NCBI GenBank assembly: GCA_020201525.1
Contig: JAIVGO010000098.1
Location: 1-36,287 of the forward strand
DNA length: 36,287 nt
DNA from: Actinomycetota bacterium
Lineage (GTDB): Bacteria; Actinomycetota; AC-67
Direction: 5' to 3'
In this document: piece by piece, positions 1-36,287 of the stretch
How positions within the stretch are numbered: the first letter of the stretch is position 1
How the letters are laid out: every line of letters begins with the position of its first letter
Notes under the pieces: model-generated
Told to the model about the DNA's origin: nothing
What the model saw: only the letters and a program-made list of their open reading frames with translations
Databases searched by the model: none
Made by a program: the position numbers and the translations under genes

Positions 1-2001
1 GCCCTCGATGAAGTCCGGATCCGCCTGGGTCTTGGAATACCCGACGACTTTTTCGATCTCCGGCTCGGTCACGTATGCGCCTTGGATGCGTTGCGGTTTC
101 GACATGCCGCCGGGAAGGAAGAGCATGTCGCCGAATCCGATGAGCTTGTCGGCGCCGCCTTGGTCGAGCACGACGCGGGAGTCGGCCGCGCTGGCCGTTG
201 CGAACGCGATCCGGCTCGGAATGTTGGCCTTGATGAGTCCGGTGACGACGTCGACCGACGGGCGCTGCGTCGCGACGAGCAAGTGGATACCCACGGCGCG
301 CGCCATCTGTGCGATGCGACAGATCGCGTCTTCGACGTCGCGCGGCGCAACCATCATGAGGTCGGCGAGCTCGTCGATCACGCACAGGATGTACGGCATC
401 GTGTCGGTCACCGCCATGCCGTTGTGCTTCACGGTTCCGCCTAGCACGGCCGCGTTGTACGAATCGATTTGCCGCTGTCCCGCGCGTGCGAGATCCTCGT
501 AGCGCGATTCCATCTCTCGCACGACCCAGCCGAGCGCTTCCGCCGCGCGTTTCGGATGCGTGATGACCGGCGAGAGCAAATGCGGCGCTCCGTTGTAATG
601 CGACAGCTCGACGCGCTTTGGGTCGACGAGAAGCAAGCGAACTTGATCGGGCGTCGCGCGCATGAGGATCGACGTCAGCATCGTGTTGATGCACGTCGAC
701 TTGCCGGCGCCGGTCGCGCCGGCGATCAGCAAGTGCGGCATTTTCGTCAGGTTCACGAGCACGCCGTTGCCGGAGATGTCTTTGCCGAGCCCGACGACCA
801 TCGGATGGACGTCGTCTTTTCCTTCCGGCGATTCGAGGATGTCGCGAAGCGTCACGAGCTCGCGTTCGCGGTTGGGAACCTCGATGCCGACTGCCGAGCG
901 CCCCGGGATCGGGGCGATGATGCGCACGTCCGGCGTCGCGAGCGCGTAGCGAATGTCGTTGCCGAGCGACGTGACGCGGTTCACCTTCACGCCGGGAGCG
1001 AGCTCGACCTCGAAACGCGTGACGGTCGGACCCCGCGTGACGCGGGCAACGGTCGCCTCGACGTCGAACTCGCGAAGCGTCGCCTCGAGCACGCGGATCG
1101 TTTCGTTCGTGCTCTTGCCGCCGGCCGCCGCCGGGCCGTGGCCCGGGCGAAGGACCGATAGCGGCGGCACGACGTACGGCGTGCGCGGCACAGGGGGCGC
1201 CGGCGCGAAGGAGTCCCCGCCGGGCTCCTCCTCGTCCTGTTCGTTTTCGGTCTCTGTCTCGGTGAGATCGAGCACCTCGGGCGCGGGTGCCGGGAGGATC
1301 ACGATCTCCTCGGTCGGGTGATCGACGACGGCGTGGGTTGCGCGCGCACGTTTGGGCTTCGCGTCTTCTTCGACGGGCTGAAGCGCGGCGCGCCGTTCCG
1401 GTGCGGCGGTTTCGGCCGAAGCGCGGGCGCGCTGCGCGAGGGCGGCCCAGCGCTCGCGCAGCGCCTCTCCCGCACGACGAACGGGTGTCTTCGTCAGCAC
1501 GAGCAGTCCGATGATGCCGAGCGCGATGAGCGTGACGAACGCGCCGTACGGAGACAGCAGCCCGCGAAGGGGGCCCGCGACCATCGCGCCGATGATGCCG
1601 CCGGCCCGGCGGAGCTTGTCGGCGCCGCCGGTCACGTCCGGCGTGCCGAGCATCAGATGCCACAGCCCGATGACCGACAGCGACGTGATCGTCAGGCCGA
1701 TGACGGTGCGCGGCCGGTCCGGTCCCGGGCGCATGACGAACATGGCATAGGCGAGGTACGCGAACGCGGCCGGCGCGAGCAATCCCACCCGCCCGAACAG
1801 CCCGCGAAGCGCCAAGTCGAGGAAGCGGCCGAGCGGTCCCGCGGCGTGAAACCAAATGCCGAGCGCGCACACGAGCGCGAACAGCGCGAGGCCGATGCCG
1901 TAGGCATCGCCGAGATGCGGGCCCAGCGCGGAGCGAACTCCGTGCGCGATCGAGCCTTTCTTTCCCCCAGACGATGTACGCCCCCGCTTCGGCTTGGCCA
2001 C
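1..2001 (-). CDS. ftsK: DNA translocase FtsK/SpoIIIE (3' end cut by window edge)
   Basis: Septum-localised ATPase that pumps chromosomal DNA at division. The visible 667 codons begin at a GTG (complement of 1999-2001) with GGAGGG 8 nt upstream. The N-terminus is basic, then come about four hydrophobic segments (roughly residues 35-170), a charged, Pro-rich linker, and the motor. The Walker A motif GATGAGKST is at residues 428-436 and a Walker B region (VIDELADL) lies near residue 540, followed by the family-typical ATQRPS segment. The frame is still open at base 1, so the motor end and any DNA-reading gamma domain lie outside the window. It sits 34 nt downstream of dapA on the same strand. 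In Streptomyces-like genomes an RNase J gene normally sits between dapA and ftsK; none is here. Identification is firm. Confidence 0.96.
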   Translation of the reverse strand, partial: MAKPKRGRTSSGGKKGSIAHGVRSALGPHLGDAYGIGLALFALVCALGIWFHAAGPLGRFLDLALRGLFGRVGLLAPAAFAYLAYAMFVMRPGPDRPRTVIGLTITSLSVIGLWHLMLGTPDVTGGADKLRRAGGIIGAMVAGPLRGLLSPYGAFVTLIALGIIGLLVLTKTPVRRAGEALRERWAALAQRARASAETAAPERRAALQPVEEDAKPKRARATHAVVDHPTEEIVILPAPAPEVLDLTETETENEQDEEEPGGDSFAPAPPVPRTPYVVPPLSVLRPGHGPAAAGGKSTNETIRVLEATLREFDVEATVARVTRGPTVTRFEVELAPGVKVNRVTSLGNDIRYALATPDVRIIAPIPGRSAVGIEVPNRERELVTLRDILESPEGKDDVHPMVVGLGKDISGNGVLVNLTKMPHLLIAGATGAGKSTCINTMLTSILMRATPDQVRLLLVDPKRVELSHYNGAPHLLSPVITHPKRAAEALGWVVREMESRYEDLARAGQRQIDSYNAAVLGGTVKHNGMAVTDTMPYILCVIDELADLMMVAPRDVEDAICRIAQMARAVGIHLLVATQRPSVDVVTGLIKANIPSRIAFATASAADSRVVLDQGGADKLIGFGDMLFLPGGMSKPQRIQGAYVTEPEIEKVVGYSKTQADPDFIEG

Positions 2002-2035
2002 GAGTGCCCTCCGGGTGCGGGGATGTGCTTCGTTC

Positions 2036-2911
2036 CTACGTCAAACCGAGCTTCTTCAAAACTCTTGCGACTTGGTCCCGCTCTTCCTTCGTCGCGCCGA
2101 CGAGCGGCAAGCGGAGCGGTCCGGCCGGAAGCCCGACCATCTCGAGCGCGGCTTTGAGCGGAATCGGGCTTGCGGTGATGAACAGGACCTCGAACAGCGG
2201 CCGAAGCTCGTGATCGATCGCAGCGGCGTGCTCGACGTCGCCCTTGCCGTGGGCGGCGATCATCTCGGCGATGCGATCACCGACGAGATGCGACGCAACG
2301 CTGACCACTCCTTGCGCGCCGACGGCGAGCATCGGAAGCGTCAGCGCGTCGTCGCCGGACCAAATCGTGAACGACGGCGCTTCGGCTGCGAGCTTCGCGG
2401 TGCCGGCCGGATCGCCGGCCGCATCCTTCACGCCGATGATGTTCGGCACGCGCGCGAGCGCGACGAGCGTTGCGTGTTCGATCTTCTTCGCCGTGCGACC
2501 GGGGATGTCGTACACGATCACCGGCAACTCGACGGATTGCGCAATTGATGTGAAATGTTCTAGTAGACCGGATTGCGGTGGTTTGGAGTAATAGGGTGTC
2601 ACGAGCAGTAGGCCGTGCGCGCCCGCTTCCGCGGCCATCTCCGAAAGCTCGATCGATTCTTTCGTCGAATACGTTCCCGTGCCGGCGATGACTTGCGCGC
2701 GCCCGCGCACCGATTCGACGACTGCGCCGAGCAGATCGCGCTTTTCTTCGAACGTGAGCGTCGGCGACTCGCCCGTCGTTCCGCAGATCACGAGTGAATC
2801 GCTGCCGTGCGACACGAGGTGCTGCGCGAGTGTGGCGGCACCTTCGAGGTCGAGCGAGCCGTCGGCGTGAAACGGCGTTGCCATCGCGGTGATGACCTTG
2901 CCGAACGTCAT
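2036..2911 (-). CDS. dapA: 4-hydroxy-tetrahydrodipicolinate synthase
   Basis: Condenses pyruvate with aspartate semialdehyde, the first step committed to the diaminopimelate/lysine pathway, in the cytoplasm. The 291-residue TIM-barrel protein has the family GTTGE motif (residues 44-48), the catalytic Tyr134 in VYDIPGRT and the Schiff-base Lys162 in GVKDAAGD; its length is normal. The frame could extend upstream to 2965, but I chose the ATG at 2911 because GGAG lies 8 nt before it and homologues begin at this point. It belongs with dapB (8613-9404) and thyX in the usual actinobacterial cluster, though here thyX is separated from it by about 500 bp. A TGGTAGCAT extended -10-like sequence on the minus strand (2969-2977) may be its promoter. 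Confidence 0.96.
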   Translation of the reverse strand: MTFGKVITAMATPFHADGSLDLEGAATLAQHLVSHGSDSLVICGTTGESPTLTFEEKRDLLGAVVESVRGRAQVIAGTGTYSTKESIELSEMAAEAGAHGLLLVTPYYSKPPQSGLLEHFTSIAQSVELPVIVYDIPGRTAKKIEHATLVALARVPNIIGVKDAAGDPAGTAKLAAEAPSFTIWSGDDALTLPMLAVGAQGVVSVASHLVGDRIAEMIAAHGKGDVEHAAAIDHELRPLFEVLFITASPIPLKAALEMVGLPAGPLRLPLVGATKEERDQVARVLKKLGLT

Positions 2912-3272
2912 CGTTTTCTCCGATCTCGCGAGAACACCAGGACGGTTCACGCTACCGCCTGGCACGGCATGCTACCAGGGATTGTTGCTGCTGGGGCACA
3001 GTGAGGCTCGTGTTCAACATGTGAAACCGAAAAAAACACCCCACCTGCCCTCCAGAGCGCCTTGTCCGAATCCGACCGGACGATGCCGGGCAACTCTTCG
3101 GCGCGCGTTTCACGTTCGGCGCCGCGTCGTTGTGAAAGATGATCGGGACGAGGTGTCGTGAAATGGCTTTGTGCCGTTTTGCTCCGAGAATCCCTTGTCG
3201 ACAGCGAAAAAAGACGTTGGAGCGACAGGAGGAAGCGCTCTCGCACCGAATTGGATGCGGCGAGGAGAGGAG
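2912..3272. other. Intergenic stretch upstream of dapA
   Basis: About 360 bp with no convincing gene. Open frames on both strands have arginine/serine-rich composition and no recognisable motif. It holds a possible dapA promoter (TGGTAGCAT, minus strand, 2969-2977), two copies of GCTACC 21 nt apart (2951 and 2972), and a run of seven A on the plus strand near 3031 without a hairpin in front of it. I see no clear terminator for thyX. Confidence 0.4.
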
Positions 3273-3413
3273 ATGACAATGATCACTTGGGTACTGATGG
3301 AAGAGCCCACCTCAGCGGTGAAGCGGGCGCTCGAAATGCTCGAAGAGCGTGTCGGTTCCGACGCCGAAGTCATGTGGCTTTGCCCCGAGCTTTCTGAGCC
3401 GGTCCAGGAGTAG
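3273..3413 (+). CDS. Possible 46-residue small protein
   Basis: An ATG at 3273 is preceded by overlapping GAGGAG/AGGAG Shine-Dalgarno sequences and opens a 46-codon frame with mainly G/C-ending codons. The product is acidic, starts MTMITWVLMEEP and has a probable amphipathic helix (AVKRALEMLEERVG), then a Trp-Leu-Cys segment. Its TAG (3411-3413) directly abuts the TAG of thyX on the other strand (complement of 3414-3416), giving the palindrome TAGCTA. I do not recognise the protein. The ribosome site and codon pattern support translation; small size and absence of a known family argue for caution. No good promoter is visible upstream. Confidence 0.45.
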   Translation: MTMITWVLMEEPTSAVKRALEMLEERVGSDAEVMWLCPELSEPVQE

Positions 3414-5030
3414 CTAACGCGGTTCGCCCGCCGATTGGCGTTTGCGTTCCGCCCGCCGCTCAGCTTCTAGTCGTTCCAGATCCACGTTCGAAAAGTCCAC
3501 GTACCGCATGAATCCCGCCACCGTTTTGTGACCTGCCACGTCCGCGATCAGCCTGTGCATTTCTTGCGCAATTGCCCGATAGCTTCTGTGTCCTTGGGGA
3601 CTACTGCGCAATTCGATCAAATGCATTGCCTCGCGTGCATTCATTTGCATGACGTATCGGATTTTGTACGCCATGCAAACCGCGTATTGTGACTGATCCG
3701 GCAGGATTGGATATAAGCGATCCCACAACTGCGCCGATTGCGCCATCGCCTCGTCGAACGCTTTCCCAAAGCCGGCTTCGTCCGCTTCCGGCGGCCGGTC
3801 GTATCCGTGTCTCGCCGACAAAGCCTGCCACTGAATGGTGAGCATGCGGTGTCTCTGCAAGTCGCGGAAAGCCGCATAGTCGCTGAGGACGTCGAAGCGG
3901 TAATCGATGCGCTCGAGGCCGCGCCCGGGACGATGCCGGCGATTCTGCCTGTCCCCCACGTAGGCGCGCACGACGCGCATGCGGTCTTCGGCGCTCATTT
4001 TCTTTGCGATTTCCAGCAGCCGGTCGTCGGGCAGGTCGCTGCTGTCGTACAGCATCGCGGCGACGAGCTTTTCCTCCGCGTCCGGATCCCAGTCGGTGAG
4101 CGAAACGGTCGGGACGCCGGCCGGCTTCTCGTCGCCGTCCAAGCCGCCGAGCAGCTCCTCGCTGAGATCCCGCATCCGGTTTTTGGTGTTCGCGAAGTAC
4201 TCCGACCAGACGCCGCCGCGGTCGGGCTGGTCGACCCGCACGAGGAACGCGGGGATCACCGTTCGTAGCTGGGCCAGCATCTTGCTCGCCGTCTCGCGCG
4301 CTTCCGCCAACGGGTCGGACTGCATCTTGAGGAGCATCTGCTCGTAGGACTGACCACTCGCGTAGATGCCGACGTTGCTCACGGTCGCAGCCGGCAACAT
4401 CCCGCGAAGCGCGTCGAGTACTTTCGCCTTGATCGTCGCTTTGTACACGCGATCCGGGTCGTTCGGGTCTTGGGGAAATTCTTTGCCGAACCAGTCGTAT
4501 GTGGGCGCGATTAATGAGGAGTAAATGGAAAAGATGGAATCGAGCGTTTCTTCGTACGCTTCTCCGTGCTCGCTGCGTGCGATGTCGGGGTCTTTGTAAT
4601 AACGCCACCTTCCACCCGGCTTGTCGTCGTAGGCGATGTAGCGCGTGGACTGTTCCAGGTAGCCGGCGAGACGGCCGCGCTCCAAGATTTTCGTCAGGAG
4701 GTTGCTCGCTTGCTCGACTGCTATGTGCGCGCCGCCGAGCTGCGCGACCGAATCATCGCCGTACTCGATGAAGATCCGGTCGTAGAGCTCTGCGGCTTTT
4801 TCCGCACCGGCGGCTGCGCCCTCGGGGAGCGGCTCGCCGCGGTAGAACTCGTCGAGGAAGAGACGTCTGAGAGATTTCGGCGTCCGCGAGTAACGCGCGA
4901 ACAGCGCACCCTTCACGACCTCCGGCAGGTTCGTGAGCGCGAACACTGGGCCTTCGACGTCGGTGAAATACCGTTCGAGAACGGCTCGCTCCTCGAGCGA
5001 GAACTCCTCGACGACGTAGGGATGGGCCAC
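3414..5030 (-). CDS. thyX: Duplicated ThyX-type flavin-dependent thymidylate synthase homologue
   Basis: ThyX makes dTMP from dUMP using FAD, NADPH and methylenetetrahydrofolate. This protein has 538 residues, about twice the usual 220-250, and reads as two tandem ThyX folds. In the N-terminal half the signature RHRX7S appears as RGR-X7-S (residues 118-128) followed by TRY. In the C-terminal half RHR is intact (393-395), but the residue at the Ser position is Ala403. A segment resembling the ThyX NAR...LRS nucleotide-binding region follows the second signature (464-477). The start is a GTG with no good Shine-Dalgarno but with TAGGAT six nt upstream, suggesting a leaderless mRNA. The position between dapA and dapB matches actinobacterial gene order. 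Family membership is firm; whether it is catalytic cannot be read from the sequence. Confidence 0.88.
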   Translation of the reverse strand: MAHPYVVEEFSLEERAVLERYFTDVEGPVFALTNLPEVVKGALFARYSRTPKSLRRLFLDEFYRGEPLPEGAAAGAEKAAELYDRIFIEYGDDSVAQLGGAHIAVEQASNLLTKILERGRLAGYLEQSTRYIAYDDKPGGRWRYYKDPDIARSEHGEAYEETLDSIFSIYSSLIAPTYDWFGKEFPQDPNDPDRVYKATIKAKVLDALRGMLPAATVSNVGIYASGQSYEQMLLKMQSDPLAEARETASKMLAQLRTVIPAFLVRVDQPDRGGVWSEYFANTKNRMRDLSEELLGGLDGDEKPAGVPTVSLTDWDPDAEEKLVAAMLYDSSDLPDDRLLEIAKKMSAEDRMRVVRAYVGDRQNRRHRPGRGLERIDYRFDVLSDYAAFRDLQRHRMLTIQWQALSARHGYDRPPEADEAGFGKAFDEAMAQSAQLWDRLYPILPDQSQYAVCMAYKIRYVMQMNAREAMHLIELRSSPQGHRSYRAIAQEMHRLIADVAGHKTVAGFMRYVDFSNVDLERLEAERRAERKRQSAGEPR

Positions 5031-5036
5031 GGGCGA

Positions 5037-5042
5037 ATCCTA
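5037..5042 (-). promoter_or_regulatory. Putative leaderless -10 element of thyX
   Basis: TAGGAT on the minus strand lies exactly 6 nt before the thyX GTG. No Shine-Dalgarno is present. This spacing is what a -10 box gives when transcription starts at the start codon. No clear -35 is visible. Confidence 0.4.
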
Positions 5043-5181
5043 CCGGTCCGGACGGACACGCTCTCGCCGCGAGCACATGTGTTCCCAACAGAAAATTCCT
5101 CACGGGGAGGGAAACATCACCCCAGTCAGCGCCTGCGCCGGCGAGCAGGGAGCCCTTATCGTCGAGAAGATGGCGTGAGGC

Positions 5182-5190
5182 GCTACCATC
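5182..5190 (+). promoter_or_regulatory. Possible -10 region (GCTACCATC) of the kinase-cyclase gene
   Basis: GCTACCATC, containing TACCAT, lies 41 nt before the ATG of the plus-strand signalling gene. The same nonamer occurs upstream of the membrane protein gene (33371-33379) and rpsB (32396-32404), each time oriented toward the gene, and resembles GCTATAATC before rimP. No -35 is evident, so assignment as a promoter is tentative. The remainder of the divergent thyX/kinase spacer (5043-5230) shows nothing else clear. Confidence 0.35.
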
Positions 5191-5230
5191 CTGAGATGCC
5201 GCGTCAACACGAAGCCACGACCCTTTTCCG

Positions 5231-8200
5231 ATGAGCTCCGTCGTCGCGGGGCGTTACGAGATTCTCGAGATAGTCGGGCAGGGAGGGCAGGGCTCGGTTG
5301 CCCGTGCGCTCGACCGACGGCACGATCGCATGGTGGCCCTCAAGAGACGCCCTACGGGGTCGGCCGCCTATCGAGAAACACTGTTGCAGGAAACGCGTCT
5401 CCTTCTGACGGTACGCCCGCATCCCAGCCTTCCGCTCGTCCGTGAGGATTTCTTCTCCGGGCGCTCGTACTACATCGTCAGCGATTGGGTCGATGGGACG
5501 CCGCTGAGCTCCGTCCTACGAGAGCGAGGCGACCCCGGGCTTCCACTCACAACGGTAGTTCGATATCTTTCACAGGTTGCCGACGCTCTTGACCATCTGC
5601 ATTCGCAGGATCCACCGATCATTCACCGCGACGTCAAGCCCGGCAACCTCATCTTGACCGCAGAAGGACGTATCGTTCTTGTGGACTTCGGGATCGCAGA
5701 AGCGAAAGGAAGCGAAGGTGCCCCCACTGGGTCTCGTGGATATGCGCCTCCGGAGCTCACATACGCTGTCATAACACCAGCTGCGGATATCTTCGGTTTC
5801 GCGGCGACGGCGTTCACTTTGCTCACCGGCGAACCTCCGAATCCGGCTGTGCGGTGGGACGACGTTGAGGCACCCGTCGCCAAGGCAATCGAGCGCGCCA
5901 TTCGACCTGGTCTCGCGACGAACCCCGCACGACGGCCGCGAACGGCGTCGACGATCGTGGAAGCGATGCGGGCGTGGCTCGACGCGTCGCCAAGCACCGA
6001 CGTCGTCAATCTCCCAAGCGGCACAGTCACGTTCGTATTCACTGACATAGAAGGCTCGACGCGTTTGATGGAAAAGCTCGGTGAGCGGACATATGCCGAG
6101 GTGCTCAACGAGCATCGCTCGATTATCGAAGCCGCCTTTGAGCGTTGCGGCGGTCGCGTTCTGGAGACCGAAGGCGATGGATCGTTTGCCGTCTTTTCCG
6201 GAGGGACCGACGCCGTCGAAGGCTGCGTCGGCGCACAGCAAGAGTTGGCGTCGCGATCTTGGCCCGAATCGATCTCGTTGGCTGTCCGAATGGGGATTCA
6301 CACCGGTGAGGCCATGCCCGACCGGAACGGCGGATACGTGTCGGCCGCCGTCCACCGCGCGGCGCGCGTTGCGTCGGCGGCCCATGGCGGCCAAGTTCTG
6401 CTCTCGGGAACAACGGCCGAGCTCACAGAGGGACGGTTGCCCGAAATAACTCTTCTCGACTTGGGGGACTATCTCCTAAAAAACTTCGACGAACCGATTC
6501 GCCTTTTCCAGATAGCAGGACCGGGGCTCCGCCGCGATTTCCCACCCCCGCGCGCCCCGGTTTCGGTACGAACCAACCTCACCGAAGACCGCACCAGCTT
6601 CATCGGACGCGCGGCGCAAATCGACGAACTCACGCGACTGCTCACACGCGCACGACTCGTCACGGTCGTTGGTCCTGGCGGCGCAGGGAAGACGCGCCTC
6701 GCAATCCAAACCGCGCGCCGATTGATCGGCTCCCGTCCCGACGGCGTTTGGTTCGTCGACCTCTCGAGGATCACCGACGATGCTCATCTTCCTCGGGCGC
6801 TGGCCGCGGTCTTCGGGCTCCGCGAACGCCCGGGCGCGTCACTCACCGACATCATCGTCGAACACCTCGCAGAGCTAGACCTCCTCATTCTCCTCGACAA
6901 TTGCGAGCACGTCGTCGAAGCCGCTGCCGAGGTCGCGGATGCGTTACTCCGTCGGTGCGCGCGCGTCGGCATGCTCACGACGAGCAGGGAGCCGCTCCTC
7001 CTTGAAGATGAGCGCGTCTGGGCCATCTCTCCGCTGTCGTTGCCGTCCCAGAACGCAGCGAGCGATTCGGAAGCGGTCACGCTATTCGTCGATCGTGCCC
7101 GCATGGCGCGCTCAGATCTTGTGATCGATGACGATGCGCGTACTGCGATCACCGAAATTTGCGAGCGACTCGAAGGGATTCCTTTGGCGCTCGAGCTGGC
7201 CGCCGCGCGCGTGTCCTCGCTGGACGTCCGAGAGATCGCGATTGCGCTGGCAAGCCGTATCGATCTCGGTGCCGGTTTTCGTCGCGGCGGGCCAGTCCGT
7301 CAGAGGACGCTGGAAGCGACGGTTCACTGGAGTTACTCCATGCTCGACGACCGCGAACGGGTCATCCTTCGTCGCCTTGCTGTTCTTCCGGGCGGCTTCA
7401 CGGACAGGACGGCTCGACAACTCTTACCGGAAGAGTCCGATCTCGGGCTGATGGAGTCGCTGACGCGCCGTTCCCTCGTCCAGCATGATCCCATCAAAGC
7501 CCGCTACCGCATGCTGGAGATCATCCGTCAGTTTGGCCTTGAACGGTTGGAGGCGTCCAGCGAGGAACGGGACTCGTTCGCCGCGCTCATTCGCTGGGCG
7601 GTCGACTTCACCGCATCGTTCGACCGCCGTTACCGATCGACCGGTGCAGAGGAGCCGATGGCGGAAGCCGATGAGGAAATCGACAACGTACGAGCCGCTA
7701 TGGACTACGCGCTTTTACTCGACCCGGCCGCGGCATTGGAGATCTGCATCGGCTCAGCGTTCTACTGGCTCGGCCGCGGTCTCTTTCGGGAGGCGACAGA
7801 TCGATTCGCAGCAGCTATCGCGGCGGCGGACGGCGCGCCGTTGCCGCGGCGCGCCATTGCGCGCGTTTATGGCTCGTGGAACTTAACCACGATGGGTCGG
7901 TTCGACGAAAGCGAGGCGATGCTTCAAGAGGCAGTGAAGCTAGCTCGGAGCGGCGGGGACAGCTTTGCGCTCGCACGGGCACTCAACGCTCTTGGGGTAG
8001 TGCAGCACTTGCAAGAGAGGAACGACGCCGCTGAGCCGTACTTGCTCGAGGCACGCACGATCGCATTGGGAACCGACGATGAATTCGCGCTATCTCTTAT
8101 CGATAACTCACTAGGGGAGCATTACTCCGCCATCGGGGATTACGCACGAGCGCTTCCGTATCTCACATCGTCTGTGGAGCGCTCGCGCCGCATTCGGGAT

Positions 8201-8608
8201 TCGAATCTCGCCGCGGCATTGATCGGCCTCGGTCGAGCGCAAATCGCGCGGGGCTCACGAGAGACCGCGCGTTCACTGATCGAAGAGGCATTGACCCTGG
8301 CATCGTCGCTCCGCGACCGCGAACAGGTCGCGCATGCCCTTGAGCTCTGCGCGATGGTCGCAGGAGAATCCGACGCCATGACGGCGGCGGTATTGCTGGG
8401 CGCATCCGAGCAGGTTCTTACAGTTAGTGACGCGGTGCGGTCGTGGAATCCCGCATCGCGCCGACGACTGGATCATGCTCTCGAATCGATGCTGGGCGAG
8501 GCGCGATTTCGGCGCCTTCGACAGGAGGGATCGGCATTGTCGCTGGCCGATGCCGTACAGCGAGCACGGATTCTCATCGCTCAAGCCCCATCTCCGCCGG
8601 CGCCGTAG
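5231..8608 (+). CDS. Ser/Thr kinase - class III cyclase - NB-ARC-like ATPase - TPR fusion protein
   Basis: A 1125-residue cytosolic signalling protein with no membrane segment. Residues 8-250 form a complete Hanks-type kinase: glycine loop GQGGQGS (16-22), Lys38, HRD 132-134 with Lys136 and Asn139, DFG 152-154, and a GSRGYAPPE activation-segment end. Residues 264-430 are a class III cyclase: metal Asp272 in FTDIEGST and Asp316 in EGDGS. The usual substrate Lys before TEGD is Glu312, and the Asn of the VNRAAR motif is His375; Arg379 is kept. Residues 450-760 are an NB-ARC/MalT-like ATPase: Walker A GPGGAGKT (481-488), Walker B LLILLDN, GIPLALE. The rest is helical, TPR-like; I see no C-terminal HTH. 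There is no Shine-Dalgarno before the ATG. It is the only large plus-strand gene in the window and separates dapB from thyX. The target is unknown. Confidence 0.9.
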   Translation: MSSVVAGRYEILEIVGQGGQGSVARALDRRHDRMVALKRRPTGSAAYRETLLQETRLLLTVRPHPSLPLVREDFFSGRSYYIVSDWVDGTPLSSVLRERGDPGLPLTTVVRYLSQVADALDHLHSQDPPIIHRDVKPGNLILTAEGRIVLVDFGIAEAKGSEGAPTGSRGYAPPELTYAVITPAADIFGFAATAFTLLTGEPPNPAVRWDDVEAPVAKAIERAIRPGLATNPARRPRTASTIVEAMRAWLDASPSTDVVNLPSGTVTFVFTDIEGSTRLMEKLGERTYAEVLNEHRSIIEAAFERCGGRVLETEGDGSFAVFSGGTDAVEGCVGAQQELASRSWPESISLAVRMGIHTGEAMPDRNGGYVSAAVHRAARVASAAHGGQVLLSGTTAELTEGRLPEITLLDLGDYLLKNFDEPIRLFQIAGPGLRRDFPPPRAPVSVRTNLTEDRTSFIGRAAQIDELTRLLTRARLVTVVGPGGAGKTRLAIQTARRLIGSRPDGVWFVDLSRITDDAHLPRALAAVFGLRERPGASLTDIIVEHLAELDLLILLDNCEHVVEAAAEVADALLRRCARVGMLTTSREPLLLEDERVWAISPLSLPSQNAASDSEAVTLFVDRARMARSDLVIDDDARTAITEICERLEGIPLALELAAARVSSLDVREIAIALASRIDLGAGFRRGGPVRQRTLEATVHWSYSMLDDRERVILRRLAVLPGGFTDRTARQLLPEESDLGLMESLTRRSLVQHDPIKARYRMLEIIRQFGLERLEASSEERDSFAALIRWAVDFTASFDRRYRSTGAEEPMAEADEEIDNVRAAMDYALLLDPAAALEICIGSAFYWLGRGLFREATDRFAAAIAAADGAPLPRRAIARVYGSWNLTTMGRFDESEAMLQEAVKLARSGGDSFALARALNALGVVQHLQERNDAAEPYLLEARTIALGTDDEFALSLIDNSLGEHYSAIGDYARALPYLTSSVERSRRIRDSNLAAALIGLGRAQIARGSRETARSLIEEALTLASSLRDREQVAHALELCAMVAGESDAMTAAVLLGASEQVLTVSDAVRSWNPASRRRLDHALESMLGEARFRRLRQEGSALSLADAVQRARILIAQAPSPPAP

Positions 8609-8612
8609 AACC

Positions 8613-9404
8613 CTACAGATCCAGCAGATGCTCGAGGCCGTAGGTCACGCCGGGGCGTTTCGCGACTTCCTTGATGGCCAGCAGAACGCCGGGCATGAAC
8701 GACGCGCGGTCGAAGGAGTCGTGGCGAATCGTCAGCAACTGGCCGGGTGAGCCGAGCAGAACCTCTTGATGCGCGACCAAGCCGGAGATGCGCACGGAAT
8801 GGATGCGGATGCCCTCGACGTCCCCTCCGCGGAAGGACGCGTCGCCGCCGGCGACGGGGGCGGCCTCGGCGCGCGCCGCAGCGATCTCGTGCGCGCTTTT
8901 GGCGGCGGTCCCCGACGGCGCATCGGCTTTCTGGTCGTGGTGCAGCTCGATGATCTCAACCGACGGCAAGTAGCGCGCCGCCGTGGCCGCGAACTTCATC
9001 ATCAAAACGGCGCCCGTTGCGAAGTTCGGCGCGATGAAGACGCTCGACTCGCCGCCCTCTTCTTCGATGAGCGCGGCGATCTCATCCAAGTTCTCTTGTG
9101 TGATGCCCGTCGTTCCGACGACGGCATGGACGGCATGCCGGACACACCAGCGAATGTTTTGCATGACGGCCGACGGATGGGTGAAGTCCACCGCAACGTC
9201 CACTTCGGCGTCGGTGAGCGTCTCGAGCTCGTCGGACATCTTGATCTTCGTACCGAGATTGTCCGACCCGACGACCTCGCCGACGGTGCCGTTGTCGCGC
9301 ACTTCCACAGCGGCGACGAGGTGGAGATCCGGATCGGCGAGCACGGCGCGACACACCTCTCGGCCCATCTTGCCCGCGGCCCCGATCACCCCGACCCTGA
9401 TCAC
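8613..9404 (-). CDS. dapB: 4-hydroxy-tetrahydrodipicolinate reductase
   Basis: NAD(P)H-dependent second committed enzyme of diaminopimelate/lysine synthesis. The 263-residue protein has the Rossmann motif GAAGKMG (residues 8-14), the VGTTG loop (96-100), and the catalytic segment ELHHDQKADAPSGT with His155/His156 and Lys159; its length is normal. It follows the M16 peptidase gene by 9 nt on the same strand, so the two are likely co-transcribed. Its 3' end converges on the kinase-cyclase gene with only 4 nt between the stop codons, leaving no room for a conventional terminator. Confidence 0.96.
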   Translation of the reverse strand: MIRVGVIGAAGKMGREVCRAVLADPDLHLVAAVEVRDNGTVGEVVGSDNLGTKIKMSDELETLTDAEVDVAVDFTHPSAVMQNIRWCVRHAVHAVVGTTGITQENLDEIAALIEEEGGESSVFIAPNFATGAVLMMKFAATAARYLPSVEIIELHHDQKADAPSGTAAKSAHEIAAARAEAAPVAGGDASFRGGDVEGIRIHSVRISGLVAHQEVLLGSPGQLLTIRHDSFDRASFMPGVLLAIKEVAKRPGVTYGLEHLLDL

Positions 9405-9413
9405 GGCGCGAGC

Positions 9414-10685
9414 CTACACTCCTGGGCGAACGAAGTCCGCGAGGTTCTCCTCGAGGTCCGGACCGATGACGGCGAGCGCCCACGGCTGGCGGCCGAGAAG
9501 ATCGGTCGCCACCGATGTGACATCGTCTGCAGTGACGCCGTCGATCTTCGCGACGATCTCGTCCGGCGTGAGGATCTCGCCGTGACACAGCTCGCCTTTG
9601 CCGAGACGGCTCATGCGACCGCTCGTGTCTTCGAGGCCGAGAACGAGATTGCCCTTGAGGTGTCCCTTGCCGCGATCGATCTCTTCCTCCGTGAGCCCGT
9701 CGGCGATCACGGAGTCCAGCTCGGCCCGCGTGATCTCGAGCACGTCTCGCGCACGCTCAGGCGCGGTCCCGGCGTAGATGTCGAACGTCCCGGTGTCGGC
9801 GAACGCCGAGTGCATGGAATAGATCGAGTACACCCATCCCCGCTTCTCGCGTACCTCCTGGAACAGCCGGGACGACATTCCGCCACCGAGCGCGATGTTC
9901 AGCACGCCGAGCGCCCACCGGCGATCGTCGTTGCGCGCGATCCCGCCGGTCCCGTACACGATGTGCGCCTGCTCCGTCTTGCGGGGCACCGAGATGAAGC
10001 CGGGGCGAACGCCGGGCGCTTGCTCGCCGGCGCGCACCCCGCGCTGCGGCGAGGGAGGTGCGTCGCGGAAGGCCTTTTCGACGGCCTGGACGATCGCGTC
10101 GTGCTGCAAGGATCCGGCCGCCGCGATCACGAGGTTGCCGGGCCGGTAGTGCAGCCGGTAATAGGCGTCGATTTGGTCGCGCGTCATAGCTTGAATCGTT
10201 TCGGTGGAACCGAGAACGCGACGGCCGAGCGGATGCGCACCCCACAGCGTCTCGAGGAACACGTCGTGGATGATGTCGTCGGGCTGGTCCTCGTGCATCG
10301 AGATCTCCTCCAGCACGACTTGCCGCTCGCTGATCACATCCTCGTCGCGAATTATCGAGTGTTGCAGCATGTCGGCGACCAGCTCGATCGCCATCGAGGC
10401 ATCCGCGTCGAGCGTGCGGGCGTAGAAGCAAGTGAACTCTTTCGCAGTGAACGCATTCAGCTCTCCGCCGACTTGATCAAACGTGACGGCGATGTCGCGC
10501 GCGCTACGCGTCGCCGTTCCTTTGAACAGCAGGTGCTCCAGCCAATGCGTGACGCCCGCGATCTCGTTCGGCTCATCACGCGAACCGACACCCACCCAGA
10601 CGCCGAGCGTGACGGAACGGACCTCCGGCATCGTCTCCGTGAGGATGCGGATACCGGAGTCGAGATCCGTTCTTTGTACGTCCAC
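9414..10685 (-). CDS. M16 family zinc peptidase (processing-peptidase-like)
   Basis: A 423-residue single-chain M16B-type metallopeptidase. The inverted zinc motif HxxEH is HWLEH at residues 47-51, and the distal glutamate ligand is Glu127 in VVLEE, at the family spacing. The R/Y pair region lies near residues 270-300 (REKRGWVYSIYS). It starts with a GTG whose G is the last base of the pnp TAG, so translation is probably coupled to pnp; the neighbour on the other side is dapB. This pnp-M16-dapB order is standard in actinobacteria. Peptidase function is well supported; the natural substrate is not indicated by the sequence. Confidence 0.94.
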   Translation of the reverse strand: MDVQRTDLDSGIRILTETMPEVRSVTLGVWVGVGSRDEPNEIAGVTHWLEHLLFKGTATRSARDIAVTFDQVGGELNAFTAKEFTCFYARTLDADASMAIELVADMLQHSIIRDEDVISERQVVLEEISMHEDQPDDIIHDVFLETLWGAHPLGRRVLGSTETIQAMTRDQIDAYYRLHYRPGNLVIAAAGSLQHDAIVQAVEKAFRDAPPSPQRGVRAGEQAPGVRPGFISVPRKTEQAHIVYGTGGIARNDDRRWALGVLNIALGGGMSSRLFQEVREKRGWVYSIYSMHSAFADTGTFDIYAGTAPERARDVLEITRAELDSVIADGLTEEEIDRGKGHLKGNLVLGLEDTSGRMSRLGKGELCHGEILTPDEIVAKIDGVTADDVTSVATDLLGRQPWALAVIGPDLEENLADFVRPGV

Positions 10686-13042
10686 TAGTCGGCCGGACCT
10701 TCGCCGCCGGGCGCTGGCGCCTCCGACGACGGTGCCGCGCCGGTGCGCGGGCCGCGGTCTTCGCGGCGAGGACGCCGCTCTCCGCGCTCGCCGCGGTCAC
10801 GTCCGCCGCGTCCCCGGTCACCGCCGCGTCCGCGGTCGCGGTCTCCACCTTCGCGCGGCGCGCGCTCGGGACCGTGATACGGCTCGTTCGTCTCCGGGTC
10901 GATCGGATCGAGGGAGATCTTTCCGGTGCGCGCGTCGATCGAGGCAACGAGCACCTCGATCGTATCGCCGACGTTGATCACGTCCTCGACTCTCTCGACG
11001 CGCTTCTTGCCGAGCCCGAGCTTCGAGATGTGCAACAAGCCGTCCTTGCCACCCAGCACGTTCACGAACGCACCGAACGGCTGGATGCCGACGACCTTGC
11101 CGGTGTACCGGACGTTTTCCTCCGGCATGACGGGCGAGACGATGTTGCGCACCATTTCCAGCGCGCGCTCCGCACCGTCGCCGCCCTTGGAGGCGATGAA
11201 CACGCGTCCGTCGTCCTCGATGTCGATCTCCGCACCGGTTTCGGCCTGGATCTCCTTGATGTTCTTGCCCTTCGGGCCGATCACTTCGCCGATCTTGTCG
11301 ACCGGGATGAGCTCCGAGATGATGTGCGGCGCGTGCGGGCTGAGCTCGCTGCGCGGTTCCGAGATGGCCGACCGCAACACATCGAGCACCTGCATACGCG
11401 CCTGCCGCGCTTGGTCCAAGGCGCGCACCAGCACGTCGGACGGAATCCCCGTCAGTTTCGTGTCGAGCTGCAGCGCCGTCACGAACTCCTTCGTTCCGGC
11501 GACTTTGAAGTCCATGTCGCCGTAGGCGTCCTCCGCGCCGAGGATGTCTGTCAGCGTGACGTATTCGTCCTCGTCGTGAATGAGCCCCATCGCGATGCCG
11601 CCGACGAAGTCTCGGATCGGCACGCCGGCATCCAGCAGCGACAGCGTCGAGCCACACACACTCGCCATCGACGTGGATCCGTTGCTCGCCAAAGCCTCCG
11701 ACACAATGCGGAGCGCGTATGGGAACTCGTCCTCACCGGGAATCACCGGCAGCAGGGCGCGCTCGGCGAGCGCGCCGTGGCCGATCTCGCGACGCTTCGG
11801 CCCGCGCATGAAGCCGGTCTCCCCCGTCGAAAACGGCGGGAAGTTGTAATGGTGCATGTAACGCTTCGACTCTTCAGGATCGATCGTGTCGATCATCTGC
11901 TCCATGCGGACCATGCCGAGTGTGGCGATGGACAGTACTTGCGTCTCGCCCCGTTGGAACAGCCCGGAGCCGTGCGCCCGTGGCAACAAGCCCACTTCCG
12001 CGGACAGCGGCCTGATCTCGTCGGCCTTGCGTCCGTCGATGCGCAATCCCTCGCGCACGATGCGCTGGCGCACGAGCTTCTTCGTTAGCGAGCGAAAAGC
12101 AGCGGAGAATTCCTTCTCGCGTCCGACCCATTGCTCTTCGAGACCCATTGCCTCGAGCATCTTCTGCTTTAGGCCGTCGGAGCTTTCCTCACGGGTCGCC
12201 TTGTCCGCGATTTGCAGCGTTTCGGCGAGATCGTTCTTCACGAGTTCCTCGACACGTGCGAACAGGTCCTCGCCGTAGTCGGGGAACGTCGGGAATTCGC
12301 GCACCGGCTTCGCGGCCATCTTGAGGAATTCGCTCTGCATCTCGCAGAGCTGCTTGATGAAGACCTTTGCCGCTTCCAAGCCCTCGGCAACGACCTCTTC
12401 GGTCGGCATCGTGCCGTCCTCTTCCTTGATGAGTCGCCAGGAATTCTCCGTCGCTTCGGCTTCGACCATCATGATGTCGACGCCGCCTTGAGCGTTCACG
12501 CTGCCGGCGAGCACGAGGTCGAACGTGCACTCCTCCGCCTCGGCGAACGTCGGGTTGAAGATCCACTCCCCGTGACGCAGACCAACACGAAGGCCCGCGA
12601 TCGGCCCTTCGAACGGCATGCCGCCGAGCATGACTGCGGCAGACGCACCCGTGATCCCGAGCACGTCCGGCGGGTTCATCTGGTCGGCCGAAAGAACCAT
12701 GACGATGACGTGAACTTCGTTGCGAAATGCTTTCGGAAACGATGGGCGCAACGGACGGTCGATGAGCCGCGCGTTGAGAATCGCGAGCTCGCTGGCGCGA
12801 CCTTCACGGCGGAAGAACGATCCCGGGATCTTTCCGACCGAGTACATACGCTCCTCGACGTCCACTGTGAGGGGGAAGAAGTCGAGTTGATCCTTCGGGT
12901 GCTTACCGGCGACCGCGGTGACGAGCACTTGCGTCTCGTCGAGGGTCACAACGACGGCTCCGTCGGCCTGCGGCGCGTACTTGCCGGCCTCGAGAGTCAG
13001 CGTCTTGCCACCGATGTCGCGTTCGAGCTTGTGAATGGCCAT
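10685..13042 (-). CDS. pnp: Polyribonucleotide nucleotidyltransferase (PNPase)
   Basis: Phosphorolytic 3'-5' exoribonuclease that also makes RNA tails. From the ATG at 13042 (AAGGAG about 9 nt upstream) the product is 785 residues: two RNase PH folds flanking a helical domain, the second carrying the DMDFKVAGT active-site segment; then a KH domain with GPKGKNI and an S1 domain. The last 55 or so residues are an arginine/glycine/aspartate-rich tail (repeats such as RGRGGDRGRGG), probably disordered and RNA-binding. A longer frame to 13078 exists, but the chosen start has the ribosome site and matches homologues. The gene lies 208 nt after rpsO, with several hairpins in the gap, and overlaps the M16 gene by 1 nt. 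Confidence 0.96.
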   Translation of the reverse strand: MAIHKLERDIGGKTLTLEAGKYAPQADGAVVVTLDETQVLVTAVAGKHPKDQLDFFPLTVDVEERMYSVGKIPGSFFRREGRASELAILNARLIDRPLRPSFPKAFRNEVHVIVMVLSADQMNPPDVLGITGASAAVMLGGMPFEGPIAGLRVGLRHGEWIFNPTFAEAEECTFDLVLAGSVNAQGGVDIMMVEAEATENSWRLIKEEDGTMPTEEVVAEGLEAAKVFIKQLCEMQSEFLKMAAKPVREFPTFPDYGEDLFARVEELVKNDLAETLQIADKATREESSDGLKQKMLEAMGLEEQWVGREKEFSAAFRSLTKKLVRQRIVREGLRIDGRKADEIRPLSAEVGLLPRAHGSGLFQRGETQVLSIATLGMVRMEQMIDTIDPEESKRYMHHYNFPPFSTGETGFMRGPKRREIGHGALAERALLPVIPGEDEFPYALRIVSEALASNGSTSMASVCGSTLSLLDAGVPIRDFVGGIAMGLIHDEDEYVTLTDILGAEDAYGDMDFKVAGTKEFVTALQLDTKLTGIPSDVLVRALDQARQARMQVLDVLRSAISEPRSELSPHAPHIISELIPVDKIGEVIGPKGKNIKEIQAETGAEIDIEDDGRVFIASKGGDGAERALEMVRNIVSPVMPEENVRYTGKVVGIQPFGAFVNVLGGKDGLLHISKLGLGKKRVERVEDVINVGDTIEVLVASIDARTGKISLDPIDPETNEPYHGPERAPREGGDRDRGRGGDRGRGGRDRGERGERRPRREDRGPRTGAAPSSEAPAPGGEGPAD

Positions 13043-13128
13043 AGCAGAATTCTCCTTCTGGGGGCGTGCGCCCACCATCTGCCCGGCCGGTTGGAAGGGG
13101 TTTGCGGCGACAGTTCTCAGTGGTGGAC

Positions 13129-13150
13129 CTCAAGAGTGTGCACCCTTGAG
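13129..13150 (-). promoter_or_regulatory. Hairpin in the pnp leader
   Basis: On the minus strand CTCAAGGGTG and CACTCTTGAG are complementary over about ten pairs including one G-U, with a minimal loop. It lies about 87 nt before the pnp ATG. No U-run follows, so it is not a standard terminator. In E. coli a stem-loop in this position is an RNase III site used for PNPase autoregulation; a similar role here is inference. Confidence 0.45.
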
Positions 13151-13162
13151 ATTCGCGACCGA

Positions 13163-13187
13163 GGACTGACGCCCGGCCTCACAGTCC
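13163..13187 (-). promoter_or_regulatory. Second hairpin in the rpsO-pnp spacer
   Basis: GGACTG and CAGTCC form a 6-bp stem with a 13-nt loop, 12 nt upstream of the main pnp-leader hairpin in the direction of transcription. No U-run follows. It is probably part of a structured mRNA leader. Confidence 0.35.
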
Positions 13188-13224
13188 GGCTGGTGCGTTC
13201 TTCCCTTGTCCTCTCACCCCCGTT

Positions 13225-13241
13225 GCGCCGATCGGCGGCGC
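13225..13241 (-). promoter_or_regulatory. GC-rich hairpin just after the rpsO stop
   Basis: GCGCCG and CGGCGC flank a 5-nt loop starting 9 nt after the rpsO stop codon. No U-run follows, so efficient intrinsic termination is unlikely. It may protect the 3' end of the rpsO message. Confidence 0.35.
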
Positions 13242-13250
13242 CTCGCCGGG

Positions 13251-13520
13251 CTATCGCCTCAGGCCGAGACGCTCGATGAGCGCGCGGTACTTGGCGACGT
13301 CGTTGCGACGCACGTACTCGAGCAGCCGCCTGCGCTTTCCGACCATCATGAGGAGGCCGCGGCGCGAGTGGTGATCTTTCTTGTGCGTCTTCAAGTGTTC
13401 GGTTAGGTCGTTGACACGCCGCGTCAGCACCGCGATTTGAACCTCGGCTGAGCCGTTGTCCTTGTCGTGCGTGCGGTACTCGGCGATGACCTGCTGTTTG
13501 TCTTGCGTGGAAATAGCCAT
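13251..13520 (-). CDS. rpsO: 30S ribosomal protein S15
   Basis: An 89-residue S15 from the ATG at 13520, the family's usual length. It is helical and basic, with the typical [15 protein letters not shown] segment and the [12 protein letters not shown] region that contact 16S rRNA. Upstream in-frame starts at 13532 and 13577 would add residues not seen in homologues. No Shine-Dalgarno precedes the ATG; TAGCAT lies 10 nt upstream (complement of 13531-13536), so the message may have almost no 5' leader. The gene sits between ribF and pnp as in most actinobacteria and many firmicutes. Confidence 0.96.
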
Positions 13521-13593
13521 ACGGCGCGCCATGCTATCAGAGGAGGCCGGTTGGGGCCATCGACCCGGAAACGGCAAAACCGGGCAAATTCGG

Positions 13594-14520
13594 TCAGACG
13601 CCGAGCAGCTCGCGAGCGCGCTTCACGTCGTTTCCGATGGCCTTCTTGAGGTCTTCGACGTCGTCGAATTTGAGCTCGTCGCGCAAGTGGTGGGTGAACT
13701 CAACGCCGACGACCTCGCCGTAGAGATCCCGGTCGAAGTCGAGGACGTAGGCCTCCACGATCGGGCTCGTGCGGTCCTCAAAAGTCGGGTTGAGGCCGAC
13801 GTTGACGACCGTCGGATACCGCCGTCCTTTCCAGCGAAGCCACCCCGCATAGACGCCGATCTTCGGCAAGATGAACTTATCGGGGACCCGGAGGTTGGCG
13901 GTCGGAAATCCGAGGCCCTTGCCGCGCTTCGCGCCGTGCTCGACGTGACCTTCGATGCGGAACGGTCGCCCGAGCTCTTGCGCGGCGACCTCGACGTTGC
14001 CCTCCGCGATCTGGCGGCGGATGAGCGTGCTGGAAACCACCTCGTCGTCGCCGACCAGGTCGAAGATCTCGACGGTGAAGCCGTCGGTCTTGCCGAGCTC
14101 TTGCAACGTCTCGACCGTGCCGGCGTGCTGATGGCCGAACCGAAAGTTCTTCCCCACGACGACGTGCACACAGCCGAGCGCGTCGATGAGGACCTTCTGA
14201 ACGAAGTCTTCCGGCGAGAGGTGTCGCAGCGCGTCGTCGAACTTTAGGATGAGCAAGACCTCGATACCGAGCGACTCCATCGCTTCGGCGCGCTGGCGCG
14301 GCGTCGTGATGATCGGCGGTTCTTTGCCGGGCGCGATCAATTCGAGCGGATGACGGTCGAACGTGACGACGACCGGCGTCCCCTTCTTTGTTTGCGCTTC
14401 TTTGAGCACCTGTCCCATGAGCGCTTGATGGCCCTTGTGTACGCCGTCGAAGACACCGACCGTGCAAACGCTCGGCTTCACGTCCTTCGGCAGGTCTTTG
14501 AGCCCCCGCGCGACTTTCAT
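13594..14520 (-). CDS. ribF: Bifunctional riboflavin kinase / FAD synthetase
   Basis: Makes FMN and then FAD. The 308-residue product has an N-terminal nucleotidyltransferase domain with [11 protein letters not shown] (residues 22-32) and SSTLIR, and a C-terminal riboflavin kinase domain beginning around residue 180, with [12 protein letters not shown] and an NVGLNPTF segment. Start: ATG overlapping the truB TGA (ATGA), with GAGG close upstream; a 6-codon upstream extension is less likely. FAD is also the cofactor of ThyX encoded in this window, though that link is only general. Confidence 0.96.
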
Positions 14521-15374
14521 ACCTCGGCTACCACGCAAATCGAGCGCGCTTCGTTTTCCGTGTCGTGCGCCATCGCGACCAGCGACCCGCGTTCATCGAA
14601 AACGGCGTACGTACCCTCGATGCCGGCGGCCGCGATTCGCTTCCCCTGAATCAGGCCGCGCACTTCCTCGTCGCTTGCGACGCGAGAAGGAAACGAAGCC
14701 ACGGCGTCCTCCATCGGCTGCACGCTGTCGACGCCGGCATCGTCCATCGGCGTTGCCTGATCGAGAGCGAACGAACCGCTCCTCGTTCGTCGGAGCGTGC
14801 CGACGTGGGCGCCGATTCCCAGCGCCTTGCCGATGTCGTGGACGAGGGTGCGAATGTACGTGCCCTTAGTGCACGTGACACGCAGTTGGGCCTCCGCACG
14901 GTCACCAGGCAGGAAAGACTCGCAGAATAGCTCCTTGATCTCGACGTCACGCGGCTCGCGCTCGACCTCCTCGCCGCGGAGCGCTTTTCGGTACAGCCGT
15001 TCGCCACCCACTTTGACCGCGCTCACCATCGGCGGGATTTGCCGAATAACGCCGGTAAAGTCGTGCAGCGCTTCTTCGAGCGTCTCCTTGTCGAGGTCCT
15101 GTGCGCTCGTTTCGTGGATCACCTCGCCGGAGGCGTCCTGTGTCGTGGTTTCGATGCCGAAGACGGCGGTCGCGAGGTATTCCTTGTCGTCGCCGCTCAA
15201 GAACTGCAGGAGCCGGGTGCCGCGGCCGACGCCGATAACGAGAACGCCCGTTGCATCGGGATCGAGCGTACCCGCGTGCCCGATCCGCTTCGTTTGCAAT
15301 CGCTTGCGGCAGATGGCGACCGCGTCGTGCGAGGTCATGCCTGCCGGCTTGTCCACGATGAGGAAACCGTTCAC
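14517..15374 (-). CDS. truB: tRNA pseudouridine(55) synthase
   Basis: Isomerises U55 in the tRNA T-loop. 285 residues; the catalytic Asp38 lies in GHAGTLDPDATG. The family's YxA region (EYLATAVFG) and KGTYIRTL segment are present, and a PUA-like C-terminal part completes the chain. The start GTG overlaps the nrnA stop (GTGA), and its own stop overlaps the ribF start (ATGA), so the three genes are translationally coupled within the nusA-infB-rbfA type cluster. Confidence 0.96.
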   Translation of the reverse strand: MNGFLIVDKPAGMTSHDAVAICRKRLQTKRIGHAGTLDPDATGVLVIGVGRGTRLLQFLSGDDKEYLATAVFGIETTTQDASGEVIHETSAQDLDKETLEEALHDFTGVIRQIPPMVSAVKVGGERLYRKALRGEEVEREPRDVEIKELFCESFLPGDRAEAQLRVTCTKGTYIRTLVHDIGKALGIGAHVGTLRRTRSGSFALDQATPMDDAGVDSVQPMEDAVASFPSRVASDEEVRGLIQGKRIAAAGIEGTYAVFDERGSLVAMAHDTENEARSICVVAEV

Positions 15375-16348
15375 GCCGTGGCAAGCCGCCGCGCGATTTC
15401 ATCGACCGCTGCATGCGGGTCGCCGTTCGCGGTGAAGCCCGCGGCGAAGGCGTGTCCGCCTCCGCCCAGTTGTTGTGCGACGGCGCCGACGTTGGCGTTC
15501 CCCTTCGATCGCAGGGAGGCTTTGTACTTCCCGTCGAGTCCCTGCTTCATGACGCAGGCGACCTCGGCCGTGTCGGCGGTGCGCAAGATGTCGATGAGCG
15601 ATTCCGTGTCTTCGAGCTCGAGATCGAACCTTTTCAGATCGTCTTGGGCAACCCACGTCCAGATCATGCTGGCGTCGTCGCGTAATTGCGCCCGTTCCAA
15701 GGCAACGGCGGCAAGCTTCAAGAAACCTACCGGGTGCGTGTCGAATACCGTTCGGGCGATGTCGTCGTGATGGATGTCGAACTGGAGCAATTCGGCGGCG
15801 ATCGCGTGCACCGGCGGGGTCGTGTTTCGGTACTTGAACGAGCCGGTGTCCGTCAGGATCGCCGTGTAAAGGTTGGTCGCGATCTCAGTGTCGAGATCAA
15901 TGCCGAGACGCTTGATGAGCTCGAAAACGAGGATGGCGCTTGCCGCCGCTTTCGGGTCGATGAGGTTGAGGGTTCCGAACTCGTCGTTCGAGACGTGGTG
16001 GTCGACGACGATGAGCGTTTCGGCCTTGCGCGCGTTCGGCTCGAGCGTGCCGAGGCGCTCGATCGACCCGGCGTCGAACGTGATCATGAGCGGCGGCGCA
16101 GCCGGAAAATCCTGCGGCGGCTTCAGCAATTCCTGGCCGGGGAGAAACGTGTAATGCTTCGGCACGCTGAACGGGTCGCTCCCCCACGAAGCGTTTACCG
16201 TCATTCCCCTCTTTCTCAGCGCGAGGCCGAGCGCCAGCATGGAGCCGAGCGCATCGCCGTCCGGTCCCATGTGACAGGCGAGCGCGACCTCTTTTGCGGT
16301 GGCGATGGTCTCGACCGCGTCGCGCCAGGATGCCTCGGGGATGCTCAG
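15371..16348 (-). CDS. nrnA: DHH/DHHA1 phosphoesterase, NrnA-type oligoribonuclease/pAp phosphatase
   Basis: Degrades short RNA oligomers and 3'-phosphoadenosine phosphate in a Mn-dependent reaction. The N-terminal DHH domain shows HMGPDGDALG (His26, Asp30, Asp32) and VVDHHVSND; the C-terminal DHHA1 domain ends with GGGGHAFAAGF. The frame stays open far upstream, but that part lies inside rbfA in another frame. There is no ATG, GTG or TTG between the rbfA end and the first DHH motif. The best start is the CTG at 16346-16348 (complement), which has GGAGG about 4 nt upstream and overlaps the rbfA TGA as CTGA, like the GTGA/ATGA junctions of its neighbours. That gives 325 residues, a normal length. 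Function is firm; the start is inferred. Confidence 0.9.
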   Translation of the reverse strand: MSIPEASWRDAVETIATAKEVALACHMGPDGDALGSMLALGLALRKRGMTVNASWGSDPFSVPKHYTFLPGQELLKPPQDFPAAPPLMITFDAGSIERLGTLEPNARKAETLIVVDHHVSNDEFGTLNLIDPKAAASAILVFELIKRLGIDLDTEIATNLYTAILTDTGSFKYRNTTPPVHAIAAELLQFDIHHDDIARTVFDTHPVGFLKLAAVALERAQLRDDASMIWTWVAQDDLKRFDLELEDTESLIDILRTADTAEVACVMKQGLDGKYKASLRSKGNANVGAVAQQLGGGGHAFAAGFTANGDPHAAVDEIARRLATA

Positions 16349-16704
16349 GGTTCCTCCTTCCGGTGCAGCTCTGCGAGGAGCTGGTCGATGCGCGCCGATT
16401 GCTCGGGAACGGGGTCTTGCTTGAATTCTATCTGTGGTACATACCGCAGACGAATCTCTTTGGCGACGGTGCTTCTGAGGTGTTTGCTTGCTCGCGCGAG
16501 GGCATCCTTGCTCGAGGCGCGCTCGACTTCCTCGCCGAGAACGGTGTAGTACGCGGTCGCTTGCCGCAGATCGGGCGAAAGGGTCACCTCGGTGATCGTC
16601 ACGAAGCCGAGGCCGGGATCCTTGAGGCGCTCGACCTCGCTTGCGAGCACCTCTTTGATCGCCTTTCGGACTCGTTCCGCGCGGGGATAATTCGCCGGGC
16701 TCAT
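16345..16704 (-). CDS. rbfA: 30S ribosome-binding factor A
   Basis: Assists late 30S subunit and 16S 5'-end maturation. About 119 residues from the ATG at 16704: a single KH-like fold with the typical RAERVRKAIKEVLASEVERLKDP start, ITEVTLSPDLRQATAYYTVLG strand region and IRLRYVPQIEF. The stretch before the ATG is only weakly Shine-Dalgarno-like (AAAGAG); a GTG at 16746 would add 14 residues. Normally it directly follows infB-ylxP; here about 2.2 kb of extra DNA lies between. TATGGT on the minus strand (16786-16791) could be a promoter for the rbfA-to-dapB unit. Confidence 0.93.
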   Translation of the reverse strand: MSPANYPRAERVRKAIKEVLASEVERLKDPGLGFVTITEVTLSPDLRQATAYYTVLGEEVERASSKDALARASKHLRSTVAKEIRLRYVPQIEFKQDPVPEQSARIDQLLAELHRKEEP

Positions 16705-16816
16705 CTCTTTGCACCGTACGGGATACGCGACGCGCGCGCGATTCACGTCGCCCGCACTTCGAGCCGTCCCCGTACCGCGCGAATCACCATAGTCGGGGGA
16801 CGTATCCTCACCCCGG

Positions 16817-16903
16817 GGTACCCAGTCACCGAATGGCCGCTTGAGAAGCCAAAAGCTTCCCCACTAAGTGGCCGTTTCAGCGGCCAAAATGTGACTGGGT
16901 ACC
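16817..16903. repeat. REP-like palindromic element, 87 bp
   Basis: Perfect 13-bp inverted arms GGTACCCAGTCAC (16817-16829) and GTGACTGGGTACC (16891-16903) enclose 61 bp of further small palindromes: GAAGC/GCTTC (16844-16858), the 11-mer CCACTAAGTGG (16861-16871) and TGGCCG/CGGCCA (16869-16886). Each half has the form GTCAC-4 nt-TGGCCGCT, so it looks like two related units in inverted orientation, as in REP/BIME elements mobilised by RAYT-type transposases. No transposase is nearby. It contains the end of the hicB-like gene and could also act as a transcription block before rbfA. Only one copy lies in the window. Confidence 0.7.
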
Positions 16904-17437
16904 AGGGAACGAGGAGTTGTCTTCTGAGGCGAACGTCTGACGACAATCGACACCCGGCCGGCGTACGGGAATGGTTCGCTGCCGAGTCTTTCTGACGGCC
17001 TCCGAAAGACGTTGATGAGAGTACCCAAGTATCTGCGCCGAATCGCGCAGCGATATGCCGGCGATCTGCAAAGATGCGGTCGCCATCTGAAGTCCTTCAT
17101 GGGCAAGCTGCTCGGAGCGCTCGACTTCGGCCAGAAGGCTGCGAAGTCTGTCAATCTCTTCGTCGACGTGATCCGGCAGACATATTCGAAAGTCCAAGAC
17201 CGCGTCGGCCGCCTTGTCCACCCAGAGGGAGAGCGCATCGCGAATGCGTTCACGTGCTTGCGCAAGCGTGCGGCCGTAACTGTGACAACCGGGAACCGAG
17301 GGAGCGCATGCGATCCACGCATCTTCTTCCCAGCTCAGCTCGACCACGTACGAAAGGGACTGCACGATGTCTCGAGGTCTCGCGTCGAGATCAGTATCGA
17401 TAACGCGGATCGCTCCCTTTGGAATGTTTGCACCCAT
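16877..17437 (-). CDS. HicB-family regulator with C-terminal HTH, orphan
   Basis: 186 residues from the ATG at 17437; a GTG at 17365 would start closer to the HicB core. Residues about 28-75 match the HicB antitoxin fold (SYVVELSWEEDAWIA, VPGCHSYGRTLAQARERI). A helical linker and a DNA-binding segment GISLRDSAQILGYSHQRLSEAV (about 126-147) follow, as in actinobacterial HicB proteins that end with an HTH. The last 38 or so residues look unrelated to the family. The final eight codons and the TGA are supplied by the REP-like element, so its insertion probably replaced the original 3' end. No HicA-like toxin ORF flanks it. It likely binds DNA, possibly the palindrome 34 bp upstream; no catalytic role is expected. 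Confidence 0.75.
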   Translation of the reverse strand: MGANIPKGAIRVIDTDLDARPRDIVQSLSYVVELSWEEDAWIACAPSVPGCHSYGRTLAQARERIRDALSLWVDKAADAVLDFRICLPDHVDEEIDRLRSLLAEVERSEQLAHEGLQMATASLQIAGISLRDSAQILGYSHQRLSEAVRKTRQRTIPVRRPGVDCRQTFASEDNSSFPGTQSHFGR

Positions 17438-17470
17438 CCGCGGAACCGTCGTCCCAGGCCCGGATGACGA

Positions 17471-17499
17471 CGCGAAGCGAATGTGTTATTCGCTTCGCG
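17471..17499. promoter_or_regulatory. Perfect 12-bp palindrome upstream of the hicB-like gene
   Basis: CGCGAAGCGAAT and ATTCGCTTCGCG are perfect inverted repeats around a 5-nt centre. No U-run follows on either strand. It lies between the end of the beta-propeller gene and the HicB-like gene, overlapping the last codons of a 22-codon ORF. It could be an operator for the HTH protein or an RNA hairpin acting with that leader ORF. Confidence 0.6.
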
Positions 17500-17554
17500 C
17501 GACTTCGTGCAGAGCGTTCATCATCGGTCGCCAATAGATGTCACGAGGTTTCAT
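17486..17554 (-). CDS. Possible 22-codon leader ORF before the hicB-like gene
   Basis: ATG at 17554, start MKPRDIYWRP, stop TAA at 17486-17488. There is no Shine-Dalgarno, but TAGCGT lies 7 nt upstream, the same arrangement as the other apparent leaderless starts here. Its last four sense codons and stop form the 5' arm of the 12-bp palindrome, so a translating ribosome would mask that hairpin. Too short to be sure it is expressed. Confidence 0.3.
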   Translation of the reverse strand: MKPRDIYWRPMMNALHEVARSE

Positions 17555-17602
17555 GGCACCGACGCTACAGCGCAGGTACGACACAAACCGCGGCGACGAT
17601 CG

Positions 17603-18970
17603 CTACCTCAGCCAACCCAGGAATGTGACTGCCGTCGGCTGCGAAGCGATCAGCTCCAGGTGGGCGGAATCACCGGATGGGCCCGGCACGCGCGTCACGC
17701 GGAAGATGTCCCCTTCCGAAGGACCGTCGGGACGGGCGCTCGAAGACTGGCCGGTAACGATGAGCTCGGTGTCGTTCAGCCACGCGACCGGCGCGACGTC
17801 TTGCGTCGGGAGAAGGTCGATCGACCCGAGCACTCGGCCGGTTTCCGCCGATCGCCATTCGATCTCTCGGTTGCGTCCGGTGGCATACGCGACGAGCTTG
17901 CCGTCTCCCGAAATCACCGGGAAATCGAACGCGAGGTCCGACGACCGTGCCAGCTCGCGCACCGTGCCGCGCGTTGTATCGACGACCATCAATCTCCGCG
18001 GGCCACAGTGACGAATGCAACCGTTGCGCTCGGGCGAGTCCTCGTACGCCAAGCGAGATCCGTCGGCGGACAAGGACGGCTGTCCGATGCTCTTGTCGCC
18101 CGCGGCCGGTACTTGTGTGATCGATCCGTCCAACGCGGAGACGACGAACAGCCCGCGCAGGTAATCCTCACCGCATTGATCGCAGTACGGAACCGCAAAA
18201 ATACTTTTGTTGGCGGCGTCCCACCCCACCGGACGCAACTGCTCATTCGGACCGTTGCCGCCGGGGCGGCGCAAGCTGCCGATACGACGTGCGGATCGCG
18301 GCTCCAGTGGATACAGCCACAGGAAAGAGCCGCGAGCCGGGCTGATCACGCTTCGCCGCGAAAGTGCCAGGGCATTTCCCTCCCGGTTCAATGCATATGC
18401 AGACACGAAATCGAACGTCGACAGAAACTGTTGCGCGGATCCGCCTTTGCGCAACAACCACAGCCGCGTCGCCTGCGTGGCATCGACCGTCTCTTGTGCC
18501 GTCCCGATAGGGACGACCGTGCCGCCTGCTTGTCCTTGCGTTCCGGCGAAGTCGGTCACGAAGCCCGGAAAAAGCCCGAGAAAAAGCGTCGGGTATGTGC
18601 CGAGGTCCTGTTCGCCGCCGAGGTCGGTCGCAAACACCTGCACGTGATCGGTGCCGCCGTCCTCGAACGCGTACACGACGAACGGGCCTTTGCCTTTCAG
18701 CGGCGAGACCGCCGGCAACGATGCGTGCGCACCGGGCGACGCAGGCGCAGCGCGTGCGGGAACAAGCGCTAGCGGCGCCGGTCGTCGAGCACCGATCACC
18801 GCGAGGTCCGCCACGAGCACGGCGAGCGCCACGGCCGCGACGCCTCCTCGGCCGCCCGGCACACGCGCTGCTCGCAACGCGGTCCGAACGCGAGCGAGCG
18901 TCCGGTCGAGGGTAACTTGCGCTCGACGCTCTTTGCGCTCGATGAGGTCTTCGTCCGGCTCGAATGGCAT
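17603..18970 (-). CDS. Membrane-anchored TolB/WD40-like beta-propeller protein
   Basis: 455 residues. A charged cytoplasmic N-terminus (1-40) precedes one membrane helix (about 42-60). The outside part has an Ala/Pro-rich linker and a predicted beta-propeller with PD40-type repeats (PSLSADGSRLAYED, PVISGDGKLVAYAT). Two cysteine pairs, CDQC and CIRHC, could form disulfides or bind metal. I chose the ATG at 18970, 2 nt after the ylxP stop; the longer frame lies inside ylxP. It is probably co-transcribed with infB-ylxP, although this position is not part of the usual cluster. I do not recognise a specific family; sensing or binding at the cell surface is only a guess. Confidence 0.8.
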   Translation of the reverse strand: MPFEPDEDLIERKERRAQVTLDRTLARVRTALRAARVPGGRGGVAAVALAVLVADLAVIGARRPAPLALVPARAAPASPGAHASLPAVSPLKGKGPFVVYAFEDGGTDHVQVFATDLGGEQDLGTYPTLFLGLFPGFVTDFAGTQGQAGGTVVPIGTAQETVDATQATRLWLLRKGGSAQQFLSTFDFVSAYALNREGNALALSRRSVISPARGSFLWLYPLEPRSARRIGSLRRPGGNGPNEQLRPVGWDAANKSIFAVPYCDQCGEDYLRGLFVVSALDGSITQVPAAGDKSIGQPSLSADGSRLAYEDSPERNGCIRHCGPRRLMVVDTTRGTVRELARSSDLAFDFPVISGDGKLVAYATGRNREIEWRSAETGRVLGSIDLLPTQDVAPVAWLNDTELIVTGQSSSARPDGPSEGDIFRVTRVPGPSGDSAHLELIASQPTAVTFLGWLR

Positions 18971-18972
18971 GG

Positions 18973-19263
18973 CTATTCCGGCGAGATGAAATCCGTTGCG
19001 GTATCGAGCAGCTCGACGCCGGGGTGCGTCTCGACATGCCGTTCGATCTCTTGCAGAACGCGCCGGGCGTGAAACTGCGTGTCGCTGATCAGGGACACCG
19101 CGACGGTGGACCGTTGCCACAAGTCGAGATGGTCGACCTCTCCGGCGGAGACGTTGAACTTCTGACGGATCAGAGAGATGAGGCGGCGGAGGACCGATCG
19201 CTTGTCTTTGAGCGACGCGCAGTCGGGAAGCCGGAGCTCGAAGCGGGCGACGCCGACGAACAT
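18973..19263 (-). CDS. ylxP: DUF503 / YlxP family protein
   Basis: 96 residues from the ATG at 19263, preceded by GAGGCGG; a longer frame reaches into infB. The sequence MFVGVARFELRLPDCASLKDKRSVL and the VDHLDLWQRSTVAVSLISDT region are typical of the DUF503 family, whose members sit between infB and rbfA in many bacteria and are thought to help ribosome maturation. It lies 14 nt after infB, with the beta-propeller gene 2 nt further on instead of rbfA. Confidence 0.92.
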   Translation of the reverse strand: MFVGVARFELRLPDCASLKDKRSVLRRLISLIRQKFNVSAGEVDHLDLWQRSTVAVSLISDTQFHARRVLQEIERHVETHPGVELLDTATDFISPE

Positions 19264-19277
19264 AGGACCGCCTCTAC

Positions 19278-21422
19278 TTAGGTACGCGGCACCTCGCGGA
19301 TTTCGTACGTCTCCAGGGCGTCGCCTTCCTTGATGTCCTGGAAGTTGTCGATTCCGATACCACATTCGAAACCCGATGCGACTTCGCGAACGTCATCCTT
19401 GAAACGACGCAGCGACGAGATGACGGTGTCCGCCAGAACGACGCCCTCACGCAACAAGCGCACTTTCGAGTTGCGCGTGATCGTCCCGTCCTCGACGTAG
19501 GACCCGGCGATCATCCCGATTTTCGGAACCTTGAACGGCTGGCGAACGACGGCGCGGCCGGTGACCTTTTCCTCGAAGATCGGCTTGAGCATGCCCTTGA
19601 CGGCGGCTTCCATGTCCTCCACGAGCTTGTAAATGATCTGGTACGTGCGGATGTCGACCTTTTCCTTCTCGGCGAGGTCGCGCGCCTTCGGATCCGGCCG
19701 CACGTTGAACCCGATGATGATCGCGCCCGAGGCCTGCGCGAGCGAAACGTCGTTTTCGGTGATCGCCCCCGCGGCCTTGTGCAAGATCTGAATGCGGACC
19801 TCTTTTTCACCGACGTCGATCTTTTCGAGCGCATCCGCGATTGCTTCCAATGAGCCCTGTACGTCCGCCTTCAAGATCACGTTGAGGTCGGTGACCTCTC
19901 CTTCTTTGATCTGCTCGAAGAGATCTTCGAGCGTCACGCGCTTCTGCGATACGAGGTCGGCGGCGCGGCGTTTCGCGAGCCGTTCCTGCGCACGCTGGCG
20001 TGCAACGCGCTCGTCCGCGACGACGCGGAACTCGTCGCCGGCGTCCGGCACCGTCGAGAAACCGAGCACCTGTACCGGCGTTCCCGGCGGCGCTTCTTTC
20101 ACTTGTCGTCCGTGCTCGTCGAGCATCGCGCGCACGCGAGCCCACGCCGGGCCGCACGCGATCGCTTCACCCACCCGCAACGTTCCCCGCTGCACGAGCA
20201 GCGTTGCTACCGGACCGCGTCCCTTGTCGAGGTGCGCTTCCAGCGTCACGCCGCGAGCACGCGCTTTCGGGTTCGCCTTCAGCTCCTGCACGTCGGCAAC
20301 CAGCAGGAGCATCTCGAGGAGTGACTCCAAGTTCGTGTGCTCTTTCGCCGATACGTCGACATAAATCGTGTCGCCGCCCCACTCTTCGGGGTTGAGCCCG
20401 TGCTGCGCGAGCTGCGTGCGCACCTGCATCGGGTTCGCGTCGGGCTTGTCGATCTTGTTCACCGCCACCACGATCGGAACACCGGCCGCTTTCGCATGGT
20501 TCATCGCTTCCACGGTTTGCGGCTTCACCCCGTCGTCTGCCGCGACCACGAGGACCGCAATGTCGGTCGCGGCGGCGCCGCGCGCTCGCATCTGCGTGAA
20601 CGCTTCGTGACCGGGCGTGTCGATGAAGGTGATCGGCCGATTGTTTTTGTGCGTTTGGTAGGCACCGATGTGCTGCGTGATACCGCCGGCCTCGCCGGCG
20701 ACGACATCGGTCTCGCGGATCGCGTCGAGGAGCTTCGTCTTGCCGTGGTCGACGTGACCCATGACCGTGATGACCGGCGGGCGTTGCACCAGATCTTCCG
20801 GTGTGTCCTCCTCTTGGTCCTCTTCCACTTCCGTCTCGTCACCGGGTGCGGAAATCTTCACGACGTAGCCGTATTCGTTCGCGAGGAGCTCGACGGCTTC
20901 ATCTGCGAGCGACTGATTGATCGTCGCCATCTCGCCGAGCTGAAAAAGCTTCTGCATGAGCATGTTCGCGGCGACGCCGAGCTTCTCGCCGAGCTCGCGC
21001 AACGTTATGCCGCGGTGAACGGCGATGGTCTTCGATGCGGTACGGCCGTCCGGCGCCCCGGGTACGGTCGTCGCGGCAGGAGCTACCGCCGGTGCGGCGG
21101 GTGCGACGGGCGCCGGTGCCGGCTGTTTTGCCGCGGGCGCTTGGGGAGGTTTGGTCTGACGCGGCTGGGCGACGCGCTCGGCGGGTGGACGCTCCGCCGG
21201 CGGACGCTGCGGGCGCGCGGGTCTGGCGGGGCGGGCGGGACGAGCGGCGGTCCCACCTTTGAGCGCGCCCTTCTCGGCCGCCTCGCGCAACTTCGAGATG
21301 ATGTCGTCGTCGACGGTCGACGCGTGGCTTTTCGCGACGACTCCGAGAGACGCGAGAGCGCTCAGCACGTCGCGACTCGACATGCCGAGATCTTTCGCCA
21401 GCTCGTATACCCGTTTGCTCAC
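19278..21422 (-). CDS. infB: Translation initiation factor IF-2
   Basis: GTPase that brings initiator tRNA to the 30S subunit. 714 residues. A short N-terminal helical domain (1-50), an Ala/Pro/Arg-rich linker (about 58-125), the IF2_N module (about 130-190) and an acidic spacer lead to the G domain: GHVDHGKT 222-229, DTPGH 268-272, NKID 322-325. Domains II-IV follow. The linker is short compared with the roughly 1000-residue Streptomyces protein. The GTG start overlaps the ylxR TGA (GTGA). Confidence 0.97.
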
Positions 21423-21667
21423 GTACCGTCTCCCACTGCGGCCTCGACGGCCGCGACTATCTCAGCGTAATCCACACCCGGCGCTCGAAGCGCGCGAGCG
21501 AACCGCCCTCGCGCGAGCCGTGCGCACGCGGCACCGCACACGTACGCGCCACGACCCGGTGCCGAACCGGTTGCGTCGACGCTCACCGAGCCGTCGGGCC
21601 GGCGCACGATCCGAAGCATCTGGCCTTTCTGGCGAACCACGCGGCACCCCACGCAGGTGCGCTCCAT
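21419..21667 (-). CDS. ylxR: YlxR (DUF448) RNA-binding protein
   Basis: 82 residues with the family start RTCVGCRVVRQK and the GRGAYVCG motif, between nusA and infB as in most bacteria. The family is nucleic-acid binding. It starts 1 nt after the nusA stop and overlaps the infB start by 4 nt, so all three are coupled. Confidence 0.95.
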   Translation of the reverse strand: MERTCVGCRVVRQKGQMLRIVRRPDGSVSVDATGSAPGRGAYVCGAACARLARGRFARALRAPGVDYAEIVAAVEAAVGDGT

Positions 21668-21668
21668 C

Positions 21669-22715
21669 TTACTGCGCGACCGGCTCGCCCCCCGAGGCAG
21701 CCTCGGCTTCCGGCTCGCCGGCCACCTGCGACTCGCTCTTGATGTCGACCCGCCAGCCGGTGAGCCGCGCCGCGAGACGCGCGTTCTGTCCTTCCTTGCC
21801 GATCGCCAGCGACAGCTGATAATCGGGCACGATCACGAGCGCCGTACGCGCCTCATGATCGATCCGCACTTCCTTTACCTTGGCCGGGGACAGCGCGTTG
21901 GCGACGTACTCCGACGGGTCCTCGGAGAAGGGGACGATGTCGATTTTCTCGCCGTGCAGCTCGTTGACGACCATGCGGACGCGCGACCCCTTGGGGCCGA
22001 CGCACGCGCCGATCGCATCGACGCCCGGCTCGTTCGAGACGACGGCCAGCTTCGTCCGGTGACCCGCTTCGCGCGCGATGCCGCGGATCTCGACGATACC
22101 TTCCTCGATTTCCGGGACTTCCATGTCGAAGAGTCGCCGCACGAGATTCGGATGAGAGCGCGACAGGATGATCTGCGGCCCGCGGCTCGTCTTCTTCACG
22201 TCGACGATGTACGCGCGGATGCGGCCGTTGTGCTCGTAGCGCTCGCCGGGAACCTGCTCTTGTACCGGCAGCGTCGCTTCGACGCCGCGGCCGAGATCCA
22301 CGTGCGTCACGCGGCCGTCGGACTGTTGAACGATGCCGCTCACGATGTCACCGGCGCGGCCCTCGTACTCGCCGAAGGTCATCTCGCGCTCCGCCTCGCG
22401 GATTTTTTGCAAGATCACTTGCTTCGCCGTCTGCGCCTCGATCCGTCCGAAGTCCTTCGGCTTTTCGATCGGAATCTCATTTACGAGATTGCCGGCGTCG
22501 TCGCGTACCGGCATGCCCTCTTCGTCCAGGTCGTACTGGAACACCATGACCTCGCCGCTTTCGGGATGGACTTCGACGCGCGCGCCCTTGTCCGGCGGAA
22601 AGGACTTCTTGTACGCGGCTTCGAAAGCCGACCGAAGGCCGTCCAGCAACGAGGGGAAGGGAATTCCCTTCTCCTTTTCGAGGTTGCGCAGCGCTTCGAT
22701 GAATTCGACGTTCAT
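21669..22715 (-). CDS. nusA: Transcription termination/antitermination factor NusA
   Basis: 348 residues: N-terminal RNA-polymerase-binding domain (1-125), S1 domain (about 130-200), then two KH domains (GPKGSRVRMV in the first, IGKEGQNARLAARLTGW in the second). It lacks the C-terminal acidic repeats of E. coli NusA, as is usual in actinobacteria. The ATG is 2 nt after rimP, without a strong Shine-Dalgarno, pointing to coupling. It may act on the terminator-like hairpin in the leader of its own operon. Confidence 0.97.
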   Translation of the reverse strand: MNVEFIEALRNLEKEKGIPFPSLLDGLRSAFEAAYKKSFPPDKGARVEVHPESGEVMVFQYDLDEEGMPVRDDAGNLVNEIPIEKPKDFGRIEAQTAKQVILQKIREAEREMTFGEYEGRAGDIVSGIVQQSDGRVTHVDLGRGVEATLPVQEQVPGERYEHNGRIRAYIVDVKKTSRGPQIILSRSHPNLVRRLFDMEVPEIEEGIVEIRGIAREAGHRTKLAVVSNEPGVDAIGACVGPKGSRVRMVVNELHGEKIDIVPFSEDPSEYVANALSPAKVKEVRIDHEARTALVIVPDYQLSLAIGKEGQNARLAARLTGWRVDIKSESQVAGEPEAEAASGGEPVAQ

Positions 22716-22717
22716 GG

Positions 22718-23176
22718 CTACCAGGGAAGCAGCAGCTTCGCCTTCGCGACGTCTCGCAGAGGGATGTCGACATCCCCGTGATCGGTCGCCAGCGTTACGG
22801 CTTCCTCGGTCACCTCCTTTACGATTCCTTCATGCTGGCTTCTCGCCAAGACGACGCGTACCTTGCGGCCCGCGTTCTTTCTGAAATCGCTTTCCGTCCG
22901 AAGCGGCCGGTTGAGGCCCGGACTCGTTACTTCGAGCGTGTACCGCCCCGAGATCGGGTCTTCCGCGTCGAGCAGCCGCGAGACCTCCTCGCTGATCCTC
23001 GCGCACGTCTCCAAGTCGATCCCGCCTTCCCGGTCGGCGACCAGACGGACGAGCTGGGACCGTCCGCGAGCGACGATCAGCTCGACGAGCTCGGCTCCGT
23101 GGCGCGCCAGCACCGGCTCCGCCAGTGAGCGAACCCGCTCTTCCTGCACCTTCGCCTGGGCCGAGGACCCGGCCAC
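22718..23176 (-). CDS. rimP: Ribosome maturation factor RimP
   Basis: 152 residues; promotes 30S assembly. Recognisable features are the LAEPVLARHGAELVELIV start, the ISEEVSRLLDAEDPISGRYTLEVTSPGLNRPL segment and a C-terminal SH3-like barrel. The GTG start has a near-perfect AAAGGAGG ribosome site 6-8 nt upstream. First gene of the rimP-nusA-ylxR-infB-ylxP operon. Confidence 0.95.
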   Translation of the reverse strand: MAGSSAQAKVQEERVRSLAEPVLARHGAELVELIVARGRSQLVRLVADREGGIDLETCARISEEVSRLLDAEDPISGRYTLEVTSPGLNRPLRTESDFRKNAGRKVRVVLARSQHEGIVKEVTEEAVTLATDHGDVDIPLRDVAKAKLLLPW

Positions 23177-23213
23177 TTTTGCCTCCTTTCATCCTCGGTC
23201 AGGCCGTCCGGCC

Positions 23214-23241
23214 AAACAAAAAGCCGGCTGGAGGCCGACTT
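23214..23241 (-). terminator. Terminator-like hairpin in the rimP-nusA leader (proS terminator or attenuator)
   Basis: On the minus strand AAGTCGGC and GCCGGCTT form an 8-bp stem with a CTCCA loop, followed by TTTTTGTTT. It is downstream of proS and also downstream of the TGCTATAAT promoter, so transcripts from that promoter must pass it before rimP. A competing small hairpin CCGA-GCGAAG-TCGG (23235-23248) uses the 5' arm, a possible antiterminator. Confidence 0.75.
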
Positions 23242-23267
23242 CGCTCGGACGTTCCTTTTCGCGGGCG

Positions 23268-23276
23268 ATTATAGCA
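23268..23276 (-). promoter_or_regulatory. Extended -10 promoter TGCTATAAT for rimP-nusA-infB
   Basis: A perfect TATAAT with the extended TGN, in the 150-bp gap between proS and rimP. The leader would be about 85 nt. No -35 lies at the usual distance (TTGTCG is 21 nt away), consistent with an extended -10 promoter. Confidence 0.7.
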
Positions 23277-23326
23277 CCGGCTCGGTTCGCCGGGCGACAA
23301 CCGGCGTTACGGTGCGAGGTCGGCCG

Positions 23327-24751
23327 TCAGTACGCCTGGGCCCAGGTCGCGCGCTCGACGGCGGCGGTGCCGCACACGATGCACTCCCCCGCCGGGGGCT
23401 CGGGGTCGAGCGGTAGGTAGCGGATGGTGGCCTTCGTGTCGGCTTTCACCTTCGCCTCGCACTCCGGGTTACCGCACCAGCCGCCGGTGACGAAGCCGCC
23501 GGGGTCGGCGATGAGCGCCGCCAGCTCGCCGTAATCTTTCGCGTCGAACGAGTACTCGTCGCGGAACGCGCTTGCTTGGGCGAAGAGGCTCACTTGGATG
23601 TCCTCGAGCAGCCGCGGAACCCGAGCCGGCACCTCGCCGGTCGGAAGCGTCTGCTTCTCGCCGGTGTCGCGGCGCGCGATCATGACCTGATCCGCTGCGA
23701 TGTCGCGGGGCCCGAGCTCGATACGAAGCGGGACGCCTTTCAGCTCCCACTCGTTGAACTTGTACCCCGGGCGGTGCTCGTCGCGGTCGTCGATGCGCAC
23801 GCGCACACCGGTGAGAGAATCTTTGATCGCACGCGCTTTCGCGACGACGCTTCCTTTTTCATCGTCGTTCTTGTAGATCGGCACGATCACAACTTGATAC
23901 GGCGCGAGTGCGGGAGGCAAACGCAATCCTTTGTCGTCGCCGTGTGTCATGATCGCGCCGCCGACGAGCCGGGTGCTCACACCCCAGGACGTTGCGTACG
24001 CGAATTCGAGATCGCCGCCGCGTCCCTGGAATTGGACGCCGTAGGCCTTGGCGAAGTTCTGGCCGAGATAGTGCGACGTTCCGGCTTGGAGCGCCTTGCG
24101 GTCTCGCATCAGCCCTTCGATCGCCATCGTCTCGACGGCGCCGGCAAAGCGTTCGGCTGCCGTTTTCCGCCCCCGGCGCACCGGAACCGCGAGGACCTTT
24201 TCGACCGCGTCGGCATACACGTCTTCCAGGATCATGCGCGCCTCCGCGATCGCCTCATCCGCCGTTTCGTGCGCCGTATGCCCTTCCTGCCACAGGAACT
24301 CGGTCGTGCGCAGGAAGATGCGTGGGCGAAGCTCCCAGCGAACGACGTTGCACCACTGGTTGTAGAGCAGCGGTAGATCGCGGTAAGACTGAATCCATTT
24401 CGCATATGTGTTCCAAATGATCGTCTCGCTCGTCGGCCGCACGACGAGCGGCTCCTCGAGCTTCTCGCCGCCGGCGTGGGTGACGACTGCCACCTCCGGA
24501 GCGAAACCCTCCACGTGCTCCGCCTCCTTCTCCAGAAGCGAGTACGGGATGAACAGCGGGAAGTAGAGGTTCTGGTGGCCGGTGGCTTTGATGCGATCGT
24601 CGACGGCGCGCTGAATCGCTTCCCAGATCGCAAACCCGTACGGCTTGATGACCATCGTGCCGCGGGCGAGCGAGGTTTCCGCCAGCTCAGCCTGCTTTAC
24701 GACCTCCTGGTACCAGCCGGGAAAGTCTTCGGATTGCTTCGGGAGCGCCAT
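23327..24751 (-). CDS. proS: Prolyl-tRNA synthetase, archaeal/eukaryotic type
   Basis: 474 residues. Class II synthetase core with GTMVIKPYGFAIWE and VRPTSETIIW (motif 2 region), RWELRPRIFLRTTEFLWQEGHTAH, and motif 3 around RLVGGAIMTHGDDKGLRLPP. An anticodon-binding domain and a C-terminal zinc-ribbon-like module (CGNPECEAK near residue 423, CIVCG near 462) follow. No editing INS domain is present. This is the short archaeal/eukaryotic form rather than the approximately 570-residue form of many actinobacteria. The ATG has no Shine-Dalgarno; TATCCT lies 9 nt upstream, so the message may be leaderless. Confidence 0.95.
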   Translation of the reverse strand: MALPKQSEDFPGWYQEVVKQAELAETSLARGTMVIKPYGFAIWEAIQRAVDDRIKATGHQNLYFPLFIPYSLLEKEAEHVEGFAPEVAVVTHAGGEKLEEPLVVRPTSETIIWNTYAKWIQSYRDLPLLYNQWCNVVRWELRPRIFLRTTEFLWQEGHTAHETADEAIAEARMILEDVYADAVEKVLAVPVRRGRKTAAERFAGAVETMAIEGLMRDRKALQAGTSHYLGQNFAKAYGVQFQGRGGDLEFAYATSWGVSTRLVGGAIMTHGDDKGLRLPPALAPYQVVIVPIYKNDDEKGSVVAKARAIKDSLTGVRVRIDDRDEHRPGYKFNEWELKGVPLRIELGPRDIAADQVMIARRDTGEKQTLPTGEVPARVPRLLEDIQVSLFAQASAFRDEYSFDAKDYGELAALIADPGGFVTGGWCGNPECEAKVKADTKATIRYLPLDPEPPAGECIVCGTAAVERATWAQAY

Positions 24752-24785
24752 ACGGCGGCAAGGATACCAACCTGCGGCGGCGGCG

Positions 24786-25151
24786 TTACTTCGTTTCCTT
24801 CACCCACGCGAGGATGCCTTGTGTCGTAAAGGCGCCGGCGAGGTCGTCGCGGAGCTTCTCCATGTTCTTTTTGGTGCGCATCGCACCGATGGCGCCGCCC
24901 ATGTATCCCTTGGACTGGCGCTCGAGCCGGACGATCGCTTGGCCGGCCTCGCCTTGCATCACTTTCACGCCGACCTTGAAATATTGCGCGAGAGCGCCGG
25001 CGACGGCATTCGCGATCTTGTTGCCGCGCTCTGCCGTACCGGTCCATTCGTCGTCCCACTTCACGCGAAACTTGCGGGCTTCCAGCGCTTGCTGCGCTGC
25101 GCTCTTCGCCGACGACGGATCTCCGCTCACTGCGATGTCGACTGCTTGCAC
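24786..25151 (-). CDS. Small conserved-looking protein of unknown function
   Basis: 121 residues from a GTG with GAGGAG about 7 nt upstream. It looks like a compact mixed alpha/beta protein: IAVSGDPSSAKSAAQQALEARKF, a WDDEW acidic/aromatic patch, AGALAQYFKVGVKVMQ, IVRLERQSKGYMGGAIGAMRTKK and a C-terminal helix. It has no signal peptide or membrane helix. Only 15 nt separate it from ispG and 34 nt from proS, so it is probably in their operon. I do not recognise the family. Confidence 0.75.
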   Translation of the reverse strand: MQAVDIAVSGDPSSAKSAAQQALEARKFRVKWDDEWTGTAERGNKIANAVAGALAQYFKVGVKVMQGEAGQAIVRLERQSKGYMGGAIGAMRTKKNMEKLRDDLAGAFTTQGILAWVKETK

Positions 25152-25166
25152 GGATATCTCCTCGGG

Positions 25167-26318
25167 TCAGCTTGAAGGCTTGCGCCCGAGCTGCAGCACG
25201 GGGGCGGCGCCGATGCGGGCCACGACCGGCGCACCGTGCTCGGCGCCGGCGCTCGCGATCTCCGCGGCGAGCTTGTGCGCCTCGAACACGAGCTCGTCGA
25301 CGATCGACTCTTCGGGAACGGTGCGCACGACCTCGCCCTTTACGAAGATCTGGCCTTTTCCTTTGCCGGCGGCGACACCGACGTCGGCCTCGCGCGCTTC
25401 GCCCGGCCCGTTCACGATGCATCCCATGACGGCGACGCGCATCGGCACGTCGATGTCTTTCACGCGCTCCTCGACCGCACTCGCAAGAGCGAACACGTCG
25501 ACTTCCGCGCGCCCGCACGACGGACAGGCGACGAGATCGAACTTCTGCTCGCGTAAATGCAACGCTTCGAGAATCGCGATTCCTGCCTTCACCTCTTCCG
25601 CCGGAGGCGCCGTCAGGGACACGCGGATCGTGTCGCCGATTCCTTCGGCGAGCAGCGTGCCGATTCCGATCGCCGACTTCGTGATGCCCTTCGTCGGCGT
25701 CCCTGCTTCGGTGACGCCGAGGTGCAACGGATAGTCGCACTGCGCGGCGAGCATCCGGTAAGCCTGGATCATCGTCCACGGGTCGTTGTGCTTCACCGAG
25801 ATCTTGATGTCGCCGAAGCCGACGTCTTCTAGAAGCTTGACTTCGTTGAGCGCGGATTCGACCAATGCGGCCGGAACCGGACCCCCGTGCCTTTCGAGGA
25901 TCTGCCTTTCGAGCGAGCCCGCGTTCACGCCGATCCGAATCGGCACGCCGCGCGCGGCGGCCTCGCGACCGATGAGCGCGACCTTGTCGTGCTTCTTCAC
26001 GTTTCCGGGGTTGATGCGGATTCCTTGGCAGCCCGCCTCGAGGGCGGCGATCGCGTACTTCCATTGAAAATGGATGTCGGCGATCACAGGAATCGTGCTC
26101 TTCGAGGCGATCTGGGGCAGCGCGGCGACGTCGTCGGTATCGGGAACGGCCACGCGGACGATGTCGCAGCCGGTCGCCGCGAGCTCGGCGATTTGCTGCA
26201 GCGTGGCGTTGTAATCGGCCGTCTTGGTGATCGTCATGGACTGAACGCTCACCGGGGCGCCGTCGCCGATCTCCACGCGGCCGACGCGAATTCGACGCGA
26301 CTTTCTGCGTTCGATCAC
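25167..26318 (-). CDS. ispG: (E)-4-hydroxy-3-methylbut-2-enyl-diphosphate synthase
   Basis: Penultimate MEP-pathway step, an iron-sulfur enzyme. 383 residues with a TIM-barrel N-terminal domain ([22 protein letters not shown]) and the [4Fe-4S] ligands Cys265 and Cys268 in CPSCGR and Cys300 in [10 protein letters not shown]. The GTG start lacks a clear Shine-Dalgarno; TAAGAT, which includes the rseP stop, lies 6 nt upstream and may be a leaderless -10 element. With dxr two genes away it provides two steps of the same isoprenoid pathway. Confidence 0.97.
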
Positions 26319-26327
26319 GAGCCCATC

Positions 26328-27446
26328 TTAGCCGGGCAGCTGCGGGATCGGCTTCACGATGTCGAGATACAGCGACAATACGAACAGCGTGACGAGCACG
26401 GAGACGACCGTCACTGCGATCGGCATCAATTTCCTCATGTCCACCCGGCGTCGCCGGGCGCTTTCGTACCCGAGGACGGCGAGGTGTCCTCCGTCCAGCG
26501 GAGGAAGCGGCAACAGGTTCGCGACGCCGACGAAGACATTGAATCCGACCACGAGGAAGAACAGCTCGGCAAACTGGCCGCGCTTTGCGAAATCGCCGGC
26601 CGTCCTGCCGATGCCGACGATCGATGTGGGGTCCTTCAGCGTGCGTTTCGTCGAGCCGGTCACTTGCTTGACGATGCGCGTGATCGTCGCCGGTGAAACG
26701 ATCGTGCCGAGCGCTTTCAGCGAGTCCCACGACGTGCCGCCGATGATCTTTCCCGATTCGGGAATCGCGCCGAGGCCGTAGCGCCTGTTGAAGAAGTGCG
26801 TGCTGACCCCGAGGAATCCGACCTTCTCCTTTTCCGGATTCTCCGCCGCGAGGTGTGCCGTCAGTGTCACGGCACGGCTTCCGCGAAGCACGACGAAATG
26901 CAACGTCTTGCCCGGCGAGTCGCGGATGATGTCGCGCGCCTCTTGCCATTGGCGAATCGTTTTTCCTTCGACGCTCAACACTTTGTCGCCCGGTTCGAAG
27001 CCGGCCACCGCCGCCGGCGACGGCTGCCCGTTGTCGAGCTTCTGTTGCACGGATTCGAGCGTCGTCGTGGGGTTCGGCGCGCCGGCGAAAGCGAGCAGCG
27101 CCGCCGCGATCAGGAACGCCACGAGAAAATGCGTGAACGAGCCGGCGACGAGGACGACCGCTTGCTGCCATCCCGGCTTCGCCTTGAAGACGCGATCGCG
27201 GTCCTCCGGCGGTACCTCTTCGAACGGATTCATCCCGGCGATGCGCACGTAGCCGCCGAACGGAAGCGCCGCAACGCCGTATTCCGTCTCGCCTTTGCGC
27301 ACCGACCACAGCGGCGGGCCGAAGCCGATGAAGAAACGCTCGACTTTCATCCCAAACAGCTTCGCCGTTGCGAAGTGACCGAACTCGTGCAACGCGATCG
27401 CAAAGAACAGCGCGAGGATGAAGAAGACCACACCGAATGCGCTCAC
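26328..27446 (-). CDS. rseP: Site-2 protease, RseP/RIP family
   Basis: Membrane zinc protease that cleaves within the membrane, typically anti-sigma factors or signal-peptide remnants. 372 residues: HEFGH at 20-24 in the first membrane helix, a second helix near 95-115, a PDZ domain (about 140-230, AGFEPGDKVLSVEG), and the LPPLDGG segment with Asp318 near the last helices. Start GTG overlaps the dxr stop (GTGA). The dxr-rseP-ispG order is usual in actinobacteria. Confidence 0.95.
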   Translation of the reverse strand: MSAFGVVFFILALFFAIALHEFGHFATAKLFGMKVERFFIGFGPPLWSVRKGETEYGVAALPFGGYVRIAGMNPFEEVPPEDRDRVFKAKPGWQQAVVLVAGSFTHFLVAFLIAAALLAFAGAPNPTTTLESVQQKLDNGQPSPAAVAGFEPGDKVLSVEGKTIRQWQEARDIIRDSPGKTLHFVVLRGSRAVTLTAHLAAENPEKEKVGFLGVSTHFFNRRYGLGAIPESGKIIGGTSWDSLKALGTIVSPATITRIVKQVTGSTKRTLKDPTSIVGIGRTAGDFAKRGQFAELFFLVVGFNVFVGVANLLPLPPLDGGHLAVLGYESARRRRVDMRKLMPIAVTVVSVLVTLFVLSLYLDIVKPIPQLPG

Positions 27447-28621
27447 GCGGCAACCTCACGGGTCCGCGTTCGCGCCCATTCCTCGACACCAAGCACGTCG
27501 TCGAGCTGCGGCTCTTTGACCGGGTCGTGCTCCAGGAGGACCCGCTCGACGACGTCGGTGATGCGCCCGAACGCCAGCCGTTCGTCGAGAAATGCCGCAA
27601 CTGCCTCCTCGTTGGCTGCATTCAACACCGCCGGAGCGGTTCCGCCGCGCCGAACCGCTTCGTACGCGAGGCCCGGCGCGGGAAACGCATTTGTATCGAG
27701 CGGCCCGAAGGACAAGTCGCCGAGGCTCTGCCAGTTGAGAGGCTCCACGCCGTCGGGAAGACGATCCGGCCACGCCAGTGCGACTTGCAAAGGCAAATGC
27801 ATATCGGGGAGCGAGGCTTGCGCGAGACACGAGCCGTCGATGAACTCCGCGATCCCATGCACGATCGATTGCGGGTGCACCACGATGTCGATCCGGTCCA
27901 TCGGCAGCCGGAAAAGATGGTGCGCTTCGATCGCCTCCAAGCCTTTGTTCATGAGCGTCGCTGAGTCGACGCTGATCTTGCGGCCCATGCGCCACGTCGG
28001 ATGCGCCAGGGCGTCGCCGACACTAGCGTGCGCCATGTCGTCGCGGCTGCGACCACGGAAGGGACCGCCCGACGCCGTCAGCAACAAGCGCCGCACGTCC
28101 GCGAGCTTGCCGGCGCCGATGCATTGCCACAAAGCCGAATGCTCGCTGTCCACCGGCAGCAGCCGGTCGAAGTCCTCCCCGACGCGACGCATCACCAAGT
28201 CGCCGCCGGCTACGAGCGATTCCTTATTGGCCAGAGCAACGCTTTTTCCCGCATCGAGCGCGGCGAGCGTCGGGGCAAGCCCGCGCGATCCGACGACGCC
28301 GTTGAGAACGAGGTTTGCATCGGGATGGGACGCGGCCTCGAGCAATCCGCCGGCGCCGTGCAAGAGCTGTGTCCCGCCGGGGACGTCGAAGCGACCGCGT
28401 TCCAGCACGACGATGGAGGGCCGGAACTCGTCGACTTGCGCCGCGAGAACTTCCGCATTGCGCCCGGCCGCGAGCGCGACGACGCGGAAACGATCGGGGT
28501 ACTTCCGGACGACATCGAGAGCCTGCGTGCCGATCGAGCCGGTCGACCCGAGGATCGCCAAGGATTTCACTGCACCATTGTGCCGGACGTTTGTGAGCGG
28601 CGTATGAGATTCGGCGGGCAT
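27443..28621 (-). CDS. dxr: 1-deoxy-D-xylulose-5-phosphate reductoisomerase
   Basis: First committed MEP-pathway enzyme, NADPH- and Mg/Mn-dependent. 392 residues: GSTGSIG Rossmann motif (25-31), ALANKES, the substrate loop TASGGPFRG, NHPTWRMG-like (AHPTWRMGRKISVDSATLMNKGLE), and the C-terminal helical domain. The ATG at 28621 has AAGGGG about 5 nt upstream; a GTG at 28570 matches more homologues but lacks a ribosome site, so the first 17 residues are uncertain. It lies 8 nt after cdsA. Confidence 0.96.
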   Translation of the reverse strand: MPAESHTPLTNVRHNGAVKSLAILGSTGSIGTQALDVVRKYPDRFRVVALAAGRNAEVLAAQVDEFRPSIVVLERGRFDVPGGTQLLHGAGGLLEAASHPDANLVLNGVVGSRGLAPTLAALDAGKSVALANKESLVAGGDLVMRRVGEDFDRLLPVDSEHSALWQCIGAGKLADVRRLLLTASGGPFRGRSRDDMAHASVGDALAHPTWRMGRKISVDSATLMNKGLEAIEAHHLFRLPMDRIDIVVHPQSIVHGIAEFIDGSCLAQASLPDMHLPLQVALAWPDRLPDGVEPLNWQSLGDLSFGPLDTNAFPAPGLAYEAVRRGGTAPAVLNAANEEAVAAFLDERLAFGRITDVVERVLLEHDPVKEPQLDDVLGVEEWARTRTREVAA

Positions 28622-28629
28622 GTGTCCCC

Positions 28630-29508
28630 TTACTGCGTCGCGAGCCGCAGAAACCAGTAGGCAAACGGCGCTGTGAACAACAGTGCGTCGATGCGATCGA
28701 GCATGCCGCCGTGTCCGGGCAGCAAGCCGCCCATGTCCTTCACGCCAAGATCACGCTTGACGAGTGACTCGGCAAAATCCCCGAGCGGTGCGAGCACCAC
28801 GACGATGGCTGCGAGACCGGCGACCGATGCGATGTCGAACCCATGAAAGAGCCGCCCGATCGTGAGCGCGAGAACGAACACGATCACGGTGCCTCCGGCG
28901 GCGCCTTCCCACGATTTCGACGGGCTGATGGACGGTGCAATGCGGTGCTTTCCGAAGAACGAGCCGCACGCGTATGCACCGACGTCGTAGAAGACCGTCG
29001 CGCCCATGAAGACGATCGTCAGCGCAGGTCCGTGCTGAAGCTTCGCCATCGCAATGACGTGCGCCGCCAGCAGCGGCAAATACACGACGCCGAATAGGGT
29101 CGCGCCGATGTTTTCGGTGATGCGCTCCCGCGCCGGATCCACGAGATACCACAGAAACGCCGTCAACGTAACCGCCACGATGCCGAAGCTGATTGCTACC
29201 GGTCCACGCCACGCGGTGCCGAACAGCAGGATGAAGGCGCCGGCGTAACCTAGTGAGGTCGCAGGACTTAGGCCGCGTTGCTTCGCCAGGACGTGGTACA
29301 GCTCCGCGAGGCCGACGAGGATTGCCGTCGTGACGAGAATCGTGAATGGCAGCAATGCCCAGAAGAGCGTGAGGATGAGGACCGCGGCGAGCGCGAGCCC
29401 GGTGGCGATTGCGACGGGGAGGTTCCGGCCGGACTTCGGCGCGTCATGTGATGCCGGTGTCTCGTCTCCCTCGAACGAGGCTGCAGCCGATTCCATCGAA
29501 GACGTCAC
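28630..29508 (-). CDS. cdsA: Phosphatidate cytidylyltransferase
   Basis: Makes CDP-diacylglycerol for phospholipid synthesis at the inner membrane. 292 residues: a polar N-terminus of about 30 residues, roughly seven hydrophobic helices, then the family signature between residues 247 and 274 (ESLVKRDLGVKDMGG, PGHGGMLDRID). The GTG start overlaps the frr TGA by 4 nt (GTGA). Confidence 0.95.
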   Translation of the reverse strand: MTSSMESAAASFEGDETPASHDAPKSGRNLPVAIATGLALAAVLILTLFWALLPFTILVTTAILVGLAELYHVLAKQRGLSPATSLGYAGAFILLFGTAWRGPVAISFGIVAVTLTAFLWYLVDPARERITENIGATLFGVVYLPLLAAHVIAMAKLQHGPALTIVFMGATVFYDVGAYACGSFFGKHRIAPSISPSKSWEGAAGGTVIVFVLALTIGRLFHGFDIASVAGLAAIVVVLAPLGDFAESLVKRDLGVKDMGGLLPGHGGMLDRIDALLFTAPFAYWFLRLATQ

Positions 29509-30062
29509 ACTTCCATGAGCTCGGCATCCTTGCGCTGAACCATCTCGTCAATTTCGGCGATGAAGCGATCGGTGAGTTTTTGCAGCTCCTTTTCGGCGCG
29601 GTGGCCGGCGTCTTCCGCCACCGTCCCCTCCTTGATCGCATGGTCGATCTCTTCCTTGCTGTGCCGGCGGATGTTCCGCACGGCAACGCGGCCGTGCTCG
29701 GCGCGGTCGCGCACGACCTTCGTCATCTCCTTTCGACGCTCCTCCGTGAGCTGCGGGAAGCTCAGCCGAATGACGCCGCCGTCGTTCGACGGATTCAGAC
29801 CGAGGTCCGAGTTCCGGATCGCCTTCTCGATGTTCGCGATCGCATTCTTGTCGAACGGATGGATGACGAGGGTGCGCGGCTCGGGGACACCGAAGGACGC
29901 AAGCTGCTTCAGCGGCGCCGGTGCTCCGTAGTAGTCGACCGTGAGGCGTTCCACGAGATGCGACGAGGCGCGACCCGTGCGCACGCCGAGGAACTCGTCC
30001 CGCACGACCTCGATCGCCTTGCGCATCTTTTCTTCGGCTGCCTTCAAGGATTCGTCGACCAT
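29505..30062 (-). CDS. frr: Ribosome recycling factor
   Basis: 185 residues, normal length. The three-helix bundle with the inserted beta-barrel is evident: RTGRASSHLVERLTVDYYGAPAPLKQLAS, GLNPSNDGGVIRLSFPQLTEERRKEM, and RNIRRHSKEE. Splits post-termination ribosomes with EF-G. AAAGGAG lies about 8 nt upstream. It is 18 nt after pyrH. Confidence 0.97.
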   Translation of the reverse strand: MVDESLKAAEEKMRKAIEVVRDEFLGVRTGRASSHLVERLTVDYYGAPAPLKQLASFGVPEPRTLVIHPFDKNAIANIEKAIRNSDLGLNPSNDGGVIRLSFPQLTEERRKEMTKVVRDRAEHGRVAVRNIRRHSKEEIDHAIKEGTVAEDAGHRAEKELQKLTDRFIAEIDEMVQRKDAELMEV

Positions 30063-30080
30063 GCGCGCGGCGCTCCTTTT

Positions 30081-30797
<717 letters not shown>

Positions 30798-31403
30798 CTA
30801 CTCTCCTCCGACTTTGAACCACGCGAACCGCTTGACCTTCACCGGTTCCTTGAGCTCCGCGGATGCTTCGGCAACGAGTGTCCCGATCGTCTTCTTGTCG
30901 TCCCGAATGTACGGCTGATCCACGAGGCATTGCTCGCCGTAGAATCCCTCGAGCTTGCCGTTTACGATCTTCTCGACGACGTTTTCGGGCTTTCCTTCCG
31001 CCTGCTTCGCGTAAATCTCCTTCTCGCGGTCGACGATCTCTTGGGGCACTTCCTCGCGGGTGAGATACAACGGCTTCGCGAAGGAGATATGCAGCGCGAT
31101 CTCGCGCGCTAGATTGCGGAAGATCTCCGTCTTGGCGACGAAGTCGGTTGCGCAATTCAGCTCGACGAGCACGCCGAGCTTTGCGGGAAGCATCGGATCC
31201 GGCGTGTGAAGGTACGCTTCGACCACGCCTTCCTCCGCCGCGCGCTGTGCAAATTTCTGCGCGCTGGCCAAACCCCGCTCACGCAGCAATTGCTTCGCCT
31301 TCTCCAAGTCGCCGCCGGCGTCTTGCAGCGCTTTCTTGCATTCCATCATCCCTGCGCCCGTTGCGTCGCGCAGCGCCTTTACATCTGCAGCTTTGATCTC
31401 CAC
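30798..31403 (-). CDS. tsf: Elongation factor Ts, short form
   Basis: 201 residues; nucleotide exchange factor for EF-Tu. Shows the UBA-like N-terminus (ALRDATGAGMMECKKALQDAGGDLEKA) and the core with LVELNCATDFVAKTEIF. It is shorter than the approximately 280-residue E. coli protein, resembling the compact type with one core subdomain. GTG start with GGAG upstream, 18 nt after rpsB. Confidence 0.96.
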   Translation of the reverse strand: MEIKAADVKALRDATGAGMMECKKALQDAGGDLEKAKQLLRERGLASAQKFAQRAAEEGVVEAYLHTPDPMLPAKLGVLVELNCATDFVAKTEIFRNLAREIALHISFAKPLYLTREEVPQEIVDREKEIYAKQAEGKPENVVEKIVNGKLEGFYGEQCLVDQPYIRDDKKTIGTLVAEASAELKEPVKVKRFAWFKVGGE

Positions 31404-31421
31404 GTCGTCTCCGTCCTCGTT

Positions 31422-32282
31422 CTAGCGGCCGAGAGCGCGCTTGCGCTCTTCTTCTTCGATCTCGCGCCGCCGCTTTTCTTCCTCTTCTTCGGCGAGCAGC
31501 TGCAGTTCCCAGTCGGCGAGCGGCTCTTGCTCGGCGATTAATTCCGGTTCGCCGTCGCCGCCGCTGGTCGGCGGTGTCAGCTCGGCGCCGTATTCACCGC
31601 GCCGTCCCTGCCCGTCGATCACCGCGTCGGCGATGATGCGCGTCAACAGCGCACCCGCGCGGATGGCGTCGTCGTTTCCGGGAATGGGATAGTCGACCTC
31701 ATCGGGGTCGCAGTTCGTGTCGAGAATCGCCACGACCGGAAGCCCGAGCTTGCGTGCCTCGTTGACGGCGATGTTTTCCTTCTTGGTGTCGACGACCCAG
31801 ATTGCCTTCGGCCGCTCGGTCATGTCGCGAATCCCGCCGAGGTTCTTTTCGAGCTTCTCTTTTTCCTTGCGGAGCTCGATGACCTCCTTCTTCGGGAGGA
31901 GGTCCATCGCGCCGGTCTTTTCCATTGCGTCGAGCTCCCGAAGGCGGTTCAGGCGCTTGCGAATCGTTTCGAAGTTCGTCAGCATGCCACCCAGCCAGCG
32001 CTGATTGACGAACGGCATGCTGCAGCGCTTCGCTTCGCCCTCGATCGTCTCCTGGGCCTGCTTCTTCGTCCCGACGAAAAGGATCGTTCCGCCGCGCGCA
32101 ACCATGTCGCGCACGTAGGAATAGGAACGCTCGATTCCGTTCACGGTCTTTTCGAGATCGATGATGTAGATCCCGTTGCGCTCGCCGAAGATGAACCGGC
32201 GCATCTTCGGGTTCCACCGGCGGGTCTGGTGTCCGAAGTGGACGCCCGCCTCCAGGAGTTGCTTCATTGTGACAACGGCCAT
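31422..32282 (-). CDS. rpsB: 30S ribosomal protein S2 with charged C-terminal tail
   Basis: 286 residues. Canonical S2 start ([22 protein letters not shown]), the [14 protein letters not shown] segment, and [10 protein letters not shown]. After about residue 228 a tail rich in Glu and Arg follows ([18 protein letters not shown]), which many actinobacteria also have in variable form. Perfect AAGGAGG ribosome site before the ATG. First gene of rpsB-tsf-pyrH-frr-cdsA. Confidence 0.97.
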
Positions 32283-32404
32283 TCTTCCTCCTTGCTCGGT
32301 TAGACCTCCGCCCGCACCCTCACCCCGCGCGTGCGCGAGGACCGAAGGAGGTTTCTGTCGGGCGTGCGTAGTCTCGCCGTACCGGCGAGCCGGTCGATGG
32401 TAGC
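32283..32404 (-). promoter_or_regulatory. rpsB leader with promoter-like site and mutually exclusive Shine-Dalgarno pairings
   Basis: Reading toward rpsB: GCTACCATC (32396-32404, possible -10), a perfect 7-bp hairpin CTCGCCG/CGGCGAG (32373-32389), then CCTCCTT (32345-32351), GGAGGT (32304-32309), and the rpsB Shine-Dalgarno AAGGAGG (32287-32293). CCTCCTT can pair fully with the Shine-Dalgarno, and an overlapping ACCTCC can instead pair with GGAGGT. This would allow a translational switch, possibly S2 autoregulation. Structure is predicted by eye only. Confidence 0.4.
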
Positions 32405-32423
32405 ACCCGTCGCAGGCCGGCTG

Positions 32424-33347
32424 CTACTGATCGGCTGCTCGGGCAGCGCGCGGCGACCGGGCGCCGGGGCGGGGTTTGGTCCGCCGCCTGCGGCGGGAGG
32501 TCTTCGCCGTCGTCGCGTACAGCAGGACGAACCTGCGCGAGAAGGCGACGAGGAATACCGTCGCCACCAGGGCATGCACCGCCGCGAAGACGGCCAGCGT
32601 CACGGGGCGGCCGGTGCCGATCTCGCCGGCACGCGAGAGCCAGAACACGCCGTTCGACGCGGCCGTCGCGGCCACGGCGAGCGCGAGGTGTCCCAGTGGA
32701 CGAAGCCGCATCCAGCGCAACGCCCCCCGGATGGCCCCCCACGCTCGGTCTTCAGTGAATGCGCCGAAGAACGCGTTGATGAGCAGGATCTGCCCCACGA
32801 GACCCCCGAGCTGGCTGATTTGACGGCCCGGCGAGGCCAGCGAGCCTTGGCCGAGGACGAGCGGAATTCCGAAGAGGCCGAAGGACGTCAGCTCGAGCAG
32901 GACGAGAGTGGGAAAGCGATCGCGCACCGCGCGCGCGGCGGCTGCGAGATCCGGCGTCGCGTCGCGGGCGCGTTGCACCGCGAGGTGGGCGATCGTCCCG
33001 AACACCGCGGCGCGCACCACGATCGCCACGAGCCGCGCGATCCAAATCGTCCACGTGAGGGTCGCAGCGAGCTGCACGGCCCCCGCATCCTGGTACGCAT
33101 CAAACGGAGGCAGGGACCACACCGGCACCAGCACTGACCCGGCGCAGCCTTGCGTGGCCGAACACAGCGGCGCGTTCGTCACCCCGGCGCCGAGCAGGGC
33201 GAGAACGCCGAACGTCGCCGTCGCGAGCGGCGCGAGAAGCAGCAACGGGTCTCCCACCGTGGCGACGATCCCCCACGGGATGATCGAGCCGAAGTCCGAC
33301 GGCCGCGCACGACGGCTCTTTCGTCTCTTCGGGGTTCCCGGCTCCAT
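32424..33347 (-). CDS. Multi-pass membrane protein, unknown function
   Basis: 307 residues with about six hydrophobic helices (near 33-55, 93-115, 145-165, 180-197, 217-235, 250-275), a basic N-terminus and a strongly basic C-terminal tail (SRRRRRTKPRPGARS). Two cysteines lie in the first long loop (PLCSATQGCAG), probably outside. The ATG has GGAGGG 3-4 nt upstream, and GCTACCATC (33371-33379) is 24 nt before it. It sits between the M23-like gene and rpsB. I recognise no family motif. Confidence 0.8.
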   Translation of the reverse strand: MEPGTPKRRKSRRARPSDFGSIIPWGIVATVGDPLLLLAPLATATFGVLALLGAGVTNAPLCSATQGCAGSVLVPVWSLPPFDAYQDAGAVQLAATLTWTIWIARLVAIVVRAAVFGTIAHLAVQRARDATPDLAAAARAVRDRFPTLVLLELTSFGLFGIPLVLGQGSLASPGRQISQLGGLVGQILLINAFFGAFTEDRAWGAIRGALRWMRLRPLGHLALAVAATAASNGVFWLSRAGEIGTGRPVTLAVFAAVHALVATVFLVAFSRRFVLLYATTAKTSRRRRRTKPRPGARSPRAARAADQ

Positions 33348-33370
33348 GTGCCCTCCGCGTTCGCGGATTC

Positions 33371-33379
33371 GATGGTAGC
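33371..33379 (-). promoter_or_regulatory. Possible -10 region (GCTACCATC) of the membrane protein gene
   Basis: The nonamer, minus strand, lies 24 nt before the ATG in the 38-nt gap after the M23-like gene. Identical nonamers precede rpsB and the kinase-cyclase gene. No -35 is evident. Confidence 0.35.
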
Positions 33380-33385
33380 GGGTAC

Positions 33386-33895
33386 TTAGGCGGCGTCGTC
33401 TTCCACCGGAGCCAAGTGGATCACCCGCCAGAGGTTCCGCCGCATGCTCTGCACGAGGACGGGCTCCGGATCGATGTAGTCACCCCGGATCATCCCGAAA
33501 TGGAGATTGGGTCGCGCGTCGCCGGCGCCGCCGGGCCCGGACCGCGCGATCGGCTGACCCTGGGTCACGCTCGCGCCCTTGCGTACGAGAACCGTCGAGA
33601 GGAACGAGTACGTCGTACGAATGCCGTCTGCATGATCGATCGATACGAAAAGGCTCCCGCCCACTTGTCCGGCGAAGTGCACGGTACCGGCGGCTGCCGC
33701 AACGACGGTCGTGCCGATCGATGCGCCGATGTCGATGCCGCGATGGCCGGCGGAGTACGGCGTCGGCGGCGGCTCGAAATGCCGGATGATCGGGCCCGGT
33801 GCCGGTTGGATGTAATCGATGTCGGCGGCGCGCGCGACCGCCGGGCTCACTGCAACCGCGATGAGCACGCCGGCGAGGTACAGCCTCCGCACCAT
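33386..33895 (-). CDS. Secreted M23/LytM-like protein, probably non-catalytic
   Basis: 169 residues with a signal peptide (MVRRLYLAGVLIAVAVSPAVARA, cleavage after about residue 23). The LytM fold is recognisable: HRGID with zinc ligands His51 and Asp55, GTTVVAAAAGTVHFAG, SIDHADGIRTTYSFLS, KGASVTQGQPIARSG, and LHFG with His132. Active family members have His in YxHL and HLH, but here those positions are Phe98 and Asn130, so both catalytic histidines are missing while the zinc ligands remain. It may act as a binding or activating protein, as EnvC/NlpD-type domains do. The ATG lacks a Shine-Dalgarno; TAGCAT is 7 nt upstream. M23 genes are common between whiG and rpsB. Confidence 0.88.
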   Translation of the reverse strand: MVRRLYLAGVLIAVAVSPAVARAADIDYIQPAPGPIIRHFEPPPTPYSAGHRGIDIGASIGTTVVAAAAGTVHFAGQVGGSLFVSIDHADGIRTTYSFLSTVLVRKGASVTQGQPIARSGPGGAGDARPNLHFGMIRGDYIDPEPVLVQSMRRNLWRVIHLAPVEDDAA

Positions 33896-33973
33896 GACAC
33901 GGATGCTATTTGTTGACGTCGTTCAGTCCAGTGCGACGAGCGTCTCGAATCGGTTACCCGTGCCGCATTCTCC

Positions 33974-34006
33974 GTTCATCTGTACGCTGGACGTGCACAG
34001 ATGAAC
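33974..34006. promoter_or_regulatory. 10-bp perfect inverted repeat between sigma factor and M23-like genes
   Basis: GTTCATCTGT (33974-33983) and ACAGATGAAC (33997-34006) flank 13 nt that can add about three more pairs (ACG/CGT). No U-run follows on either strand. It lies 31 nt after the sigma-factor stop and about 80 nt before the M23-like gene; a regulator operator or an mRNA hairpin are both possible. Confidence 0.5.
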
Positions 34007-34037
34007 GATGATTCTGGCGAGCTTGAGTGCGAGAGCC

Positions 34038-34883
34038 TCAGCCGGTTTCGGCCATGCGGGTGCGTAGCTGCAGGACCGCTTTCGTGTGCATCTGGCACAC
34101 GCGCGATTCCGTGACGCCGAGAACGTTCCCGATCTCGGCCAGCGTGAGGCCCTCGTAGTAGTACAGGGTGACGACGAGCCGCTCGCGCTCCGGCAGATGG
34201 TTCACCGCTTGCGCGAGGATGTGTCGCATCTCTTCGTTTTCGAACGACATCACAGGGTCGGCTGCGCGCGTGTCTTCCAGCGTGTCGACGAGTGACAGCT
34301 TGTCGTCCTTGTCGCTGCCGACCGACAGCAACTCGTCGAGCGCAACGACGGAGACAAGATTGATCTTGTTCAACATATCTTGGAGGTCGTCGAGCGAGAC
34401 GTTGAGCTCGGCCGCCAGCTCCGCATCGGACGGTGGGCGTCGCAATTCACCCTCGAGCTTCGCCAATGCACGCTCGACTTCACGCGCTTTGTAGCGCACC
34501 GACCGCGGAATCCAGTCGATCGCGCGCAACTCGTCGATGATGGCGCCGCGGATACGCGAGATGGCATACGTCTCGAACTTGATCGCACGCTCGATATCGA
34601 ATTTTTCGATCGCGTCGATCAGCCCGAAGATCCCGTAGCTGGTGAGATCCGCTTGCTCGATCGTCGACGGGAGACCAACGGAGACGCGGCCGGCGACGTA
34701 CTTCACGAGCGGCGCGTAGTGGATGATGAGCCGCTCACGAACGGCCGGGTCGCCGGTCGATTTGAACTCGCGCCAAAGCGCATCGATGCCGGTGCTTTCG
34801 GGTGCCTCCGTGTCCTCGGTCGAGGCCACGGAACCGGCCCGAGGCTCACTCGACGATTCTGGCTCGCGGATGGGCGTCGTCAT
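34038..34883 (-). CDS. whiG: WhiG/FliA-type alternative sigma factor
   Basis: 281 residues of the sigma-70 family, group 3. Region 2 ([60 protein letters not shown], then [15 protein letters not shown]), region 3 ([16 protein letters not shown]), and region 4 ([40 protein letters not shown]). The location next to dprA/xer and rpsB is that of Streptomyces whiG; in motile actinobacteria the same protein drives flagellar genes, and the window does not decide between these. The ATG overlaps xerC/D by 38 nt without a Shine-Dalgarno; a GTG at 34829 is an alternative. Confidence 0.92.
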
Positions 34884-35772
34884 AGATTTGGCGGAGTCGC
34901 TCCCTCGACAGGTGAGTATATATCTGCGTGGTCCTCAAATCGGCGTGTCCGAGCAATTCTTGAACGCTGCGAAGGTCGGCTCCTCCCTCGAGCAAATGCG
35001 TCGCGAAACTGTGACGAAATGTGTGCGGAGAGCCCTTTCCGGGCGCCGCTTCCCGCATATACCGGGCCACGATGCGCGCAAGGTCGCGCCGCGTCATCCG
35101 CCGGCCGCGTGCGTTCAGGAAAACAGCGGTCCGGTGCGACGGCGGCGTCTCGGGTCTCAGAAATGCGGCGCGGGCACCATCGAGATAGCCGGCCAGCGCG
35201 TCGAGCGCCGGGTCACCGAGCGGCGCGAAGCGCTCCTTCGACCCTTTTCCGAGCAGGCGCACGCGCCGCCCGTCGAGATCGATGGCGTCCAAATCGAGCG
35301 AGGACAGCTCGGTCGCGCGCGCCCCGGACGAATAGAGCATCTCGAGGACCGCGCGATCGCGCAGCCCGGTCGCGTCGTCGTCGGGAGGCAGATCGAGAAT
35401 CGCTTCGACTTGCGACCGCTTCAACACTCTCGGCAAGGTGCGCGCGATCTTCGGTGTCTCGAGGAGCGCCGTCGGATCGTCGGCGCGAAGCCGGCGCCGG
35501 GCGAGGTGGCCGTAGTATCCGCGGAGAGCGGCCGCCTTTCGCGCGAGCGTTCGCGGCGACGCGCCGAGGGTCTGCCGCTTGGCCAGGAAGAGCCGGATGT
35601 CTTCGATCGTGGCCGCTTCGATGGCGCGCCTCCGCATCGAACAGAACTCGGCGAATTGCATGAGGTCGCGGCGATAGGCCTGTGTCGTGTTTTCCCCTCG
35701 GCCGCGAGCGGCCAGCCACGACAGGAACTCCTCGGTCGCGTCCCGTCGCGCGCCCGTTGCGGCCTTCGCCAT
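34846..35772 (-). CDS. xerC: Tyrosine recombinase XerC/XerD
   Basis: 308 residues from the ATG at 35772, with GGAGG 4 nt upstream; a longer frame to 35823 is unlikely. N-terminal SAM-like core-binding domain (1-105), then the catalytic domain: Arg152 in SGARATEL, Lys176 in LGKGSKER, His250 and Arg253 in HTFRHSF, His276 in LLGHAD, nucleophile Tyr285 in TQIYTHLS. All residues are present. The neighbours dprA and FtsK suggest the chromosome-dimer resolvase rather than a phage integrase; XerC versus XerD cannot be decided from motifs. Confidence 0.93.
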
Positions 35773-35847
35773 CAAGCCTCCTATGCCCTCGCCCACTATT
35801 GTGGCGAACCCGGCCGCGGTCAAGGCTCATGCGAACGCAATCCGTGG

Positions 35848-36287
35848 TCATCGCACGCGCTTCCAGCCACCTCCCGGCGCTTTGGCGACGAGACCGTCCA
35901 ACTCGAGGCGAACGAGAGCCTTCGTCGCTTCCGTCGCGTCGAGACCGGCCCGGAGCGCAGCCGACGCAAGCGAACGCGGCGTGGTGGTCAGCTCTTTCAG
36001 CAGCGCCTGTTGCGCTTGCGGCCGCTCGCCGAGGCTCGCAACCTTTTGGAGATCCGGCGGTGTGCCGGCCGGAGCGCGGTCGAGGCGCTGCTTGAGCGCT
36101 TCGAGCACATCGCCGGCGCCCGTGCAAACATGAGCACCTTCTTTGATGAGCTTGTTCGGACCGGCCGAACCCTCGACGTCGACGTTTCCCGGAACGGCGA
36201 AAACGTCGCGCTGTTGCTCCAGTGCACGTTCGACGGTAATCAGAGCGCCGCTGTTCGGCCCCGCTTGCACGACGATGACGGCAAGTG
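35848..36287 (-). CDS. dprA: DNA-processing protein DprA, 3' part only
   Basis: The gene enters from the right edge; about 145 C-terminal codons are visible. The end of the Rossmann-like domain shows the DprA hallmark VVQAGPNSGALITVERALEQQRDVFAVPGNVDVEGSAGPNKLIKEGAH. A linker and a C-terminal winged-helix-like domain follow (about 35940-36060; LLKELTTTPRSLASAALRAGLDATEATKALVRLELDGLV). Loads RecA on incoming single-stranded DNA in transformable bacteria. The start is outside the window. 75 nt separate it from xerC/D. Confidence 0.95.
   Translation of the reverse strand, partial: LAVIVVQAGPNSGALITVERALEQQRDVFAVPGNVDVEGSAGPNKLIKEGAHVCTGAGDVLEALKQRLDRAPAGTPPDLQKVASLGERPQAQQALLKELTTTPRSLASAALRAGLDATEATKALVRLELDGLVAKAPGGGWKRVR

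Follow-up and report, generated by a model that had tools for sequence, protein, structure and literature searches.

A Hanks kinase-class III cyclase-STAND-TPR protein encoded between dapB and thyX in an Actinomycetota bacterium

STAND proteins are closed when bound to ADP; an inducer at the repeat sensor switches them to an ATP-bound form that is open and oligomerises (PMC4381067). PknK of M. tuberculosis, named as a STAND kinase of the MalT type (PMC4381067), joins a Ser/Thr kinase to such a module, and the Mclx proteins of mycobacteria (Rv0386, Rv1358 and Rv2488c) combine a cyclase with an AAA/NB-ARC ATPase and a LuxR HTH; of these, Rv0386 makes cAMP and has GC side activity (PMC4452763). 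A scaffold of cyclase, ATPase and TPRs that lacks a kinase is common, and many relatives of this kind were found in several phyla, in agreement with the initial annotation, which had called such proteins known. The modules and their pairwise fusions are each known already, from Mclx, PknK and the kinase-less cyclase-STAND-TPR proteins; a published description of the order kinase-cyclase-STAND-repeat was not found in the literature searched, which took in a minority of the subscription papers.

Here, we describe a gene that encodes exactly this order. It lies in a stretch of 36,287 nucleotides from an Actinomycetota bacterium (contig JAIVGO010000098.1 of assembly GCA_020201525.1), referred to below as the window. 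The gene (5231-8608, plus strand) is a complete ORF of 1125 aa with a predicted ATG start, and its coordinates are exactly those of the initial annotation, whose reading of four modules, i.e. an intact Hanks kinase, a class III cyclase, a STAND/NB-ARC ATPase and a TPR region, is borne out by Pfam, motifs and an AlphaFold model. The kinase domain occupies residues 1-252 (5231-5986, plus strand), as judged by alignment, by a Pkinase match at residues 9-211 (1.8e-31, 109.9 bits) and by a complete set of motifs: the Gly loop (16-23), K38, the alphaC glutamate E54, HRD (132-134) and DFG (152-154), with the APE motif present in the form APPE (172-175). A short flexible linker (residues 253-263; 5987-6019), visible in the alignment, leads into the class III cyclase domain (residues 262-437; 6014-6541), which is identified by a Guanylate_cyc match (residues 262-417, 9.3e-9) and by residue alignments.

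The ATPase that follows (residues 445-775; 6563-7555, plus strand) is a MalT/AfsR-like STAND/NB-ARC module. Its AAA_16 and NB-ARC matches, at approximately residues 457-660, are both weak (24.0 bits for NB-ARC against a cut-off of 23.5), and its motifs are located as follows: Walker A (GPGGAGKT, 481-488), Walker B (LLILLDNCE, 551-559), GIPLA (649-653) and a winged helix at about 705-775. Pfam, motifs, AlphaFold and Foldseek together show what characterises a STAND NTPase of the MalT/AfsR type, namely a nucleotide-binding domain with both Walker motifs, a helical domain with GxP, a winged helix and a repeat sensor. The sensor itself is a TPR superhelix of about nine helical hairpins (residues 779-1118; 7565-8584, plus strand), with the strongest TPR_12 match at residues 886-945 (7.8e-19). 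In the full-length AlphaFold model, built with 38 related sequences, four folded modules are seen (mean pLDDT 90, pTM 0.67), the kinase and the cyclase being separated by a clear break of low confidence at residues 255-258 (pLDDT below 50). The best Foldseek match of this model is the STAND-TPR protein 6mfv, followed by the kinase PknI at a TM of about 0.8; 6mfv has the same arrangement of ATPase and TPRs, although it lacks a kinase and a cyclase and is 15% identical. No HTH family was matched in the 1125-aa protein at E<=0.01 by Pfam, and its C terminus is modelled as TPR helices.

How, then, does this protein compare with the described systems? With Mclx it shares a class III cyclase fused to AAA/NB-ARC, which is N-terminal in Mclx, as well as the departure of some members from the canonical cyclase residues; it differs in the kinase ahead of the cyclase, in the C-terminal TPR superhelix and in the HTH, which was not found. 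With PknK it shares the union of a Ser/Thr kinase and a MalT-type STAND module and differs, as judged from the description of PknK, in the cyclase (residues 262-437) placed between the two. The kinase-less cyclase-STAND(-TPR) proteins of Actinomycetota, Chloroflexota, Armatimonadota and Pseudomonadota follow the same order at approximately 33-42% identity over 500-860 residues, but without the kinase. A search for homologues with the same module order, as the initial annotation had proposed, showed that the architecture is rare, although it is not unique: a 1208-aa protein of a sister genus (L194:4772-8398, minus strand, in genome G002) carries all four modules in this order and is 40% identical over 1044 residues. 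This protein, the sole complete four-module relative among the matches listed, is not located at dapB-thyX, and it differs further in its kinase motifs (HGD and DLG), in a cyclase that has the Asn and in having more TPRs. The source genome also holds a 1386-aa frame with the same four module types (L207:9431-13588, minus strand), yet in the order kinase-AAA_16-TPR-cyclase, with a kinase from another clade and a different ATPase family.

The kinase is the distinguishing element. In a kinase tree, it falls into a distinct clade of eight proteins (support 100/100), the other seven being 48-52% identical to it, whereas the remaining kinases of the genome are at about 30%. Across 397 genomes of the phylum, searches that scored the top few candidates per genome, and so give lower bounds, recovered the clade in at least six genomes (eight proteins) and fusions of a clade kinase to a cyclase at least six times, in at least five genomes; the initial annotation's view that the added intact kinase is unusual is therefore upheld. 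The clade was not found in samples of 400 genomes from the phylum of a Chloroflexia MAG (kinase-cyclase profile), 237 from that of a Myxococcota MAG or 201 from that of an Armatimonadetes MAG, all searched with this kinase clade or the kinase-cyclase profile, which would miss fusions that use other kinases.

In all eight proteins the clade kinase is N-terminal, and it precedes a cyclase in six of them and a receiver domain in a seventh. What follows the cyclase varies: a MalT-type STAND module with TPRs in the window protein and its sister-genus relative L194; nSTAND1 with WD40 in another contig of the source genome (C128, L190) and in genome G056 (L191); three AAA_16/TPR sets in a 3305-aa protein of G001 (L192:4124-14041, plus strand); and, in G024 (L193), a STAND module broken off by the contig end. 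At L190:4923-9454 (plus strand), the kinase-cyclase-nSTAND1 ORF overlaps a WD40 ORF downstream that is read in a different frame, possibly because a frameshift splits one gene. The clade kinase preceding a response-regulator receiver is likewise encoded in the source genome, on contig C59 (L258:4788-6269, plus strand; 52% identity), where a LuxR-like HTH region can also be made out by eye. For the eighth member, from G189, no cyclase or STAND match was found nearby. The window protein belongs to what we term the kinase-capped cyclase-STAND group: its N-terminal kinase is of this clade of eight, and a cyclase and then a P-loop ATPase come after it.

One residue sets the window kinase apart within its clade. 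HRD occurs only here, the other seven members having HGD (five) or HQD (two), so that what the clade conserves may be something other than kinase activity. This pattern speaks for a reading in which the kinase is an added regulator, setting the threshold of the STAND module by phosphorylating the chain it belongs to, with no external substrates and with the cyclic nucleotide as the sole output. The constant N-terminal position ahead of varied output and sensor domains fits such a role, as does the very short linker by which the kinase abuts the cyclase; the window kinase itself, however, has its HRD, its DFG and the catalytic Lys all in place, and for this protein we regard the add-on reading as rather unlikely.

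The kinase tree gives no resolution of the order within the clade. On the cyclase tree, monophyly of the six cyclases beside a clade kinase was rejected (AU p=0.003), and with it a single origin of the kinase-cyclase fusion. The cyclase of the window protein is of the VHRAAR type, common to kinase-less proteins, and four of the other five belong to another well-supported group. Since the cyclases beside the clade kinase are not monophyletic, either the modules have been shuffled or the kinase has been added more than once. A single lineage comprising the two four-module proteins, from the window and from G002, was not rejected with either the cyclase (p=0.156) or the ATPase (p=0.66). As a tentative proposal, in which we place somewhat less than even confidence, the lineage-specific kinase clade may serve as an exchangeable N-terminal controller, repeatedly fused to cyclase-STAND sensors (with TPRs, WD40 or multiple AAA_16-TPR sets) and to a receiver protein, and may thereby define a class of oligomerising cyclases, so far undescribed, that are gated by a kinase and give two outputs.

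Whether the cyclase would be active is best approached through its residues. The two metal-binding aspartates, D272 and D316, and the catalytic arginine, R379, are identical in all 149 distinct cyclase domains compared. The canonical Lys/Asp purine pair and the transition-state Asn are replaced by E312, a glycine and H375; in an alignment with Ma1120, E and G sit where the adenine-selecting Lys and Asp stand. Among the 149 relatives the Lys position is variable, and the Asn position is occupied by His in 94 and by Asn in 47. Rv1900c/LipJ, an active cyclase, likewise shows His at the Asn place (AVH; 1ybt alignment). In Ma1120, Ala already stands in place of the Asn in the wild type, and the double mutant K101E/D157G retains its AC activity while its GC activity rises (PMC4215837). 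Given that enzymes with related residue sets can be active all the same (PMC4215837), the missing purine-selecting set makes ordinary adenylyl cyclase activity less likely and leaves the fold assignment untouched.

These same replacements are an argument for a catalytically dead cyclase that serves for nucleotide binding or dimerisation and leaves the kinase as the only real output, as in PknK. A cyclase without the purine-selecting pair and the Asn could indeed be a nucleotide-binding regulatory domain, and allosteric nucleotide binding has been suggested for Mclx2 and Mclx3, in which such residues are missing (PMC4452763). Against loss of catalysis stand the metal aspartates and the arginine, unchanged in 149/149 relatives, and the activity of Ma1120 without the Asn and of its K101E/D157G mutant (PMC4215837), and we hold a dead cyclase to be doubtful, if still worth weighing. 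From the invariant D272, D316 and R379 and the precedents of Ma1120 and Rv1900c/LipJ, a working cyclase of relaxed or GTP-leaning specificity is what we would expect.

The genomic position of the gene is unusual as well. To its left lies thyX in its long form (3414-5030, minus strand; neighbour comparison, TIGR02170), and to its right the convergent dapB (8613-9404, minus strand; TIGR00036, 238 bits), only 4 bp away. The two flanking genes directly adjoin each other, with zero genes and at most about 60 bp between them, in G002, G003, G016, G030 and G044; of the genomes compared, G001, G002 and G003 belong to the same family as the source genome. These five empty sites confirm the initial annotation in that a normally linked pair is split here, and they mark the insertion at dapB/thyX as derived. 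The gene also stands out by its orientation, as had been remarked at the outset: the other conserved window genes examined are all on the minus strand.

In G001, dapB and thyX are found on separate contigs, each beside other genes, so that the junction appears to have been broken independently in that genome. Directly upstream of thyX there, a 5'-truncated integron integrase is encoded (L198:2989-3927, minus strand; TIGR02249, 377 bits, model positions 56-315), and an oxidoreductase-like ORF adjoins dapB (L197:574-1986). Nothing connects the integron to the insertion in the window. Elsewhere in the region, the ThyX of the window is a 538-aa long form in which the TIGR02170 thyX model covers residues 415-499 only, at a score below the cut-off, and the source genome has a second thyX copy (C71:17624-19192), 60% identical. 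The best model for the PNPase of the window is of the guanosine pentaphosphate synthetase type, and a 974-aa ORF at 24697-27621 (minus strand; GC3 0.48), which overlaps other minus-strand ORFs, is probably an out-of-frame shadow rather than a gene.

Upstream of thyX, 6 nt before its GTG start, lies a -10-like box, TAGGAT (5037-5042, minus strand), and similar boxes precede thyX in G001, G002 and G003, pointing to a predicted leaderless promoter belonging to thyX itself. With this box beside its start codon, thyX would not be silenced by the insertion. On the other strand, a possible -10 element, TACCAT, with a 6-nt spacer (5184-5195, plus strand) precedes an ATG at 5196, from which a 12-aa leader ORF, MPRQHEATTLFR (5196-5234, plus strand), might be read. 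Both assignments are speculative, as is the idea that translation of a leader peptide would be coupled to that of the main gene, whose ATG overlaps the TGA of the putative leader (ATGA). A scan for sigma-70 promoters and terminators returned no match.

Where did the inserted gene come from? The initial annotation had taken its A/T-rich third positions as a sign of acquisition. Locally, the observation stands, the GC3 of the gene being 0.685 compared with 0.77-0.85 in the adjacent conserved genes; genome-wide the value is unexceptional, since in 224 genes sampled from about 458 kb of the source genome (mean GC3 0.749, SD 0.07) the gene sits at the 18.8th percentile (z of about -0.9), and an earlier, cruder sample placed it at 21-26%. 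The compositional point is hence true locally but weak, and composition was rejected as strong evidence of foreign origin, given that 18.8% of the sampled genes are equally low or lower.

Recent acquisition of the gene as a unit from another phylum would account for a derived insertion with a GC3 below that of its immediate neighbours. Apart from its ordinary standing in the genome sample, such an origin is opposed by the closest kinases, two of which are encoded in the source genome itself (52% identity for C59 and 50% for C128) and others in sister genera of the same family, and by the absence of the clade from the samples of three other phyla. Nor was a plasmid match for the gene found, and transposition was likewise rejected, the repeats at the gene edges being short, chance-like and unconvincing. 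Transfer across phyla is thus very unlikely in our estimation, and the earlier suggestion of acquisition from outside is not sustained; the insertion at dapB/thyX is plain, and the evidence for a foreign origin is weak. An artefact of assembly or binning might be suspected in a genome of 209 contigs with an estimated contamination of 4.49%. Yet the flanking genes are full-length, in conserved order and on the same contig, the same kinase clade is found twice more in the source genome and also in sister genera, and the composition of the gene is close to that of the genome, leaving this explanation highly improbable. The likeliest course, as we see it, would be that a member of the small lineage-specific kinase clade was placed ahead of a common cyclase-STAND-TPR scaffold and that the gene was inserted at the dapB/thyX point, leaving the promoter-like box of thyX at its own start codon.

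Based on sequence and structure model, we favour, with confidence slightly above even, a STAND switch that acts in the cytosol, is gated by an inducer and signals through two enzymes, by phosphorylation and by a cyclic nucleotide, with a clade kinase ahead of the common cyclase-STAND-TPR scaffold; that the switch is self-contained, as first suggested, is a reasonable inference. A ligand would bind the TPR sensor, upon which the ATPase would exchange ADP for ATP and open, allowing monomers to assemble. Since dimers are the working form of class III cyclases, and Hanks kinases are activated by phosphorylation in trans, such an assembly, by bringing cyclase domains together and letting kinase domains phosphorylate one another, would switch on both enzymes. 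The activated kinase may then phosphorylate the attached cyclase or other targets, and the product, a cyclic nucleotide made with relaxed or GTP-leaning specificity, may find its readers among the 13 cNMP-binding domains matched in the genome, which also has 24 cyclase matches; receivers for the signal would thus be available.

If this model holds true, protein phosphorylation and cyclic nucleotide signalling would be directly linked, through an intact kinase and a plausible cyclase carried by the same STAND platform. The small kinase clade, distributed across different sensors, offers a ready set of proteins in which gating of the cyclase by the kinase could be examined, and the locus would add to the examples of STAND proteins with shuffled modules, here from a little-studied lineage of Actinomycetota.
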